The notes under the pieces: model-generated | What the model was told of the DNA's origin: nothing | The model's database searches: none | Seen by the model: the letters and a program-made list of their open reading frames with translations, nothing else | Shown: positions 1 through 64,000 of the stretch, one piece after another | Position numbering within the stretch: the first letter of the stretch is position 1 | Layout of the letters: each line of letters begins with the position of its first letter | Translations under genes and position numbers: made by a program | NCBI RefSeq assembly: GCF_011043545.1 | Contig: NZ_JAAKGP010000001.1 | Span: 310,001 to 374,000, forward strand | Origin: Rhodobacter sp. SGA-6-6 | Lineage (GTDB): Bacteria; Pseudomonadota; Alphaproteobacteria; Rhodobacterales; Rhodobacteraceae | DNA: 64,000 nt | Reading direction: 5' to 3'

Positions 1-489
1 GCGGCCGGGAAGTGGCCGGCCTGGAAGGCGCGGTTCCCGGGGGTGGAGCTGCACATGATCGGCCCCTTGCAGACCAACAAGGCCAAGGTGGCGGTGGAAC
101 TGTTCGACGTCCTCCATACCGTCGACCGGCCCTCGCTGGCCGAGAAGCTGGCCCGGCTGGCCGATTCCCGCGGGGTCTCGCCGCAGTTGTTCGTGCAGGT
201 GAACACCGGGGAGGAGCCGCAGAAGGCCGGCGTGCTGCCCGCCGACGCCGATGCCTTCGTGGCCGCCTGCCGCGGCATGGGCCTGCCGGTGGTTGGCCTG
301 ATGTGCATCCCGCCCGAGGGCGAGGACTCCGCCCCCCATTTCGCCCTGCTGAAAGCGATGGCCGAGCGGAACGGGTTGACCGGCCTGTCGATGGGGATGA
401 GCGGGGATTTCGAAAGCGCCATCGCCCATGGCGCGACGCATGTCCGGGTGGGCAGCGCCATCTTCGGGGAACGGGATTACGCCCGGTAG
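1..489 (+). CDS. yggS: YggS/PLPBP-family pyridoxal-phosphate homeostasis protein, 5' end missing
   Basis: Reading frame 1 is open from the first base, so the start lies outside the window; 162 codons plus stop remain of a protein normally about 215-230 residues. The frame contains H-x-IGPLQTNK, the family's signature after the PLP-lysine strand, then VNTGEEPQKAG and GLMCIPP, and near the end LSMGMSGDFESAIAHGATHVRVGSAIFG, the phosphate-binding end of the TIM barrel (SMGMS and RVGSAIFG). Family knowledge: a cytosolic, catalytically silent PLP-binding protein that balances PLP and amino-acid pools. The PLP lysine itself is upstream of the window. It converges with the L,D-transpeptidase gene across a hairpin. 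Confidence 0.93.
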   Translation, partial: AAGKWPAWKARFPGVELHMIGPLQTNKAKVAVELFDVLHTVDRPSLAEKLARLADSRGVSPQLFVQVNTGEEPQKAGVLPADADAFVAACRGMGLPVVGLMCIPPEGEDSAPHFALLKAMAERNGLTGLSMGMSGDFESAIAHGATHVRVGSAIFGERDYAR

Positions 490-510
490 GGCGGGGTTCA
501 CCCCGCCTAC
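486..510. terminator. GTAGG...CCTAC hairpin repeat between convergent genes
   Basis: A near-perfect palindrome built on GGCGGGGTTCACCCCGCC sits over the yggS stop and ends inside the last codons of the convergent L,D-transpeptidase gene. The same core recurs at 33948-34065, so it is a dispersed repeat probably serving here as a bidirectional terminator. There is no T-run, so intrinsic termination is inferred only from the hairpin and position. Confidence 0.55.
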
Positions 511-1007
511 GCCCGGACCACCAGCCGGCACCCCGGCGCGATCCGCCGGGCGATCCACAGCAGGTCCTCGCGCGCAAACGCCACGCAACCCGCCGTGGGC
601 GCTCCCGGGCGGCGCCAGATGTGGACGAAGATCGCCGAGCCGCGGCCGGGAACCGCCCGGGGGAAGTTCCAGTCGGTGTAGAGCACCAGATCGTATTGCG
701 GATCGGCCCGCCGCAGCGCCTCGTGCGAGAAGCGGTGCGGCGCCCGGACCGGGTGGTTGTAGCGCGGATCGGCCGGATCGTCCGACCACAGGTCGCGCGG
801 CCCGATGGGCCGCAGCCAGCCCGGCACCTGCCGCCGCGCCAGCCGGTCGGGCCGGTAGAAGCCGCCGAGGATGCGGTGCACCCCGGCCGGGGTGGCGCCG
901 TCGCCCTCGCGCTTGTCGCAGGTGGTGCCGGAGCGGCCGATGGAACAGGGAAACCGGCGGCCGAGGAACAGCGCGCCCATCGGCGTGACCACCAGGTCGC
1001 CCCTCAC
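507..1007 (-). CDS. L,D-transpeptidase (YkuD) family protein
   Basis: The 166-residue protein carries the YkuD catalytic signature: His129 followed by the nucleophile in GCVAF (Cys141), preceded by DWNFPRAVPGRGSAIFVHIW. Family members form or exchange 3-3 peptidoglycan cross-links or attach proteins to peptidoglycan. No signal peptide or membrane segment is visible at the N-terminus (MRGDLVVTPMGALFLGRR), which is common for this short Rhodobacteraceae subfamily but leaves the route to the periplasm unexplained. Its ATG overlaps the ribA stop by 4 nt (ATGA), so it is probably translationally coupled to ribA. Catalytic class is confident; the physiological substrate is not known. Confidence 0.85.
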   Translation of the reverse strand: MRGDLVVTPMGALFLGRRFPCSIGRSGTTCDKREGDGATPAGVHRILGGFYRPDRLARRQVPGWLRPIGPRDLWSDDPADPRYNHPVRAPHRFSHEALRRADPQYDLVLYTDWNFPRAVPGRGSAIFVHIWRRPGAPTAGCVAFAREDLLWIARRIAPGCRLVVRA

Positions 1008-2092
1008 AGCAGATGCCCGGATTTCGCCGCCTTCACCGCCAGATAACCGGCGTTCTCGGCCGTCAGGCCCACCTTCAGCGGCACCCGCTCCACCACCTTC
1101 AGCCCGCAGCTTTCCAGCATCGCCACCTTGCGCGGGTTGTTGGTCAAGAGCCGCACCTGTGCGAAGCCCATCTTGCGCAGGATCTCGGCGCCGATGCGGA
1201 AGTCGCGCTCGTCGTCCTCGAACCCCAGGCGGTGGTTGGCCTCAACCGTGTCGAAGCCCTGGTCCTGCAGGGAATAGGCGCGCATCTTGTTGGCCAGGCC
1301 GATGCCGCGGCCCTCTTGGTTGAGGTAAAGCAGCACCCCCGCCCCCGCCTCGCCCATCTGCGCCAGCGCCGCGCGCAGCTGCGGGCCGCAGTCGCATTTC
1401 AGGCTGCCGAGGACATCGCCGGTGAAACAGGCCGAATGCAGCCGCGCCAGCACCGGGGCGGCGCGGTCGGGCCGGCCGACCTCGATGGCGTAATGCTCGT
1501 CGCCGCCGTCCTCGGGCCGGAAGATGTGGACGCGGCCGGCGCCGGCGGCGGCCATCGGCAGGCGGGCGGCGACCACTTCCTCCAGCGGCGACAGCCGCGC
1601 CAGTTCGGCCGCGATCTCGTCCAGCCGCAGGAAGGTGAGGCCGTGGTCAGCGGCCAGCGCCAGCGGATGCTCCACCCGCACCAGCAGGGCGGCGGGCAAG
1701 AGCCGGGCCGATTTCGCCAGCAGCAGCGCGGCGCGGTGCAGCGCGGGTGAGCCATCGCGCAGCGGCCGCAGCGGGCCCTTCATCGGCACCCGCAGGTCGT
1801 CGGCCGGATCGGCCAGCGCCGACAGCCAGTCCAGCGCCGCGCGCTCGGGCAGGGCGACGCGCAGCAGGTCGCCGTCATAGGGCGGGGTCTTCAGCGTCTC
1901 GGCCCTCCGGGCGGTCAGCGCCAGCTCGGGCTGGCCGAAGCCGCGCAGCGCATCCAGCCGTGCCGGGTCCAGGGACTCCACCGCCACCGCCAACGCGGAC
2001 TCGCCGCCGCCGGCCAACACCACCGGCACGCCCATGCGCAGGTCGCCCCGCGCGCGGGTCAGCCGTTCCAGGATGGAGGGGCCAAGCGTCAT
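1004..2092 (-). CDS. ribA: GTP cyclohydrolase II
   Basis: This 362-residue protein opens GTP to 2,5-diamino-6-ribosylamino-4-pyrimidinone 5'-phosphate, the first step of riboflavin synthesis. The C-terminal half is canonical: zinc ligands Cys222, Cys233 and Cys235 in HSACFTGDVLGSLKCDCG, then YLNQEGRGIGLANK (catalytic Arg/Glu loop) and LLTNNPRKVAML. The N-terminal ~150 residues (from MTLGPSILERLTRARG) form the extension usual in alphaproteobacterial RibA, with no intact DHBP-synthase active site that I can recognise. The ATG at 2092 is chosen because it begins this conserved extension; the frame stays open upstream only as antisense to the response-regulator gene. It leads a two-gene unit with the L,D-transpeptidase. 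Confidence 0.95.
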   Translation of the reverse strand: MTLGPSILERLTRARGDLRMGVPVVLAGGGESALAVAVESLDPARLDALRGFGQPELALTARRAETLKTPPYDGDLLRVALPERAALDWLSALADPADDLRVPMKGPLRPLRDGSPALHRAALLLAKSARLLPAALLVRVEHPLALAADHGLTFLRLDEIAAELARLSPLEEVVAARLPMAAAGAGRVHIFRPEDGGDEHYAIEVGRPDRAAPVLARLHSACFTGDVLGSLKCDCGPQLRAALAQMGEAGAGVLLYLNQEGRGIGLANKMRAYSLQDQGFDTVEANHRLGFEDDERDFRIGAEILRKMGFAQVRLLTNNPRKVAMLESCGLKVVERVPLKVGLTAENAGYLAVKAAKSGHLL

Positions 2093-2152
2093 GTCCCCTG
2101 TGTAGGCCGCATTTCGCCGGACCGGAAGCCCGGCCGGACAGGACCCGGAGAT

Positions 2153-2207
2153 GACAATCCTGAAACATTCCCGCGCCCACCGACACGACGGCGTGAGCGG
2201 ATTGTCA
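2153..2207. promoter_or_regulatory. Inverted repeat TGACAATCC / GGATTGTCA in the ribA-response regulator intergenic region
   Basis: TGACAATCC (2153-2161 region) and its exact reverse complement GGATTGTCA (2199-2207) flank 38-40 bp in the divergent promoter region between ribA and the response-regulator gene. The spacing would suit two half-sites on a looped or multi-contact operator. A related GGATTGTCC lies just after the regulator gene (3007-3015), hinting at autoregulation. The sequence identity is observed; function is inference. Confidence 0.35.
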
Positions 2208-2272
2208 CGACTCTTGCCGGAGTTGCGACTGGCGCGCATCTGATCCCCGAAGACACGGAAACGGAGACCGCA

Positions 2273-2959
2273 ATGGCCCAGCTTCGCAAAATCCTTCTGG
2301 TGGACGACGACGACGACCTGCGCGAGGCGCTGTCCGAGCAACTGGTGATGACCGAGGATTTCGACGTGTTCGAGGCCCGCACCGGCGCCGAGGGCATGGA
2401 GAAGGCCAAGGCCGCGATCTACGACCTGGTGATCCTGGACGTGGGCCTGCCCGACACCGACGGGCGCGAGCTGTGCCGGCGGATGCGCAAGGCCGGGGTC
2501 AAATGCCCGGTGCTGATGCTGACGGGGCATGATTCGGACGCCGATACCATCCTCGGCCTCGACGCCGGGGCGAACGACTATGTGACGAAGCCGTTCAAGT
2601 TCCCGGTCCTCCTGGCCCGCATCCGGGCGCAGCTGCGCACGCATGAGCAGTCCGAGGACGCGATCTTCCAGCTGGGTCCCTATACCTTCAAGCCGGCGCA
2701 GAAGATGCTGGTCGACGAGAAGGACAAGAAGATCCGGCTGACCGAGAAGGAGACCAACATCCTGAAATACCTCTACCGCGCGCAATCGGGCGTGGTGGCG
2801 CGGGATGTGCTCTTGCACGAGGTCTGGGGCTACAACGCCGGGGTGACCACCCATACGCTGGAGACCCACATCTACCGCCTGCGCCAGAAGATCGAGCCCG
2901 ATCCTTCCAACGCACGGCTGCTGGTGACGGAAAGCGGCGGATACCGGCTGGTCGCCTGA
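2273..2959 (+). CDS. OmpR/PhoB-family response regulator, orphan
   Basis: The 228-residue protein has an N-terminal receiver domain (acidic cluster at residues 11-15, phospho-acceptor Asp56 in LVILDVGLPDTDG, conserved Thr in MLTGHD and Lys in VTKPFKF) and a C-terminal winged-helix DNA-binding domain ending LETHIYRLRQKIEPDPSNARLLVTESGGYRL. It should be a phosphorylation-controlled transcription factor. No histidine kinase is adjacent, so the partner is unknown. The ATG at 2273 follows ACGGAGAC with good spacing. Flanking genes are ribA (divergent) and the tandem sRNA-like units (downstream). I cannot assign it to a named regulator. Confidence 0.93.
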   Translation: MAQLRKILLVDDDDDLREALSEQLVMTEDFDVFEARTGAEGMEKAKAAIYDLVILDVGLPDTDGRELCRRMRKAGVKCPVLMLTGHDSDADTILGLDAGANDYVTKPFKFPVLLARIRAQLRTHEQSEDAIFQLGPYTFKPAQKMLVDEKDKKIRLTEKETNILKYLYRAQSGVVARDVLLHEVWGYNAGVTTHTLETHIYRLRQKIEPDPSNARLLVTESGGYRLVA

Positions 2960-3002
2960 CTGCCGTATTGTTGCCGAATTCACTAGTTATTAGCATCCGG
3001 AC

Positions 3003-3019
3003 ATCAGGATTGTCCTGAT
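3003..3019 (+). terminator. Hairpin after the response-regulator gene
   Basis: ATCAGGA and TCCTGAT form a perfect 7-bp stem with a 3-nt TTG loop 43 nt after the stop codon. It lacks a T-run, so it may be a weak terminator, a 3' stabilising stem or part of a leader for the downstream sRNA-like unit. Confidence 0.35.
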
Positions 3020-3034
3020 CTTCATCGTTCCCCT

Positions 3035-3105
3035 TGCCGTGCCGGGGTCATGACACGGCATCCTCCCTGTTGGACTGGCCGGGCTTTGCGCCCGGCCTTT
3101 TTTTT
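3035..3105 (+). ncRNA. Candidate small RNA, unit 1: stem, CCTCCC segment, intrinsic terminator
   Basis: Three elements follow in order: a perfect 7-bp stem TGCCGTG/CACGGCA (3035-3041 with 3054-3060), an unpaired CCTCCCTGTTGGACT (3062-3076), and a textbook terminator with an 8-bp stem GGCCGGGC/GCCCGGCC (3077-3084, 3090-3097) and eight T residues (3098-3105). There is no reading frame here. The exposed CCUCCC is complementary to Shine-Dalgarno GGGAGG, as in the anti-SD sRNAs known from Rhodobacter and other alphaproteobacteria (the CcsR/'cuckoo' RNAs). The 5' end and promoter are not determined; the true RNA may begin upstream of 3035. Homology to a named RNA family is not established. Confidence 0.65.
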
Positions 3106-3190
3106 GCGCTCCGCAATCCCCGCCCGCAATCCCCGGTTGTGGCCGAAAAGCCATGGCCGCCGGTAAACTGACCCGGCTGCATACGCAAGC

Positions 3191-3264
3191 TGCGCATTCC
3201 GTGGTATACGATGGGCACCTCCCTGTTGGACTTCGGCCCGGCTTCCCAGTCCGGGCTTCTTTTT
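3191..3264 (+). ncRNA. Candidate small RNA, unit 2, tandem paralogue of unit 1
   Basis: The same architecture as 3035-3105 repeats about 156 nt downstream: stem TGCGCAT/ATGGGCA with one central mismatch (3191-3197, 3211-3217), the identical 15-mer CCTCCCTGTTGGACT (3218-3232), and a terminator with a 6-bp stem GCCCGG/CCGGGC (3236-3241, 3251-3256) plus TTCTTTTT. Stem and loop sequences differ between the copies while the CCTCCC core is unchanged, as expected for paralogous sRNAs with one shared seed. The unit ends 62 nt before the xthA start codon, so it could instead be an attenuating leader of xthA. Confidence 0.63.
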
Positions 3265-3326
3265 GCCCGGGTTGCGGCCCGCGGCCCCGCGGCCTAGTCT
3301 CCGCCCCCGAACGACAGGAGACGCCG

Positions 3327-4115
3327 ATGCCCTTCACCCTTGCCACCTGGAACATCAACTCGGTTCGCCTGCGCGAGGGGCTGGTGGCGAAGCTGATGGC
3401 CGAGGAAGCGCCGGACATCCTCTGCCTGCAGGAATGCAAGAGCCCGGTCGACAAGATCCCCTTGGATCAGTTCCGGGCGCTTGGATACAACTGGATCGTG
3501 GCGCGCGGTCAGAAGGGCTACAACGGCGTGGCGATCCTGTCGAAGCTGCCGCTCGCCGATGCCGGCGACCGCGACTATGCCCGGCTTGGCCATGCCCGGC
3601 ATGTGGCGGCGCGGCTGGAGAACGGGGTGGTGATCCACAACTGCTATGTCCCCGCCGGCGGCGACATCCCCGACCGCGCGCAGAACGTGAAGTTCGGCCA
3701 GAAGCTGGATTTCCTGACCGACATGCGCGACGCCTTCCACGCCGACCGGCCCGGGAAGTCGATCCTCGTCGGCGACCTGAACATCGCCCCGCGCGAGGAC
3801 GACGTCTGGAACCACAAGGCGCTGCTGAAGATCGTCAGCCATACGCCGGTGGAGGTGGAGCATCTGGGCCAGGCGCAGGAAGCCGGCAACTGGGTCGACG
3901 TGACCCGCAAGGACATTCCCGACGGCCGGCTCTACAGCTGGTGGAGCTATCGCGCGCCCGACTGGAACGCCGCCGACAAGGGCCGCCGGCTGGACCACAT
4001 CTGGGCGACGCCCGACATCGCCAATGCCGCCCACGGCAGCCGCATCCTGCGCGGCGTGCGCGGGTGGGAGCAGCCCTCGGACCACGCCCCGGTCTTCGCC
4101 ACCTTCGACCTGTAA
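3327..4115 (+). CDS. xthA: Exodeoxyribonuclease III
   Basis: The 262-residue protein is an AP endonuclease/3'-5' exonuclease of the EEP superfamily, acting in base-excision repair. All catalytic motifs are visible: ATWNINSVR, LQECK (metal-binding Glu), NCYVPAGG, VGDLNIAP (Asp/Asn pair), YSWWSYR, GRRLDHIW and the terminal SDHAPV with the catalytic His. The ATG at 3327 follows AGGAG (3316-3320); the longer open frame upstream overlaps the sRNA unit and lacks family similarity. It converges on the TlpA-like gene across a palindromic terminator. Confidence 0.95.
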   Translation: MPFTLATWNINSVRLREGLVAKLMAEEAPDILCLQECKSPVDKIPLDQFRALGYNWIVARGQKGYNGVAILSKLPLADAGDRDYARLGHARHVAARLENGVVIHNCYVPAGGDIPDRAQNVKFGQKLDFLTDMRDAFHADRPGKSILVGDLNIAPREDDVWNHKALLKIVSHTPVEVEHLGQAQEAGNWVDVTRKDIPDGRLYSWWSYRAPDWNAADKGRRLDHIWATPDIANAAHGSRILRGVRGWEQPSDHAPVFATFDL

Positions 4116-4128
4116 GCGGCGCGGGATA

Positions 4129-4149
4129 CGATTTTTCGCCGAAAAATCG
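4129..4149. terminator. Palindrome between convergent xthA and tlpA-like genes
   Basis: CGATTTTTCG and CGAAAAATCG form a perfect 10-bp inverted repeat with a single-base centre. The A/T-rich stem in a 44-bp convergent gap gives T-tracts on both strands and fits a bidirectional terminator. A degenerate relative occurs at 6551-6569, so it also looks like a dispersed repeat. Confidence 0.6.
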
Positions 4150-4159
4150 TGCCCTCGGG

Positions 4160-4711
4160 TCAGCCGCCCGCCATCAGCGCCTTCAGCAGCGCCTGCGCCT
4201 CGGGCGCATCCCAGGCGGCGTCGCCGATCAGCCGGCCGACTTCCTGCCCCTCGGGGTTCAGGATCAGCGTCACCGGCAGGCCCGCCACCCCGATCTGCCG
4301 GGCCAGCCCGCTTTTCGGGTCGCGCAGGGTGACGAGATGGACGATCCCCGCCTCCTCCCAGAACCGGGCGATCGCCTCGGGCGGGTTGCGCCCGGTGGCG
4401 ACAGGGACCACGGCGATTTCCGGCATCGCCGCCTGCAGCCGGTCCAGCGCCGGCATCTCGGCCCGGCAGGGGCCGCACCAGGTGGCCCAGAAGTTCAGCA
4501 CCACCCATTGGCCGCGGTAGGCGGCAAGGCTGGCCTCCTCGTCGGTCATCGACAGCAGCGGCGCCTCGGGCAGGGCCACCGGGTCCGCCCCCGATTCCAC
4601 CAGCGTCAGCTTGGCCATGTCGCCGGTCAACAGCGCCGACAAATCCTCGGCCGCCGCCGGGTTTGCACCAAGCGCGAGGCCCGTATAAAGAACCGCCAGC
4701 AGTTTCCGCAT
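4160..4711 (-). CDS. TlpA-like periplasmic thiol-disulfide oxidoreductase
   Basis: The 183-residue protein starts with a signal peptide ([21 protein letters not shown]) and contains a thioredoxin fold with the active site WCGPC in [17 protein letters not shown], followed by the cis-proline loop [11 protein letters not shown]. Family members reduce or isomerise disulfides in the periplasm, for example in cytochrome maturation. The start at 4711 is chosen because it places the signal sequence first; a longer in-frame extension overlaps argH. It is divergent from argH with a 28-bp gap and not next to cytochrome c maturation genes, so its client is unknown. Confidence 0.88.
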
Positions 4712-4739
4712 CACCCGCCCCTTGCCCCGAAGGCCCACC

Positions 4740-6143
4740 ATGACCGCTTCCGACCAGACCAAAGCCGCCAACCAGATGTGGGGCGGGCGCTTCGCCGAGG
4801 GGCCGGACGCGATCATGCAGGCGATCAATGCCTCGATCGGGTTCGACAAGCGGCTCTACGCGCAGGACATCGCCGGGTCGCGCGCCCATGCCGCCATGCT
4901 GGCCGCCACGGGCATCCTGAGTGATAGCGACGCGCAGGCCATCGGGGAAGGGCTGCTCACGGTGTTGTCAGAGATCGAATCCGGGGCCTTCGCCTTCAAG
5001 GTGGAGCTGGAGGACATCCACCTGAACGTGGAGTCGCGGCTGACCGAGATCGTCGGCGAGGCCGGCAAGCGCCTGCACACGGCGCGGTCGCGGAACGACC
5101 AGGTGGCGGTGGACTTCCGGCTCTGGGTCCGCGACCAGTGCGATGCGGTGATCGAGGCGCTGGCCGGGCTGATGCGGGCCTTCGTGGCGCAGGCGGACCA
5201 GGGGGCGGACTGGGTGATGCCGGGCTTCACCCATCTGCAGACCGCGCAGCCGGTGACCTGGGGCCATCACATGATGGCCTATGTCGAGATGTTCGCCCGC
5301 GACCGCTCGCGCTTCCAGGACGCCCGCAAGCGGATGAACGAATGTCCGCTCGGCGCCGCGGCGCTGGCCGGGACGGGGTTCCCCATCGACCGGCACATGA
5401 CGGCGCAGGCGCTCGGCTTCGACCGGCCGACGGCCAACAGCCTCGACTCCGTCTCCGACCGCGATTTCGCGCTGGAGTTCCTGTCGGCGGCCTCGATCTG
5501 CGCCATGCACCTGTCGCGCTTCGCCGAGGAGCTGGTGATCTGGTCCTCGGCGCAGTTCCGCTTCGTCCGGCTGTCGGACCGCTGGACCACCGGGTCCTCG
5601 ATCATGCCGCAGAAGAAGAACCCCGACGCGGCGGAGCTTCTGCGGGCCAAGCTGGGCCGCATCCTCGGCGCCACCGTGGCGCTGTTCACGGTGATGAAGG
5701 GCCTCGCGCTGACCTATTCCAAGGACATGCAGGAAGACAAGGAGCAGGTCTTCGACGCTGCCGACAACCTGATGCTGGGTCTGGCCGCAATGACCGGCAT
5801 GGTGGGCGACATGGCCGCCAACCGCGACACGCTGAAGGCCGCCGCCGCCAGCGGCTTCTCCACCGCCACCGACTTGGCCGACTGGCTGGTCCGCAGCCTG
5901 AACCTGCCGTTCCGCGAGGCGCATCACGTCACCGGCACGCTGGTGGCGCTGGCCGAGAGCAAGGGTTGCGACCTGCCCGAACTGCCGCTGGAGGCGATGC
6001 AGGCGGTGCATCCCGGCATCACCGGCGAGGTGTTCTCGGTGCTGGGGGTGGAGAACTCGGTCCGCTCGCGGATGTCTTACGGCGGCACCGCGCCCGATCA
6101 GGTGCGGGCGCAGATCGCGCGCTGGAAAGAACAGTTGAAGTGA
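4740..6143 (+). CDS. argH: Argininosuccinate lyase
   Basis: The 467-residue protein cleaves argininosuccinate to arginine and fumarate, the last step of arginine synthesis. It begins with the typical [12 protein letters not shown] and carries [42 protein letters not shown] and the fumarase/aspartase-superfamily signature [12 protein letters not shown] with the catalytic serine. Length is normal. The ATG at 4740 is preceded by GAAGG; an upstream TTG in frame adds only six residues. It heads the conserved order argH, small lipoproteins, lysA, DUF4175. Confidence 0.97.
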
Positions 6144-6207
6144 CAAGCGGGCGGTGGCGGGCGATACCTTGGGCCGACCCGCCCCCCGACCCGCCCGGAG
6201 AGGCCCC

Positions 6208-6369
6208 ATGCCGCGCCTTCTGATCCTGCTCCTTACCCTGCCGCTTTCGGCCTGCATCGGCCCGCAGCTCGGCGCCGACATCTCGGTCGGCCCTTATGGC
6301 ACCTATGTCAGCCCTTCGGTCTCGGCCGGGCTGGAGGGCGGCGGGGTCATCACCTACAGCCCGCCCTGA
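6208..6369 (+). CDS. Small lipoprotein, 53 aa
   Basis: A short gene 64 nt after argH with a strong GGAGAGG ribosome site (6198-6204). The protein has a signal peptide ending in the lipobox LSAC (Cys16), then a short mature part rich in Gly, Ser and Tyr (DISVGPYGTYVSPSVSAGLEGGG). It should be lipidated and membrane-anchored. No enzymatic domain is visible and I do not recognise a named family; small lipoproteins at this position are common in Rhodobacteraceae. Confidence 0.75.
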   Translation: MPRLLILLLTLPLSACIGPQLGADISVGPYGTYVSPSVSAGLEGGGVITYSPP

Positions 6370-6377
6370 GGTTTCCC

Positions 6378-6518
6378 ATGCGCCCGATCCTTCTCCTTTC
6401 CCTCCTCGCCCTCGCCGCCTGCGGCGCCGACGGTGCGCCGGTCGCCCCCGGGCAATCCGGCAGCCAGCCGGGGTTGACCGTCTCCGGCCAGGTCCAGGTC
6501 GGCATCGCCAGCCGCTGA
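6378..6518 (+). CDS. Very small lipoprotein, 46 aa, LptM-like by position
   Basis: ATG at 6378 opens a 46-codon frame beginning MRPILLLSLLALAACGADG: a signal peptide with lipobox LAAC (Cys15) and a mature tail of only about 30 residues rich in Gly, Val, Pro and Gln. It lies 8 nt after the preceding lipoprotein gene and is the last gene before lysA. In many proteobacteria the tiny lipoprotein beside lysA/dapF is LptM, which helps LptD mature. The positional match plus size suggests the same role, but the CGLKGPLY-type motif of enterobacterial LptM is not present, so this is inference. Confidence 0.68.
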   Translation: MRPILLLSLLALAACGADGAPVAPGQSGSQPGLTVSGQVQVGIASR

Positions 6519-6545
6519 GGAAGCCCCGAAGCCTTCAAAGGCTCC

Positions 6546-6588
6546 GCCCCGATTCTTCGCAGAAATCGGTGCTTTGCAGCATCGGGGC
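6546..6588. repeat. Nested hairpin upstream of lysA
   Basis: GCCCCGAT (6546-6553) pairs perfectly with ATCGGGGC (6581-6588). Inside it GATTCTTCGCAGAAATCGGTGC resembles the palindrome at 4129-4149, suggesting a degraded copy of that repeat. It lies in the 114-bp gap before lysA and could terminate the argH transcript. Confidence 0.45.
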
Positions 6589-6632
6589 GCCCGTCTATAC
6601 CGGCGGCGCGGACAGGGCGGAAAGGCGTTGCG

Positions 6633-7898
6633 ATGGACCATTTTCTCTATCAGGGCGGCATCCTCCATGCCGAGGATGTGGCGATCCCCGACATCGCCGC
6701 CGCCGTGGGCACGCCGTTCTACGTCTATTCCACCGCCACCCTGACCCGCCACTTCCGCCTGTTCACCGAGGCGCTGGCGCCGCTGCCGCATCTGGTCTGC
6801 TTCGCCATCAAGTCGCTGTCCAACGTGGCGGTGTTGAAGGTCCTGGGCGACCTCGGCGCCGGCATGGATGTGGTTTCCATCGGCGAATACCTGCGGGCCA
6901 AGGCGGCCGGGGTGCCGGGCGAGCGGATCGTGTTCTCCGGCATCGGCAAGACCCGGGCGGAGATCCGCATGGCGCTGGAAGGCGGCATCCGGCAGTTCAA
7001 CGTGGAATCGGAACCCGAGATGCGGGCGATTTCCGAGATCGCCACCTCGATGGGCGTCGTCGCCCCCATCGCCATCCGCGTCAACCCGGACGTGGACGCC
7101 AAGACCCATGAGAAGATCGCCACCGGCAAGTCCGAGAACAAGTTCGGCATCCCCATCGCCAAGGCCCACGCCGCCTATGCCGAGGCCGCGGCCCTGCCCG
7201 GGCTGCGCATCGTCGGCGTCGATGTCCATATCGGCAGCCAGCTGACCGACCTTGCCCCCTTCGAGGCCGCCTTCAGGAAGGTGCGCGAGCTGACCCTTGC
7301 CCTGCGCGCCGACGGCCACCGGATCGAGCGGCTGGACCTCGGCGGCGGGCTCGGCATCCCCTACACGCGGTCGAACGACGCGCCGCCGCTGCCCACCGAC
7401 TACGGCGCGATGATCAAGCGGGTGCTCGGCGACCTGGACGCCGAGATCGAGATCGAGCCGGGGCGGCTGATCTCGGGCAATTCGGGCCTGCTGGTGGCCG
7501 GCGTCATCTATGTGAAGAACGGCGAGGGGCGGGATTTCCTGATCCTCGACGCGGCGATGAACGACCTCGTCCGCCCCTCGATGTATGGCGCGCATCACGA
7601 CATCCTGCCGGTGGCCGAGGGCGCACCGGGCGCGCCGACGCAGCCCTTCGACGTGGTGGGCCCGGTCTGCGAGACCGGCGACACCTTCGCCAAGGCCCGC
7701 GAGCTGCCGCTGCTGGCCGAGGGCGATCTGGTCGCCTTCCGCAGCGCCGGGGCCTATGGCGCGGTGATGGCGTCGGAATACAACTCGCGCCCGCTGATCC
7801 CCGAGGTGCTGGTGCAGGGGCATCAATTCGCCGTCATTCGGGAAAGGCCGACCTATGACGAAATGATTTCGCGGGATAGACTGCCGGAATGGTTGTGA
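6633..7898 (+). CDS. lysA: Diaminopimelate decarboxylase
   Basis: The 421-residue PLP enzyme converts meso-diaminopimelate to lysine. Fold-type III features are clear: PLP lysine in CFAIKSLSN, the HIGSQL motif, LDLGGGLGIPY for phosphate binding, EPGRLISGNSG, and the C-terminal CETGDTFAKARELP, the partner-subunit active-site cysteine loop, and AGAYGAVMASEYN. Length is normal. The start is the ATG at 6633 followed by MDHFLYQGGILHAEDV. The following DUF4175 gene begins 22 nt later and is probably co-transcribed. Confidence 0.97.
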   Translation: MDHFLYQGGILHAEDVAIPDIAAAVGTPFYVYSTATLTRHFRLFTEALAPLPHLVCFAIKSLSNVAVLKVLGDLGAGMDVVSIGEYLRAKAAGVPGERIVFSGIGKTRAEIRMALEGGIRQFNVESEPEMRAISEIATSMGVVAPIAIRVNPDVDAKTHEKIATGKSENKFGIPIAKAHAAYAEAAALPGLRIVGVDVHIGSQLTDLAPFEAAFRKVRELTLALRADGHRIERLDLGGGLGIPYTRSNDAPPLPTDYGAMIKRVLGDLDAEIEIEPGRLISGNSGLLVAGVIYVKNGEGRDFLILDAAMNDLVRPSMYGAHHDILPVAEGAPGAPTQPFDVVGPVCETGDTFAKARELPLLAEGDLVAFRSAGAYGAVMASEYNSRPLIPEVLVQGHQFAVIRERPTYDEMISRDRLPEWL

Positions 7899-7920
7899 CT
7901 CCCCTCGCCCGAGGCCCCGA

Positions 7921-10386
7921 ATGACCGGCAAGACCCCGCCCGAGGCCCTGAAGGCCCTGGTCTGGCCCCTGCGGCTGACCCGCCTGGGGCTGTGGGCGGA
8001 GCGGATCGTGCGGGCGTTCTGGCCGCTGTGGACGCTGGTGCTGCTGACCTTCTCGGCGCTGGCCTTCGGGTTGCAGGACTTCGGGCCGCTGCTCTGGGTG
8101 CAGATCGCCGCCGCCGTCGTGGGGCTGGCCGCGCTGGTCGCCGTGGTCTGGGGCTGGCGACACTTCCGCCGCCCGACCGAGGCCGAGGCGCTGGCCCGGC
8201 TGGATTCGACGCTTCCGGGCCGGCCGCTGTCCGCCCTGCAGGACACCCAGGTCATCGGCGCCGACGACCCGGCCTCGCTGGCGGTCTGGCGGGCACATCA
8301 GCGGCGGATGGCCGAGCGGGCGGCAGGGGCGAAGGCGGTGGCGCCGGACCTGAAGCTGTCCTCCCGCGATCCCTATTCGCTGCGCTATGTCGCGCTGACC
8401 GCGGCAGTGATGGCGGCGCTGTTCGGCTCGCTCTGGCAGGTGTCCTCGGTCGCCGGCGTGGTGCCCGGCCCGGCCGAGGCGGCGGCGGGCGGGCCGTCCT
8501 GGGAAGGCTGGGCGCAGCCGCCCGGCTATACCGGCAAGCCCTCGATCTACCTTGCCGACGTGACCGCCCCCACGCTCGAGGTGCCCGTCGGCACCCGCAT
8601 CCAGATCCGCCTCTACGGCACCGAGGGCGCGCTGTCGGTGGACCAGACCATCGCCCAGGTCTCGCCCGAGCCCGCCGCCGCCGAGGCCGCGCCGAAGCCG
8701 GACGGCATGGCCGGGCTGACCAGCCTCGTGGTCAGCCAGTCGGGCCGGCTGGCCGTCGAAGGCCCCGGCGGGCGGGAATGGCAGATCACCGCCACCCCGG
8801 ACGGCGCCCCGGCGGTGGAAGTCGCCGGCGAGATGAAGCGCGAGGCCGACGGCACCTTCAAGCAGGGCTACAAGGCCAGCGACGATTACGGCGTGGTGGC
8901 GGGCAAGGTGACGATCACCCTGGACCTGGCCAAGGTCGACCGCCGCTACGGGCTGGCGGTTGAGCCGGAAGCCATCGCCCCGGTGGTGCTGGACCTGCCG
9001 ATGCCGATGAAGGGCGGGCGCAAGGAGTTCAGCGAGATCCTGGTCGACGACCTGTCGAAAAGCCCGCTGGCCAACATGCCGGTCAGCATGGTCTTCACCG
9101 TCACCGACGCCGCCGGGCAGGAGGGCGCCTCGGCCCCGCATGAGGTGGTGCTGCACGGCCGCCGCTTCTTCGATCCCGTCGCCGCGGCGGTGATCGAGAT
9201 GCGGCGCGACATCCTGTGGAACCGCACCAACGCCCCGCGCGCCACGCAGATCCTGAAGGCGGTGACCAACCGGCCCGAGGATTTCCTGCGCTCGCAACGC
9301 GCCGCGCTGCACCTGCGGGTGGCGCTGCGCGAGCTGGACAAGATCAAGGGTGACATGACCGTCGAGCAGCGCGACGCCATGGCCGAAAAGCTGTGGACCA
9401 TCGCCCTGATGTTCGAGGAGGGCGACCTCTCCTCGGCGCTGGAGCGGCTGCAGCGGGCGCAGGACCGGCTGGAGGAGGCGATCCGCAACGGCGCCTCTCC
9501 CGAGGAGATCGACCAGCTGATGAAGGAACTCCAGCAGGCGATGAAGGACTACACCCGCGAACTGGGCGAGGAAGCGCAGCGCAACCCCGAGGGGATGCCG
9601 CAGGACGGCCAGGGGCGCGAGATCACCGGCGACCAGTTGCAGCAGATGCTGGACGAGATCGAGCGGCTGATGAAGGAAGGCAAGACCGCCGAGGCGATGG
9701 CGCTGATGGAACAGCTGCGCCAGCTGATGGAGAACCTTCAGGTGACGCAGGGCCAGGGCGGCGAGGGCGAGGGCAACGGCCCGATGCGCGACCTCGGCGA
9801 GACGCTGAAGGACCAGCAGGGCCTCTCCGACGACGCCTACCGCGACATGCAGCGCGGCCGCGACGGGCAGGAGCCGGGACAGGACCCGGGCGAACTGGCC
9901 GACCGCCAGCGCGAATTGCGCGACAGGCTGGGCCAGTTGCAGGACCAGAAGCTGCCGGGCGACGGCACCGAGAAGGGCGAATCCGGCCGCGATGCGCTGG
10001 ATCGTGCCGAGGAATCGATGAAACAGGCCGAGCGGTCGCTGGAAGAGGGCGACCTCGACGGCGCGCTGGACCATCAGGCCGACGCGATGGAAGCCATGCG
10101 CGAGGGCATGAAGGACTTCGGCGAGGCGCTGGCCGAGGAACGCCGCGAAAATGGAGAGGACCCCGGCGGCACCGACCGTGCCGACCGCGCCGATCCCGAA
10201 GGCCGCGATCCCCTGGGCCGCGAGCCGGGCGATGCCGCCCGCATCGGCAGCGACCGCAACATGGTGCAGAACGACCCGGACAAGCGCGCACAGGAGCTGA
10301 TGGACGAAATCCGCCGCCGCTCGGGCGAGGCGGAGCGTCCGGCGGAGGAACTGGATTACCTCAAGCGGCTGCTGGACCTGTTCTGA
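7921..10386 (+). CDS. TIGR02302/DUF4175 family membrane protein
   Basis: The 821-residue protein has two hydrophobic segments near residues 35-80 and a third around residue 155, then a large beta-rich region and, from about residue 440, a very long highly charged helical part rich in Gln, Glu, Asp, Arg and Gly (runs such as LMKELQQAMKDYTREL and QDPGELADRQRELRDRLGQL) suited to coiled coils. This layout is that of the alphaproteobacterial TIGR02302 family found next to lysA. Its function is not established; a membrane-anchored envelope or scaffold protein is an inference. No catalytic motif is seen. Confidence 0.85.
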   Translation: MTGKTPPEALKALVWPLRLTRLGLWAERIVRAFWPLWTLVLLTFSALAFGLQDFGPLLWVQIAAAVVGLAALVAVVWGWRHFRRPTEAEALARLDSTLPGRPLSALQDTQVIGADDPASLAVWRAHQRRMAERAAGAKAVAPDLKLSSRDPYSLRYVALTAAVMAALFGSLWQVSSVAGVVPGPAEAAAGGPSWEGWAQPPGYTGKPSIYLADVTAPTLEVPVGTRIQIRLYGTEGALSVDQTIAQVSPEPAAAEAAPKPDGMAGLTSLVVSQSGRLAVEGPGGREWQITATPDGAPAVEVAGEMKREADGTFKQGYKASDDYGVVAGKVTITLDLAKVDRRYGLAVEPEAIAPVVLDLPMPMKGGRKEFSEILVDDLSKSPLANMPVSMVFTVTDAAGQEGASAPHEVVLHGRRFFDPVAAAVIEMRRDILWNRTNAPRATQILKAVTNRPEDFLRSQRAALHLRVALRELDKIKGDMTVEQRDAMAEKLWTIALMFEEGDLSSALERLQRAQDRLEEAIRNGASPEEIDQLMKELQQAMKDYTRELGEEAQRNPEGMPQDGQGREITGDQLQQMLDEIERLMKEGKTAEAMALMEQLRQLMENLQVTQGQGGEGEGNGPMRDLGETLKDQQGLSDDAYRDMQRGRDGQEPGQDPGELADRQRELRDRLGQLQDQKLPGDGTEKGESGRDALDRAEESMKQAERSLEEGDLDGALDHQADAMEAMREGMKDFGEALAEERRENGEDPGGTDRADRADPEGRDPLGREPGDAARIGSDRNMVQNDPDKRAQELMDEIRRRSGEAERPAEELDYLKRLLDLF

Positions 10387-10404
10387 GGGTCAGGCCGGTT
10401 CGTT

Positions 10405-10458
10405 CGTCGGGAACTTCGTTCCTCCTCGCCAGCGAGGAGTGCATGAAATGCAACGACG
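10405..10458. terminator. Imperfect long inverted repeat between convergent genes
   Basis: An imperfect inverted repeat with outer arms CGTCG/CGACG and a perfect inner 8-bp stem CTCCTCGC/GCGAGGAG (10422-10429, 10432-10439) separates the DUF4175 gene from the convergent zinc-ribbon gene. The right arm closely resembles that of the perfect repeat at 55393-55452, so the two form one dispersed family found at convergent 3' ends. Confidence 0.55.
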
Positions 10459-10468
10459 AGCGCCGCCC

Positions 10469-11350
10469 TCAGGCAGGCTCGCCCTTCAGCATGGCGGTGG
10501 CGGAGTTCATCTTGTCGTTCAGCCACAGCCGCAGGCCATCGACGAAGGCGACATAGCTGTCCAGCGTGCCCTTCATCGACGGGAACTGCTCGGCCAGTTG
10601 CGGCGCCATGACGTAAACGGCGGCGGCGGCGACCAGCAGCAGGATCACCAGCGAAAAGCCGGTGCGAAAGCTGCTGCGCCCGCGCGTCAGGTCCGGCAGC
10701 GCATCCACCTCGGCATCCAGCGCGGCGGCGTCGCCGGGCTGGAGGGTGGAGTTGATCTCCTCGACATCCGGCAAGAGGTCGCGCCGCGCGGCGGGCCGGG
10801 CGGGCTGCGGCGGCGGGGCATCGGGATCCTCGCCCTTCAGCATCGCCAGCCGGCGCTGCGTCGGCGACAGCGCGGCGGGCGGCGGGTCCACCCCAAGCTC
10901 GGGCTGCACCTGCATCTGGCCCTCGGCCTCGGCCTTGCGGGCGCCGGCGCGCTGCGCCTCGGTGCGGCGGGCCTCGGCCTCGCGCTCGGCCTCCTCGCGC
11001 AGGACGGCCAGCACATCCTCGTCCAGCTCGCGCCGCGGCGCGGCCGGCTCGACCGACGCCTGCACCCCGGCCGCGACGGCCGGCGCGGGCTCTCCCGCCA
11101 CCGCCGCGCCTATGGCCGCGGCCAGCGCCTCGTCGGTATCTTCCGCAACGGGGTCCGCAGGCGCCACGTCCTCGGTGGGCAGGTCGTCGCCGAACAGCGC
11201 CGCCTCTTCCTCGGCGGCGGCTTCGATGTCGGGGGGCAGCTGGAACCAGGCATGGCCGCAGGCCGAGCACTGGACATCGCGTCCGCCTTCGGGGATCGCG
11301 TCGTCCGGCACCTCATACTTCGCATCACAGTTCGGGCAAACCAGCCGCAT
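10469..11350 (-). CDS. Zinc-ribbon (MJ0042-type) membrane protein
   Basis: The 293-residue protein begins with a zinc ribbon, CPNC near residue 5 and CSAC about 25 residues later (CPNCDAKYEVP...VQCSACGHAWF), matching the MJ0042 finger family. The middle is long, Ala/Glu/Pro-rich and probably disordered. A single transmembrane segment lies near residue 230 (FSLVILLLVAAAAVYVMA) followed by a short helical tail. It is divergent from ftsE with a 171-bp gap, an arrangement seen in other Rhodobacteraceae. Topology suggests a cytoplasmic metal-binding head and a periplasmic tail; function is unknown. Confidence 0.85.
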   Translation of the reverse strand: MRLVCPNCDAKYEVPDDAIPEGGRDVQCSACGHAWFQLPPDIEAAAEEEAALFGDDLPTEDVAPADPVAEDTDEALAAAIGAAVAGEPAPAVAAGVQASVEPAAPRRELDEDVLAVLREEAEREAEARRTEAQRAGARKAEAEGQMQVQPELGVDPPPAALSPTQRRLAMLKGEDPDAPPPQPARPAARRDLLPDVEEINSTLQPGDAAALDAEVDALPDLTRGRSSFRTGFSLVILLLVAAAAVYVMAPQLAEQFPSMKGTLDSYVAFVDGLRLWLNDKMNSATAMLKGEPA

Positions 11351-11454
11351 CAAAACCCCCCGGCCGCTCCGTGCCGTTCCATCGCCGTTGTAGCAACGAT
11401 ATGGCGGCACTCCAAGACTTTGTGTCCCGGTCTTGTCTAATGGTAAACCCTCGT

Positions 11455-11474
11455 GCGATTGAAAGCACAATCGC
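11455..11474. promoter_or_regulatory. Dyad upstream of ftsE
   Basis: GCGATTG and CAATCGC form a perfect 7-bp dyad around AAAGCA, 47 bp before the ftsE start and inside the divergent zinc-ribbon/ftsE intergenic region. It could be an operator or a short leader hairpin. No recognised regulator motif is matched, so confidence is low. Confidence 0.3.
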
Positions 11475-11521
11475 CGCGGTCCATCCTGGCCCCCGGACGG
11501 TTCGGAACGGGTGCGGGCACA

Positions 11522-12193
11522 GTGATCGCCTTCGAGAATGCGGCCTACAACTACGGCGGCGGAGAGCTGCTGTCCGAGGTCAGCCTGCGGCTGGCGCCCG
11601 GGTCGTTCCACTTCCTGACCGGGCCTTCCGGCGCCGGCAAGACCACCCTGCTGAAACTGGCCTATGCCGAGCTGCTGCCTACCGCCGGCCATGTCACCCT
11701 GTTCGACCGCGAGGTGCGGGGCCTGTCCCGCGACGACATCGCCCATACGCGGCGGCGGATCGGCGTGGTGCATCAGGACGTGCAGTTCCTCGACCACCTG
11801 CCGCTGGCCGCCAATGTGCAGCTGCCGCTCACGGTGGCCGGAAAAGGCGGCGACCTGCGCGACCTGAAGGACCTGCTGTCCTGGGTCGGCCTCGGCCACC
11901 TGGCCGATGCGCTGCCCCCCACCCTGTCGGGCGGCGAGCGGCAGCGGGCGGCGCTGGCGCGGGCGGTGATCATGGACCCCGATGTCATTTTGGCCGACGA
12001 GCCCACCGGCAACGTCGACTGGGAGATGTCGCTGCGCCTGCTGACCCTGCTGGTGGAGCTGAACCGGATGGGCAAGACCATTGTCGTCGCCACCCATGAC
12101 CTGAACCTGATCCGCCAGGCCAAGGCGCAGGTGCCGGCGCGGGTGCTGCGGATCTCGCGGCGGCGGATCCAGCTGGCGGGGGCGGACCTGTGA
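11522..12193 (+). CDS. ftsE: Cell-division ABC transporter ATPase FtsE
   Basis: The 223-residue protein is the cytoplasmic ATPase of FtsEX, which activates septal peptidoglycan hydrolases. Motifs seen are Walker A GPSGAGKTTLLK, signature LSGGERQRAALARA, Walker B VILADEPTGNVD and the His switch in VVATHD. The GTG at 11522 is chosen because MIAFENAAYNYGG is the usual FtsE N-terminus; further upstream codons add an unconserved basic stretch. It overlaps ftsX by 4 nt, giving an ftsE-ftsX-acyltransferase-TfoX-like operon with all junctions overlapping. Confidence 0.95.
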   Translation: MIAFENAAYNYGGGELLSEVSLRLAPGSFHFLTGPSGAGKTTLLKLAYAELLPTAGHVTLFDREVRGLSRDDIAHTRRRIGVVHQDVQFLDHLPLAANVQLPLTVAGKGGDLRDLKDLLSWVGLGHLADALPPTLSGGERQRAALARAVIMDPDVILADEPTGNVDWEMSLRLLTLLVELNRMGKTIVVATHDLNLIRQAKAQVPARVLRISRRRIQLAGADL

Positions 12194-13092
12194 CCCTGCC
12201 GCCCGCCCTCCGCCGCCTGATGGACCTGGGCAAGCAGGCCGACCGGGTGGTGCCGCCGTCCGGCCACACCGCCTGGCTGACCACCTTCACCGCCGGCGCA
12301 ATGACCTTCCTCTGCATCTTCGCGCTGGCGCTGTCGCTGGCCTCGGGCCGGCTGGCCAGCCGCTGGTCGGACGCGCTGGCCCGCACCGCCACCATCCGGC
12401 TGGCCGCGCCGCCGGACCAGATGCAGGTGCAGACCGACGCCATCCTGTCGCTGCTGTCCACCACCCCGGGGGTGGAAAGCGCCCGGGCGCTCACCGATGA
12501 AGAGGCGCGCCACCTGCTGGAGCCGTGGTTCGGCCCCGACCTGCCGGTCGAGGCGCTGCCGATCCCCCGGCTGATCGAGGTGGTGGAGGCCGACCCCGGT
12601 TACGACGGCGAGGGGCTGCGCCAGCGGCTGGCGGCCGAGGCCCCCGGCGCGGTGCTGGACGACCACACCCGCTGGCGCCGGCCTTTGGCCGAGGCGGCGG
12701 GGCGGCTGCGGCTTCTGGGCGGGCTGTCGATCCTGCTGATCGGCGCGACCATGGCGGCGATGATCACGCTGGCCGCCAATGCCTCGCTGGCCGCGAACGC
12801 GCAGGTGATCCGGGTCTTGCGGCTGGTCGGCGCCAGGGACAGCTACATCGCCCGCGCCTTCGTCCGCCGCTTCACCCTGCGCGCGCTGACCGGCGCCGCC
12901 ATCGGCGCGCTGGCCGGGCTGATCGGCGTCGCGCTGCTGCCGGATGCCGATGCCGCCGGCGGCTTCCTCACCGGGCTCGGCTTCACCGGCGCGGGCTGGC
13001 TCCTGCCCTTCCTGCTGCCGCCCCTGGCCGCGGTGGTGGCCTTCGCCGCCACCCGCCGCGCCGCCTTCCAGAAACTGCGAGAGCTGCCATGA
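12190..13092 (+). CDS. ftsX: Cell-division permease-like protein FtsX
   Basis: The 300-residue membrane partner of FtsE has the FtsX topology: a cytoplasmic N-terminus, TM1 around residues 35-58 (FTAGAMTFLCIFALALSLA), a periplasmic domain of about 120 residues that in the family contacts hydrolase activators, then three TM segments (LGGLSILLIGATMAAMI, TGAAIGALAGLIGVALL, WLLPFLLPPLAAVVAF). It is translationally coupled to ftsE and to the following acyltransferase by 4-nt overlaps. Confidence 0.93.
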   Translation: MTLPPALRRLMDLGKQADRVVPPSGHTAWLTTFTAGAMTFLCIFALALSLASGRLASRWSDALARTATIRLAAPPDQMQVQTDAILSLLSTTPGVESARALTDEEARHLLEPWFGPDLPVEALPIPRLIEVVEADPGYDGEGLRQRLAAEAPGAVLDDHTRWRRPLAEAAGRLRLLGGLSILLIGATMAAMITLAANASLAANAQVIRVLRLVGARDSYIARAFVRRFTLRALTGAAIGALAGLIGVALLPDADAAGGFLTGLGFTGAGWLLPFLLPPLAAVVAFAATRRAAFQKLRELP

Positions 13093-13817
13093 CCGCGATC
13101 CGCTGGGTGCTGTCCCTGATCTTCATCGTGCAGATGTATCTGGCGATGGCCGTGCTGGCCGTGGTCTTCGCCCCCTGGGCGCTGTTCTCGCGCAACGGCG
13201 CCTTCGCCGCCGCCCATACCTTCTGCCGCTGGGTGCGCTTCACCGCGCGGGTGCTGTGTGGGCTGCGGTCGGAGATCCGCGGCACGCCGCCCACCGGCGA
13301 GGTGGTGGTGGCCGCCAAGCACCAGAGCTTCTTCGACATCATCCTGATCTTCTCGTCCCTGCCCCGCGGCAAGTTCATCATGAAGCGCGAACTGATGTAT
13401 GCCCCCTTCCTGGGGCAATACGCCCTGCGTCTCGGCTGCGTGCCGGTGGACCGCGGCAAGCGCGGCGCGGCCATCGCCAGGATGAAGGCCGATGTCGCCA
13501 AGGGCGCGGCGGAGCCGGGCCAGCTGATCATCTACCCCCAGGGCACCCGCGTCGCCCCCGGCGTGGCGAAGCCCTACAAGGTGGGGACCGGGCTGCTCTA
13601 CGAACAGCTCGGCCAGCCCTGCGTGCCGGTCGCCACCAACGTGGGGGTGTTCTGGCCCAAGCGCGGCATCCTGCGCAAGCCGGGCCTCGCCGTGGTGCAG
13701 TTCCTGCCGGAGATCGCCCCCGGCCTGCCGGTCCCCGAGTTCATGCAAAGACTGGAGCGCGAGATCGAGACCCATTCCGACATGCTGCTGGCCGAGGCCG
13801 GCTTCCGGGGCGGCTGA
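13089..13817 (+). CDS. plsC: 1-acyl-sn-glycerol-3-phosphate acyltransferase family protein
   Basis: The 242-residue protein has an N-terminal membrane segment (VLSLIFIVQMYLAMAVLAVVF) and the acyltransferase motifs HQSFFD (HX4D, motif I), a GCVPVDRGKRG region and YPQGTR (motif III, FPEGTR in most homologues). Family enzymes acylate lysophosphatidate at the cytoplasmic face of the inner membrane. Its ATG overlaps the ftsX stop, so lipid synthesis and division genes are co-expressed. Whether this is the essential PlsC or an accessory lysophospholipid acyltransferase cannot be told here. Confidence 0.88.
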   Translation: MTAIRWVLSLIFIVQMYLAMAVLAVVFAPWALFSRNGAFAAAHTFCRWVRFTARVLCGLRSEIRGTPPTGEVVVAAKHQSFFDIILIFSSLPRGKFIMKRELMYAPFLGQYALRLGCVPVDRGKRGAAIARMKADVAKGAAEPGQLIIYPQGTRVAPGVAKPYKVGTGLLYEQLGQPCVPVATNVGVFWPKRGILRKPGLAVVQFLPEIAPGLPVPEFMQRLEREIETHSDMLLAEAGFRGG

Positions 13818-14152
13818 TGGCAACGCAGGCCGCCACCATCGCGCATATGCTGGACACGCTGTCGGCCCTGCCGCTGACCAGCCGCAGGATGTTCGGCGAA
13901 TATGCGCTGTATCTGGACGGCAAGACGGTGGCCTTTGTCTGCGACGACACGCTCTTCATCAAGCCCACCCCCGGCGCGCTGGCCATGCTGCCCGGGGCCG
14001 AACGCGGGCCGGCCTATCCGGGCAGCAAGGACTACATCATCGGCTCCGACCTGCTGGATGAGCCGGACCTGTGCTGCCAGGCGCTGCGCGTGGTGTGGGA
14101 GGACAGCCCGGCCCCGAAGCCCAAGGCCCCGCGCCGGCGCAAGGGGCCCTAG
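13817..14152 (+). CDS. TfoX/Sxy N-terminal domain protein
   Basis: The 111-residue protein matches the TfoX N-terminal domain alone: SRRMFGEYALYLDGKTVAFVCDDTLFIKPTP, then YPGSKDYIIGSD and a short basic tail ([11 protein letters not shown]). The C-terminal TfoX domain of the gammaproteobacterial competence regulator is absent, as usual in alphaproteobacteria. Its start overlaps the acyltransferase stop by 1 nt (TGATG). It ends convergently, overlapping the secreted-protein gene by 4 nt. The role of such solo domains is not established. Confidence 0.85.
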   Translation: MATQAATIAHMLDTLSALPLTSRRMFGEYALYLDGKTVAFVCDDTLFIKPTPGALAMLPGAERGPAYPGSKDYIIGSDLLDEPDLCCQALRVVWEDSPAPKPKAPRRRKGP

Positions 14153-14643
14153 CTCAGCGGGCAGTCCATCACGTCCAGGTCGACGGCCACCCGCGCCTCG
14201 GGCCCGTAGGTCATGCCGGAGACGTTGATGTAAAGCGCACCCCTGTCGGTGAAGATGTCGCTGTCCTTGATCGGAAGGGTGGTGAAGTCCCGGTCCAGTT
14301 TCCAGCCCGAGAACAGCGCGCAATCGGTCTCGAACCGCAGGACATAGCCGTTGAAGGCGGAATCGTAGAACCAGCCGCCGCCGCTGTCGGGATAGGTGAT
14401 CTCCACCCTTTGCGGGCCGATCTCGACCTGCATCGGCACCACCTGCAACCCGCTGTAGATGCCCTCGGGGGCGAAGTCGAACTCCACGCCGTCGCCCACC
14501 ACCACGGTATGGCCGGGGGCTTCCAGGAAGGGCAGCGCCGGGTCGTCCCAGGCCATCACCAGAAAGGTCACCGGCCGCCCCTCCAGCGTGCCCGCCCCGG
14601 CCGGAGTGGCCAGAGCCGCCGCCAGAAGGCAGGCGCGGATCAC
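14149..14643 (-). CDS. Hypothetical secreted protein
   Basis: The 164-residue protein has a short signal peptide ([18 protein letters not shown]) and a predicted beta-rich mature part with few charged clusters, two cysteines (in FETDCALF and the C-terminal DVMDCPLS) that could form a disulfide, and repeated hydrophobic strands. The GTG at 14643 overlaps the accA stop by 4 nt (GTGA), so it is probably coupled to accA. I do not recognise a family. Confidence 0.68.
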
Positions 14644-15599
14644 GCCGCCAGGCCCTTGGACCCCATCGCCAGGAATTTCTCGCGCCGGTCCTTGAGGATG
14701 GCTTCGCGCTTCTTGCCCGACAGCTCCTTCAGCATCGCCTCGATGGCCTTGCCGACGGCATCCACCGCCTCTTTCGGCGCCCGCTGCGCCCCGCCCACGG
14801 GTTCTTTCACCACCCGGTCGATCAGGCCCAGCTTCTGCAGGTCCTGCGCCGTCAGCCGCAAAGCCTCGGCTGCCTCGCGCATCTTCTCGGCGTCCTTCCA
14901 CAGGATCGAGGCGCAGCCCTCGGGGCTGATCACCGAGTAGACCGAGTGTTCCAGCATGGCGATGCGGTTCGCGGTGGCGAAGGCCACCGCCCCGCCCGAG
15001 CCGCCCTCACCGATCACCACCGAGATCAGCGGCACGCCGAGCGACAGGCATTTCTCGGTCGACCGGGCGATGGCCTCGGCCTGTCCGCGTTCCTCGGCGC
15101 CCTTGCCGGGATAGGCGCCGGGGGTGTCAACCAGGGTGATCACCGGCAGGTTGAAACGGTCGGCCAGGTCCATCAGCCGGATCGCCTTGCGATAGCCCTC
15201 GGGCCGGGCCATGCCGAAGTTGCGCTCGATCCGGGTCTTGGTGTCGTGGCCCTTCTCGTGGCCGATCACCACGACGGGGCGGTCGTTGAACCGCGCCAGC
15301 CCGCCCATCACCGCATGGTCGTCGGCAAAGGCGCGGTCGCCGGCCAAGGGCGTGTATTCGCTGAACAGCCCCTCGATGTAGTCCTTGCAATGCGGCCGGT
15401 CCGGGTGCCGCGCCACCTGGCATTTCTGCCAGGCGCTGAGGTTGTTGTAGAGATCGCGCAGCGCGGTCTCGGCCTTGCGGTCCAGCGCCTCGGCCTCTTT
15501 CGAGACGTCCATCCCCTCGCCCTGCCGCGCCATCGCCCGCAGTTCCTCGGCCTTGCCCTCGATCTCGGCCAGGGGCTTCTCGAACTCAAGGTAGATCAT
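14640..15599 (-). CDS. accA: Acetyl-CoA carboxylase carboxyltransferase subunit alpha
   Basis: The 319-residue subunit transfers CO2 from carboxybiotin to acetyl-CoA in fatty-acid synthesis, together with AccD. It is full length, beginning [19 protein letters not shown], with the crotonase-fold core [23 protein letters not shown]-type [31 protein letters not shown] and [17 protein letters not shown]. accD and the biotin components are not in the window. It is followed by the overlapping secreted-protein gene and preceded by the multi-hairpin repeat. Confidence 0.97.
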
Positions 15600-15703
15600 G
15601 CGGAGGACCCTCTTTTGCAGGTTTCCTATATGGCCGGAGAGGGGCCGGAGCGCAACCGGGCAACCGGACCGTCAGCGGCTGAGGGACGTTCCCGGAGAAG
15701 AGC

Positions 15704-15923
15704 CCGCCTGGTCGGGCGGGATCAGGCGAGGCACTGCCTCGCCCCCGCCCGTGCGCAGCAGCGGCACCCGGAAACATTGGTCAGGCTAAACCCCGAGAGG
15801 CCAGCGCCCGACCCGGCGGGCGAGAAGCGCCCGCCGAGGGCGGGGCGGGCGCTGGCCGGGCCTTGGGGGCCCGGCCGGACAAGGGGAAACGTAGCGCCGT
15901 GGCGAAGGCGATGGCCTTCGCCA
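15704..15923. repeat. Multi-hairpin dispersed repeat, copy 1
   Basis: This ~220-nt element shares most of its sequence with 33715-33932. It holds a hairpin GGCGAGGCA/TGCCTCGCC, a large nested stem with arms CCAGCGCCCG and CGGGCGCTGG around CGGCGGGCG/CGCCCGCCG, a stem GGCCGGGCC/GGCCCGGCC, and a terminal GGCGAAGGC/GCCTTCGCC (15901-15909, 15914-15922). Between copies the third stem differs on both arms but stays paired, which points to selection on structure. It fills the gap between the pheS 3' end and accA 5' end. No coding signal is convincing. Confidence 0.75.
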
Positions 15924-15934
15924 GGGAAGCGTTC

Positions 15935-17014
15935 CTAGCGGCTCAGCCCGCCCGGCAGGTCGGGCATGTCCAGCGCCGAGAAGCCGTAGTGGCGCAGCCA
16001 GCGCAGGTCGGATTCGAAGAAGGCGCGCAGGTCGGGGATGCCGTATTTCAGCATGGCGATGCGGTCGATGCCCATGCCGAAGGCGAAGCCCTGCCATTGA
16101 TCGGGGTCGATCCCGCCCGCCGCCAGCACCTTGGGGTGCATCATGCCGGAGCCCAGGATCTCCATCCACTTGTCGCCCTCGCCGATCCGCAGCTGGCCGC
16201 CGACGTTGGAATAGCGGATGTCGACCTCGGCCGAGGGTTCCGTGAAGGGGAAGTGCGAGGCGCGGAAGCGCAGCTCCACCTTGTCGACCTCGAAGAAGGC
16301 GCGGCAGAATTCCTCCAGCGTCCATTTCAGGTTCGCCATCGAGATGTCGCGGTCGATGGCCATGCCCTCGACCTGGTGGAACATCGGGGTGTGGGTCTGG
16401 TCCATGTCCATCCGGTAGACCCGGCCCGGCGCGATGACGCGGACCGGGGCGCCCTGCTCCAGCATGGCGCGCACCTGCACCGGGCTGGTGTGCGTCCGCA
16501 GGACATGCGGCGGGCGGTTGTCGCCTTCCGCGCGGGCCATGAAGAAGGTGTCGTGCTCCTGCCGGGCGGGATGTTCCGGCGGGATGTTCAGCGCGTCGAA
16601 GTTATACCAGTCGGATTCCACCTGCGGCCCCTCGGCCACCGAGAAGCCCATGTCGGCGAAGATCGCCGTCAGCTCGTCCATCACCTGACTGACCGGGTGG
16701 ATGGTGCCCTGCCGCCGCGGGCGGCCCGGCAGGGTGACGTCCAGCCATTCCGACTTCAGCCGCTCGTCCAGCGCGGCATCGGCCAGCGCCGCCTTGCGGG
16801 CGCGGAGCGCGGCGTCGATCTCGTCCTTCAGCGCATTCAGATGGGCGCCGGCGGCCTTGCGCTCCTCGGGGTCCATCTTGCCCAGCGTCGCCATCAGCGC
16901 GGAAATCTCGCCCTTCTTGCCGAGCGCCGCGACGCGGACCTCTTCCAGCGCGGCCTCGCCCGCGGCACCGGCCACGGCTGCGATGTATTTTCCACGGATT
17001 TCGCTCAGGTCCAT
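15935..17014 (-). CDS. pheS: Phenylalanyl-tRNA synthetase alpha subunit
   Basis: The 359-residue catalytic alpha subunit has an N-terminal coiled-coil (about residues 1-85) for tRNA contact and a class II core: motif 2 region [25 protein letters not shown] and motif 3 [18 protein letters not shown], with phenylalanine-pocket [26 protein letters not shown]. It is full length. pheT does not follow; the next gene in the same direction is accA, beyond the multi-hairpin repeat. The beta subunit must be encoded elsewhere. Confidence 0.97.
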
Positions 17015-17080
17015 CTCGGCCCCCAGTCTGATGCGGCCCCGGGGTTAGCGGGGCGGGGGCGCGATTGCAAGGGGCGGGCG

Positions 17081-17554
17081 TCAGGCCAGCCGCGCCAGCG
17101 GGGCGTGGGTCACCGGCCGCCAGCCGGCGAAGCCGTGGTGGGGGCGATGCGCCACCCAGCCCAGCCGGAGGCGCGGAAGTCCGGCCATCCCGGCCACCAG
17201 CCGCTGCGCCTGCGGCGGCAGGGCGAAGCGGGCGGTGGGGAAGGCGCCCGCGGCCAGCGCGGCGGACAGGCGGTCGGCGAAGGCCCGCGCCGCGTCCTCG
17301 TCGAAGCCGGGCGGGCATTCCCCGCAGTGGAAGCCCGCCGCCCGGGCCTTGGCCAGGATCAGCAGCGCCGTCGCGCGGTCGCAATCCTCGCGCGAGGTGA
17401 TCGCATCGGCCGCCAGCAGCAGGTCGATGCTGGCGCGGGGATCGGTAAAATCCAGGCCGAGGGCGAATTCGTGCCACATGTCCGGGCCTTCCGGCAGCAG
17501 GAAGGCAGTCAGGCCCTGGGGCAAGGGGAGCGTTTCATACATCGCAGGCACCAT
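17081..17554 (-). CDS. Hypothetical protein
   Basis: The 157-residue protein is soluble, Ala/Leu-rich, with a PDMWHEFALGLDF stretch near the N-terminus and two cysteines in GFHCGECPPGF that could bind a metal or form a disulfide. It ends with an Arg/His-rich segment (WVAHRPHHGFAGWRP). I do not recognise a family. The start may be the ATG at 17554 or at 17542; neither has a strong ribosome site. It lies between dps and pheS in the same direction, 66 bp before pheS. Confidence 0.6.
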   Translation of the reverse strand: MVPAMYETLPLPQGLTAFLLPEGPDMWHEFALGLDFTDPRASIDLLLAADAITSREDCDRATALLILAKARAAGFHCGECPPGFDEDAARAFADRLSAALAAGAFPTARFALPPQAQRLVAGMAGLPRLRLGWVAHRPHHGFAGWRPVTHAPLARLA

Positions 17555-17636
17555 CAAAAATTACGCTGGCCCCGGTTTTACCAATGAATCGGGCACAATT
17601 GCGGCAGGATGGCGACTGTTCTGGCTGACAGCCCGG

Positions 17637-18134
17637 TCAGCGCAGGTGCGACTCCAGGAAATAAAGCTGCTTGTCCAGGTCGCCCGACAGGCCGGTCAGC
17701 AGGTCGGAGGTCACCATGTCCTTCTCTTCCTCGGCGGTCTCGATCCCCTCGCGGGCGGCATTGGAGACCATCGCCAGCGATTCCGCCAGCACCTTGACCA
17801 CCGCCATGCCGTCGCGGGTATCCTCGGGGAATTCCGGCAGACGGGTGGCCTTGGCCGCATCCGACAGCCGTCCGGTGACGAAACCGCCAAGCGCCGCGGT
17901 CCGCTCGGCCACGGCGTCGATATGGCCCTCCAGCGCCTCGTGCAGCTTGTCGAAATGCAGGTGCAGCCCCATGAAATGCGGCCCCGTCACGTTCCAATGC
18001 GCATGTTTGGTCCGCGCCGCCATGTCGGTCAGGTCGGCGAGCATCTGGTTCAGGAAGGCTTCCACCTTCTTGCGGTTGGCGCGGGCGATGTCGATGCGGG
18101 TGGGGGCGTTGCGGGTGGGGGCATTCGCGGCCAT
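17637..18134 (-). CDS. dps: Dps family DNA-protection ferritin
   Basis: The 165-residue protein has the inter-subunit ferroxidase ligands of Dps in HAHWNVTGPHFMGLHLHFDKLHEALEGHIDAVAERTAALGG (His, His, Asp, Glu). Family members form 12-mers that store iron, consume peroxide and shield DNA. The N-terminus (AANAPTRNAPTRIDIARANRKK) holds a short repeat and is basic enough to contact DNA. The ATG at 18134 has a good GGAGG site nine bases upstream. It follows rplT but is separated from it by a terminator hairpin, so it is probably an independent unit. Confidence 0.92.
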   Translation of the reverse strand: MAANAPTRNAPTRIDIARANRKKVEAFLNQMLADLTDMAARTKHAHWNVTGPHFMGLHLHFDKLHEALEGHIDAVAERTAALGGFVTGRLSDAAKATRLPEFPEDTRDGMAVVKVLAESLAMVSNAAREGIETAEEEKDMVTSDLLTGLSGDLDKQLYFLESHLR

Positions 18135-18206
18135 CTGGTCCTCCGGCGGCTGGGACGTTTTGCCGGACAACGCCCGGGAGGGCCAGATGGTTCCCCGAAA
18201 AGCCAA

Positions 18207-18233
18207 GACCCCGCCCGGATCGGGGGCGGGGTC
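18207..18233 (-). terminator. Intrinsic terminator of rpmI-rplT
   Basis: GACCCCGCCC and GGGCGGGGTC form a perfect 10-bp stem with a 7-nt loop 27 nt after the rplT stop on the minus strand; in that direction it is followed by TTGGCTTTT. It separates the ribosomal-protein genes from dps. Confidence 0.7.
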
Positions 18234-18259
18234 TCGAAATTCCGTCGGAGCGGCAGGCC

Positions 18260-18622
18260 TCAGGCCAACGCGGCGCGGGCCTTGTCGGCGATGGCGTTGA
18301 ACGCCTCCGGCTCGTGCACGGCGAGATCGGCCAGCACCTTGCGGTCGACCTCGATCCCGGCTTTCGCCAGGCCGTTGATCAGCCGCGAATAGGTCAGCGC
18401 CGGGTCGAAGATGCGGGCAGCGGCGTTGATGCGCTGGATCCACAGGGCGCGGAACTGGCCCTTCTTCGCCTTGCGGTCGCGGGTGGCGTATTGCTGCGCC
18501 TTGTCGACCGCCTGGGTGGCGGTGCGGAAGTTGGTCGAGCGGGCGGCGTAATAGCCTTTCGCCTTCTTGATCACCTTGCGGTGGCGGGCGTGGGTGACGA
18601 CGCCGGATTTGACGCGGGACAT
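18260..18622 (-). CDS. rplT: 50S ribosomal protein L20
   Basis: The 120-residue protein is a canonical L20: basic N-terminal arm [25 protein letters not shown] and the globular part [44 protein letters not shown]. It binds 23S rRNA early in assembly and in many bacteria represses its own operon. It lies 12 nt after rpmI. infC, often the first gene of this operon, is not here. Confidence 0.98.
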
Positions 18623-18634
18623 CTTCTGGCCTCC

Positions 18635-18835
18635 TTAGCGGTTATACGGCATGTATTTCTTGACGATCTTCTCGTCCGCGTCGCACAGGACCATGGTCCC
18701 CGAGGCGTCGCGGATGAATTTCGTCGTGCGCTTGATCATGCCGTGGCGCTTGCCGGCCACGCCTGCCTTCACATGGCCGTTGGCCGTGAAGGAGAACCGC
18801 TTCTTCGCAGCGGATTTGGTCTTCATCTTGGGCAT
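18635..18835 (-). CDS. rpmI: 50S ribosomal protein L35
   Basis: The 66-residue basic protein matches L35 throughout ([51 protein letters not shown]). The ATG at 18835 has a GGAG site upstream. It is the first gene of the rpmI-rplT operon, read from a promoter seen at 18908-18936. Confidence 0.98.
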
Positions 18836-18907
18836 TTCACTCTCCAGTGTTCGCGCGCGGCACGGCATGCCACATTCGCCGGCCGCGCGGGTCTTTCCGA
18901 AGCCGTC

Positions 18908-18936
18908 CCTATAGGGGCGGGGCGGCAGGGGCGCAA
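18908..18936 (-). promoter_or_regulatory. Housekeeping promoter of rpmI-rplT
   Basis: On the minus strand TTGCGC (18931-18936) and TATAGG (18908-18913) are separated by exactly 17 bp, about 75 bp before the rpmI start. The motifs and spacing fit a sigma-70-type promoter; the start site has not been measured. Confidence 0.6.
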
Positions 18937-18953
18937 GGGGATTCGTAGGGGCG

Positions 18954-19178
18954 TCAGTTGGTGTAGCGGCCGACCACGCCCAGCATCACCTGCGGGATGT
19001 CCTTGAAGGCATAGCCGCCCGGCTTCTGCGTCAGCGCCATCACGATCAGCCCCGCCGCCGCGATCAGGATGATGGCGGCGAAGCGGGGGGCGCGGCTTTC
19101 GGTCCAGGCCGACATCAGCGAGGGGATCGTCAGCACGGCCAGAACGATGCCGACCGTCAGGAAAAGATCGGTGTCCAT
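18954..19178 (-). CDS. Small two-segment membrane protein, 74 aa
   Basis: The protein has two hydrophobic segments (about residues 5-22, [17 protein letters not shown], and 33-50, [16 protein letters not shown]) joined by a charged loop, and a C-terminal tail ending [11 protein letters not shown]. No family is recognised. The start at 19178 (MDTDLFLT) leaves both segments intact; the frame continues upstream only by chance. It lies between pyk and rpmI in the same direction. Confidence 0.68.
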
Positions 19179-19288
19179 GGACCCCTCGCAACCGATGACG
19201 CTGCGAAATGCTAGAGCGGATCGGGTTTTCCCGCAACCGATGCGTGGGCGCGCGGGGAAGGAGGACCAAGACCCCTCCCCGCCCGGCC

Positions 19289-20734
19289 TCAGCCCGGATC
19301 GACCTTGGAGATCAGCCGCTCGTCGCAGGGCGCCACCCGCAGGATGTTGGTGGTGCCGACCACGTTGAACGGCACCCCGGCGGTGACGACGATATGGTCG
19401 TCCTCGCGCGCGAAGCCGTCGGCCCGCGCCGCCCGCACGGCCGAGATCACCGCGCCCTTGAACCGCTCCTGCTCGGGCACGATCACGCAATGCGCGCCCC
19501 AGGTCAGCGCCACCCGGCGGGCGGTTTCGACCAGCGGAGTCAGGGCGATGATCGGGACCGAGGGCCGCTCCCGCGCCACCAGGCTGACGGTGCTGCCCGA
19601 CTGGCTGAAGCAGGCGATGGCCTTGATGTTGGTCGCCTCGGCGATCTCGCGCGCCGCCGCCACGATGCCGTCGGCCACGGTCTCGCGCTTCACCCGGCGG
19701 CTGGACTCGATGATGCTGCGGTAGGTGCCGTCCTTCTCGACCGACTTGGCGACGTTGTCCATCGTGGTCACCGCCTCGATCGGGAACTTGCCGGCCGCCG
19801 ATTCCGCCGACAGCATCACCGCATCGGCGCCCTCGTAGATCGCCGTCGCCACGTCCGAGACCTCGGCCCGGGTCGGCATCGGGTTCTCGATCATGCTCTC
19901 CAGCATCTGCGTCGCAACGATCACCGGCTTGGCCGCCGCCCGCGCCCCGCGCACCAGCCGCTTCTGGATCGGCGGCACCGAATGCACCGGCAGCTCCACC
20001 CCCAGGTCGCCCCGCGCCACCATGATCCCGTCCGAGACCTTGAGGATCTCGTCATAGGCCTTCACCGCGGCGGGCTTCTCGATCTTGGACAGGATCGCCG
20101 CACGGCCCCGGGCCAGCTTGCGCGCCTCCAGCACGTCCTCGGCCCGCTGCACGAAGGACAGCGCCAGCCAGTCCACCCCCAGCTCGCAGACGAATTCCAG
20201 GTCGGCCCGGTCCTTGTCCGACAGCGCCGCCAGCGGCAGCACCACGTCCGGCACGTTCACGCCCTTGCGGTTCGAGATGGTGCCGCCCACCGTCACCGTG
20301 CAATCGGCGAAGTCGGCGCCGCAGGACACCACCTTCAGCCGGATCTTGCCGTCGTTGACCAGCAGCGTGGCGCCCGGCTCCAGCGCCGCGAAGATCTCGG
20401 GATGCGGCAGCTGCACCCGCCGCGAATCGCCCGGCGTCGGGTCCAGGTCCAGCCGGAAGCCGTCGCCGTCCTCCAGGTCGTGCGCGCCGGCGGCGAAGGT
20501 GCCCACCCGCAGCTTCGGCCCCTGCAGGTCGGCCAGGATGCCGATCGGGCGGCCGAGGTCCTGCTCCACCTGCCGGATATGCACATGCCGGGCGCGGATG
20601 TCGTCATGGGTGCCGTGGCTCATGTTCAGGCGGAACACGTCGGCCCCCGCCTCGAACAGCGCACGGATCATCTGGTAGTCGCTGGAAGCCGGCCCGAGCG
20701 TGGCCACGATCTTCACGTTGCGGTGACGGCGCAT
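19289..20734 (-). CDS. pyk: Pyruvate kinase
   Basis: The 481-residue enzyme makes pyruvate and ATP from phosphoenolpyruvate. It begins RHRNVKIVATLGPASS and shows FRLNMSHGTHDD, the catalytic-lysine region AAILSKIEKPAAVKAYDEIL, MVARGDLGVELP, the metal and substrate loop ATQMLESMIENPMPTRAEVSDVA, DAVMLSAESAAGKFP and the C-terminal alpha/beta domain. The ATG at 20734 has AAGGAGG upstream and a promoter at 20781-20809. Confidence 0.97.
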   Translation of the reverse strand: MRRHRNVKIVATLGPASSDYQMIRALFEAGADVFRLNMSHGTHDDIRARHVHIRQVEQDLGRPIGILADLQGPKLRVGTFAAGAHDLEDGDGFRLDLDPTPGDSRRVQLPHPEIFAALEPGATLLVNDGKIRLKVVSCGADFADCTVTVGGTISNRKGVNVPDVVLPLAALSDKDRADLEFVCELGVDWLALSFVQRAEDVLEARKLARGRAAILSKIEKPAAVKAYDEILKVSDGIMVARGDLGVELPVHSVPPIQKRLVRGARAAAKPVIVATQMLESMIENPMPTRAEVSDVATAIYEGADAVMLSAESAAGKFPIEAVTTMDNVAKSVEKDGTYRSIIESSRRVKRETVADGIVAAAREIAEATNIKAIACFSQSGSTVSLVARERPSVPIIALTPLVETARRVALTWGAHCVIVPEQERFKGAVISAVRAARADGFAREDDHIVVTAGVPFNVVGTTNILRVAPCDERLISKVDPG

Positions 20735-20780
20735 CAGCCATCCCTCCTTGTTCTGCTTCGGTTCAACGTGGGCCGCGTGC

Positions 20781-20809
20781 GTTATGGCGCAATCCTTTGC
20801 CTCCCGCAA
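20781..20809 (-). promoter_or_regulatory. Promoter of pyk
   Basis: On the minus strand TTGCGG (20804-20809) and CATAAC (20781-20786) lie 17 bp apart, about 47 bp before the pyk start. The motifs fit a sigma-70-type promoter. The remaining divergent region up to 20903 shows no further clear signal. Confidence 0.5.
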
Positions 20810-20903
20810 CGCCCGGGTTGCGTTCCTTCGCCGCCGCCATGGGCTGGACGCCGCGAATCCGATGGATTACCCCAATGCACAAAGGGAATTAGGGGGTTAG
20901 CGA

Positions 20904-21641
20904 GTGCCGTTTCATCTGGAAGGAGAAGACCGTCCCGGCCGCTGGCTGGTGACCTGCGACCATGCCGCCAACAAGGTGCCGGACTGGGTGTCCGGCGGCG
21001 ACCTCGGCATCGCGGCCGAGGACATGGCGCGCCACATCGCCTGGGACGTCGGCGCCGCCGGGGTGGCGCGCGCGCTGGCCGCGCGGCTGGACAGCCCGGC
21101 GATCCTGTCGGACTTCAGCCGGCTGGTGATCGACCCCAACCGCGGAGAGTTCGACCCGACGCTGGTGATGCGGCTTTACGACGGCACCATCATCCCGGCC
21201 AACCGCCACCTGACCGCCGACGACATCGAGGAGCGGCTGGCCCGGCTCTACCGCCCCTATCACGCCGCCTATGCCTGCCTGGCCGACCGGCGGCCCGACA
21301 CGGTGATCCTGGCGATCCACAGCTTCACCCCCTGCCTGAAGGGCCGGCCGCCGCGGCCCTGGCATGTCGGGGTGCTGCATTCGCCGGTGGACGGCCGCCT
21401 GTCGCGCGCCCTGATCGCGCGGCTTCAGGCCGAGACCGACATCTGCACGGGTGACAACGAGCCCTATTCGGGCCATCTTCCCGGCGACGCCATCGACCGG
21501 CACGCGCTGGCCCATGGCCGCCACAACACGCTGATCGAGCTGCGCAACGACCTGATCGCCACGCCCGGGGACCAGGCCCGCTGGGCCGACCGGCTGGCGC
21601 CGCTGCTGGAACAGGCCCTGGAGGACATCGCCGATGGATGA
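20904..21641 (+). CDS. N-formylglutamate amidohydrolase family protein
   Basis: The 245-residue protein matches the FGase family: VTCDHAANKVPDW near the N-terminus (metal ligand region), DFSRLVIDPNR, VILAIHSFTP and NEPYSGHLPGDAIDRHALAHGRHNTLIELRNDLI. The named reaction is deformylation of N-formyl-L-glutamate at the end of one histidine route, but no hut gene is nearby, so the real substrate may differ. The start is GTG at 20904 with AGGGGG nine bases upstream. It overlaps the DUF1244 gene by 8 nt. Confidence 0.87.
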   Translation: MPFHLEGEDRPGRWLVTCDHAANKVPDWVSGGDLGIAAEDMARHIAWDVGAAGVARALAARLDSPAILSDFSRLVIDPNRGEFDPTLVMRLYDGTIIPANRHLTADDIEERLARLYRPYHAAYACLADRRPDTVILAIHSFTPCLKGRPPRPWHVGVLHSPVDGRLSRALIARLQAETDICTGDNEPYSGHLPGDAIDRHALAHGRHNTLIELRNDLIATPGDQARWADRLAPLLEQALEDIADG

Positions 21642-21948
21642 CCGCACCCGCACCGAGATCGAGGCCGCCGCCTTCCGCGCGCTGGTCCATCACCTGATGG
21701 TCAAGCGGCCGGACGTGCAGAACATCGACCTGATGAACCTGGGCGGCTTCTGCCGCAACTGCCTGTCGCGCTGGTATCAGGAGGCCGCGGCCGAGCGCGG
21801 CATCGAACTGTCGAAGGACGCGGCGCGCGAGGTGGTCTACGGGATGCCCTATGCCGACTGGGTGGCGCAGCACCAGACCGAGGCCGACGAGGGCAAGAAG
21901 GCCGCCTTCGAGGAGGCCTTCCGCAAGAATGTCGGCCCGCGCGGCTGA
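21634..21948 (+). CDS. DUF1244 family protein
   Basis: The 104-residue protein carries the DUF1244 signature NIDLMNLGGFCRNCLSRWYQEAAAERGIELSKDAAREVVYGMPYADW, with the two invariant cysteines in CRNC. It is small, soluble and helical. The start overlaps the end of the amidohydrolase gene, so the two are coupled. Function of the family is unknown; the conserved cysteine pair suggests metal or redox chemistry. Confidence 0.9.
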   Translation: MDDRTRTEIEAAAFRALVHHLMVKRPDVQNIDLMNLGGFCRNCLSRWYQEAAAERGIELSKDAAREVVYGMPYADWVAQHQTEADEGKKAAFEEAFRKNVGPRG

Positions 21949-22028
21949 TCCGCCTAACATTTGCCGGATTTACCAGATTTCATCGGCGGCACAGGCCGGA
22001 CAGCCCCGCTGGACTGATTCCCGCCGCA

Positions 22029-22059
22029 GGACAATCCCGCCCCCTTCGCCGGATTGTCC
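22029..22059. terminator. Hairpin after the DUF1244 gene
   Basis: GGACAATCC and GGATTGTCC form a perfect 9-bp inverted repeat around 13 nt, 80 nt after the DUF1244 stop. It has no T-run. The GGATTGTC word also occurs around the response-regulator gene at 2199-2207 and 3007-3014. Confidence 0.4.
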
Positions 22060-22132
22060 AGCCGTCCACCGGCAATCCGGTGCCGCGGCCCGAATGTCGT
22101 TGACTGCATCCCCACACCTGAAATGCTGCGGG

Positions 22133-22148
22133 TTAACGAGAGGTTAAC
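22133..22148 (+). promoter_or_regulatory. CtrA-type box upstream of the RTX gene
   Basis: TTAA (22133-22136), seven bases and TTAAC (22144-22148) give an exact match to the full CtrA consensus TTAA-N7-TTAAC. It ends 33 bp before the ATG of the RTX gene. A possible -35 TTGACT (22100-22105) lies upstream with a poor -10. In a genome this GC-rich the motif is rare by chance. Binding by CtrA and its sign are inference. Confidence 0.6.
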
Positions 22149-22181
22149 GCCTCCGATTCCCGCTGCTTTTGTGAGGTTGCC

Positions 22182-23351
22182 ATGGAACTGATGTTTCTCC
22201 TGCCCCTGCTGCTTGTCGGCTTCCTGATCGACAGCAACAGCGACGACGATGACGACAATCCCGCGGACAGCCCGCAGCATCTTCAGGGCACCGAGGGCGA
22301 CGACATCCTGACGGGCGGCACGGCCGGCGATACGCTGGAGGGCGGGGCCGGCAGCGACATGCTGACCGGCAACGGCGGCCGCGACCTGGTCGACGGCGGC
22401 GAGGGCGACGATACCCTGCAGGGCAATGCGGGCGACGACACGCTTCTCGGCGGTGCGGGGGCCGACAACCTGCGCGGCCTGGGCGGAGACGACGACCTCC
22501 ACGGCGACGACGGCGACGACACCCTTGCCGGGGACAACGGCAACGACACGCTGCACGGCGGCCTGGGCGAGGACTTCCTCTTCGGCGGCGTGGGCGAAGA
22601 CCAGCTGCATGGCGACGGGGGCAACGACGTGCTTCACGGCCTGGCGGGCGACGACGACGTGCATGGCGGCGCGGGCGACGACAGGCTGCTCGGCGAGGAC
22701 GGCGACGACGCGCTGTTCGGCGACGAGGGCAACGATACCCTTCTCGGCGGCCTGGGCGACGACGCGCTCGACGGCGGGCTCGGCAACGACTTCATGCTGG
22801 GCGGCCTGGGCGACGACACGCTTCTCGGCGGCGACGGCGACGACCGGCTGATGGGCGAGGACGGCGACGATTCCCTGCTGGGCGGCGCCGGCGACGACAT
22901 CCTGCGCGGCGGCAACGGCAACGATTACCTGGACGGCGGCGCGGGCGCCAACCTGGTCACCGGCGGCCTCGGCGACGACACGCTGATCGGCAGCGAGGGC
23001 GACACGCTGGGCGGCGGCGAGGGCGAGGACCTGCTGCTGGTCAGCGGCGCGGTCGCCCTGTCCACCGGCGCGGGCTCGGACATGGTGGAGATCGACGGCG
23101 ATGCCGACGGCCTTGCCACGGTGACGGACTACGTGGCCGGGCAGGACGGCTATGCCATCGTCTTCGACGTGATCCCGCCCTCGGCCACGATCACGCTGAC
23201 GCAGGAGGCGAACGGTTCGGGCGGGGTCGACACGCTGGTGCAGACGGGCGGCGAAACCTATCTGCGGCTGGTCGGCACCGCCGCCAACGACGTGCAGCTT
23301 GCCGATTTCAGCATCGTCCAGGACGCGCCGGCGACCGCCGCGGCGGCCTGA
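22182..23351 (+). CDS. RTX (haemolysin-type calcium-binding repeat) protein
   Basis: The 389-residue acidic protein begins with a hydrophobic segment ([17 protein letters not shown]) and an Asp-rich linker, then more than twenty glycine/aspartate nonapeptides of the GGxGxDxLx type from about residue 40 to 285. These build parallel beta-rolls that fold on binding calcium. The last ~100 residues are a non-repetitive beta domain similar to those ending other RTX proteins. No enzyme domain is present and no type I secretion genes are adjacent. The hydrophobic N-terminus suggests membrane anchoring or Sec entry rather than classic type I export alone; a surface or adhesive role is inference. Confidence 0.9.
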
Positions 23352-23357
23352 CCGGCT

Positions 23358-23657
23358 CTACAGCCCCACGGCCCGCAGCGCCGCCGCCACCGCCACACCG
23401 GCGAGGGCGGCGGCGATGTCGTTGCGGCTGATCGCCGACAGGGCGATGGCGGTGGCAAGCGCCAGCGCCTCGACCAGCCCGCCCGCGGCCAGCGCCTGCG
23501 CGGCGATCCCGGCCATCACCGCCAGCGGGGTGGCCTTCAGCGCCGCATCCAGCCGGGCCGAGCGCGGCAGGAACCGCATCGCCGCATAGCCGGCAAAGCG
23601 GCAGAGCAGCGCCGCCGCCGCCATCACCGCCAACATGGCGGGCAACGAAGGGGTCAT
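23358..23657 (-). CDS. azlD: AzlD-type branched-chain amino-acid exporter small subunit
   Basis: The 99-residue protein has three to four hydrophobic segments and the AzlD-like CRFAGYAAMRFLPRSARLDAALKATPLAVMAGI. With AzlC it forms a small amino-acid exporter. Its ATG overlaps the azlC stop by 4 nt. It ends the five-gene operon that begins at 26810. Confidence 0.85.
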   Translation of the reverse strand: MTPSLPAMLAVMAAAALLCRFAGYAAMRFLPRSARLDAALKATPLAVMAGIAAQALAAGGLVEALALATAIALSAISRNDIAAALAGVAVAAALRAVGL

Positions 23658-24355
23658 GTCCCCGCCTCCGGCCGCGCGGCCGCCACTGCGGCCCCCGCCA
23701 GCCCCGCCGCCACGATGCCCCAGCCGTTGCCCGCCAGCGGCGTGACCAGCAGCGCCGACGCAGCCCCCACCGCCACCGGCACCAGGCTGGACCTCCCCTT
23801 CATCATCACCGCCATCATCGCGGCGGCGAAGGCCGGCAGCATCATGTCGGCGCCGAAGGCATGGGGGTCCGGCAGCACCCGCCCGAAGACCACGCCGACC
23901 GCGGTTCCGCCCAGCCAGGCGCCCATCAGCGGCACTCCGGTGCCGGCCAGATAGGCCCGGTCCGCCTCGCCCTTCCCGGCCGCGCGCATGGTGGCGATCC
24001 AGTTGGCATCGCCGATCATCAGCAGGCTGGCATAGCCCCGCAGCGGCCCGGCCGCGCTCAGCCAGGGCTGGATCGTCGCGCCGAACAGCAGGTAGCGCGC
24101 ATTCATCACCAGCACGGTGGCGAACAGCGTCAGCAGCGTCGCCTGCCCGGCCTGCACCACCGACAGCGCCGCCAGCTGGGCGGAGCCGGAAAACACCGTG
24201 GCCGACATCGCCAGTGCCCAGCCCCAGCTGAGGCCCGCCTGCGCCGCCACCAGCCCGAAGGCCAGCCCGTAGACGAAGATCGCCGTCCCCAGCGCAACCC
24301 CGACGCGGAAGCCGCGGCGAAAGCCCTGCCAGCCGAAAGGCGCGCGGGGCTCCAC
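23654..24355 (-). CDS. azlC: AzlC-type branched-chain amino-acid exporter large subunit
   Basis: The 233-residue protein has about seven membrane segments and the AzlC signature GFRVGVALGTAIFVYGLAFG, FSGSAQLAAL, NARYLLFGA and GDANWIATM. The GTG at 24355 begins 2 nt after the stop of the upstream transaminase gene and opens the conserved N-terminus. Exporters of this family release branched-chain or other hydrophobic amino acids; here the neighbours suggest a link with D-amino acids, which is inference. Confidence 0.88.
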   Translation of the reverse strand: MEPRAPFGWQGFRRGFRVGVALGTAIFVYGLAFGLVAAQAGLSWGWALAMSATVFSGSAQLAALSVVQAGQATLLTLFATVLVMNARYLLFGATIQPWLSAAGPLRGYASLLMIGDANWIATMRAAGKGEADRAYLAGTGVPLMGAWLGGTAVGVVFGRVLPDPHAFGADMMLPAFAAAMMAVMMKGRSSLVPVAVGAASALLVTPLAGNGWGIVAAGLAGAAVAAARPEAGT

Positions 24356-24357
24356 GG

Positions 24358-25218
24358 TCAGACGGCGGCCTTCCGCATCTCTTCCAGATAGATCTCGCGC
24401 AGCCGGGTCGCCACATGCCCCGGCTTGCCGGTGCCGAGCGCCGCGCCGTCCACCTGCACCACCGGCATCACGAAGGCCGAGGCCGAGGTGATGAAGGCCT
24501 CGTCCGCCTGTTTCGCCTCGTCGATGGTGAAGCTGCGCTCCTCCACCTCCATCTGCGCCTCGCGGGCGAAGCGCAGCACGGCGGCGCGGGTGATGCCGTG
24601 CAGGATGTCGTTCGACAGCGCCCGGGTGATGATGCGGTTGCCCTTGACGATATAGGCGTTGTTCGAGGTGCCCTCGGTGACGAAGCCGTCCTCGGTGAAC
24701 CAGGCGTCGTCCACGCCCGCCTTCTTCGCCATCATCTTGCCCATCGAGGGATACAGCAGCTGCACCGTCTTGATGTCCCGCCGGCCCCATCGGATGTCGG
24801 GGACCGAGATCACCCGCCAGCCGGTCTTTGCCGCCGGATTGTCGGCAAGGCCCGCCTTGGCCTGGGTGAACAGCACCACGGTGGGCGGGGTATCCTCCGG
24901 CGGGAAGGCGAAATCGCGGTCGCCCGGATTGCCGCGGGTGACCTGCAGGTAGACCATCCCCTCGTCGATGCCGTTGCGGGCCACCAGCTGGCGGTGGACC
25001 TCCAGCCATTCCGCCTCGGTCAGCGGGTTGCGGATTTCCAGCTCGTCGAGGCTGCGTTGCAGCCGCTTCACATGCCCGGCGAAGTCGACCAGCTTGCCGC
25101 CCAGAACCGAGGTCACCTCGTAGACCCCGTCCGCCATCAGGAAGCCGCGGTCGAAGATCGAGACCTTGGCCTCGGTCTCGGGCAGGTAGTCGCCGTTCAG
25201 ATAGACGGTGCGGGTCAT
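24358..25218 (-). CDS. dat: D-amino-acid transaminase (class IV)
   Basis: The 286-residue PLP enzyme begins RTVYLNGDYLPETEAKVSIFDRGFLMADGVYEV and carries the active-site lysine in RRDIKTVQLL and the phosphate-binding TEGTSNNAYIV. Spacing and the DIK motif favour the D-alanine transaminase branch over BCAT. The reaction would exchange amino groups between D-amino acids and 2-oxo acids, for example making D-glutamate. The ATG at 25218 lies 4 nt after dgcA, and a longer frame upstream is antisense-like extension. It belongs to the methyltransferase-dgcA-dat-azlC-azlD operon. Confidence 0.88.
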   Translation of the reverse strand: MTRTVYLNGDYLPETEAKVSIFDRGFLMADGVYEVTSVLGGKLVDFAGHVKRLQRSLDELEIRNPLTEAEWLEVHRQLVARNGIDEGMVYLQVTRGNPGDRDFAFPPEDTPPTVVLFTQAKAGLADNPAAKTGWRVISVPDIRWGRRDIKTVQLLYPSMGKMMAKKAGVDDAWFTEDGFVTEGTSNNAYIVKGNRIITRALSNDILHGITRAAVLRFAREAQMEVEERSFTIDEAKQADEAFITSASAFVMPVVQVDGAALGTGKPGHVATRLREIYLEEMRKAAV

Positions 25219-25222
25219 GCGT

Positions 25223-26185
25223 TTATCCCCAAAGCGCGGGCGAAGCCGGGTGGATGTGGCGGTCGTCGTAGCGGACCGGATGCGCCCGGTCTTCGGCCAT
25301 GTCGGCGGGGCCGTCAAGATCGGACCAGTCGGCGCCCTGCGCCACCAGGATCGCCGGGGCCATCGACAGGCTGGTGGAGATCATGCAGCCCACCATCACC
25401 TTCAGCCCCAGCCGCCGGGCCTCGTCCCGCGCCCGCAGCGCCTCGGTCAGCCCGCCGGTCTTGTCCAGCTTCAGGTTCACCACGTCATACTTGCCGATCA
25501 GCCCGGCCAGCGAGGCGGCGTCATGGGCGGATTCGTCGGCGCAGACCGGCAGCGGCCTTGCGATCTCGGCCAGCATCCCGTCGGCACCCTGCGGCAAGGG
25601 CTGCTCCACCATCTCCACCCCGAGCCGGATCAGGTGCGGGGCAAGGTCGGTATAGACCTCCGGCGTCCAGCCCTCGTTCGCGTCCACGATCAGGCGGACG
25701 GAAGGCGCACCTTGCCGCACCGCCTCGATCCGCGGCATGTCAGCGGGGGTGCCCAGCTTCACTTTCAGCACCGCCCGATGCGCATTGCGCGCCGCCGCCT
25801 CGCGCATCCTTTCGGGCGTGTCGAGCGACAGGGTGAAGGCGATCTCCACCGGCCGCGGCTCCGCCAGCCCGGCCAGTTGCCAGACCCGGCAGCCGCTGGC
25901 CTTGGCCTCCAGGTCCCACAGCGCGCAATCCACCGCATTGCGCGCCGCACCCGGCTTCATCGCCTGCTGCAATTCCGCCCGGCCGATCCCTTCCGGCAGC
26001 GCCGCGATGGCGGCCACCGCCTCCTCCACCGTCTCACCATAGCGCGGATAGGGCAGCCCCTCGCCCCAGCCGCGATGCCCGTCGCGGGCGACCGTGGCCG
26101 TCACCACCCGCGCCTCGGTCTTCGAGCCGCGGCTGATGGTGAAGGGATTGCGAAGCGGGAAGGTCTCGGCGCGGGCGGCGATCAT
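25223..26185 (-). CDS. dgcA: DgcA-type N-acetyl-D-glutamate racemase / dipeptide epimerase
   Basis: The 320-residue protein belongs to the enolase superfamily (muconate-lactonising branch): catalytic KVKLG, metal ligands in VDANEGW, EQPLP and CADES, and the second lysine in VNLKLDKTGG, with the capping domain at the N-terminus. The sequence is of the L-Ala-D/L-Glu epimerase/DgcA type, used to recycle murein peptides or degrade D-glutamate. Its neighbour dat supports a role with D-amino acids. The partner N-acetyltransferase DgcN is not in the window. Confidence 0.87.
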   Translation of the reverse strand: MIAARAETFPLRNPFTISRGSKTEARVVTATVARDGHRGWGEGLPYPRYGETVEEAVAAIAALPEGIGRAELQQAMKPGAARNAVDCALWDLEAKASGCRVWQLAGLAEPRPVEIAFTLSLDTPERMREAAARNAHRAVLKVKLGTPADMPRIEAVRQGAPSVRLIVDANEGWTPEVYTDLAPHLIRLGVEMVEQPLPQGADGMLAEIARPLPVCADESAHDAASLAGLIGKYDVVNLKLDKTGGLTEALRARDEARRLGLKVMVGCMISTSLSMAPAILVAQGADWSDLDGPADMAEDRAHPVRYDDRHIHPASPALWG

Positions 26186-26192
26186 CTTCGGC

Positions 26193-26810
26193 CTACCAGA
26201 GCGCGATCGACGGCACCGCCTGGATATGCTTCAGCCATTCCATCAGCTCGGCCAGCGGGATGAAGGCCAGGAACACCAGCGCATCGGCGAAGTTGCGCCG
26301 CAGCTGGCTGACCGAGAACACCACCTCCTCGTCGGTGCGGAACAGCCGCGGATCGGGCAGGATGCGCGGCACCCGGGCGGCATAGGCCTCATAGGCGCCG
26401 GGGAACATCTCGCGCAGCCGGGCCTCCTCGCGCGCCGCCGTCTGCGACAGGATCAGGAAGGTCAGGCCCCCCAGCAGCACCGTCAGCACCAGGCTGCCCA
26501 ACATCAGCCCGAACCCCACCACCGCCAGCGTCGAGAAGAAATACAGCGGGTGGCGGCACATCGAATAGGGGCCGTCCTGCATCACCCGATGGTTCTTGCG
26601 GCCGCCGATGTAGAGGATGGCCCAGAACCGCCCCAGCACCCCGGCGATGACCGCGAAGATGCCGAAGGCCTCCAGAATCTCGAACAGCCACTCCGGCTCC
26701 ATCCAGGCCGAGCGGGTGAACAGGATCAGCGGCAGGCACAGAAGGAAGGTGGCGCGCAGGATGGTGATGCGCAGCCGTTCCAGCGGATAACGGGCGATGC
26801 TCTCGGTCAT
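26193..26810 (-). CDS. Isoprenylcysteine carboxyl methyltransferase-like membrane methyltransferase
   Basis: The 205-residue protein has five or so membrane segments and the ICMT/PEMT signature GPYSMCRHPLYFFSTLAVVGFG followed by a later EEARLREMFPGAYEAYAARVPR, which binds S-adenosylmethionine in this family. The substrate (lipid or small molecule) cannot be read from sequence. It is the first gene of the operon, 7 nt before dgcA, and is divergent from mcl1. A short AAAGG ribosome site precedes the ATG at 26810. Confidence 0.84.
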   Translation of the reverse strand: MTESIARYPLERLRITILRATFLLCLPLILFTRSAWMEPEWLFEILEAFGIFAVIAGVLGRFWAILYIGGRKNHRVMQDGPYSMCRHPLYFFSTLAVVGFGLMLGSLVLTVLLGGLTFLILSQTAAREEARLREMFPGAYEAYAARVPRILPDPRLFRTDEEVVFSVSQLRRNFADALVFLAFIPLAELMEWLKHIQAVPSIALW

Positions 26811-26910
26811 GGCCGGGCCTTTCGGGGCTGTTGGACCGCCGTTCTGCGCCTTGCCCCTGCGGGCGTCAAGCGGCGGACGATTCACTTCCGGATCATGCTG
26901 CACGGCGGCA

Positions 26911-26937
26911 TTGCATTTGCGAAAGCAATATTATACC
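26911..26937 (+). promoter_or_regulatory. Promoter and dyad upstream of mcl1
   Basis: An imperfect dyad TTGCATTTGCGAAAGCAA (26911-26928, 7 of 9 pairs symmetric) abuts a -10-like TATACC (26932-26937), 41 bp before the mcl1 start in a stretch much richer in A/T than its surroundings. ScfR-family regulators such as PccR recognise TTTGCAA-like words, so this is a plausible operator; assignment is inference. Confidence 0.4.
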
Positions 26938-26978
26938 GAAACCATCAATCCTGACGAAACATGATTTCACGGTGATCC

Positions 26979-27938
26979 ATGAGCTTCCGCCTGCAACCCA
27001 CCGCCCCCGCCCGCCCCAACCGCTGCCAGCTGTTCGGCCCCGGCTCTCGCCCGGCGCTGTTCGAGAAGATGGCGGCCAGTGCCGCGGATGTGATCAACCT
27101 CGACCTGGAGGATTCCGTCGCCCCGGCCGACAAGCCGCAGGCGCGGGCGAACATCATTCAGGCGATCGACAGCATCGACTGGGGCAAGAAGACCCTCTCG
27201 GTGCGGATCAACGGGCTGGACACGCCTTACTGGTATCAGGACGTGGTGCAGGTGCTGGAAAACGCCGGCGACCGGCTGGACCAGATCATGATCCCCAAGG
27301 TCGGCTGCGCGGCGGATGTCTATGCGGTGGACGCGCTGGTCACCGCCATCGAGCGCGCCAAGGGCCGCCGGAAGCCGATCAGCCTTGAGGTCATCATCGA
27401 GACCGCCGCCGGCATCGCCCATGTCGAGGAGATCGCCGCCTCCAGCCCCCGGCTGCAGGCGATGAGCCTGGGCGCGGCCGATTTCGCCGCCAGCATGGGG
27501 ATGCAGACCACCGGCATCGGCGGCACGCAGGAGAACTACTACATGCACCGCGAGGGCCAGAAATACTGGTCCGACCCCTGGCATTGGGCGCAGGCCGCCA
27601 TTGTTGCCGCCTGCCGCACCCATGGCGTGCTGCCGGTGGACGGCCCCTTCGGCGACTTCTCCGACGACGAGGGCTTCCGGGCGCAGGCCCGCCGCTCCGC
27701 CACCCTCGGCATGGTCGGCAAATGGGCGATCCACCCGAAGCAGGTGGCGCTGGCGAACGAGGTCTTCACCCCCTCCGAGGCCGCGGTGGCCGAGGCGCGC
27801 GAGATCCTCGCCGCGATGGAAGAGGCCAAGGCCGCCGGCCAGGGCGCGGCGGTCTACAAGGGCCGGCTGGTGGACATCGCCTCGATGCGGCAGGCGGAAG
27901 TGATCGTGCGGCAGGCCGAGATCATCGCCGGCGGCTGA
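26979..27938 (+). CDS. mcl1: L-malyl-CoA/beta-methylmalyl-CoA lyase
   Basis: The 319-residue enzyme is almost identical in pattern to the Rhodobacter Mcl1: RLQPTAPARPNRCQLFGPGSRPALFEKM, NLDLEDSVAP (metal ligand Asp/Glu), RINGLDTPYWYQDV, MIPKVG, LEVIIETAAGI, AADFAASMGMQTTGIGG and WAIHPKQVALANEVFTP. It cleaves beta-methylmalyl-CoA to glyoxylate and propionyl-CoA and L-malyl-CoA to acetyl-CoA and glyoxylate in the ethylmalonyl-CoA pathway. It stands alone and is divergent from the methyltransferase operon. Confidence 0.97.
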   Translation: MSFRLQPTAPARPNRCQLFGPGSRPALFEKMAASAADVINLDLEDSVAPADKPQARANIIQAIDSIDWGKKTLSVRINGLDTPYWYQDVVQVLENAGDRLDQIMIPKVGCAADVYAVDALVTAIERAKGRRKPISLEVIIETAAGIAHVEEIAASSPRLQAMSLGAADFAASMGMQTTGIGGTQENYYMHREGQKYWSDPWHWAQAAIVAACRTHGVLPVDGPFGDFSDDEGFRAQARRSATLGMVGKWAIHPKQVALANEVFTPSEAAVAEAREILAAMEEAKAAGQGAAVYKGRLVDIASMRQAEVIVRQAEIIAGG

Positions 27939-28194
27939 CAGGGAATCCTTGACAGGTTGCCCGCCCGGAGAGCAGCCTTGACGCTAGGGAAGCCCGCGAA
28001 ACGGGCATTCCGCAGAGATCCCCGCGCCGCGATCAGGGGAGAGGAGGCCCCCGCGGCAGTCGGGCAGACGCGCAGCCCGTGGCCTCAGGCCGCGGGCTGT
28101 TGCAAGTTCAGTCGAGCGGCTTCGCCGCAAGGTCGCATCTCGCCTCTGCGCGCAAGCGCGCAACCGGCTCGGACGTGCGCGCCGCGCGGGGATA
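27939..28194. other. Intergenic region with GC hairpins after mcl1
   Basis: This non-coding stretch holds several GC-rich hairpins: GCCCG/CGGGC near 27989, CAGCCCG/CGGGCTG near 28073-28098, and a GCGCGC/GCGCGC pair near 28148-28160. No reading frame with coding character is seen. It separates mcl1 from the convergent cysQ gene. Confidence 0.5.
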
Positions 28195-28243
28195 TTTAAG
28201 TCCAGAAAGAGGACAAGGGCCCTCTCCTCTTTCTGGACTTAAA
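28195..28243. terminator. Perfect 19-bp hairpin between mcl1 and cysQ
   Basis: The arms 28195-28213 and 28225-28243 are perfect reverse complements (core AAGTCCAGAAAGAGGA) around an 11-nt loop. With A/T-rich outer ends on both sides it is a strong candidate bidirectional terminator for convergent mcl1 and cysQ. Confidence 0.6.
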
Positions 28244-28282
28244 ATATCCTCGGGGGGTCCGGGGGGCGAAGCGCCCCCGGCT
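28241..28282. repeat. AAATAyyCC-GGGGGG repeat, copy 1
   Basis: AAATATCC followed by GGGGGGTCCGGGGGGC and a short hairpin (CCGGGGG/CCCCCGG). The same pattern occurs at 39926, 42497 and 45383, always on this strand. Confidence 0.55.
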
Positions 28283-28288
28283 CCGGCC

Positions 28289-29074
28289 TCAGCCGCCGTG
28301 CCCCAGGGCGGCCAGCAGCGCGCCATGCAGCGCCGGATTGGCCGCCACCACCCCGGTCGCCCGCGGCACCTCGGCGTTCAGCGCCAGCGCGCGGCCCTGC
28401 GGGTCGGTCACCGCGCAGCCCGCGCGCTCGGCGATCAGTGTGCCGGCGGCGATGTCCCATTCCCAGGCCGGGCGCAGGGTCAGCATGGCGTCGTGCCGCC
28501 CCTCGGCCGCCAGGCACAGCCGGTAGGCCAGCGATGACCGGAAGCTGCGTTTCAGCGCCGGCACCCCGCGCGGCCAGTGCTCGGGCGCCAGCGCGGCGCG
28601 GGTGGTCAGCACGTCGGCGCCCTCCAGCGCCGCGCGTGTGCCGCAGGCGATTTCCCTGCCGTTCCGCAGCGCCGGCCCCCCGGCGGAGGCGGTATAAAGC
28701 TGGCGCCTGGCGGGCAGGTAGACCACCCCCGCCACCGGCCGCCCGCCGGCCACCACCGCCAGCGACAGGGCGAAGTTCTCCTCGCCCTCCAGGAAGGCCC
28801 GCGTGCCGTCGATGGGATCGAGGATGAACAGCCGCTCCGCCGCCAGCCGCTCCGGCCCGTCGGGCGATTCCTCGGACAGCCAGCCGTAATCCGGCCGTGC
28901 CCCGCGCAGATGCGCCTCCAGCGCCGCGTTCACGGCCAGGTCGGCCTCGGACACCGGCCCGGCGCCTTCGCCCTTGTCCCAGGATTTCGGCGACTTGCGC
29001 CAATAGCGCAGCGCCACCTCGCCGGCCTCGCGCGCCGCCGCTTCCAGCAGCGAAAGGTCCTCAGCTTCCCGCAA
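28289..29074 (-). CDS. cysQ: 3'(2'),5'-bisphosphate nucleotidase CysQ / inositol monophosphatase family
   Basis: The 261-residue protein has the IMPase-fold metal sites: EESPDGPE, DPIDGTRAFLEG and WEWDIAAGTLIAERAG. CysQ removes the 3'-phosphate from PAP and PAPS in sulfate assimilation. The only usable start is a TTG at 29074, since an in-frame stop immediately precedes it; GAGGGG lies seven bases upstream. The gene overlaps the end of pmbA by 14 nt, so translation is coupled. Confidence 0.88.
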   Translation of the reverse strand: MREAEDLSLLEAAAREAGEVALRYWRKSPKSWDKGEGAGPVSEADLAVNAALEAHLRGARPDYGWLSEESPDGPERLAAERLFILDPIDGTRAFLEGEENFALSLAVVAGGRPVAGVVYLPARRQLYTASAGGPALRNGREIACGTRAALEGADVLTTRAALAPEHWPRGVPALKRSFRSSLAYRLCLAAEGRHDAMLTLRPAWEWDIAAGTLIAERAGCAVTDPQGRALALNAEVPRATGVVAANPALHGALLAALGHGG

Positions 29075-30404
29075 GCGTCAGCCCCTCGACCAGCAGCGAG
29101 GGCACGCGGAGCGACAGATGTTCGCGCGCGTCGTTCGCCGGGATGATCCGCCGCAGCATGTCCTTCAGGTTGCCGGCGATGGTGCATTCATGCACCGGAT
29201 GCACCGGCCGCCCGCCTTCCACCCACCAGCCCGAGGCGCCGCGGGAATAATCCCCCGTCGTCGGGTTGATGGTCGATCCGATCATCGAGGTGACCAGAAG
29301 CCCGGTCCCCATCGCCGCCAGCAGCTCCTCGCGGCTCTGCGTGCCTTGCGTCAGGTCCACGCAGCTGGTGGCGGGCGAGGGCGGCGCCGAGGGCCCGCGC
29401 GAGGCATTGCCGGTGGAAGCCAGCCCCAGCTTGCGCCCGGTGGCCAGGTCCAGCACCCAGGATTGCAGCACCCCGTCCTGCACCAGCGCCCGAGGCGCAG
29501 TCGCCAGCCCCTCGGCATCGAAGGGACGCGAGGCGCCGATGCGCGGCCGGTGCGGGTCCTCGACCAGCGACATCCCCGGCGGAAGCACCGGCTCGCCCAT
29601 CAGCCCGGCCGCCCAGCTTGCGCCGCGGGCGATGGCGGTGCCGTTGATCGCCGACAGCAGGTGCCCGATCAGCGAGGCCGCCACCCTTTCGTCATAGAGC
29701 ACCGGGAAATGTCCGGTCGGCGGCTTCACCGCGCCCAGCCGGGCCAGCGCCCGTTCCGCCGCCAGCGCGCCGATCCCGGCCGCCGCCGGCATGTCGGCGC
29801 CGTAGACCCGGCCCTCGCCGGCCCAGTCCCGCTCCATCGCCGTGCCCTCGCCGCAGAAGGCCACGGCGGAGAGCGACTGCGAACTGCGGGCATAGCCGCC
29901 GGCAAAACCATTGGTCGCCGCCAGGTGCATCCCGCGCCGCGACCAGCTGGCCGAGGTCTCGACCTGGGTGATCCCCTTCGCCGCCAGCGCCGCCGCCTCG
30001 GCCGCGCGCGCCTGCGCCTCCAGCGCGGCGGCGGCGGGTTCGGGCGAAGGGTCGCAGAGGTCCAGCGCATCGCCGTCCCGGATGGCGGTCAGCTGCGACG
30101 GGTCGGCCAGCCCGGCGGTCGGGTCCTCCGGCGCCTCGCGCGCCATCGCCACGGCGCGTTCGGCCAGCGCCGCGATGGTCGCCGCCGAGGTGTCGGAGGC
30201 CGAGACGCAGGCCTGCCGCCGGCCGATCAGCACCCGCAGGCCGATCTCGGTGCCTTCGGCGCGCTCGGCCTGTTCCAGCCGGCCCTGCCGCAGGTCCACC
30301 GTCAGCGACTGGCCGGTCACGGCCAGCGCATCGGCGGCCTCGGCCCCGGCCTTCTTCGCGGCGGCCAGAAGCGCCTCGGTCAGAGCGGAAAGGGATGCGG
30401 TCAT
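29061..30404 (-). CDS. pmbA: PmbA/TldE metalloprotease-family subunit
   Basis: The 447-residue protein is TldE/PmbA: N-terminal ALTEALLAAAKKAGAEAADALAV, RQGRLEQAERAEGTEIGLRVLIGRRQACVSASD, later LLSAINGTAIARGAS, and the C-terminal LVTSMIGSTINPTTGDYSRGASGWWVEGGRPVHPVHECTIAGNLKDM. It partners TldD, which holds the HExxxH zinc site, to degrade or mature peptides. tldD is not in the window. The ATG at 30404 has AAGGAG upstream. It precedes cysQ in one unit. Confidence 0.93.
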   Translation of the reverse strand: MTASLSALTEALLAAAKKAGAEAADALAVTGQSLTVDLRQGRLEQAERAEGTEIGLRVLIGRRQACVSASDTSAATIAALAERAVAMAREAPEDPTAGLADPSQLTAIRDGDALDLCDPSPEPAAAALEAQARAAEAAALAAKGITQVETSASWSRRGMHLAATNGFAGGYARSSQSLSAVAFCGEGTAMERDWAGEGRVYGADMPAAAGIGALAAERALARLGAVKPPTGHFPVLYDERVAASLIGHLLSAINGTAIARGASWAAGLMGEPVLPPGMSLVEDPHRPRIGASRPFDAEGLATAPRALVQDGVLQSWVLDLATGRKLGLASTGNASRGPSAPPSPATSCVDLTQGTQSREELLAAMGTGLLVTSMIGSTINPTTGDYSRGASGWWVEGGRPVHPVHECTIAGNLKDMLRRIIPANDAREHLSLRVPSLLVEGLTLAGS

Positions 30405-30520
30405 GGCGGGCTCCTTTGGCCGGTCTGAGGTAGTCCCCCGCGCAGGCCGGCGCAAGGCCGGCGGCCATAGCGGTCGCCTGTCCTTCGACAAAACCGGATT
30501 CCACCTTTGTCGGACAGGCT

Positions 30521-32068
30521 CTAGCGGATCTTCTGGCCGTTCAGCAGGAACGATCCGCCGCGGAACTCCAGGTCGGTGGCCAGCTGGTCCAGCTGCCCGG
30601 GCACCGCGCGGCCCAGGAACAGCAGGCCGAAGCGCATCCCCGAGACCTCGTCCTCGGACATCAGCCCCAGCTTGGCCAGCCGGTCGATCAGCGCATTGGC
30701 CCCGGTGGTCAGGAAGGACAGCTTGCCCTCCGGCATCGGCACCTCCTCGACATAGCGGCTGCGGTCGGCGAAGTAGAAGACCAGGTCGCCGGTGCCGGCG
30801 ATGCGCAGCCCGGCGCCTTCCACCAGCGCCTCGGTCAGGGTCAGCGTCAGGTCGGTGACGGGCAGGTCCTGCGGTCCGGGAGTCCAGCCGCCGGGCGCCA
30901 GCAGCCGCGGGTCCGGGGTATAGGTTCCGGTTGCGTCCAACACCAGCGACATCGGATCGCGCGGCAAGGTGCGGCCGGGGTCGGCGAGGTTCCACAGCTC
31001 GTCCGACACGGTGATCCCGGCGAAGCGGTAGAGCACATGCCAGCCCGGCGCGGCAACGCCCGCAGCCGGGAAATCCAGCCGCAGCGCCTCGCGCAGTTCC
31101 CCGGCGGTCAGGGCGAAGCGGTCCACCGGGATTTCGGGCGTGCGGCCCCGGAACGCCATCGCCACGGTGGAGGAGCCGATGTCATAGGCCAGCCCCTTGC
31201 GGTCCAGCGACAGCATCCCGTCGCCCGAGGCCGCGGTCAGGTCCAGCGCCACAGGCCCGTCCGGCGTCTGCGGCAGGTCCATCACCAGCGCCAGCGGCCC
31301 GTGGGCGACGGTCCCCTTCAGCCGCATCCCCCGGTCCAGCAGGTCCAGCAGCGAATGGAACGGCGGCTCGGGCCGGTCCTCCATCTTGTCCAGCACGTCC
31401 TGCCCGCCGGCGGGCAGGAAGGCGTCCAGATCGGCCTTCACCGCCGACAGGTCCAGCGCGATGCTGCCCTTCGCCCCCTCGGCCGGGATGTCCGCCCGCA
31501 TCTCGAAATGCAGCGTGCCCAGGCTGGCCTGCCCCCTGGCGAAAGCCTCCGCCCGTTCCGGCAGGTTGCTCTTCCAGTCCAGCGCCAAGTCGGCCGCCGC
31601 CAGCGCCACGAACAGGTCCGGCGGGGCCGTCACCCCCAGCCCCTGCGCCAGCGGGTCGAGCGAGGCCGAGACCGAGCCCGCCCGCAGCGACACGTCCACC
31701 GCCTCGGGCCCGATGTCGCGGAAGGTGGCGGCCAGGTCGGGGGCCGCCACCTGCAGGGTCAGCTTCTCCGGCCCGCCCGCCTTGGGCGGCAGCTGCAGCA
31801 CCAGCGGAAAGCGCGGCGGCAGTTCCAGCGCCACCGCGCCGCCCACCTGCCGCAGGGTGAAGTCCGGCAGCAGCAGGATCGGCCCGTCGTCCAGATCGAC
31901 CTGGCCATGCGACAGCACCAGCGCATCGCCGCGGCGGCTGGCGGTGGCGGACAGCCCCTCCACCCCCTGCTGCATCAGCGCCCAGACCGCCTCTGGCGTG
32001 GTGTCGGCCAGCGCAGGCACGGGGGCCAGCGCGATCAGCGCCAGCGCGGCGGGGCGAAGCAGGGTCAT
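30521..32068 (-). CDS. DUF2125 periplasmic protein A
   Basis: The 515-residue protein has a signal peptide (MTLLRPAALALIALAPVPALA) and a long beta-rich body of DUF2125 type with repeated Asp/Leu strands. Regions shared with the next gene are VSDELWNLADPGRTLPRDPMSLVLDATG and the C-terminal DQLATDLEFRGGSFLLNGQKI. No catalytic motif is seen. Such proteins are widespread and unnamed in alphaproteobacteria. It lies 22 nt after its paralogue (32091-33602) and is probably co-transcribed. Confidence 0.83.
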   Translation of the reverse strand: MTLLRPAALALIALAPVPALADTTPEAVWALMQQGVEGLSATASRRGDALVLSHGQVDLDDGPILLLPDFTLRQVGGAVALELPPRFPLVLQLPPKAGGPEKLTLQVAAPDLAATFRDIGPEAVDVSLRAGSVSASLDPLAQGLGVTAPPDLFVALAAADLALDWKSNLPERAEAFARGQASLGTLHFEMRADIPAEGAKGSIALDLSAVKADLDAFLPAGGQDVLDKMEDRPEPPFHSLLDLLDRGMRLKGTVAHGPLALVMDLPQTPDGPVALDLTAASGDGMLSLDRKGLAYDIGSSTVAMAFRGRTPEIPVDRFALTAGELREALRLDFPAAGVAAPGWHVLYRFAGITVSDELWNLADPGRTLPRDPMSLVLDATGTYTPDPRLLAPGGWTPGPQDLPVTDLTLTLTEALVEGAGLRIAGTGDLVFYFADRSRYVEEVPMPEGKLSFLTTGANALIDRLAKLGLMSEDEVSGMRFGLLFLGRAVPGQLDQLATDLEFRGGSFLLNGQKIR

Positions 32069-32090
32069 GGGGCCGTCCTTTCCCTTGCGC

Positions 32091-33602
32091 CTACTGCATC
32101 TGCACGCCGTTGACGAAGAGGCTGCCGCCCGCCCGGAACTCGATCTCCGAGACCAGCTGGTCCGGCCCCGCGCCGGGCTTTGCCATCATCGCCAGCCCCA
32201 TCCGCGCGCCCATCACGTCGTCCTCGGACACCACGCCGATCGCCACCAGCGCATCCATCAGCGCGTTGATCCCGTCCAGCGTGACGGTGACCTTGCCCTC
32301 CGGCGCCGGAAAGCCGCCGTAGGAGGCGAGGTCGGCGTTGTCGAAGGTCAGCGCGCCGGTCGCCGCCACCTGCGCCCCCGCCGCCTTGGCCAGCACCTGC
32401 GTCAGGTCCAGCGAGAACAGCTTCACCGGCAGCTCCGGCCCGTCCATCTGCACCGCCGGGTCGAGGATGTCGACCTGCCAGGCGCCGGTGCCCTTCACGT
32501 CCAGGATCGCCGTGACCGGATCGCGCTTCAGCGCGCCGCCCGGGTCGAACATGTTCCACAGGTCCTCGGTCATGGTCAGGTCGACCATCCTGAACAGGGC
32601 CGAGAAATCCGAGGGCTCGGTCGCCTTGGCCACCGGCATCGCCACGCCATAGGCGATCTCGGCGAAGGCGCCCTCCACCATCGGCATCGGGATGTCGAAG
32701 CCGGTGGCGTTGACGGTGCCGCCGGTCACGCCGAAGGCATAGTCCATCCGCTGCGCGTCCAACTTCACATGCGCGCTGCTGCCGGCCAGCGCCACCTCGA
32801 CATGACCGGGCTTGCCGGCCTCGGTCGCATCCACCGACAGGGCGATGGGGCCGGTGCCGTAGCTGCCGTCGACCATGAAGCCCGCCGCCAGCGCCGCCGA
32901 CATGTTCCCCGCCTGCATCAGCTCGGGCGAGACCATCACCGACTTGCCGCCGAACTTCGGCTCGGCCACGGTCAGGGTCACGTCGAAGGTGGTGTTCTGC
33001 TCCGGCTCGCTGCCCTTCACCGCCAGCGCCATGCTGGTGGCGGCGAAGGTGGAATCGTAGCTCTGCCCGCCGCCGGAGGGCGTGGCGGCATAGCTGCCGC
33101 TGAGGCCGGAAAGCGTCAGCCCGCCGGTCACGTCCACCGGCTTGCCCTCGGCATCGGTCACGTCCTTGGCCGTCAGCGTCAGCGCCTTGGCGGTGAAGTC
33201 GAACTTCGGCGCATCGACGGTGCCGGAGGCGACGACCTTCATCTCCTCCTGTCCCACCACCAGCGTGGCGGAGGACTTGTCGCTGCCCTCGGTGGCGGTC
33301 AGATTCACGTCATAGGCCGGCGGATAGGTGATCTCGACCGAGCCGTCGCCGAGGTCGCGGAAGCTGACCTCGGGGATGGTGGAGGCGATCACCGGGCCGT
33401 CGGGCACGGTCATCCCCACCGAGATACCGCTGACCACCAGCGTGTCGCCGTTGCGCGCCGTGCCGGTGGCGCTGATCGTCTGGCCCGCCGCGGCGGACAT
33501 CGCCTGCCAGCCCTCCCAGGCCTCTTCGGGCGTCAGGGACAGCGCGGATTGCGCGGACAGGGCCAAGGCAAGCGCCGTGGCGCCGGAAAGGCGGGAATAC
33601 AT
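32091..33602 (-). CDS. DUF2125 periplasmic protein B, paralogue of the following gene
   Basis: The 503-residue protein has a signal peptide (MYSRLSGATALALALSAQSALS) and a beta-rich, Ala/Gly/Thr-rich body. Positions aligned with protein A include LTPEEAWEGWQAM, MTEDLWNMFDPGGALKRDPVTAILDVKGTG and DQLVSEIEFRAGGSLFVNGVQM, so the pair arose by tandem duplication. The frame is open further upstream, but ATG 33602 places the signal peptide first. The preceding 531 bp hold only repeats. Confidence 0.83.
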   Translation of the reverse strand: MYSRLSGATALALALSAQSALSLTPEEAWEGWQAMSAAAGQTISATGTARNGDTLVVSGISVGMTVPDGPVIASTIPEVSFRDLGDGSVEITYPPAYDVNLTATEGSDKSSATLVVGQEEMKVVASGTVDAPKFDFTAKALTLTAKDVTDAEGKPVDVTGGLTLSGLSGSYAATPSGGGQSYDSTFAATSMALAVKGSEPEQNTTFDVTLTVAEPKFGGKSVMVSPELMQAGNMSAALAAGFMVDGSYGTGPIALSVDATEAGKPGHVEVALAGSSAHVKLDAQRMDYAFGVTGGTVNATGFDIPMPMVEGAFAEIAYGVAMPVAKATEPSDFSALFRMVDLTMTEDLWNMFDPGGALKRDPVTAILDVKGTGAWQVDILDPAVQMDGPELPVKLFSLDLTQVLAKAAGAQVAATGALTFDNADLASYGGFPAPEGKVTVTLDGINALMDALVAIGVVSEDDVMGARMGLAMMAKPGAGPDQLVSEIEFRAGGSLFVNGVQMQ

Positions 33603-33714
33603 GATCGAACCCCAGGTTTTTTCAATGCCGCCGCCATGGTGTCGCCCGCGGGCCGCGGGCGCAAGAGGAAAGGCGCCGCAGGGATGGCAGGCATTCCTGA
33701 CGTGGGCTCTTCCT

Positions 33715-33932
33715 CGCCTGACCCGGGCGGGAACAGGCGAGGCACTGCCTCGCCCCGCCCGTGCGTGACATGTCAACCGGAGGCGGTGGCAGCCCTGAAC
33801 CCCGAGAGGCCAGCGCCCGACCCGGCGGGCGAGAAGCGCCCGCCGAGGGGCGGGCGGGCGCTGGCCGGGTGCTTGGGGCACCCGGCCGGACAAGGGGATG
33901 TTCCGCCGTGGCGAAGGCACACGCCTTCGCCA
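33715..33932. repeat. Multi-hairpin dispersed repeat, copy 2
   Basis: This copy aligns with 15704-15923. It keeps GGCGAGGCA/TGCCTCGCC, the nested CCAGCGCCCG...CGGGCGCTGG stem and the terminal GGCGAAGGC/GCCTTCGCC (33910-33918, 33923-33931). The third stem is GGCCGGGTGC/GCACCCGGCC here, against GGCCGGGCC/GGCCCGGCC in copy 1, so both arms changed together. It lies in the divergent gap between the DUF2125 genes and the enoyl-CoA hydratase gene. Confidence 0.75.
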
Positions 33933-33947
33933 ATGCACCGGCGCAAA

Positions 33948-34065
33948 GGCGGGGTGAACCCCGCCCTACACCGGCCCCACCCGCCGGACCGGCCGGAATG
34001 ATCCTCGTAGGGCGGGGTTCACCCCGCCGATCCGCCCTCTCCGGGTAGGGCGGGGTCTCCCCGCC
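33948..34065. repeat. Cluster of three GGCGGGG hairpin repeats
   Basis: Three copies of the GGCGGGGTTCACCCCGCC-type palindrome (33948-33969 in reverse, 34007-34028, 34045-34065) lie within 118 bp. The last carries TCT in place of TTCA. The same unit ends yggS at 486-510. With the multi-hairpin element just before, the 33603-34133 gap is almost wholly repeat. Confidence 0.6.
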
Positions 34066-34133
34066 GGTCCGCCCTCCCCGATTGCGCGCCTTCCCGTTCC
34101 CTCCTAAGAAACCGCCAGCAAAGGAGCCGCGCC

Positions 34134-34745
34134 ATGATCCAGATCCAGGACGAAACCGACGGCCTCCTGCGGGTGCTCCGCCTGAACCGGCCGGACAAGG
34201 CCAATGCCTTGACCGCCGACATGCTGGAAGCCCTCGCCCTCGCCGTCGAGGGCGCCGGAAAGGCCAGGGCGCTGATCCTCACCGGCGAGGGCCGGGTGTT
34301 CTCGGCCGGGGCCGATCTGGAGGCCGCCGCTGCGGGCCTTGCCACCTCGCCGCTGTGGGAGCGGCTCTCCGCCGCCATCGCCGCATTCCCCGGCCTGACC
34401 GTGGCCGCGCTGAACGGCACCCTGGCCGGCGGCGCCTGCGGCATGGCGCTGGCCTGCGACCTGCGCCTCGCGGTGCCGGGGGCCAAGGTGTTCTACCCGG
34501 TGATGCGGCTCGGCTACCTGCCGCAGCCCTCGGACCCCGCCCGCCTTGCCGCGCTGGTCGGCCCGGCGCGGGCGAAGCTGATCCTGATGGCCGGCGCAAG
34601 GGTGGAAGCCGAGGAGGCCCTGTCCTGGGGCCTGATCGACCGCATCGTTCCGGCCGAGAGCCTGCTGGACAGCGCCCGCAGCCTTTGCGCCGATGTGCTG
34701 GCGGCCGGCCCCGGCCACGCCGCCGCGATCAAGCGGATGGTCTGA
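34134..34745 (+). CDS. Short enoyl-CoA hydratase/isomerase family protein
   Basis: The 203-residue crotonase-fold protein has the oxyanion-hole segments GRVFSAGADLEA and LNGTLAGGACGMALACDLRLA. It is about 50 residues shorter than typical enoyl-CoA hydratases (near 255), ending at AAIKRMV, so the C-terminal trimerisation helices are reduced. The catalytic Glu positions are not obvious at the second site (YLPQPSDPARL in place of the usual PxxGG). Substrate is unknown; it may be an isomerase or a non-hydratase member. It stands alone and converges on the TSUP gene. Confidence 0.83.
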   Translation: MIQIQDETDGLLRVLRLNRPDKANALTADMLEALALAVEGAGKARALILTGEGRVFSAGADLEAAAAGLATSPLWERLSAAIAAFPGLTVAALNGTLAGGACGMALACDLRLAVPGAKVFYPVMRLGYLPQPSDPARLAALVGPARAKLILMAGARVEAEEALSWGLIDRIVPAESLLDSARSLCADVLAAGPGHAAAIKRMV

Positions 34746-34750
34746 GGCGG

Positions 34751-35512
34751 CTACCCCAGGGCCTGCCAGATCAGCCGCAGCGCCATCGCGGTCGAGGTCG
34801 CCACCAGCAGCGGCCGGATCACCCGCGCGCCCACCCGCATCGCCAGCCTTGCGCCGAGCGCCGCCCCCAGCACCTGCCCGAGGGCCATCGCCAGCCCGGT
34901 CATCCACCACATGACCCCCGAGAAGGCGAAGACCAGCAGCGAGCCGAGGTTGGAGGCGAAGTTCAGCAGCTTGGTATGCGCCGTCGCCTTCAGCACCCCG
35001 AAGCCGGCCAGCGCCACGAAGGCGATCATGAAGAAACTGCCGGTCCCCGGCCCGAACAGCCCGTCATAGGCGGCGATCAGCGGCACCGCGGTGAAGGCGA
35101 AGACGCCGGGCCGCATCCGCTCCACCCGGTCGGCATCGCTCAGGCCCTTGCGGAAGGCGAAGAAGGCGGCGACGCCGATCAGGACCGCCGGCATCACCAG
35201 CCGCAGCACCTCGGCCGGGATCAGATGCGCCAGCAGCGCGCCGCCGGCCCCGCCGAGGCCGGAAATCGCCGCCATCCCGGCCTGGTCGCGCAGCCGCACA
35301 TGCCCGGCCCTGGCATAGGCCAGCGAAGCGGTGGCCGAGCCGAAGGTGCCTTGCAGCTTGTTGGTCGCCAGCGCCTCGACCGGGCTGGCCCCGGCCAGCA
35401 GCAGCGCCGGCACCGTGATCAGCCCGCCGCCGCCGGCGATGGCATCCACGAAGCCCGCGACGACCGCCGCAAGCACCAGCAGAACCGCAAGATCGGTGGC
35501 AATCTCGAACAT
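34751..35512 (-). CDS. TauE/SafE (TSUP) family anion exporter
   Basis: The 253-residue membrane protein has about eight hydrophobic segments and the TSUP half-repeat signatures GFVDAIAGGGGLITVPALL and the later LFGPGTGSFFMIAF. Family members move sulfite, sulfoacetate or other small organosulfur anions. It is the last gene of serB-GNAT-TSUP, with a 50-bp gap after the GNAT gene. The substrate is not known. Confidence 0.88.
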   Translation of the reverse strand: MFEIATDLAVLLVLAAVVAGFVDAIAGGGGLITVPALLLAGASPVEALATNKLQGTFGSATASLAYARAGHVRLRDQAGMAAISGLGGAGGALLAHLIPAEVLRLVMPAVLIGVAAFFAFRKGLSDADRVERMRPGVFAFTAVPLIAAYDGLFGPGTGSFFMIAFVALAGFGVLKATAHTKLLNFASNLGSLLVFAFSGVMWWMTGLAMALGQVLGAALGARLAMRVGARVIRPLLVATSTAMALRLIWQALG

Positions 35513-35562
35513 CCCCGGCTTGTGGCCTGTCCCGGGACGGGCGGCAAGCCCCCGCGCGAAGG

Positions 35563-36042
35563 CTACAGGTCGAACCGGCGCGAGACGCGGCCGACCTTGC
35601 GCCCGTCCTCCAGCGCCCAGTCGGGGTCCCGGGCGTAGTCGGTGAAACCGATGCGGCCGTAATAGGCCAGACCCGGCACGTTGTCGGCCCGGATGGTGGC
35701 GTTCAGCGTCGCCAGCCCTTTCGCCCGCACCGCCGCGCAGGTGGCGGCGAACAGCGCCGCGCCGGTCCCCTTGGCCTGCACCCCCGGCGCGACGAAGGTG
35801 CCGATGTCGCCCCAGCCCCGGGGCAGTCCCGGCCAGACCCCGACCGCCTGGAAGCCGATCACCTGCCCGTCCTCTTCCGCCACCACGCAGGTCAGCGCCT
35901 CCGGCCCGTCGATGTAGTCGGCACGCACCTGCGCCTCGGTCTTCGGGTGCTGGTGCGCGGTGGTGCCGCCGAGGACGATGATGGCATTCAGGAGCGCGGC
36001 CATGGCCCCGGCATCCTCCGGCGCGGCATTGCGAACGATCAT
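35563..36042 (-). CDS. GNAT family N-acetyltransferase
   Basis: The 159-residue protein has the GNAT acetyl-CoA loop QAKGTGAALFAA (motif A) after the strand DIGTFVAPGV, and motif B LNATIRADNVPGLAYYGRIGFTD. The small size and IGFQAVGVWPGLPRGWGDIGTF resemble phosphinothricin/L-amino-acid acetyltransferases, but the substrate is uncertain. Its ATG overlaps the serB stop by 4 nt. Confidence 0.88.
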   Translation of the reverse strand: MIVRNAAPEDAGAMAALLNAIIVLGGTTAHQHPKTEAQVRADYIDGPEALTCVVAEEDGQVIGFQAVGVWPGLPRGWGDIGTFVAPGVQAKGTGAALFAATCAAVRAKGLATLNATIRADNVPGLAYYGRIGFTDYARDPDWALEDGRKVGRVSRRFDL

Positions 36043-36914
36043 TCCGAAAACTCCTCTCGGCCATAGCCTTGCAGGTAAAGCAGCGCGGTCAGGTCGCCGT
36101 GGTTCACCCGCACGCTGCATTCGGCCTGCACCTTCGGCTTGGCGTGCAGCGCCACCCCCGTCCCGGCGGCCAGCAGCATCGGCAGGTCGTTGGCGCCGTC
36201 GCCCACGGCAATGGCATCGGCCGGGGAAATCCCCAGCCGGGCGCAAATCTCCTGCAACGCCAGCAACTTGGCCTCCTTGCCGAGGATCGGCTCCGCCACG
36301 GTCCCGACCAGCACCCCGCCTTCGGCCAGCAGCAGGTTGGCCCGGTTCTCGTGGAACCCCAGCCGCTCGGCAATCGCCGCGGTGAAGGCAGTGAACCCGC
36401 CCGAGACCAGCGCGGTATGCCCGCCGTTCGCCCGCATCGTCGCCAGCAGCGCCGGCCCCCCGGGCATCAGCGTGATCCGGTCGCGCAGCACCCGGGCGAT
36501 CACCTCTTCGGGCAGGCCCTTCAACAGGCCCACCCGCTCGCGCAGCGCGGCCTCGAAGTCCAGCTCGCCGTTCATCGCCCGCGCGGTGATCCCGGCGACA
36601 TGGGCGCCGACCCCGGCCTCCTCGGCCAATTCGTCGATGCATTCCTGCCGGATCATCGTCGAATCCATGTCGGCGATCAGCAGCCGTTTCCGGCGGCCCT
36701 CGCTCGGCTGGATCGCAAGGTCCACCCGCAGCGGTTGCAGGCTTTCCCAGACCTCCCATTGATTGGCCGGCATCGCCTCCACCGCGAACTCCGCCGCCAC
36801 GCCCGGGTCCAGCCAGCGCGCCTCGCCGCCGCCCCAGGCGTTGCGGAGGGACTCGACCAAAGCGCGGTCCAGCACCGGGGTCTCGGGATCGGTCAGCAGG
36901 GTGACGGTGAACAT
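36039..36914 (-). CDS. serB: Phosphoserine phosphatase
   Basis: The 291-residue HAD phosphatase hydrolyses phosphoserine to serine. Motif I is [21 protein letters not shown], motif II ALVSGGF, and motif [16 protein letters not shown] with [11 protein letters not shown]. An N-terminal ACT-like region of ~75 residues is typical of alphaproteobacterial SerB. It is divergent from serC, 131 bp away, so all three serine-pathway genes lie together. Confidence 0.96.
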
Positions 36915-36960
36915 GGGCCTGTCGCTTTTGCTCGATGATGCGGCGCATTACCGCGATTTT

Positions 36961-37040
36961 CCCGCTTGTGCCAGAGCCGCGCTGCCGCTATTCCCCGCGG
37001 CGGGACACCCTTCCCCAACGAAGGGCTTTTAGCTGGAAGG
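36961..37040 (+). promoter_or_regulatory. Candidate serC leader RNA
   Basis: The 5' region of serC holds a CCGC/GCGG stem (about 36985-37000) and a perfect hairpin CCCTTC/GAAGGG (37008-37013, 37020-37025) followed by CTTTT, a short terminator-like structure placed just before the GGAAGG ribosome site (37035-37040). A conserved 'serC' leader motif is known from alphaproteobacteria upstream of serC-serA, and the order here is the same. I infer this family from position and shape; I could not align it. Confidence 0.5.
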
Positions 37041-37045
37041 CTACC

Positions 37046-38203
37046 ATGACCGACTTGAAGACCCCGGCCGCGCTGCCGGCAAACCCGCGTTTCTCCTCGG
37101 GCCCCTGCGCAAAGATCCCCGATTATTCCCTGGACTTGCTGGCGGGCGCCCCCCTGGGCCGCAGCCACCGCGCCGCCGTGGGCAAGGCGAAGCTGAAGGA
37201 AGCCATCGACCTGACGCGCGAAATCCTCGGCGTTCCGAACGGCTATCGCATCGGCATCGTCCCCGCCTCGGACACCGGCGCCGTCGAAATGGCGCTGTGG
37301 AGCCTGCTGGGCGCCCGGCCGGTCGAGATGCTGGCCTGGGAAAGCTTCGGCGAGGGCTGGGTCACCGATGTGGTCAAGCAGCTGAAGCTGGATGCCACGG
37401 TGCGGCGCGCGCCCTATGGGCAGATCGTCGACCTGACCACCGTCGATTTCGACCGCGATGTGGTCTTCACCTGGAACGGCACCACCTCGGGCTGCCGGGT
37501 CCCGAACGGCGATGCCATCCCGGCGGACCGGCTGGGCCTGACGATCTGCGACGCCACCAGCGCCGCCTTCGCCATGGACCTGCCCTGGGACAAGCTGGAC
37601 GTCGTAACCTTCTCCTGGCAGAAGGTCCTCGGCGGCGAGGGCGCGCATGGGATGCTGATCCTGTCCCCCCGCGCGGTGGAGCGGCTGGAGACCTACACCC
37701 CCGCCTGGCCGCTGCCGAAGATCTTCCGGCTGACCGCCAAGGGCAAGCTGAACGAAGGCATCTTCGCCGGCGAGACCATCAACACCCCCTCGATGCTGGC
37801 GAACGAGGATTACCTCGTGGCGCTGAAATGGGCGAAGTCGGTCGGCGGCCTCAGGGGCTTGATCGCCCGGGCCGAGGCGAATGCGAAGACGGTCTGGGAC
37901 TTCTGCGCCAGCCGCGACTGGATCGCCAATCTGGCCGAGACGCCGGAGATCGCCTCCACCACCAGCGTCTGCCTGAAGTTCACCGACCCGCGGATCGTGG
38001 ACGGCGCAGCCTTCGCCAAGGCGGTGGCGAAACGGATCGAGACGGCGGGGGCGGGCTACGACCTCGGCGCCTACCGCGACGCGCCCCCGGGCCTGCGGAT
38101 CTGGTGCGGATCGACGGTGGAAACCGCCGATGTGGCCGCGCTGCTGCCCTGGATCGAATGGGCCTACCGCGCCGAGATTGCGGCGCTGGCCGAGGCCGCT
38201 TGA
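37046..38203 (+). CDS. serC: Phosphoserine transaminase
   Basis: The 385-residue PLP enzyme converts 3-phosphohydroxypyruvate to phosphoserine. It is of the alphaproteobacterial SerC type: [88 protein letters not shown] with the PLP lysine. The ATG at 37046 follows GGAAGG. serA follows after 100 bp that contain two hairpins. Confidence 0.96.
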
Positions 38204-38213
38204 GCCAACCCCG

Positions 38214-38272
38214 CCCCGGATCTGATCCGGGGCCTCCCTTCATCACAAGAGGTCCCGGGTCAGGCCCGGGAC
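38214..38272. repeat. Two palindromes between serC and serA
   Basis: CCCCGGAT/ATCCGGGG (38214-38221, 38225-38232) and GTCCCGGG/CCCGGGAC (38252-38259, 38265-38272) are perfect 8-bp hairpins. They look like REP-type units and could modulate serC-serA mRNA ratio by partial termination or mRNA protection. Confidence 0.55.
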
Positions 38273-38303
38273 GCGATGTCCCAGAAACCTACAGGTCACT
38301 CTC

Positions 38304-39896
38304 ATGCCCAAAGTCCTCGTTTCCGACGAACTTTCCGAAACCGCCGTCCAGATCTTCCGCGACCGCGGGGTCGAGGTCGACTACCTGCCGAAGCTCGGCA
38401 AGGACAAGGAAAAGCTGGCCGAGATCATCGGCAATTACGACGGCCTCGCCATCCGTTCCGCCACCAAGGTCACCGAGAAGCTGCTGGCCAATGCCACAAG
38501 GCTGAAGGTGGTCGGCCGCGCCGGGATCGGGGTGGACAACGTGGACATCCCGGCGGCGTCCAAGAAGGGCGTCATCGTGATGAACACGCCCTTCGGCAAC
38601 TCGATCACCACCGCCGAACACGCCATCGCGCTGATGTTCGCCCTGGCCCGGCAGATCCCCGAGGCCAATGCCTCCACCCATGCCGGCAAATGGGAGAAAT
38701 CGCGCTTCATGGGGGTGGAGCTGTTCAACAAGACCCTCGGCGTGATCGGCGCCGGCAACATCGGCGGCATCGTCTGCGACCGCGCGGTGGGGCTGCACAT
38801 GAAGGTGATCGCCTACGATCCCTTCCTGTCCGAGGACCGCGCCAAGGCCATGGGCGTGACCAAGGTGGACCTGGACGAGTTGCTGGCCCGGGCCGACTTC
38901 ATCACCCTGCACGTGCCACTGACCGACAAGACCCGCAACATCCTGTCGCGCGAGAACCTGGCGAAGACGAAAAAGGGCGTCCGCATCATCAACTGCGCCC
39001 GCGGCGGTCTGGTGGACGAGGCGGCGCTGAAGGACGCGCTGGATGCGGGCCATGTCGCCGGTGCCGCGCTGGACGTGTTCGAGGTGGAGCCTGCCACCGA
39101 GAACCTGCTGTTCAACCACCCCAACGTGGTGGTGACCCCCCACCTCGGCGCCTCCACCACCGAGGCGCAGGAGAACGTGGCCCTGCAGGTGGCCGAGCAG
39201 ATGTCGGACTACCTGCTGACCGGCGCGGTGCAGAACGCGCTGAATATGCCGAACGTCAGCGCCGAGGAAGCCGCCGTGATGGGACCATGGGTGAAACTCG
39301 CCTCCCACCTCGGCGCCTTCATCGGCCAGATGACCGACGAGCCGATCAAGGCCATCAACATCCTCTACGACGGCCGCGTGGCCGAGATGAACGTGGCGGC
39401 GCTGAACCAGTCGGTCATCGCCGGCGTGTTGAAGGCGCAGAACCCGGATGTGAACCTGGTCTCCGCGCCGGTGGTTGCCAAGGACAAGGGCATCCAGATC
39501 TCGACCACCCGCCAGGACAAGACCGGGGTCTTCGACGCCTATGTCAAGGTGACGATGGTGACCGACAAGCGCGAGCGGTCCATCGCCGGCACCTGCTTCT
39601 CGGACGGCAAGCCGCGGTTCATCCAGATCAAGGGGATCAACATCGACGCCGAGGTGGGCGAGCACATGCTCTACACCACCAACGAGGACGTGCCGGGCAT
39701 CATCGGCCTTCTCGGCATGACCATGGGCAAGAACGGGGTGAACATCGCCAACTTCACTCTCGGCCGGTCGGGGGTGGGGCAGGACGCCATCGCGCTGCTG
39801 TATCTGGACCAGCAGATCGACCCGAAGGTGGTGCAGACGCTGGAATCCACCGGCCTGTTCCAGCAGGTGAAACCGCTGCACTTCGCGGGTGCGTAA
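38304..39896 (+). CDS. serA: D-3-phosphoglycerate dehydrogenase
   Basis: The 530-residue enzyme starts the serine pathway by oxidising 3-phosphoglycerate. The NAD-binding domain shows LGVIGAGNIGGIV and the catalytic Arg (INCARGG), Glu (VEPATENLLFNHPNVVVTPHLG) and His. It is the long form with an intervening domain and a C-terminal ACT domain (NEDVPGIIGLLGMTMGKNGVNIANFTLGR), which may sense serine. It lies after serC in the same direction. Confidence 0.97.
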   Translation: MPKVLVSDELSETAVQIFRDRGVEVDYLPKLGKDKEKLAEIIGNYDGLAIRSATKVTEKLLANATRLKVVGRAGIGVDNVDIPAASKKGVIVMNTPFGNSITTAEHAIALMFALARQIPEANASTHAGKWEKSRFMGVELFNKTLGVIGAGNIGGIVCDRAVGLHMKVIAYDPFLSEDRAKAMGVTKVDLDELLARADFITLHVPLTDKTRNILSRENLAKTKKGVRIINCARGGLVDEAALKDALDAGHVAGAALDVFEVEPATENLLFNHPNVVVTPHLGASTTEAQENVALQVAEQMSDYLLTGAVQNALNMPNVSAEEAAVMGPWVKLASHLGAFIGQMTDEPIKAINILYDGRVAEMNVAALNQSVIAGVLKAQNPDVNLVSAPVVAKDKGIQISTTRQDKTGVFDAYVKVTMVTDKRERSIAGTCFSDGKPRFIQIKGINIDAEVGEHMLYTTNEDVPGIIGLLGMTMGKNGVNIANFTLGRSGVGQDAIALLYLDQQIDPKVVQTLESTGLFQQVKPLHFAGA

Positions 39897-39925
39897 GAGG
39901 TGGCCCTTGCCTCTTCCTCTCGACG

Positions 39926-39970
39926 GAAATACTCCACAGGGGGTCCGGGGGACGTGAAGTCCCCCGGCGC
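39926..39970. repeat. AAATAyyCC-GGGGG repeat, copy 2
   Basis: AAATACTCC, then GGGGGTCC and the perfect hairpin GGGGGAC/GTCCCCC with a 5-nt loop. It follows serA and could act as its terminator, though no T-run follows on the plus strand. Confidence 0.55.
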
Positions 39971-39993
39971 CTGCCACCCGCGAAAGGCATCCC

Positions 39994-40728
39994 ATGCGCG
40001 CCTATGCCGTCGGCGACATCCACGGGCACCTCGGCCTGCTGCAGGGCGTCCACGACCTGATCGCGGCCGACATGGCGCGGAACGGCGCGGCGCCGGTGGT
40101 GCATGTGGGCGACCTGGTGGACCGCGGCGCCGACAGCCGGGGCGTGATCGACTGGCTGATGCGGGGCCTTGCCGAGGGGCGCGACTGGGTGGTGCTGAAG
40201 GGCAACCACGACCGCATGTTCTGGCGCTTCCTGCGCGACCCGGCCGAGGCCGAGCCCGGGCTGCGCCCCGACCTTTCCTGGCTGCATCCCCGCATCGGCG
40301 GGGTGGAGACCTTGCAATCCTACGGCATCCGCTCGGCCGGGGACCGGCCCATCGCCGCCGTCCATGCCGATGCCGCGGCGGCGGTGCCGCAGGCGCATCG
40401 GGAGTTTCTCGAAACCCTTCCCTCGTCGCACCGGATCGGCGAGGTGCTGTTCGCCCATGCCGGCATCCGCCCCGGCGTGGCGTTGCAGGACCAGACCGAG
40501 ACCGACCTGATCTGGATCCGCGACCCGTTCCTGAAGTTCACCGGCAGCTTCGGCCCGCTGGTGATCCACGGCCATACCGCCATCGACGCCCCCACCCATT
40601 ACGGCAACCGGGTGAACATCGACAGCTCCGCCGCCTATGGCGGCCCGGTCTCCGCCGTGGCGGTGGAGGGGCACGAGGTCTTCCTGCTGACGCCGCAGGG
40701 ACGGGTGCCGCTTCAGCCGGCGGGCTGA
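39994..40728 (+). CDS. Calcineurin-like metallophosphoesterase (PrpA-type)
   Basis: The 244-residue protein has the dinuclear-metal motifs GDIHGH, HVGDLVDRGADSRGV, LKGNHDRMFW and HGHTAID, as in PPP-family protein phosphatases and symmetric diadenosine tetraphosphatases. It is cytosolic. The substrate (phosphoprotein or Ap4A) is not determined. Its end overlaps the convergent DUF2783 gene by 16 nt. Confidence 0.9.
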   Translation: MRAYAVGDIHGHLGLLQGVHDLIAADMARNGAAPVVHVGDLVDRGADSRGVIDWLMRGLAEGRDWVVLKGNHDRMFWRFLRDPAEAEPGLRPDLSWLHPRIGGVETLQSYGIRSAGDRPIAAVHADAAAAVPQAHREFLETLPSSHRIGEVLFAHAGIRPGVALQDQTETDLIWIRDPFLKFTGSFGPLVIHGHTAIDAPTHYGNRVNIDSSAAYGGPVSAVAVEGHEVFLLTPQGRVPLQPAG

Positions 40729-40928
40729 ACCGTCTGGGCCCCGTCGCGGGCCAGCGCCAGCGCCAGTTCCAGCACCTTGCGGTCGCCGATGTGGTTGGCC
40801 AGCACCAGCACCAGCCGGGCGTTCAGCGCATGGCTTTCCGCCTCGGTCAGGCCCCGGTGGGCGGCCAGCAGGCTGGCGTAGAAGGTATCGGCATCGGCAA
40901 TGTTCGGCGTGGTGATCAGATGGCTCAT
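40713..40928 (-). CDS. DUF2783 family small protein
   Basis: The 71-residue protein matches DUF2783: IADADTFYASLLAAHRGLTEAESHALNARLVLVLANHIGDRKVLELALALAR, all helical and soluble. Such proteins accompany FAD-dependent aromatic hydroxylases of the same cluster; here its ATG overlaps the hydroxylase stop by 4 nt. A role as small accessory subunit is inference. Confidence 0.83.
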   Translation of the reverse strand: MSHLITTPNIADADTFYASLLAAHRGLTEAESHALNARLVLVLANHIGDRKVLELALALARDGAQTVQPAG

Positions 40929-42475
40929 GTCCGTCCCTCCCGGGCCGCGGCGAGGGCTTCGGCAACTTCCTCCGGCGTGGCGCCGGTCCAGCGCGCCGCC
41001 ACCACCTGGTCAGGCCGGATCAGATACAACGCCTTCTCCGCCCCGCCGAGATAGCGCTTCCGCAGAGTCTCGGTCAGCGCCGGCGACAGGGCACGGGTGC
41101 CCGGCACTTCCGGCGCCTCCTGCCCGAGCGCCAGCACCGTGAAGCCCCCCGCCAGCGCCTCCAGCAGCCAACCGTCCTCGAGCGGCGCATCCGGCGCCAC
41201 CGCCCCCGGCCTCGCCTTGTCCGGCAGGCCCGCCACATCCGGCGCGTGCAAAGGATAGATGCAGGGCACCGACAGCCGGCCCGAATTCACCATCGGCCGG
41301 GCGAAATCCGCCCGCCCCGCCAGATGCAGCACGGCATCGCGGAACAGCCGCTCCACCCCCTCCGCGGGCGACATGAATCGCGTCGAGCGCGAGGAGTTCA
41401 GAAGGTTCTCGTCGGCGCCGAAGCACCGCTCGCGGTCATAGGCCGCCAGCGCGGCGACCGGCGCCTCGCCGCGCACCACCGCCGCCAGCCGCCAGCCCAG
41501 CGCATCCACATCCTGCAGGCCGGAATTCCCGCCGCGCGCGCCGAAGGGCGAGACCAGATGCGCCGAGTCGCCGGCGAAGATCACCCGGTCATGCACGAAA
41601 TGCCGCAGCCGCCGGCACTGGAAGGTGTAGATCGAGGTCCAGTCCAGCTTGAAATCGCGGTGCCCCACCACCCGCTCGATCCGCGGGATGATCCGCTCGG
41701 GCTGCTTCTCCACCTCCGGGTCGGTGGTCCAGCCGAGTTGAAGGTCGATGCGGTAGATGTTGTCGGGCTGCTTGTGCAGAAGCGCCGACTGGCCGTTGTG
41801 GAAGGCCGGCTCGAACCAGAACCGGCGTTCGGAGGGGAAATCCGCCTCCATCTCGATGTCGGCGATCAGGAAGCGTTCCTCGAACAGCTCGCCCTCGAAG
41901 TCCAGCCCCAGCATCCCCCGCACCGGACTGCGCGACCCGTCGCAGGCCACCACCCAGTCGGCCTCCAGCGCATAGGTCCCGTCCGGCGTCTCCACCGTCA
42001 GCACGGCATGGTCCGGGTGCTGCGCCAGCCCCACCACCCTGTTCTTCCAGCGCAGGTCGATGCCAAGCGCCTGCGCCCGTTCTACCAGATATTCCTCGAC
42101 CCAATACTGCTGCAGGTTCACGAAGGCCGGCATCTTGTGGCCGTCCTCGGGCAGCAGGTCGAAGTTGAACACCTCCGCCTCGCGGTGGAAGGTGCGCCCG
42201 ACCTTCCAGGTCACGCCCTTCTGCACGCAAGCCGCGCCGACCCCCAGCCGGTCGAGAATTTCCAGCGCCCGCTTCGACCAGCAGATCGCCCGGCTGCCGA
42301 CCGAGACCACGTTGTTGTCGTCCAGCACCACCGCAGCGACGCCATGGTTGGCCAGTTCGATCGCCATGGCGAGGCCGATCGGCCCGGCGCCGACGATGGC
42401 AACCCGCTGCCGAGGCTCCGGCCCGCGCAGCCCCGGCGGGGGCACATAGTCGAAAGGCTTGTAGTCGTAAGGCAT
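40925..42475 (-). CDS. FAD-dependent aromatic hydroxylase (MhpA/PheA family)
   Basis: The 516-residue protein has the Rossmann GAGPIGLAMAIELANHG, the DG-type VACDGSRSPVRGMLG and the GD motif GDSAHLVSPFGARGGNSGLQDVDALGWRLA of group A flavoprotein monooxygenases, most like 3-(3-hydroxyphenyl)propionate hydroxylase. It lies in the homogentisate cluster, so hydroxyphenylacetate-type substrates are plausible, but no biochemical assignment is possible. ATG 42475 follows a near-perfect GGGGAGGGA site; an ATG nine codons earlier is less likely. DUF2783 follows. Confidence 0.88.
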   Translation of the reverse strand: MPYDYKPFDYVPPPGLRGPEPRQRVAIVGAGPIGLAMAIELANHGVAAVVLDDNNVVSVGSRAICWSKRALEILDRLGVGAACVQKGVTWKVGRTFHREAEVFNFDLLPEDGHKMPAFVNLQQYWVEEYLVERAQALGIDLRWKNRVVGLAQHPDHAVLTVETPDGTYALEADWVVACDGSRSPVRGMLGLDFEGELFEERFLIADIEMEADFPSERRFWFEPAFHNGQSALLHKQPDNIYRIDLQLGWTTDPEVEKQPERIIPRIERVVGHRDFKLDWTSIYTFQCRRLRHFVHDRVIFAGDSAHLVSPFGARGGNSGLQDVDALGWRLAAVVRGEAPVAALAAYDRERCFGADENLLNSSRSTRFMSPAEGVERLFRDAVLHLAGRADFARPMVNSGRLSVPCIYPLHAPDVAGLPDKARPGAVAPDAPLEDGWLLEALAGGFTVLALGQEAPEVPGTRALSPALTETLRKRYLGGAEKALYLIRPDQVVAARWTGATPEEVAEALAAAREGRT

Positions 42476-42496
42476 CTTCCCTCCCCGGATGCTGCC

Positions 42497-42546
42497 CTTC
42501 ATCTTGGCGAAAATACTCCGGGGGGTGCGGGGGGCTGGCCCCCCGC
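42497..42546. repeat. AAATAyyCC-GGGGGG repeat, copy 3
   Basis: CTTCATCTTGGCG, AAATACTCC, GGGGGGTGC and a perfect 9-bp hairpin GCGGGGGGC/GCCCCCCGC with a 2-nt loop. It lies between the metallo-beta-lactamase-fold gene and the FAD hydroxylase gene. Confidence 0.55.
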
Positions 42547-42557
42547 TGCACCCGGGT

Positions 42558-43508
42558 TCAGCCCTGCAACTGCTCCCACATCTGCCGGTCCCGCTCGGCG
42601 GTCCAGATTCTCGGCGTGTCGATCCCCCGCGCCTCGTCCCAGGCGCGGGCGACGTTGAAGGGCAGGCAATGCTCGTAGATGGCGAAGTCCTTGAACTTCG
42701 GGTCGCAGGCGGCGCGGCAGGCGTCCCAGGCTTCCTTCAGAGACCCACCCCGGGCGGCCACCTTCGCCACCGGCCGATAGGTGCTGTCGACGAAATCCGC
42801 CGTCGCCTCGATGGCCTTCGCCACCATCTCGCGCCCGACCAGCGCATCCCCCCGACCGGGGGCGATGGCGGCGGGGTCGAAAGCGGCGATGGCTTCCAGC
42901 GTGCCGCCCCAATCGGCGAAATGACCGTCGCCGCAATAGCAGGCCGAGTGGTATTCCACGATGTCGCCGGTGAACATCACCTCGGCATCCGGCACCCAGA
43001 CCACCGCATCCCCCGCGGTATGGGCGCGGCCGAGGTGCATGATGTCCACCCGCCGCTTGCCCAGGTAGACGGTCATGCTGTCGGAAAAGGTCGTGGTCGG
43101 CCAGGTCAGGCCCGGGATCTCCTCGTGGCCCTGGAACAGCCGCGGGAAGCGGCCGAACTCGCTGTCCCAGTCCTCCTGCCCGCGCTCCACCACCATCGCG
43201 CGGGCGGCGTCGGACATGATGATCTCGCGCGCGCCATAGGCGCTGGCCCCCAGCACCCGCACCGCGTGGTAATGCGTCAGCACCAGATGGGTGATCGGCT
43301 TGTCGGTCACGCCGCGGATATGCTCGATCACCTTGCGCGCCAGCCGCGGCGTCGCCTGCGCCTCGACCACCATCACCGCATCGTCGCCGACGATCACCCC
43401 GGTGTTCGGATCGCCCTCGGCCGTGAAGGCATAGAGACCCGGCCCCACTTCGGTGAAGCTGGTCTTCTTCTCGGCCATGTCGCCTGCGGATGCGAATTGC
43501 TTTGCCAT
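42558..43508 (-). CDS. Metallo-beta-lactamase-fold protein with a degenerate metal motif
   Basis: The 316-residue protein has the MBL fold order: GVIVGDDAVMVVEAQ, then HYHAVR at residues 79-84 where the family has HxHxDH, IMHLGRAHTAGDAVVW and VMFTGDIVEYHSACYCGDGHF. Two histidines of the first site are kept but the Asp and the third His are Val and Arg, so the usual dinuclear site is incomplete. It is divergent from the DUF2585 gene and precedes the FAD hydroxylase gene. The start is ATG 43508 with AAGGGG. Function is unknown; a lactonase or sulfatase-like role is only a guess. Confidence 0.83.
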   Translation of the reverse strand: MAKQFASAGDMAEKKTSFTEVGPGLYAFTAEGDPNTGVIVGDDAVMVVEAQATPRLARKVIEHIRGVTDKPITHLVLTHYHAVRVLGASAYGAREIIMSDAARAMVVERGQEDWDSEFGRFPRLFQGHEEIPGLTWPTTTFSDSMTVYLGKRRVDIMHLGRAHTAGDAVVWVPDAEVMFTGDIVEYHSACYCGDGHFADWGGTLEAIAAFDPAAIAPGRGDALVGREMVAKAIEATADFVDSTYRPVAKVAARGGSLKEAWDACRAACDPKFKDFAIYEHCLPFNVARAWDEARGIDTPRIWTAERDRQMWEQLQG

Positions 43509-43554
43509 CTCATTCCCCTTGTCAGCCCCATCCGGCCGTGATTCCCTGCGCGCC

Positions 43555-44112
43555 ATGTCGAAGCGCATCCCTTACCTCGCCACCGCCCTGATCGTCGCCC
43601 TCGCAGCCGCATATCTCTTGTGGATCGGGCGGGAGCCGATCTGCAAATGCGGCTTCGTCAAGCTGTGGCACGGCGTGGTCGTCTCTTCCGAGAACAGCCA
43701 GCACATCAGCGACTGGTATACCCCCAGCCACATCATCCATGGCTTCCTGTTCTTCGGCATCCTCTGGCTGGTCGCCCGCCGCCTGTCCTTCGGCTGGCGC
43801 CTCGCCATCGCCACGGCGGTGGAGGCGCTGTGGGAGATCGTCGAGAACTCCGACGCGGTGATCGAGCGCTACCGCAGCGTGACGATCAGCCTGGACTACT
43901 ACGGCGATTCCGTCCTGAACGTGGTGGCCGACATCGCGGCGATGATCATCGGCTTCTTCCTGGCGGCGCGGCTGCCGGTCTGGGCCACGGTGACGCTGGC
44001 CGTCGCCTTCGAGGCGACCACGATCTGGCTGATCCGCGACGGGCTGGCGCTGAACATATTGATGCTGCTCTGGCCGCTGGACAGCGTGGCGGCGTGGCAG
44101 GCCGGCCGCTAG
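43555..44112 (+). CDS. DUF2585 (UPF0314) membrane protein
   Basis: The 185-residue protein has four or five membrane segments and conserved polar motifs typical of UPF0314: CKCGFVKLWHG, SSENSQHISDWYTPSHIIHGFLFFGILW, EALWEIVENSDAVIERYR and SLDYYGDSVLNVVADI. It is the only plus-strand gene within the homogentisate cluster and converges on fahA with a 2-bp gap. Function is unknown. Confidence 0.87.
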   Translation: MSKRIPYLATALIVALAAAYLLWIGREPICKCGFVKLWHGVVVSSENSQHISDWYTPSHIIHGFLFFGILWLVARRLSFGWRLAIATAVEALWEIVENSDAVIERYRSVTISLDYYGDSVLNVVADIAAMIIGFFLAARLPVWATVTLAVAFEATTIWLIRDGLALNILMLLWPLDSVAAWQAGR

Positions 44113-44114
44113 GA

Positions 44115-45374
44115 TCATCGTCCCGCCCCTAATGGGTTCTCATGCGCCGGGATCACCCGGCCCGAACAGTTGCCGAAGCCGATCCGGTAGCCCTCGCCCT
44201 GCGCATGGCCGCGCAGGGTCAGCGTATCGCCGTCCTCCAGGAAGCTGCGGGTTCCGCCTTCGATGGCGATCGGCTCCTTGCCGCCCCATGACAGCTCCAG
44301 GAGGCTGCCGCGGCTCTCTTTCGTCGGGCCGGAGATGGTGCCGGAGCCCAAGAGGTCGCCCACGTTCATCGGGCAGCCGCTGGTGGTATGATGCGCCAGC
44401 TGCTGCGCGGCGGAATAATACATCTCGCGGTAGTTCGTCCGGGCGATGACCGTCTCCGCGCCGCCCTCCGGCGTCAGCCCGACCTCCAGCGCGATGTCGT
44501 AGAGCATCGGCCCCGGCTCCTGCAGATGCGGCAAGAGCGGCACCTCGCGCGGCGGGGTGGACACCCGGAACGGCTCCAAGGCCGCCCGCATCACGATCCA
44601 CGGGGAAATCGTGGTCGCCGTGGCCTTGGCCTGGAACGGGCCGAGCGGCTGGTATTCCCAGGCCTGGATGTCGCGCGCCGACCAGTCGTTCAGCAGGACG
44701 TAGCCGAAGATCATCTCGTCGGCCTCGGCGACCGAGACCATCCCCTCCGACGCCCGCCCGACCACGGCGCCCATCTCCAGCTCCAGGTCGAAACGGCGCG
44801 AGGGCTGGAAGGCCGGCATCGGCTGGTCCGGCCCCTTGACCTGCCCCCAGGGCCGGCGCACCGGCGTGCCGGAGACCACCACCGAGGACGCCCGGCCGTT
44901 GTAGCCGATGGGGATATGCAGCCAGTTCGGCGGCAAGGCGTTCTCCGGCCCGCGGAACATGGAGCCGACGTTGAAGGCATGGTTCCTGCCGGCATAGAAA
45001 TCGGTGTATTCGGCCACCAGGAAGGGCATGTGCAACGTCGCCGCGGCCCGCGGCACCAGGAAGGGCTCCACCGCCTCCCGCTCCGCCGCGCCTTCGGCCA
45101 GCAGGTCCTGCAACCGCGCCCGCAAGGCGGCCCAGACCGCAGGCCCGGCTTCCATCGCCTCGTTCCAGAACGGCACGTCCAGAAGCGGCCCGCCGTCCAG
45201 AGCCAGCAGCCCGGCCTCTTCCAGCCCCGCCACGTCCAGCACGAAATCGCCGATGGCGATACCGCAGCGCGGCTCCTCGCCCTCGACCGAGAACACCCCG
45301 CAGGGCAGGTTGTTCAGGGGAAAATCGCAATCGGCACGATTGGCACTGTCGACCCAAGAGCGGAGAAGCGGCAT
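44115..45374 (-). CDS. fahA: Fumarylacetoacetase
   Basis: The 419-residue protein hydrolyses fumarylacetoacetate to fumarate and acetoacetate, the last step of homogentisate breakdown. Motifs are EYTDFYAGRNHAFNVGSMFRG with the active-site His, LPPNWLHIPIGYNGRASSVV, FDLELEMGAVVG, NDWSARDIQAWEYQPLGPFQAK and HHTTSGCPMNVGDLLGSGTISG. It is downstream of hmgA. Confidence 0.96.
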   Translation of the reverse strand: MPLLRSWVDSANRADCDFPLNNLPCGVFSVEGEEPRCGIAIGDFVLDVAGLEEAGLLALDGGPLLDVPFWNEAMEAGPAVWAALRARLQDLLAEGAAEREAVEPFLVPRAAATLHMPFLVAEYTDFYAGRNHAFNVGSMFRGPENALPPNWLHIPIGYNGRASSVVVSGTPVRRPWGQVKGPDQPMPAFQPSRRFDLELEMGAVVGRASEGMVSVAEADEMIFGYVLLNDWSARDIQAWEYQPLGPFQAKATATTISPWIVMRAALEPFRVSTPPREVPLLPHLQEPGPMLYDIALEVGLTPEGGAETVIARTNYREMYYSAAQQLAHHTTSGCPMNVGDLLGSGTISGPTKESRGSLLELSWGGKEPIAIEGGTRSFLEDGDTLTLRGHAQGEGYRIGFGNCSGRVIPAHENPLGAGR

Positions 45375-45382
45375 CTACCCTG

Positions 45383-45434
45383 CTTTCATCTGTCCATAAA
45401 TATCCCGGGGGTGCGGGGGCTGGCCCCCGCTTTT
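45383..45434. repeat. AAATAyyCC-GGGGG repeat, copy 4
   Basis: CTTTCATCTGTCC, AAATATCCC, GGGGGTGC and a perfect hairpin GCGGGGGC/GCCCCCGC, followed on the plus strand by TTTT. It lies between hmgA and fahA; the genes run the other way. Confidence 0.55.
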
Positions 45435-45441
45435 CTGACAG

Positions 45442-46803
45442 TCACTTCACCCCCGGCGTCCCGTCGAACTTCTTCTCCAGCGACCCCCAGCAGTCGATGT
45501 AATCCTCCTGCAGGTGCCCGGCCTGGGCCGCGAAGGGGGTCAGGTGCTGCGGGAAGCGGGTCTCGAACATGAAGGACATGGTGTTGTCCAGCTTCTCCGG
45601 CCCCAGCTCGGCGTTCGACGCCCCCTCGAAGGCGTTCTTGTCCGGCCCGTGCGGCAACATGCAGTTGTGCAGCGACATGCCGCCGGGGACGAAGCCCTTG
45701 GGCTTGGCGTCGTAGACGCCGTAGATGTTGCCCATCAGCTCGGACATGACGTTCTTGTGATACCACGGCGGGCGGAAGGTGTTCTCGGCGACCATCCAGC
45801 GTTCGCGGAACAACACGAAGTCGATGTTGGCGGTGCCCTCGATCCCCGAAGGGGCGGTCAGCACTGTGAAGATCGACGGATCCGGGTGGTCGAACAGGAT
45901 GGCGCCGACCGGGCAATAGGTCTTCAGGTCGTATTTGCAGGGTGCGTAGTTGCCGTGCCAGGCCACCACGTCCAGCGGCGAATGGCCGATCTTGGTCTCG
46001 TGGAACTGGCCGCACCATTTCACCGTGACGGTGGAAGGCATCTCGCGGTCCTCGAAGGCCGCGACCGGGGTCTTGAAATCGCGGCGGTTCGCCATGCAGT
46101 TGGCACCGATGGGACCGCGGCCGGGCAGCTGGAACTTCTGACCGTAATTCTCGCAGACGAAGCCGCGGCAGGGGCCGTCCAGCACCTCGACCCGGTAGAC
46201 CAGCCCGCGCGGGATCAGCGCGATCTCCTGCGGCTCCAGGTCGATGATGCCAAGCTCGGTGCAGAAGCGGAGCCGGCCCTCCTGCGGCACCACCAGCAGC
46301 TCGCCGTCGGCCGAGAAGAAATATTCGTCCTTCATCGACTCGGTGACGAGATAGATGTGCGAGGCCATGCCGGTCTGGGTGTTCACGTCCCCCGCCGTCA
46401 CCATGGTCCGCATTCCGGTCAGCCAGGTCAGCCGCTCACCGCTGTGCGGCACCGGGTCCCAGCGGTATTGGCCCAGAGAGATGATGTCCGGGTCGATGCA
46501 GGGCGCCGATTTCCACAGCGGCAGGTCGATCTTGCGGAAGCGGTGGGTGTGCTTGACCGAGGGGCGGATGCGATAGCACCAGGTCCGTTCGTTCTGATGC
46601 GAAGGCGCGGTGAAGGCGGTGCCGGACAGCTGCTCGCCGTAAAGCCCGTAGTTGCATTTCTGGGGCGAGTTCATCCCCTGCGGCAAGGCCCCCGGCAGCG
46701 CCTCGGTCTCGAAGTCGTTGCCGAAGCCGGGCATGTAGCCCTCGACCGTGCCCTTGGTATCGACGGCCCGGATCAGGCCGCTGTGACGTGCCTGGGTGTT
46801 CAT
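45442..46803 (-). CDS. hmgA: Homogentisate 1,2-dioxygenase
   Basis: The 453-residue enzyme opens the ring of homogentisate. It is full length: [53 protein letters not shown], and the iron site region [45 protein letters not shown] and [20 protein letters not shown] 46803 follows GGGAGG; a start five codons earlier is possible. The promoter at 46850-46877 has a palindrome in its spacer. Confidence 0.96.
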
Positions 46804-46849
46804 CGGCGCCTCCCGCATCCATGTGAAAAGATGAGTCTCCCTTGCCCGA

Positions 46850-46877
46850 ATTATCGTTGCACTTGCAACGAAGTCAA
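46850..46877 (-). promoter_or_regulatory. hmgA promoter with operator palindrome in the spacer
   Basis: On the minus strand TTGACT (46872-46877) and GATAAT (46850-46855) are 16 bp apart. The perfect palindrome TCGTTGCACTTGCAACGA (46854-46871, 8+2+8) fills the spacer exactly, so a bound protein would block polymerase. The word CTTGCARC recurs upstream of the MarR gene (53116-53123), making MarR a candidate binder; RpiR, just upstream, is the other. Confidence 0.65.
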
Positions 46878-46893
46878 GGCGAAAGGCCGGATG

Positions 46894-47742
46894 CTATCCC
46901 AGGATGTCCAGTTCCTCGTTGATCTCGTCGATCAGGCTGGCCCGTTGCAGCGCCGTCTCGCCGACCAGCCCGACATGGGCGATGGCCAAGAGCCGCAGCG
47001 TGCTGACCAGCGTGGTATAGCTGGGGATCAGCCCGTAGCTGGAGATGTGGCAGCGCAGCGCCAGGTCCGAGAACCGCTTGGCCTGCGCCAGGTTGCCCTG
47101 GTCGGTCAGCGAGATGATGCTGGCCCGGGTCGTGCGGGCATAGGACAGGATCGCCTTCATCTCGCGCGGCTGCGGGCCTTGCGCCAGCACGATCATCACG
47201 TCGCGCGGCCCCATCAGCGCCAGGTCCTCGGCCACCGCGCCGCCGGTGATCCCGACCGCATGGACGTTGGGCCGCAGCCGCGAGAACAGCGCCAGCCCGT
47301 AGCGCGCCAGCCAGGCATCCGTCCCGAGGCCCAGGAACCACAGCCGCGGCGCATCCGCGATCAGCCGCGCCGCCTGCCGCAGGGCATCGGGACTCATCTC
47401 CTCGAAGGTGCGGGTGATGTTGGCCAGTTCCAGGTCCAGATGCTCGCCGATGGTGCGGCCCAGCACGGTCGTCCCGTGGCTGGCCACCGAATAGCTGTAG
47501 GGCTGGGTGCGGTTGCGCTCCTCCCGCGCCTGCAGCTTGACCTCCTCGAAGTCGGTATAGCCGAGCGCACGGAAGAACCGGGCGGCGGTGGCCTTGGAGA
47601 CATCGGCGATCCCCGCCAGTTCCGTTGCAGTATGCGTTTCAATCAGCCCGGGCCGGTCCAGAATCACTCCGGCCAGTTTCTGCTCGCTCCGGGTCAGGCG
47701 GTCGAAGCGTTCCTGGATGCGCAGGGCCAGCCGTGTGGACAT
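46894..47742 (-). CDS. MurR/RpiR-family transcriptional regulator
   Basis: The 282-residue protein has an N-terminal helix-turn-helix (LTRSEQKLAGVILDRPGLIETHTATELAGIADVSKATAARFFRALGYTDFEEVK) and a C-terminal SIS domain (RLWFLGLGTDAWLARYGLALFSRLRP, VIVLAQGPQPREMKAILSYARTTRASIISLTD) that in the family binds phosphosugars or other ligands. It is divergent from the cyclo-ligase-like/ABC module, so it probably controls that module and possibly hmgA downstream. Confidence 0.9.
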   Translation of the reverse strand: MSTRLALRIQERFDRLTRSEQKLAGVILDRPGLIETHTATELAGIADVSKATAARFFRALGYTDFEEVKLQAREERNRTQPYSYSVASHGTTVLGRTIGEHLDLELANITRTFEEMSPDALRQAARLIADAPRLWFLGLGTDAWLARYGLALFSRLRPNVHAVGITGGAVAEDLALMGPRDVMIVLAQGPQPREMKAILSYARTTRASIISLTDQGNLAQAKRFSDLALRCHISSYGLIPSYTTLVSTLRLLAIAHVGLVGETALQRASLIDEINEELDILG

Positions 47743-47774
47743 TTCCCTTCCTTTCCAGTCGGTTATTTTTTCTT

Positions 47775-47855
47775 TTGACAGGCTGAAACTGTGGTTTCAT
47801 CATTTTGGAACACGGGAACACTTCTCCGAAATCCTGAAACAGCATTCTGAAACAG
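47775..47855 (+). promoter_or_regulatory. Promoter and CTGAAAC operator array of the ABC module
   Basis: TTGACA (47775-47780) and CATCAT (47798-47803) are 17 bp apart. The palindrome TGAAACTGTGGTTTCA (47784-47799) fills the spacer. Two further direct repeats CTGAAACAG (47834-47842, 47847-47855) lie downstream at 13-bp spacing, between the promoter and the start codon. The layout suggests a repressor with several sites, most simply the divergent RpiR-type regulator. Confidence 0.62.
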
Positions 47856-47867
47856 TAGGGGCGCGGC

Positions 47868-48614
47868 GTGTCGAAATCAAACATCATCCGGCAGCAGATT
47901 TGGGGCAAGCTGAGGAACGTCGCCAAGCCCGACACCCGTTTCGACAAGAACTTCGCCGAGGTGATCCCCGACTTCGAGGGATCGGAAATCGCCAACCGGC
48001 GGGTGCTGGACATGGAGGCCTGCAGGAACGCCGAATTCCTGTTCATCACCCCCGACAACTGCCTGGTGGAAATCCGCCGCGCGCTGATCGAGATGGGCAA
48101 GCCCTTCTTCATGTCGACCTACGGCATCTACCGCGGCTTCCTCTACATCGAGCCGGGCTCGGTCCCGAAGGGGCACGAGCTTTACGCCGCCTGGCTGGAC
48201 GGGATGGAGCATTTCGGCCGGCCGATCACGCTGGAAGAGGTGGCGAGGAAGGGCCGGATCGACTTCCTCGTCACCGGCGCCTCCGCCGTCTCGGTGGATG
48301 GCGTGCGCTTCGGCAAGGGGCACGGGTTCTTCGACCTGGAATGGGGCATGTTCACCGACCTCGGCCTCGTGGGCGAACAGACGCCGGTCGTGGCTGTGGT
48401 CCACGACTGCCAGGTGGTGCACGAGAAGCTGCACCCCAGCCCGACCGACATCCTGGTGGACTGGATCGCCACCCCCGGCGGATTGCACCGGGTGGACCGA
48501 CGGGCGAAGCGGCCGCATGGGGTGATCTGGGACCTCTTGGAGCCGAAGCAGATCGAACAGACGCCGCCCTTGCAGGAACTGCGGGCTATACAGGGGCTTG
48601 CGCCCCGGGCCTGA
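47868..48614 (+). CDS. 5-formyltetrahydrofolate cyclo-ligase-like protein
   Basis: The 248-residue protein belongs to the MTHFS-like family (MTHFSD type, longer than the ~190-residue classic enzyme). Recognisable parts are RRVLDMEACRNAEFLFITPDNCLVEIRRALIEMGKPFF, a GSVPKGHELYAAWLDGMEHFG stretch, FLVTGASAVSVDGVRFGKGHGFFDLEWGM (phosphate/folate pocket, GKGxGxxD) and DCQVVHEKLHPSPTDILVDWIATP near the end. Whether it cyclises formyl-THF or acts on another formylated or pyrimidine-like compound is unknown. GTG 47868 follows AGGGG. It starts a four-gene ABC module. Confidence 0.83.
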   Translation: MSKSNIIRQQIWGKLRNVAKPDTRFDKNFAEVIPDFEGSEIANRRVLDMEACRNAEFLFITPDNCLVEIRRALIEMGKPFFMSTYGIYRGFLYIEPGSVPKGHELYAAWLDGMEHFGRPITLEEVARKGRIDFLVTGASAVSVDGVRFGKGHGFFDLEWGMFTDLGLVGEQTPVVAVVHDCQVVHEKLHPSPTDILVDWIATPGGLHRVDRRAKRPHGVIWDLLEPKQIEQTPPLQELRAIQGLAPRA

Positions 48615-48648
48615 CGGAAAACAAGAAACAAGACAACAGGAGGATGGA

Positions 48649-49619
48649 ATGACACTGACGATTTCCCGTCGCGGCTTTCTCCACACCGCCGCCGCCGCAG
48701 GCGCCACCCTTGCCCTGCCGGGACGCGCGCGGGCGGCCACCCCCTTCACCATGCAGGCGGCCTGGATCAACGATGCCGAGTTCTCGGGCTATTTCCTGGC
48801 CATCGACAAGGGCTATTACGCCGAGGAGGGGCTGGATCTGACCTACCTCCCCGGCGGCCCCGACGTGATCCCGGAAAGCGCGATCATCGCCGGGCGGGCC
48901 GACCTGACGCTGACCACGCCCGACACCACGATCCGGGCGATCTCGGAGCAGGGCGCGAAGTTCAAGATCATCGGCGCGCAGTATCAGAAGAACCCCATCG
49001 GCGTCGTCTCGCTGAAGAAGAACCCGATCAACGCGCCCGCCGATCTGGTCGGCAAGACCATCGCCGTGCCGCCGGTCAACATCGTCACGGTCGAGGCGCT
49101 TCTGGCGCTGAACGGCATCGACAAGACGCAGGTCAACATCGTGCCCTATGCCTATGACCCGACGCCGCTGGTCAAGGGCGAGATCGACGCCTCACTCGAC
49201 TTCACCACCAACGTGCCCTTCACCATCGGCCAGCTGGGCGAGGAGGCGCAGTCCTTCCTGCTCTACGACCACGGCGTCACGCTTTACAACGACACCGTGG
49301 TGGTGACGGAGGAGACGCTGGCCGCGAAGCGCAAGGAACTGGTCGCCTGGCTGCGCGCCAGCCGCAAGGGCTGGGTCGAGAACCTGGCCGATCCCGCGCT
49401 CTACCCGCCGCAATGGGCGGAGACCTGGTTCGCCGGGACGGGGCGCAGCATCGAGAACGAGGTCTTCTTCAACACCGCGCAGAAGCCGCTGATCGACACG
49501 CCGAACGGCATCTTCGCGATGACGGAAGAAGACATCGAGAAGAACATCCAGGCGCTGGCGGCGGTGGGCATCACCGGCAGCCGCGACATGTTCGACACCA
49601 CGCTGCTTGCCGAGATCTG

Positions 49620-49620
<1 letters not shown>
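48649..49620 (+). CDS. ABC transporter substrate-binding protein, NMT1/THI5-like, Tat-exported
   Basis: The 323-residue protein has a twin-arginine signal (SRRGFLHTAAAAGATLALP) and the NMT1/THI5 fold: AAWINDAEFSGYFLAIDKGYYAEEGLDLTYLPGGPD, ADLTLTTPDT, VGKTIAVPPVNIVTVEALLALNGI and NDTVVVTEETLAAKRKELVAWLRASRKGW. Homologues bind pyrimidines, sulfonates, nitrate and other small molecules. ATG 48649 follows ACAGGAGG. It is 34 nt after the cyclo-ligase-like gene. Tat export suggests cofactor or metal binding or fast folding before export. Confidence 0.88.
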
Positions 49621-50379
<759 letters not shown>

Positions 50380-50390
<11 letters not shown>

Positions 50391-51957
50391 GCGCGCCTGG
50401 TGGCGCAGCGGCTCCTTGCGCAACCTGTTGATCCTGCTGATCCTGTGGGAGGTGGTGGGCCACCTGAAGCTGGTCGCCGGCGGGGCGCTGCCGCCGCTCT
50501 CCGCCATCCTGATCCGGTTCTGGATCGACCGCGCCGACTACCCGGGCCATGTCGCGGCCACGGTCTGGGCCTCGGTCCTCGGCTTCGTGATCGGCAATGT
50601 CGCCGCCATCGGCGCCGGGGTGCTGTTCGTCCTGTTCCCGCGGCTGCAACGACTGGCCCGCGGCGTGAACATCGCCGTCTTCGCCCTGCCGCCCATCGCC
50701 ATCGCGCCGATCCTGGTGCTGACCCTGCAGGGCATGGCGCCCCGCGTGGTGCTGGCCGCGCTCGGCGTCTATTTCGTCACCATGACCGCCACCGTGGTCG
50801 GCCTGTCGCAATACGACACCCGCTCGGCCGATGTGGTGCGGGCCTATGGCGGCGGCAACTGGCGGGTGATGAAGCTGGTGCGCCTGCGCGGCGCCATCCC
50901 CGACATCCTCGGCGGGTTGCGCATCGCTGCCCCCAACGCCGTGCTCGGCGCCATCCTGGCCGAGTTCGGCGGCGGCGGTCGCTGGGGACTCGGCACCTAT
51001 CTCCTCGGCTCTCTCGGACGGGGCGAGCCGGCGCGGCTCTGGGGCATCGGCCTCGTCGCCACGCTGATCGCCGGGGCCAGCTACGCCGTCTTCGCGCTGG
51101 TTTCGGCCCGGATCCTCGGCTCCACCCGCTCGGTGACGCTGAACACCGCCCTGCCGCCCTCGGACGCCGATGCCGATGCCCCGCTGGCCCTGCGCATCGC
51201 GCTGATGGCCGGGGCGGCGGCCTTGCCCTTCGTCCTCTGGTGGGCCTTCATCCGGCTGACCGGCGTGCCCGAGATGATCGCCAAGACCCCATGGGGCGTG
51301 GTGGACTACCTGTTCCTCGCCGATGCCTCGGCCACCGCACGCGCCAAGCTGCTGGCCGCGCTGGCGCAGACCCTGCCGATCACCGCGCTCGGCATGGTGG
51401 CGGGCCTCGGCTTCGCCTTCCTGCTGGCGATCTCGTCCCGGATGATCCCCGGCTTCATCCGCGCCTTCATGCCGGTGGCCTTGGTGACGCAGACCATGCC
51501 GCTGGTCGCCCTGACGCCGCTCCTGGTGCTGATGCTGGGCCGCGGCCTGTCGGTGACCTTGTGGATCACCATCTCCGTCACCTTCTTCCCGGCCTTCGTG
51601 CTGCTGGTGCAGGGCCTGCAACGGGTGCCGCAATCGGTGCTGGACCTGCCCCGCGCCTATGGCGCCCCGGCCTGGAAAGAGTTGCGGATGGTGTCGATCC
51701 CCGCAGCACTACCCTACCTCTTCGCCGCCACAAGGCTGACCGTGCCCCGAGCGCTCCTGGGGGTGATGATCGCCGAATGGCTGGCCACCGGCACCGGGCT
51801 CGGCAACCTGCTGAACCAGTCGCGCGGCTATCTGGACTACGGCATGATCTGGACCGTCGCCGCGGTCTCGGTCTGCCTGTCGGTCGCCTTCTACTACGCC
51901 GTGCTGGCGGTGGAGCGGCGGGTGCTGACCCGTCTCGGAATGCAGGTGGTGGAGTAG
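50380..51957 (+). CDS. ABC transporter permease with two fused permease domains
   Basis: The 525-residue protein holds two BPD-type permease domains in one chain, each ending in an EAA-like loop: AYGGGNWRVMKLVRLRGAIPDILGGLRIAAPNAVLGAILAEF (about residues 165-210) and AYGAPAWKELRMVSIPAALPYLFAATRLTVPRALLGVMIAEW (about residues 425-470). The usual SsuC-type permease has one domain and dimerises, so the fusion is uncommon. It ends at 51957, abutting the convergent MFS gene. Confidence 0.9.
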
Positions 51958-53058
51958 CTACCGCGCCATGCCGCGCAGCGACGCCAGCGCGGCCAGCGCG
52001 GTCGGCACCGTGATCGCCAGCAGCAGCCAGAAGAACCCCAGCGGCCCCATTCCTGCCGTCAGCGCCGACAGCAGCACCGGCATCCCGATGCCGCCGACCA
52101 GTCCCGCGCCCAGGATCACCGGCGTCACCCGCGGGTCGTCGCCCATCTTCCGCGTGGCGGTGACGAAGATGCCGGGGAAGAACATCCCCGCCGAGACGCC
52201 CATCGCCACGAAGCCCGGCCCCGGCGCGCCGGCCACCGAGACCAGCGCGGCGGCGGCGGCCAGCACGATGGCCGCGGCATAGATGGTGAAGGAACTGAAG
52301 CGATGCGCCACCATCCCCAGCCCGATCCGCGACAGTAGGAAGGCCAGGAAGAAGGCCGACAGCAGCCGCGCCGCCGCCTCCTCGCCATGCCCGGCCCGCA
52401 CCAGCGCGGTGGGGCCGAGACCGGCCAGCGAGGCCTCGATCCCGATGCCGATGGCGGCGAAGATCAGGATCGGCCAGTGCGGCCGGAACCCGGTCTGCAC
52501 CGGGCGCGGCGCGTCCGCGGCCTTCTCCCGCTCGGCCGAGAGCAGCCAGATCGCCAGATAGGCCACCACCGCGAAGCCGAAGGCCAGCCGCGAGGAATTG
52601 TCCAGCGCCACGAAGGCCAGCGGCGAGACGATGGCCCCCGCCGCATAGGCCGCGTTGAGAAGGCTCAGCATCGACGCCCCGCGCGCGCCGAAGGCCCGCA
52701 GCACCCGCGGGTTGAAGACCGCGGTCGCCATGCCGTAGCCGGTGCCGAAGACCACCGCCGAGACCAGCACCGCTCCCCAGGCCGGCTGCACCGCCAGCCC
52801 CGCACCGCCGAGCGCCAGCATCGCCAGCGCCAGCCGCGGCGAGACATGGCGCGACCAGCCATACATCACCGCGACGCCGACCGCGCTGCCCACCCATTGC
52901 GCCGAGACCAGCATCCCCGCCGCCCCGGGCTGGAGGTCGAACAACCGCGTCATCTCGGGCAGCGCCGGGCCGATCAGCGCCTGGCCGAATCCCATCAGGA
53001 CGAAGGTCGCCAACCCCGTCAGCAAGAGCCCTGCCCCGGGCCCGATTCGGTTGCGCAC
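51958..53058 (-). CDS. MFS transporter
   Basis: The 366-residue protein has about eleven or twelve membrane segments, starting GAGLLLTGLATFVLMGFGQALIGPALPEMTRLF, with a cytoplasmic loop of charged residues (SAEREKAADAPRPVQTGF) in the middle. The substrate is unknown. The GTG at 53058 follows AGGAG. It is divergent from the MarR gene, which may regulate it, and may carry a homogentisate-related aromatic acid (inference). Confidence 0.85.
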   Translation of the reverse strand: MRNRIGPGAGLLLTGLATFVLMGFGQALIGPALPEMTRLFDLQPGAAGMLVSAQWVGSAVGVAVMYGWSRHVSPRLALAMLALGGAGLAVQPAWGAVLVSAVVFGTGYGMATAVFNPRVLRAFGARGASMLSLLNAAYAAGAIVSPLAFVALDNSSRLAFGFAVVAYLAIWLLSAEREKAADAPRPVQTGFRPHWPILIFAAIGIGIEASLAGLGPTALVRAGHGEEAAARLLSAFFLAFLLSRIGLGMVAHRFSSFTIYAAAIVLAAAAALVSVAGAPGPGFVAMGVSAGMFFPGIFVTATRKMGDDPRVTPVILGAGLVGGIGMPVLLSALTAGMGPLGFFWLLLAITVPTALAALASLRGMAR

Positions 53059-53115
53059 TCCGCCTACTCCTGTCGCCGCCGCGCTTCCTCATCTGCCGGT
53101 GCGGGACTGTCAACG

Positions 53116-53140
53116 CTTGCAGCAGGGCCGGGATTCCGGC
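53116..53140. promoter_or_regulatory. Candidate operator between MFS and MarR genes
   Basis: CTTGCAGC (53116-53123) matches one arm of the hmgA operator, and GCCGG/CCGGC (53127-53131, 53136-53140) form a small dyad, both inside the 114-bp divergent promoter region. This could be the site for MarR autoregulation and for hmgA control. Low confidence. Confidence 0.3.
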
Positions 53141-53172
53141 AGCAATGGGAAAGCCGCAGGGGTCGAGATTTC

Positions 53173-53598
53173 ATGCACAGGTTCCAGCTTTCCGCCTTCC
53201 TGCCCTACCAGCTTGCCGTGGCGGCGGGCCGGGTGTCGAAGGCCTTCTCCGAACGCTACCGGGCCGAGTTCGGGCTTTCGATCCCGGAATGGCGGGTGCT
53301 GGCGCATCTGGCCGGCGGCGATGCGGTCTCGGTGCGCGAGATTCACGCGCGGGTGGACATGGACAAGTCCAAGGTCAGCCGGGCGGCGGCGCGGCTGGAA
53401 CAGGCCGGGCTGATCGAGAAACGCGGCCATGCCGGCGACCGGCGTCTGCTGGACATGCGGCTGACGGCAAAGGGGCAGGAGCTGATGGCGCGGATCGTCC
53501 CCATCGCCGACGCCTATCAGGAAGAACTGCTGGCCAGGCTGGGCGCGGAGGCCGAGCCCTTCCGCGCCGCCCTGCTGCGCATCCTGGAGGAGAAATGA
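53173..53598 (+). CDS. MarR-family transcriptional regulator
   Basis: The 141-residue winged-helix protein has the MarR core IPEWRVLAHLAGGDAVSVREIHARVDMDKSKVSRAAARLEQAGLIEKRGHAGDRRLLDMRLTAKGQELM. It begins MHRFQLSAFLPYQLAVAAGRV. It is followed with overlap by maiA, so it is likely the local regulator of homogentisate catabolism, responding to an aromatic ligand. The ligand is not known. Confidence 0.92.
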   Translation: MHRFQLSAFLPYQLAVAAGRVSKAFSERYRAEFGLSIPEWRVLAHLAGGDAVSVREIHARVDMDKSKVSRAAARLEQAGLIEKRGHAGDRRLLDMRLTAKGQELMARIVPIADAYQEELLARLGAEAEPFRAALLRILEEK

Positions 53599-54218
53599 CC
53601 ACGCTTTACGACTACTGGCGGTCCTCCGCCTCCTACCGGGTGCGGATCGCGCTGAACCTGCTGGGGCTGTCCTATACCGCGGTGCCGGTGAACCTGGTCG
53701 AAGGGGCGCAGAGAGCGCCGGAGAACCTGGCGCGCAACCCGCAGGGGCTGGTGCCGACGCTGGAGATCGACGGGCTGACCCTGACGCAGTCGCTGGCAAT
53801 CATCGAATACCTGAACGACAGCCATGGCGGGCTGCTGCCTGCCGATGCCACGGGCCGGGCGCGGGTGCGGGCGCTGTCCTACGCCGTGGCGATGGAGATC
53901 GCGCCGATCTGCAACCTCTCGGTCCGCACCCATGTCGCGGCATTGACCGGCGGGGCCTTCACCGCCGACGACTGGCAGCGGCATTACATCTCCGCCGGGC
54001 TGGCGGCGGTGGAGCGGATGCTGGACGCGCCGCAGACCGGCGCCTTCTGCCATGGCGACAAGGTGACCATGGCCGACATCTGCCTGATGCCGCAGATCTA
54101 CAACGCCGAACGGGTGGGGCTGGACGTGGCGTCATGGCCGACAATCGCGCGCATCAGGGCTAGGCTGGAGACCATCCCCGCCGTGCAGGCGGCCCATCCC
54201 GACAAGGTGAAGCCATGA
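53595..54218 (+). CDS. maiA: Maleylacetoacetate isomerase (zeta-class GST)
   Basis: The 207-residue protein begins TTLYDYWRSSASYRVRIALNLLGL with the zeta-class SSxSYRVRIAL motif (catalytic Ser/Cys region), then NPQGLVPTLEIDGLTLTQSLAIIEYL and the C-terminal domain KVTMADICLMPQIYNA. It isomerises maleylacetoacetate to fumarylacetoacetate using glutathione, linking HmgA to FahA. It overlaps both neighbouring genes by 4 nt. Confidence 0.94.
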   Translation: MTTLYDYWRSSASYRVRIALNLLGLSYTAVPVNLVEGAQRAPENLARNPQGLVPTLEIDGLTLTQSLAIIEYLNDSHGGLLPADATGRARVRALSYAVAMEIAPICNLSVRTHVAALTGGAFTADDWQRHYISAGLAAVERMLDAPQTGAFCHGDKVTMADICLMPQIYNAERVGLDVASWPTIARIRARLETIPAVQAAHPDKVKP

Positions 54219-55384
54219 CCGACGTGTTCATCCTCTCCGCCGCCCGCACCGCCATCGGCACCTTCGGCGGCAGCCTCTCCGGCCTGCCGCCGGTGGACAT
54301 CGCCACCCATGCGGCGAAGGCGGCCATAGAGCGGGCCGGGATCGGGGCCGAACAGGTGGGCACCGTGGTCTTCGGCCATGTCATCAACACCGAGCCGCGC
54401 GACATGTATCTGTCCCGCGTCGCCGCCGTGCAGGCCGGCGTGCCGGAGACGGTTCCGGCGATGAACGTCAACCGGCTCTGCGGGTCGGGGGCGCAGGCCA
54501 TCGTCTCGGCGGCGCAAGCGCTGATGCTGGGCGATGCCGAAGTGGCGCTCGCGGGCGGAGCAGAATGCATGAGTCGCTCGCCCTATTCGCTGCCCGCCGC
54601 CCGCTGGGGGCAGAAGATGGGCGACACCAAGGCCGTCGACATGATGACCGGCGCGCTGACCTGCCCCTTCGGCACCGGGCATATGGGGATCACGGCCGAG
54701 AACGTGGCGGCGCAGGACGGGATTTCCCGGGAGGATCAGGACGCCTTCGCGCTGGAATCGCAGGCGCGGGCGGCACGGGCGATTGCCGAGGGGCGGTTCG
54801 CGGCCGAGATCGCGCCGGTGGAGATTGTCGGGCGCAAGGGCTCGGTGCATTTCGCGGTGGACGAACATCCGAAGGCCACCACGGCCGAGGCGCTGGCCGG
54901 GTTGCGGCCAGCGTTCCAGAAGGACGGCACGGTGACGGCGGGCAATGCCTCGGGCCTGAACGACGGTGCGGCGGCGCTGGTTCTGGCGACGGGGGCGGCG
55001 GCCAAGGGGCTGGCACCGCGGGCGCGGATCATGGGCTGGGCGGTGGCGGGGGTAGAGCCGAAGGTGATGGGCCTCGGCCCCATTCCGGCGGTGCAGGCGC
55101 TGTGCGCGAAGCTCGGCGTCAGCGCGCAGAGCTTCGATGTGGTGGAATCGAACGAGGCTTTCGCGGCGCAGGCCATCGCGGTCAGCCGCGCCTTGGACCT
55201 GGACCCGGTGAAGGTGAACCCCAACGGCGGGGCCATCGCGCTCGGCCATCCGGTGGGGGCCACTGGCGCGATCATCACCGTGAAGGCGCTGCACGAGATG
55301 GAGCGGACGGGCGGCAGGACCGCGCTGATCACCATGTGCATCGGCGGCGGCCAGGGCATCGCGCTGGCCATCGAACGGGTCTGA
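54215..55384 (+). CDS. Acetyl-CoA C-acyltransferase (thiolase)
   Basis: The 389-residue protein has the nucleophile cysteine in NVNRLCGSGAQAIVSAAQ, the NEAFAAQ motif, and the C-terminal GGAIALGHPVGATGA and CIGGGQGIA with the second catalytic cysteine. It is of the acetyl-CoA acetyltransferase/BktB class. Next to maiA it would split acetoacetyl-CoA formed from the acetoacetate released by FahA; the CoA-transferase step must be elsewhere. It is translationally coupled to maiA. Confidence 0.93.
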   Translation: MTDVFILSAARTAIGTFGGSLSGLPPVDIATHAAKAAIERAGIGAEQVGTVVFGHVINTEPRDMYLSRVAAVQAGVPETVPAMNVNRLCGSGAQAIVSAAQALMLGDAEVALAGGAECMSRSPYSLPAARWGQKMGDTKAVDMMTGALTCPFGTGHMGITAENVAAQDGISREDQDAFALESQARAARAIAEGRFAAEIAPVEIVGRKGSVHFAVDEHPKATTAEALAGLRPAFQKDGTVTAGNASGLNDGAAALVLATGAAAKGLAPRARIMGWAVAGVEPKVMGLGPIPAVQALCAKLGVSAQSFDVVESNEAFAAQAIAVSRALDLDPVKVNPNGGAIALGHPVGATGAIITVKALHEMERTGGRTALITMCIGGGQGIALAIERV

Positions 55385-55392
55385 CCCCGGTT

Positions 55393-55452
55393 CGTCGAGC
55401 ACTCCGTGCACTCCTCACCAACCGCAGCGAGGAGTGCACGGAGTGCTCGACG
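55393..55452. terminator. Perfect 24-bp inverted repeat between convergent genes
   Basis: The arms 55393-55416 and 55429-55452 are perfect reverse complements with a 12-nt loop. It lies between the thiolase gene and the convergent pbpC gene. The right arm (core GCGAGGAGTGCACGGAGTGC) is related to the imperfect repeat at 10405-10458. It is a strong bidirectional terminator candidate. Confidence 0.7.
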
Positions 55453-55458
55453 AGCGGT

Positions 55459-57498
55459 CTACCAGACCCGCACCCGCGCCCGGGCCGACCGTCCCGTGGC
55501 GTCGATCACCGAGACGGTAACAAAACCCGATCCCGGCAGCTCCAGCAGGCTTTCGCGGTCGCGGGTGGCGACCATCAGAGGCTGGCCGTCCACCATCCAG
55601 GTGAAGGGCGCCACCCCGCCGCGCACGCGGACCATCAGGCCGGCGGGCAAAAGTTCCACCTCCGCCCCGTCCGGCGGGAAGGCCACCGCGGGGGCATCCG
55701 CATCCGCCTCGAAGGCGGCGGTGCGGGACCGGAAGCGTTGCAGCGGCTGCGGCAGCTGCGCGTTCGACACCAGCAGCGTGGCGGCGGGCGCCGGGGGCTG
55801 CGGGTCCAGCTTCGGCTTCAGCCGGTTGAAGGCCTTGAACAGCACCGGCGCGGCGGTATCCGCCCCGAAAGCCCCCGGCACCGGCGTGCCGTCGGCGCGG
55901 CCCATCCAGACCCCGATCACATGCCGGCCGTCGAAGCCGATGGCCCAGGCATCGCGGTGGCCGTAGGAGGTGCCGGTCTTGTAGGCCAGCCGGTTCTGCG
56001 GCGCGCCGGGGGGCGGCGCGAGGCCGGCCAGGATGTCGCCCACCTGCCAGGCCGCGACGGCGCTGACCAGACGCTGCCCCTCGGCCCGGTCGCCCTCCGT
56101 CCGCCAGGTCAGCGGCAGGGCGACGCCTCCCCGCGCCAGCGCGGCGTAAAGCTGCACCATGTCCTGCAGGGTGACGCCGACACCGCCCAGGGACACCGCC
56201 AGCCCGGGCTGGCCGCCGGGCAGCTGATACTTCATCCCGGCCTTGCCCATCGCGGACAGCAGCCGCGCCGGACCCATCGCCTCGGTCAGCATCACTACCG
56301 GGATGTTCAGCGACATCTGCAAGGCCTCGCGCACCCGGACCGTGCCGTGGAACAGCTTGTCGAAGTTCTGCGGCGCATAGGTGCCGAAGACGGTGGGACG
56401 GTCGTCGATCATCGTCTCGGGATGGGCCAGCCCCTGGTCGAAGGCCAGGGCATAGACCAGCGGCTTCAGGGTCGATCCCGGGCTGCGCAGGGCATGGGTC
56501 ATGTCGACATAGCCCTGCCGCCGGTCTTCGGTGAACTCCGCCGAGCCGACGGAGGCGAGGATCTCGCCCGAGGCATGGTCCGCCACCACGATGGCGACCT
56601 GCAACCGCTCGCCCTTGCCCTGCACCGCCTCGCGCGCCAGCGCCTCCAGCTGCTTCTGCAAGGTCAGGTCCAGGGTCAGGTGATGCTCCTGCGCCATCGG
56701 GTCCTCGGCGCGGGCGCGGTCGGCCAGATGCGGGGCCAGCGCCGGGAAGGGCTTGCGCAGGCCGGGAACCTTTTCGCTGTAGGCGGCCGTCGCCTCCTCC
56801 CCTTCGATCAGCGCGAAGGTGACGGCGCGGTCCAGCACCCGGTTCCGGGCCGCCTCGGCCCGGTCGGCGGCGCGGTCGGGACGGCGGGTCTCGGGGCTTT
56901 GCGGGATGGCGACCAGCAGCGCCGCCTCGGCCGGGGTCAGCCGGGCGGGCTCCTTGCCGAAGTATGAGATGGACGCCGCCCGCACCCCCTCCAGGTTGCC
57001 GCCGAAGGGCGCGAGGTGCAGATAGAGCGACAGGATCTCGTCCTTCGACAGCCGCCGCTCCAGCGCCAGCGCCACCCGCATCTGCCGCAGCTTGCCGCCG
57101 ACCTCGCCGGTGGTGCCCTCTTCCAGCAGCCGCGCCACCTGCATGGTCAGCGTCGACCCCCCCGAGACGATGCGGCCGTTGGTCGCCGCCTGCCAGCCCG
57201 CCCGCACCAGCCCGCGCCAGTCCACCCCGGGGTGGTCGCGGAAGCGGCGGTCCTCGTAAGTCAGCAGCATGTCGATGTAGCGCGGGTCCACCTCGTCCAG
57301 CCCCACCGCCAGCCGCCAGCGGCCATCGGCCACCGTATAGGCGCGCAGCAGGTGGCCGCCTCGGTCCAGCACCTCGACGCTGGTCTGCACGGCGAGGGGC
57401 GGCAGGACGGTGGCGTCGATCCACCCGTCCAGCCGGTCGCGCCCCAGGGCGGCGAGCCAGAGGCCCGCCGCCGCCGCGATGAACCAGCGCGCCCGCAT
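55459..57498 (-). CDS. pbpC: Penicillin-binding protein 1C
   Basis: The 679-residue protein has an N-terminal membrane anchor, a transglycosylase domain (YEDRRFRDHPGVDWRGLVRA with catalytic Glu, STLTMQVARLLE) and a transpeptidase domain with SPGSTLKPL (Ser nucleophile, SxxK), SLN and KTGTSYGHRD (KTG box), plus a C-terminal BiPBP-type domain. It synthesises peptidoglycan. It starts 2 bp after the alpha-2-macroglobulin gene, a pairing typical of pbpC. Confidence 0.95.
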   Translation of the reverse strand: MRARWFIAAAAGLWLAALGRDRLDGWIDATVLPPLAVQTSVEVLDRGGHLLRAYTVADGRWRLAVGLDEVDPRYIDMLLTYEDRRFRDHPGVDWRGLVRAGWQAATNGRIVSGGSTLTMQVARLLEEGTTGEVGGKLRQMRVALALERRLSKDEILSLYLHLAPFGGNLEGVRAASISYFGKEPARLTPAEAALLVAIPQSPETRRPDRAADRAEAARNRVLDRAVTFALIEGEEATAAYSEKVPGLRKPFPALAPHLADRARAEDPMAQEHHLTLDLTLQKQLEALAREAVQGKGERLQVAIVVADHASGEILASVGSAEFTEDRRQGYVDMTHALRSPGSTLKPLVYALAFDQGLAHPETMIDDRPTVFGTYAPQNFDKLFHGTVRVREALQMSLNIPVVMLTEAMGPARLLSAMGKAGMKYQLPGGQPGLAVSLGGVGVTLQDMVQLYAALARGGVALPLTWRTEGDRAEGQRLVSAVAAWQVGDILAGLAPPPGAPQNRLAYKTGTSYGHRDAWAIGFDGRHVIGVWMGRADGTPVPGAFGADTAAPVLFKAFNRLKPKLDPQPPAPAATLLVSNAQLPQPLQRFRSRTAAFEADADAPAVAFPPDGAEVELLPAGLMVRVRGGVAPFTWMVDGQPLMVATRDRESLLELPGSGFVTVSVIDATGRSARARVRVW

Positions 57499-57500
57499 CG

Positions 57501-60500
57501 CTACTTCGCGGCGATTGTCACCGATCCCGCATCGGAGCGGGCGCGGTAGTCGGGGCGATACATGTCCTCGACCGAGGCCGCCGGGTGGTGGAACGTGCCG
57601 GGGCTGACGGCGCGGACCACATAGGCCAGCCGGAAGCTGTTGCGCGACGACCAGTCCACCGCGGTGATGAAGCGGTCCTGCCGGAACTCGCTATGGGTCA
57701 CGTCGGTCAGCGCATCCAGCCAGTCGAGGTTCGCCACCGAGCCCGCGCTCATCAGGTTCGGGTTGTCGATCTCGAAGCCCGCCGGCAGCGGGTCGGCCAC
57801 GATCAGCCGGCCGTCCGAATAGTCGAAGGGCGCGACCTCGATCACCGCCACCAGCCGGTCGCCGACCTTCAGCCCGTCCAGCGAGGCGGGGTCTCCGGTC
57901 AGCGTGTAGTAGCTGCGGCTGATGGCATAGCCGCTGCCGCCCGCCGGCTCCGGCTCCGCCGGGACACCGTAGGTCGAGATGGTGATGGTGGTGTCCTGGC
58001 CTTCGTTGGTCACCGTCACCGGCGGCTGGCCGTCGGTCAGCACCTTGACCAGCGGGCCGTCCACCGCCGCGCCGTCGATCTTGACGCCCGAGGTATCGGG
58101 CCGGTCGATCAGCGCGTTCGCCGCCAGCAGCGCCCAGGTCGCCTCCTGCGTCGACAGGTTGGTGCCGGCCCGCGCGATGCGGTCGGTCAGCGCCTCGCGG
58201 TCCACCACGGTGGACCCGGCCTCCACCGCCAGCGTCAGCAGCGCCGCCGCGTCGCGGTAGTTGGTGCCGTAGTCCACCCGCCAGACCTGCCGTTCCTCGG
58301 CCGCCAGCGCCTCCATCATCCGCACGCCCGCCTTGCGGAACATCGCGTCGGCCCGCGGCTGGTCGCCGTAGGAGGCCAGCGCCGCCCCCAACTGCGCCTG
58401 CGCCAGCGCGGTGGCGAAGTCGTCGCCCTTCACGTCGGCATAGTAGCGCAGGTCGCCGATCGCCGCCGCGCCCTCGCGCGCCAGCACCATCAGCGCATAG
58501 GCCAGCGCGGTGCCGCCGCCGTTGGTCTCGGCGTTGAAGTCGGGGGCATAGTTCACCTGGTTGCGCAGGTTGGTCAGCGCGTTCTTCAACGCCAGGTCCG
58601 GCACCGCATAGCCCTGCGCCTTGGCGCGGGACAGGAAGTCGGTGACATAGGCGTCCAGCCACATGTCGCCCGACCCCGCGCTCCACAGCCCGAAGCCACC
58701 CTCGGCGCCCTGGTTCGACAGGATCTCCACCACCGCCTCGTCGATGCGCTTCTGGATGTTCTCGGCCCCTTTCAGGTCCATCACCCGGGCGACCTCGTCG
58801 AAATACAGCAGCGGCAGCGCGCGGCTGGTCATCTGCTCGGTGCAGCCGTAGGGATAGCGGTCCAGCGCCGCCAGCAGGCCCGGCGCGTTCAGCCGCGCCA
58901 AGGGGCCGACCGCCATCACCGACTTGCCGGAGCCGGGCACCATGTCGGCGAAGACCGCCTGGTCGAAGGTGAAGCTCTGGCCGTTCTTCAACTCCAGCCG
59001 GCTGATCTTGACGATCTCCGGGTCGTTCACCTGCACCGGAATGGTCAGGGTCTTCTTCAGCACCTTGCCGTCCGGCGTGGTCAGGTTCACGTCGATGCTA
59101 TGGATGCCCACGGCCGAGGCCGTCACCGGCACCTCGAACACCGCCTTTCCCTGCTCGGTCAGGTCGAAGCCCGAGGGCACCTCGCCCAGCGTCACGCCGT
59201 TCGCCGCCACGTCCAGCCCCATCCGGCCCGAAGGCCCGGTGGCATGGACGATCTCCAACAAGAGCCGGCTCTCGTCGCCCGGCGACAGGAAGCGCGGCAG
59301 GCTGGCGGTCACCACCACCGGGTCGCGCACCAGCACGTCCTTGTCGGCCTGGCCGACGCCATGCTTCGACCAGGCCACCGCCATCACCTTCACCGTGCCG
59401 TTAAAGGACGGCAGGTCGAAAGAGGTGCGGGCGTAGCCATCGGCGCCCACTTCGACCGGGCCGGAGAAATAGGCCACCAGTTCCTCGGTCGGCGGGGGCG
59501 ATTGCAGCCGGGCCTGCGCGCCGGCATCGCCGCCGGAGCGGACCTCGCCGGTCGCCCCGTTCAGCCCGTCGATCAGCCTTCCGTAGACATCGCGGATGCC
59601 GACGCCCAGCTTGCGCTGGCCGAAGTAATGGCCCTTCGGATCGGGCGGGGTGAAGCCGGTCAGGTTCAGGATGCCCACGTCCACCGCGGCGATGGTGACA
59701 TAGGCCTTCTCGCCCGCCGCCATTCCTTCGACCTTGACCGCCACGTCCAGCGGCCCGCGCGGCGCGGCTTCCCCGGCCATCTCCACCGTGGCCTTCAACG
59801 CCCGGGCGCCGGGGTCCACCGCGGCGTAGCTGAGGCCGAGCGCCCGCGCCGGGTTGCGGCCGGAGGCCACGTCCATCGGCCGCAGGGCCGAGACGGTGAC
59901 GTAGACGCCGGCGCCCCAGTCCTCGGTCACCGGCAGCGGGATCAGGTTCTCGCCCTCCTTCACCTCGACCGCCTGCATCGAGACGAGGCGGTTCGACAGC
60001 ACCGTCACCAGCGCCGTGCCCGCCGCCCGCGGCACCACCCGCAGCGTGGCGGTGTCGCCCGGCGCATAGGCCGGCTTGTCCAGCGACAGTTCCAGCGTGT
60101 CGGGGGTGTTGGCGGCGTCGGCCGGCGCATACCAGCCGGCCCAGAACGAGGTGGAGGTCTCGGCCAGTTGGCCGTCGGTCCGCTCCACCACCAGTTCGTA
60201 GTTGCCCCAGTCCACCGGACCGGAGATTTCCACCGGGCCCTCGCCCAGCGTGGCATCGCCCTCGGCGGCAAGGGTGCGGTAGGTCACCGCCTCCCAGCTC
60301 CAGTTGCCGTAGCTCTGATACCATTGGTAGTCGGTCTGCACGCGGTTCAGCTTCCAGTGCACCTGCATCGCGGCGGGCTTCAGGTCCGTTCCCACGCCCA
60401 CCAGCTGGAACCGCGCCTGCGAGCCTTCGGCGACCACGCCGTCGAACAGCGGCTTGACGCCGATCATCGCGGCGGCGGGTTCCACCGGCGCGGTGATCCG

Positions 60501-62951
60501 GCGCTCCACCGGACGGCCCGAGCCTTCGGCGACGCGCACGGCGACCAGCGCCTCCAGCGGGCGGCCCGGGTCGTCGATCGACGGCAGGGCGATCTCGGCA
60601 TGGCCCTTGCCCTGCTCATCGGTCTGGCCGGCCATCAGCGGCTCCATCAGCGCGCCGAAATGCTGGTCGTGGCGGCCGAAGACGAAGCCGGGATAGTCCT
60701 TCAGCCCGGATGCCGCGCGCAGCAGCGTCTCGCCCTCGATGGCCAGCCCGGCGCCCGGGGCGCCGAACAGGTAGCGCGCGTCGATCTCCAGCGCAGCGAC
60801 GGGGCCGTTCAGGGTCAGCGGCGTGTCGTCGCGGGTCAGGGTGAAGTCGATCCGCTCGGGCAGGAAATCCTCCACAAGGAAGGTGGTGCTGGCCAGCGGC
60901 GGCGCCTCCAGATCGGCCAGAACCTGCAGCGTCCAGACCCCGCGCGGGGCGGAGCCGGCCACCGGCAGCTCGAACACATGGCCGCCGGCGCCCTTGTCCT
61001 CGACCAGCTGGCGGGAATATTCCACGCCGTCCGGGCGGGTCAGGATCGCGGTCAGCGGCAGGCCGTCCACCGCATCTGCCACCGCATCGCGGGCCAGCGC
61101 GGTGGCATAGACCGTCTCGCCGGCGCGATAGGCGCCGCGGTCGGTGGTCAGGAACACGTCCACCGGCGGCGCGGGCTCGCGCCCCTCTACCCCGCGGTCG
61201 GACAGGTCGAATTCGGGATCGGTCAGCGACAGGAAGCCGATATCGGCCGCGCCGTCCTTCACCACCACCATCGCCGGGGCAGAGCCGCCGGTGCCGCGCA
61301 CCAGCCCGGCGTCGAAGCGGGCGTAGCCCTGTTCGTCGGTGGTGGCGGTGCCGAGCACGGTGTTGGCGCGGTTCAGCAGTTCCACCGTCACCCCCGGCCT
61401 GGCCGCCGCGGTGCCCAGGCTGCGGACGAAGACATGCAGCCCGTCCACCCCGCTCATCGAGGTGATGCCGAGGTCGGAGACCACGAACCACTGCCAGCCG
61501 GGGGGAATGTTGTAGGGGTCCACCCCCGGCACCGCGGCCTTCAGCGCGTAGATGCCGGCGGGGCGGTCCTTCAGCGCCTCGGCCAGCGGCAGGCGGGTGG
61601 TCACGTCTTTGTTCACCTCCTGCGCCACGGTGGCGGTGCCGGACCAGATTTCCTCGCCCACCTCTTCGGTGAAGTAGGATTCGCTGTATTCCTGCATCGG
61701 CCAGCCGAAATAGCTGTTCTGGATCGCCCGCAGCAGGTTGCGGTCGGTGACCTGGAACAGGGTGAGGTCCAGCTTCTCGGTGTTCACGGTCTGCACCGGC
61801 AGCGCCGCCTCGGCGGTCTTCGGCAGGACATAGCCGCGGCCGGGGAAGCTGACGCCGGGGTTGCGGTCGCGGACATAAAGCGTCAGGTCGATGTCCTTGG
61901 CCAGTTCCTGCCCGTCCTTCGACGGCAGCCCCTCGCGGAAGGTCACCGTATAGCGGCCGCCGTGTTCGACCCCGACCACGCAGAGCTGGCGGTAACCGTC
62001 GCTTTCCACGGTCAGGCCGGGCGAGGGCATCTTGACGAAATCGGCGTAGTCCACGCCCGAGGGCACCAGATCCTCGGAGAAGCTGGCGCAGATGCGCGGG
62101 CGGGCCAGGTCGGCCTGCACGTTGTTGTCGGTGATGCGGAAGCCGTATTTGCCGATGGCGTCGTCCAGCGCCGCCGCGGTGTCGTCGCGGTTCTGCAGCG
62201 ATTGCGCCAGCCGCAGCGCCTTCACCGTGTCGCTGCCGCGGCCCATGCGTTCCAGGCTCTGGCCCATCGTCACCAGGATGCTGTGGCGCTGCGCCGCCGA
62301 TCCGGCGCGGAGATAGGCGTTGACCGCGGCCAGATAGGCCCGGTTCTCATACCAGGACTGGTCGTTGCTGCTGCTCTGCGCCGCCATCTGCGCCCGCCGG
62401 GCATATTCCGCCCAGAGATCGGCGCTGTCTTCCAGGTTCAGCGCCGCGCCGGTGAAGGCGGTGGCCATCACCCAGTTGCCCGAAGCCTCGTTCTCGGCGG
62501 CCGAGCGCAGGTGTTCCTCGGCGCTCCAGGGGCCGGTGGTGTGGGTGCGGCCCAGGCTGGCGGCCATGTCGTAAGCGCCGGAGATTTCCCAGTCCGGCAC
62601 GAAGGTCAGTTCGCCCCGCCGTTCGGGGGCGGCGGCGATCAGCCCGGCGTCGCCGGCGACGATCCAGGCCGATTGCGCGCCGGCGAAAGAGGCCGCCTCG
62701 CCCGGGTCCGCCTTCAGGAAGCAGCTGCCGTTGCGGCTGTTGAAGGTATAGGCCTCGCAGCGGCTGTTGGTGATGCAGGCGCGCTCGCAGGCGTCCTGGG
62801 TGGTGTCGAAGATCGACGAGATGTCGCCGCCGGGCAAATCGGTGTCGGCCGAGACCACGGCCCGCCGCTCGGGGATCAGGTCCTGCGCATGAATCGCACC
62901 GGGAAACGCCAGGAAAAGCGCCGCAACCGCGGCCTTTGCAAAGCTGCGCAT
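57501..62951 (-). CDS. Alpha-2-macroglobulin family protein with PAN-like N-terminal module
   Basis: The 1816-residue protein has a signal peptide (MRSFAKAAVAALFLAFPGAIHA) ending without a lipobox, so unlike E. coli YfhM it is probably not a lipoprotein. Residues about 30-100 hold a PAN/Apple-like module with Cys55, Cys59, Cys65 and Cys77. Then follow the MG domains, a bait-like region and the thioester CTEQ at Cys1370-Gln1373, with the TED and a C-terminal receptor-like domain. It traps proteases that reach the periplasm, guarding PBP1C (family inference). ATG 62951 follows a GGAGG site. Confidence 0.93.
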   Translation of the reverse strand: MRSFAKAAVAALFLAFPGAIHAQDLIPERRAVVSADTDLPGGDISSIFDTTQDACERACITNSRCEAYTFNSRNGSCFLKADPGEAASFAGAQSAWIVAGDAGLIAAAPERRGELTFVPDWEISGAYDMAASLGRTHTTGPWSAEEHLRSAAENEASGNWVMATAFTGAALNLEDSADLWAEYARRAQMAAQSSSNDQSWYENRAYLAAVNAYLRAGSAAQRHSILVTMGQSLERMGRGSDTVKALRLAQSLQNRDDTAAALDDAIGKYGFRITDNNVQADLARPRICASFSEDLVPSGVDYADFVKMPSPGLTVESDGYRQLCVVGVEHGGRYTVTFREGLPSKDGQELAKDIDLTLYVRDRNPGVSFPGRGYVLPKTAEAALPVQTVNTEKLDLTLFQVTDRNLLRAIQNSYFGWPMQEYSESYFTEEVGEEIWSGTATVAQEVNKDVTTRLPLAEALKDRPAGIYALKAAVPGVDPYNIPPGWQWFVVSDLGITSMSGVDGLHVFVRSLGTAAARPGVTVELLNRANTVLGTATTDEQGYARFDAGLVRGTGGSAPAMVVVKDGAADIGFLSLTDPEFDLSDRGVEGREPAPPVDVFLTTDRGAYRAGETVYATALARDAVADAVDGLPLTAILTRPDGVEYSRQLVEDKGAGGHVFELPVAGSAPRGVWTLQVLADLEAPPLASTTFLVEDFLPERIDFTLTRDDTPLTLNGPVAALEIDARYLFGAPGAGLAIEGETLLRAASGLKDYPGFVFGRHDQHFGALMEPLMAGQTDEQGKGHAEIALPSIDDPGRPLEALVAVRVAEGSGRPVERRITAPVEPAAAMIGVKPLFDGVVAEGSQARFQLVGVGTDLKPAAMQVHWKLNRVQTDYQWYQSYGNWSWEAVTYRTLAAEGDATLGEGPVEISGPVDWGNYELVVERTDGQLAETSTSFWAGWYAPADAANTPDTLELSLDKPAYAPGDTATLRVVPRAAGTALVTVLSNRLVSMQAVEVKEGENLIPLPVTEDWGAGVYVTVSALRPMDVASGRNPARALGLSYAAVDPGARALKATVEMAGEAAPRGPLDVAVKVEGMAAGEKAYVTIAAVDVGILNLTGFTPPDPKGHYFGQRKLGVGIRDVYGRLIDGLNGATGEVRSGGDAGAQARLQSPPPTEELVAYFSGPVEVGADGYARTSFDLPSFNGTVKVMAVAWSKHGVGQADKDVLVRDPVVVTASLPRFLSPGDESRLLLEIVHATGPSGRMGLDVAANGVTLGEVPSGFDLTEQGKAVFEVPVTASAVGIHSIDVNLTTPDGKVLKKTLTIPVQVNDPEIVKISRLELKNGQSFTFDQAVFADMVPGSGKSVMAVGPLARLNAPGLLAALDRYPYGCTEQMTSRALPLLYFDEVARVMDLKGAENIQKRIDEAVVEILSNQGAEGGFGLWSAGSGDMWLDAYVTDFLSRAKAQGYAVPDLALKNALTNLRNQVNYAPDFNAETNGGGTALAYALMVLAREGAAAIGDLRYYADVKGDDFATALAQAQLGAALASYGDQPRADAMFRKAGVRMMEALAAEERQVWRVDYGTNYRDAAALLTLAVEAGSTVVDREALTDRIARAGTNLSTQEATWALLAANALIDRPDTSGVKIDGAAVDGPLVKVLTDGQPPVTVTNEGQDTTITISTYGVPAEPEPAGGSGYAISRSYYTLTGDPASLDGLKVGDRLVAVIEVAPFDYSDGRLIVADPLPAGFEIDNPNLMSAGSVANLDWLDALTDVTHSEFRQDRFITAVDWSSRNSFRLAYVVRAVSPGTFHHPAASVEDMYRPDYRARSDAGSVTIAAK

Positions 62952-63109
62952 GAAAAATCCTCCTGTCACATGACACGGACTCTGGCACGGCCCCCGGCTT
63001 GCGGCAAGCGTCGCACGACCCGTTTCCGTTAAGTCTTGGTTCACTTTGCTGCGCGAAGGTAGTGCCGAAAACCGGATGTGGCGGGTTGCGCGCTCCGGCG
63101 GGCGGCAGG

Positions 63110-64000
63110 ATGTCGGCGCGGGGCTGCATGGAGCTGATGGAGAGACTGGCGAAGGAACGGCGGGCGCGGCTGGCGGCCGAACGCCTGCTGGAACAGCGCA
63201 CGCGCGAGCTGTTCGCCGCCAACGAGAAGCTGGCCGTCCATGCCCGGTCGCTGTCGGACCAGATCGTCGAGCAGCGGCAGGTCGTCCATTCCGCCCGCTC
63301 CGAGGCCGAGGAGCTGAAGGGCCAGAACAGCCGCTTCCTGCACGACCTGAACCGCGCCCATACCGCCGCCGTCATGGCCGAGCAGCGGCTGCGCGAATCG
63401 ATCAACACCATCCGCGACGGCTTCGCCGTCTTCGACGCCGACCTGAACCTGGTGATGGCGAACCACGCCTATCTCGCCTTCTTCGAGGGGCAGGGCATCG
63501 GCCCCGGCATCGGCTACACCGACCTGCTGCGCCTGGCCGCCGCCAAGGCCGACCCGCAGGGCGAAGAGGCCGGGGCCTGGGTCGCCCGCATGTGCGCCCG
63601 CATCGCCGGCAACCGGATCGAGGCGGAGACGCTGCGGCTCGCCAACGGCAGCTGGATCAGGATGGTCGACCGCCGCGCCCGCGACGGCGACATGGTCAGC
63701 CTGGTCATGGACATCACCGAGCAGATGCGGATCTGGGCCGCGATCGACGCGCTGCCCGATGCCTTCGTGCTTTTCGACAGGGAGGAGAGGCTCTTGACCT
63801 GCAACCAGCGCTACCGCGACATGTTCCCCGACAGCACCGCGGCCATGGTGCCCGGCACCACCTTCGAGGAATTGCTCCGCCACGGCCTGCGGAACGGCCA
63901 TGTCCCCGCGGCGGCGGGGCAGGAGGAAACCTGGCTCGCCTCCCGCCTGCGCCGGTTCCGCGAGGCGAAGGAGACCACGGAAACCCGGCTCTCCAGCGGC
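63110..64000 (+). CDS. PAS-domain sensor protein, 3' end outside the window
   Basis: The frame is open from ATG 63110 (alternatives 63128, 63137; none with a good ribosome site) to the window end, about 297 codons. An N-terminal coiled coil (about residues 5-100, rich in Arg, Glu, Leu, Ala) leads into two PAS-like domains: SINTIRDGFAVFDADLNLVMANHAYLAFFEG and AIDALPDAFVLFDREERLLTCNQRYRDMFP. No membrane segment is seen. This is the start of the soluble PAS hybrid histidine kinases common in Rhodobacteraceae; the kinase core must follow downstream. It is divergent from the alpha-2-macroglobulin gene. Confidence 0.85.
   Translation, partial: MSARGCMELMERLAKERRARLAAERLLEQRTRELFAANEKLAVHARSLSDQIVEQRQVVHSARSEAEELKGQNSRFLHDLNRAHTAAVMAEQRLRESINTIRDGFAVFDADLNLVMANHAYLAFFEGQGIGPGIGYTDLLRLAAAKADPQGEEAGAWVARMCARIAGNRIEAETLRLANGSWIRMVDRRARDGDMVSLVMDITEQMRIWAAIDALPDAFVLFDREERLLTCNQRYRDMFPDSTAAMVPGTTFEELLRHGLRNGHVPAAAGQEETWLASRLRRFREAKETTETRLSSG

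Follow-up and report, generated by a model that had tools for sequence, protein, structure and literature searches.

Two copies of a four-hairpin element in the window

The window (the whole stretch of 64,000 nt from Rhodobacter sp. SGA-6-6 that was analysed) contains two copies of a multi-hairpin element, both on the + strand and both between genes. Copy 1 (15713–15923; model match 118.6 bits) lies between a pheS-like gene (15935–17014, − strand; Pfam tRNA-synt_2d and Phe_tRNA-synt_N), whose stop is 11–12 nt from the last hairpin of the element, and an accA-like gene (14640–15599, − strand; Pfam ACCA) situated downstream of the copy in the sense of transcription. Copy 2 (33724–33932; 117.3 bits) occupies a divergent gap, where it is faced by the start of a − strand gene (32091–33602) at 121 nt and by that of an enoyl-CoA hydratase family gene (34134–34745, + strand). 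A preliminary description of this DNA had reported two intergenic copies sharing one element, and both are present as described, in the same orientation; the extent then claimed needs adjusting to the borders given here, and ‘two loci’ was an undercount, as set out below.

The conserved unit, over which copies align for approximately 210 nt, opens with the H1 outer stem, closes with H4 and has the order H1, a variable linker, the nested hairpin H2, H3, a further linker and H4. All hairpins are given on the + strand. In copy 1, H1 (15713–15751) has the outer stem CGGGCGG/CCGCCCG and an inner hairpin (15725–15743; GGCGAGGC-ACT-GCCTCGCC). H2 (15799–15857) is a 12-bp stem (GGCCAGCGCCCG/CGGGCGCTGGCC) around a second hairpin with the loop AGAAG (15815–15835; GGCGGGCG-AGAAG-CGCCCGCC), H3 (15858–15872; GGGCC/GGCCC) is a short stem and H4 (15900–15923; TGGCGAAGGC-GATG-GCCTTCGCCA) pairs over 10 bp around a loop of 4 nt. 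The corresponding parts of copy 2 are H1 (33724–33761, with its inner hairpin at 33736–33754), H2 (33808–33866), H3 (33867–33883; GGGTGC/GCACCC, a compensatory variant) and H4 (33909–33932; TGGCGAAGGC-ACAC-GCCTTCGCCA). In the third stem, copy 1 therefore has GGCCGGGCC..GGCCCGGCC where copy 2 has GGCCGGGTGC..GCACCCGGCC, with both arms changed and pairing kept, exactly as had been claimed. GGCC segments at the base of H2 and of H3 allow two mutually exclusive pairings. Within the window H1, H2 and H4 were only found together, never apart.

For each of the two regions, none of 200 dinucleotide shuffles folded as well as the native sequence (15700–15935, z −5.08; 33700–33945, z −4.09). By eye, many copies seemed to have a terminal stem that would close the entire element; this was rejected, as flank-to-flank pairing (−10.58 kcal/mol) equalled that of shuffled flanks (−10.64 kcal/mol).

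Copy number and conservation within the genome

The 21-nt inner hairpin of H2, searched with up to two mismatches, gave 109 forward and 84 reverse matches (193 in total) in the 4.29-Mb genome, compared with none for the reversed pattern. When the genome was searched at the DNA level, 40 of 465 candidates were scored, and the identity was ≥87 % in every one of them. Of the approximately 193 copies, 116 were read, a non-random sample made up of the first 100 listed and the top matches; two that had no recognisable end and one too near the end of its stretch were dropped, leaving 113 for analysis. All but one of these were 198–212 nt long, the remaining one being 178 nt.

Conservation was concentrated in the stems. 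The 88 columns of the H1, H2 and H4 stems had a mean consensus share of 99.1 %, compared with 81.3 % for the other 123 columns, H3 included. Variation of H3 within the genome is compensatory: 74 copies carried CC/GG, 12 AC/GT, nine TGC/GCA and nine other combinations, and nine were not matched by the pattern.

Among the mismatches in stems other than H3, G.T pairs outnumbered A.C pairs (22 versus 9, p 0.03). The remaining columns mutate G>A more often than C>T, and against the background ratio from the other columns, H3 included, the excess of G.T had a p-value of 0.0007. These ratios hint that the + strand may be the folded strand in this genome. The hint was not confirmed in Frigidibacter (5 versus 4), nor was the excess significant in the cross-genus set (71 versus 55, p 0.18). 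A motif like GARTGTCGATC followed H4 at four loci (L016, L132, L142 and L146), copies in two genera.

Taxonomic range and covariation

An exact 17-nt core was found in 10 of 295 genomes of the family (one genome per genus). Real elements surrounded it in this genome (G000), in Frigidibacter albus SP32 (G217) and in G259, G286, G190 and G024; the single matches in G211, G265, G165 and G267 stood without a surrounding element and appear fortuitous. Carriers of the H2 pattern, among the matches listed (at least 84 stretches), included Rhodobacter capsulatus SP108, R. viridis, F. albus, Pseudorhodobacter, Fuscovulum blasticum and Amaricoccus. The element thus has some 190 copies here and many in several related genera, including the model organism R. 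capsulatus. Copy number jumps among related species: a covariance model gave at least 150 matches each in this genome and G286, 82 in G259 and 46 in F. albus, and only three, none and none in the congeners G001, G007 and G012. Tandem copies at a spacing of 221–248 nt were present in Rhodobacter-named and other Rhodobacteraceae metagenome-assembled genomes and in G286.

Within the order, 196 genomes from 88 genera were searched with the model at E ≤1e-4, and 68 of them, from 44 genera, gave matches; this outer range is uncertain because many matches were weak (45–65 bits), E-values were rough and there was no control group. Of nine distant loci, one (L321) possessed all four hairpins with new stem sequences, and in the other eight only the H2 and H3 part was recognised, by eye. 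Similarly, in 90 copies from relatives passed through a simple hairpin finder, some had no recognised H1 or H4. Plasmids yielded two weak matches, both in Leisingera, and phages and viral contigs none. No Rfam 15 family reached its gathering score at the element, either in the window or at the nine distant loci; at one of the latter (L323) a sub-threshold ar35 match (25.5 of the 45 bits required) overlapped it. No description of the element was found in Rfam 15 or in the portions of the open-licence full-text literature that were consulted (including PMC2864571, PMC6006769 and PMC12306157), and the family, which is large, is apparently new to the literature.

Stem sequences differ across genera and still pair, as seen for H1 (GGCGAGGC, GGAAACGC, GGAAAAGC and GGAAAGGC) and H4 (GGCGAAGGC, GGCAGGGGC, GGCAAAGGC, GGCCGAGGC and others). 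In a cross-genus set of 37 sequences hand-picked for diversity, 14 of 38 stem pairs had changes on both sides, compared with a shuffled expectation of 6.3 ± 1.2 (none of 500 shuffles as high), and in H4 this applied to eight of the 10 pairs. These shuffles do not preserve relatedness; slid controls do, and on sliding the pairing partner the proportion of paired cells fell from 94.6 % to ≤47 %. That the inner hairpin of H2 is invariant in the alignment is partly an artefact, because the same sequence had been used to collect most loci. The element is a structured RNA or ssDNA element with compensatory changes above both the shuffled and the slid controls. The preliminary description had proposed selection on structure rather than neutral duplication, a view that would have failed had only two copies existed without covariation, or had the element lain in a conserved coding frame. 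Extra copies exist, no such frame was seen in the gene calls, and selection on structure is supported because stem columns are more conserved than the remainder and stems covary across genera. Judged from these patterns, selection clearly maintains the folds. The folded single strand may be RNA or ssDNA, and action as RNA in the cell is a prediction.

Turnover between Frigidibacter species

F. albus SP32 was compared with Frigidibacter sp. C8_maxbin.052 (G310) and a third Frigidibacter genome, G307. Elements in Frigidibacter fell into three length classes (approximately 185–192, 203–214 and 261–282 nt) that differ within H2. For ten of 20 sampled F. albus loci, the orthologous gap of G310 also contained an element, 40 of the 52 G310 matches having been sampled. 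At two of these ten shared sites the element was inverted, and at two its length class differed (L249/L293 and L255/L298). The six remaining pairs had an identity of 0.50–0.60 (mean 0.56) in variable columns, compared with 0.54 ± 0.07 in non-orthologous pairs (n=507). In three of the six, the flanks were orthologous on both sides (76–96 % identity, against 46–47 % for random pairs), in two on one side only and in L256/L265 on neither. As flanks were orthologous and interiors at random level, position was inherited and the interior was not, at some sites. Such a pattern favours either gene conversion or a new insertion where a copy was already present, although saturation of the linkers would likewise make orthologous copies look unrelated.

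Two sites occupied in both F. albus and G310 had no element in G307, where other sequence (approximately 90 and 970 nt) was present and no clean insertion footprint was seen. Target-site duplications, which the preliminary description had proposed to look for at the borders, were not recognised by eye at the ten shared and two empty sites. At L242 in F. albus, a + copy lies beside an apparently decayed H1 of opposite orientation, which matches the intact inverted sister copy L264; this is perhaps a replacement caught midway.

Genomic context of the copies

Any overlap between the 113 copies and called genes was ≤30 nt; one copy (L050) overlapped the end of a gene by 12 nt. Genes were called with a home-made codon-usage gene finder, compared by eye with the ORFs of the window, and the non-overlap is partly built in because element positions were scored as non-coding. 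On these calls the copies lie in non-coding gaps, which agrees with the earlier statement that no coding signal accompanies the element. By neighbouring genes, 47 copies were in convergent, 55 in tandem (co-directional) and 11 in divergent gaps, with a median distance of 33–34 nt to stops and 99–124 nt to starts. Gaps of ≥30 nt numbered 37 convergent, 150 tandem and 56 divergent in 400 kb sampled from another species (G307), and 3, 21 and 9, respectively, in the window; the contexts of the copies differ from the G307 gap classes (p 2e-14).

That the element belongs to a class of structure-selected, high-copy, non-autonomous intergenic repeats is well supported; its mechanism we infer. The best explanation is probably that of a non-coding, high-copy repeat family of Rhodobacteraceae, defined by its fold, which a host factor copies or exchanges. 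A trans-acting host factor would recognise a folded single strand, RNA or ssDNA; copying or exchange of the element by that factor would fix stem sequences within a genome while linkers drift; and insertions would survive chiefly just after stops, where a strong hairpin may be harmless or may help to fix mRNA 3′ ends. Against this explanation, the analysis revealed neither machinery nor excision products, target duplications or a clean footprint, and the orientation bias of this genome did not recur in three Frigidibacter genomes.

The main rival is a host function at mRNA 3′ ends, a rather doubtful alternative as a full explanation but one that may coexist with mobility. A hairpin cluster after stops would act as a barrier to 3′–5′ exonucleases or would terminate transcription arriving from one side or from both, and purifying selection at each site would fix the stems; strict stem conservation could equally reflect such a function at every site. 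The excess of convergent gaps and the short distance to stops fit this proposal, as do six of the nine distant loci in other genera, which were ≤45 nt from a called stop (element positions again being scored as non-coding), and the six shared interspecies sites, where stems were conserved and variable columns were at random level. Against it stand a copy number that ranges from 0 to at least 150 among congeners and near relatives, the existence of tandem arrays, the two flipped sites out of ten, and the tandem gaps, which favoured antisense over sense copies (35 versus 20). Hairpin energy alone, moreover, needs no such conservation at the sequence level. An ordinary intrinsic terminator was rejected because TTTT was nearly absent at both ends of the element (within 20 nt past H4 in 0 of 113 copies, and before H1 on the other strand in two of 113).

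Orientation along the chromosome

On contigs C1, C12 and C23, 62 of 73 copies were on the majority strand of their contig, and this held in each context (majority/minority: convergent 26/3, divergent 6/1, antisense 17/6, sense 13/1). The KOPS-like octamer GGGNAGGG points along replication in Escherichia coli. It was scarce on the majority element strand of the three contigs (18 versus 67 over 250,055 unique bases, p 8e-8), and its count on the element's own strand at 104 loci on all contigs was 36 versus 83. GC3 skew concurred on the three large contigs and contradicted on C3 and C6. In this genome, orientation follows chromosome direction.

The bias was absent in Frigidibacter: 13 versus 14 in F. 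albus, 15 versus 19 in G310 and 16 of 31 in G307, where 31 of 32 matches were used, the one excluded being an overlapping reverse match. The replichores of G307 were assigned with GGGNAGGG because GC skew was too weak there; the octamer split the genome clearly, 100 versus 20 (for null splits the maximum was 48, against 80). Orientation bias is therefore a feature of the lineage and not of the family. A structure-addressed mobile element is a tentative and less probable proposal, in which a protein-free multi-hairpin RNA or ssDNA would have fixed berths after stops in different species and its copies would be repeatedly replaced there. Replacement would sometimes be inverted, and the host machinery carrying it out would respond to the fold and, in certain hosts, also to the course of replication.

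Machinery and comparison with known repeats

No Y1_Tnp match was found in 13 genomes of the genus, this genome included, and in 13 genomes with and without the element the only match was marginal (G259); a control set was positive in five of 14 genomes. RVT_1 was present in this genome, G012, G307 and G259, and absent from the carriers F. albus, G310, G286, G190, G024 and G001. The distribution of the element follows neither that of Y1 transposase nor that of reverse transcriptase, and no partner gene was found with the two profiles. The earlier suggestion of a MITE-like repeat is borne out only in part: the element is dispersed, high-copy, non-coding and of polymorphic presence, and terminal inverted repeats, target-site duplications and, in a search that covered Y1_Tnp and RVT_1, a transposase were looked for and not found.

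Elements of the REP, BIME and REPIN type are intergenic hairpins predicted to fold as ssDNA or mRNA, according to two reports (PMC3733652, PMC3116915). Like these GTAG- or CGTC-tagged elements, the present one consists of short intergenic hairpins at high copy number in lineage-specific families; unlike them, it has four distinct hairpins in a fixed order over approximately 210 nt instead of a REP pair. It also has no GTAG at its ends (of 113 copies, two had GTAG within the 12 nt that precede H1 and none had CTAC within the 12 nt past H4), and its genome has no detected Y1 transposase. Were such an element moved on the template of the lagging strand by a transposase of the Y1 type (IS200/TnpA_REP), the hairpins, the intergenic location, the copy number and the orientation relative to the octamer on the three contigs would be accounted for. 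This mode of movement is nevertheless very unlikely: barring a gene that has been lost, or that the draft assembly fails to show, it stands mostly refuted in the present genome. IS200/IS605 ssDNA transposition likewise resembles the element in terminal hairpins and, in this genome only, in chromosome-direction orientation, and differs in that no Y1 transposase was found with the element and the bias is absent in Frigidibacter.

Mobilisation of the RNA in trans by a group II intron or other reverse transcriptase, as a bacterial SINE, would suit the putative folding of the + strand and the directional bias; the six carriers without RVT_1 and the failure of the G.T excess to recur in Frigidibacter or reach significance across genera make it highly improbable. 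Independent small-RNA genes of one family are scarcely credible: the stable, conserved and covarying fold is what they would predict, but there are approximately 190 dispersed copies, no Rfam relative at threshold and no upstream block conserved above 63 % at any of the last eight positions before H1 in the 113 copies, and therefore no obvious shared promoter.

Under the preferred explanation of a fold-defined repeat copied or exchanged by a host factor, the element is best read as REP- or BOX-like in kind, yet not a REP. BOX, ERIC, RIME and CIR repeats are non-coding, approximately 100–300 nt long and intergenic, with strong secondary structure and unknown or borrowed mobility. The element resembles them in these general features, a likeness drawn from description and not from sequence; it differs in that no terminal inverted repeats or target duplications were found, and in its compensatory stem changes across genera and interior turnover at shared sites. 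It offers a test case for repeats without a known transposase and, since its stems are near-uniform within a genome and compensated between genomes, a natural test of how such repeats spread, persist and are exchanged, and of whether hairpin clusters past stops affect mRNA ends.

A GTAG-tagged, REP-like palindrome, GTAGGGCGGGGTTCACCCCGCC, was present in the window at 486–507 (+), 33948–33969 (−) and 34007–34028 (+), and of the 113 copies 16 had its core within 80 nt on their downstream side and 13 on their upstream side; no Y1 transposase was detected in this genome. Two other RNA features of the window were the sRNA SorX (Rfam RF02784; 3028–3103, + strand, 78.8 bits) and a serC leader (RF00517; 36998–37049, + strand, 67.4 bits) at the 5′ end of a gene called at 37046–38203.
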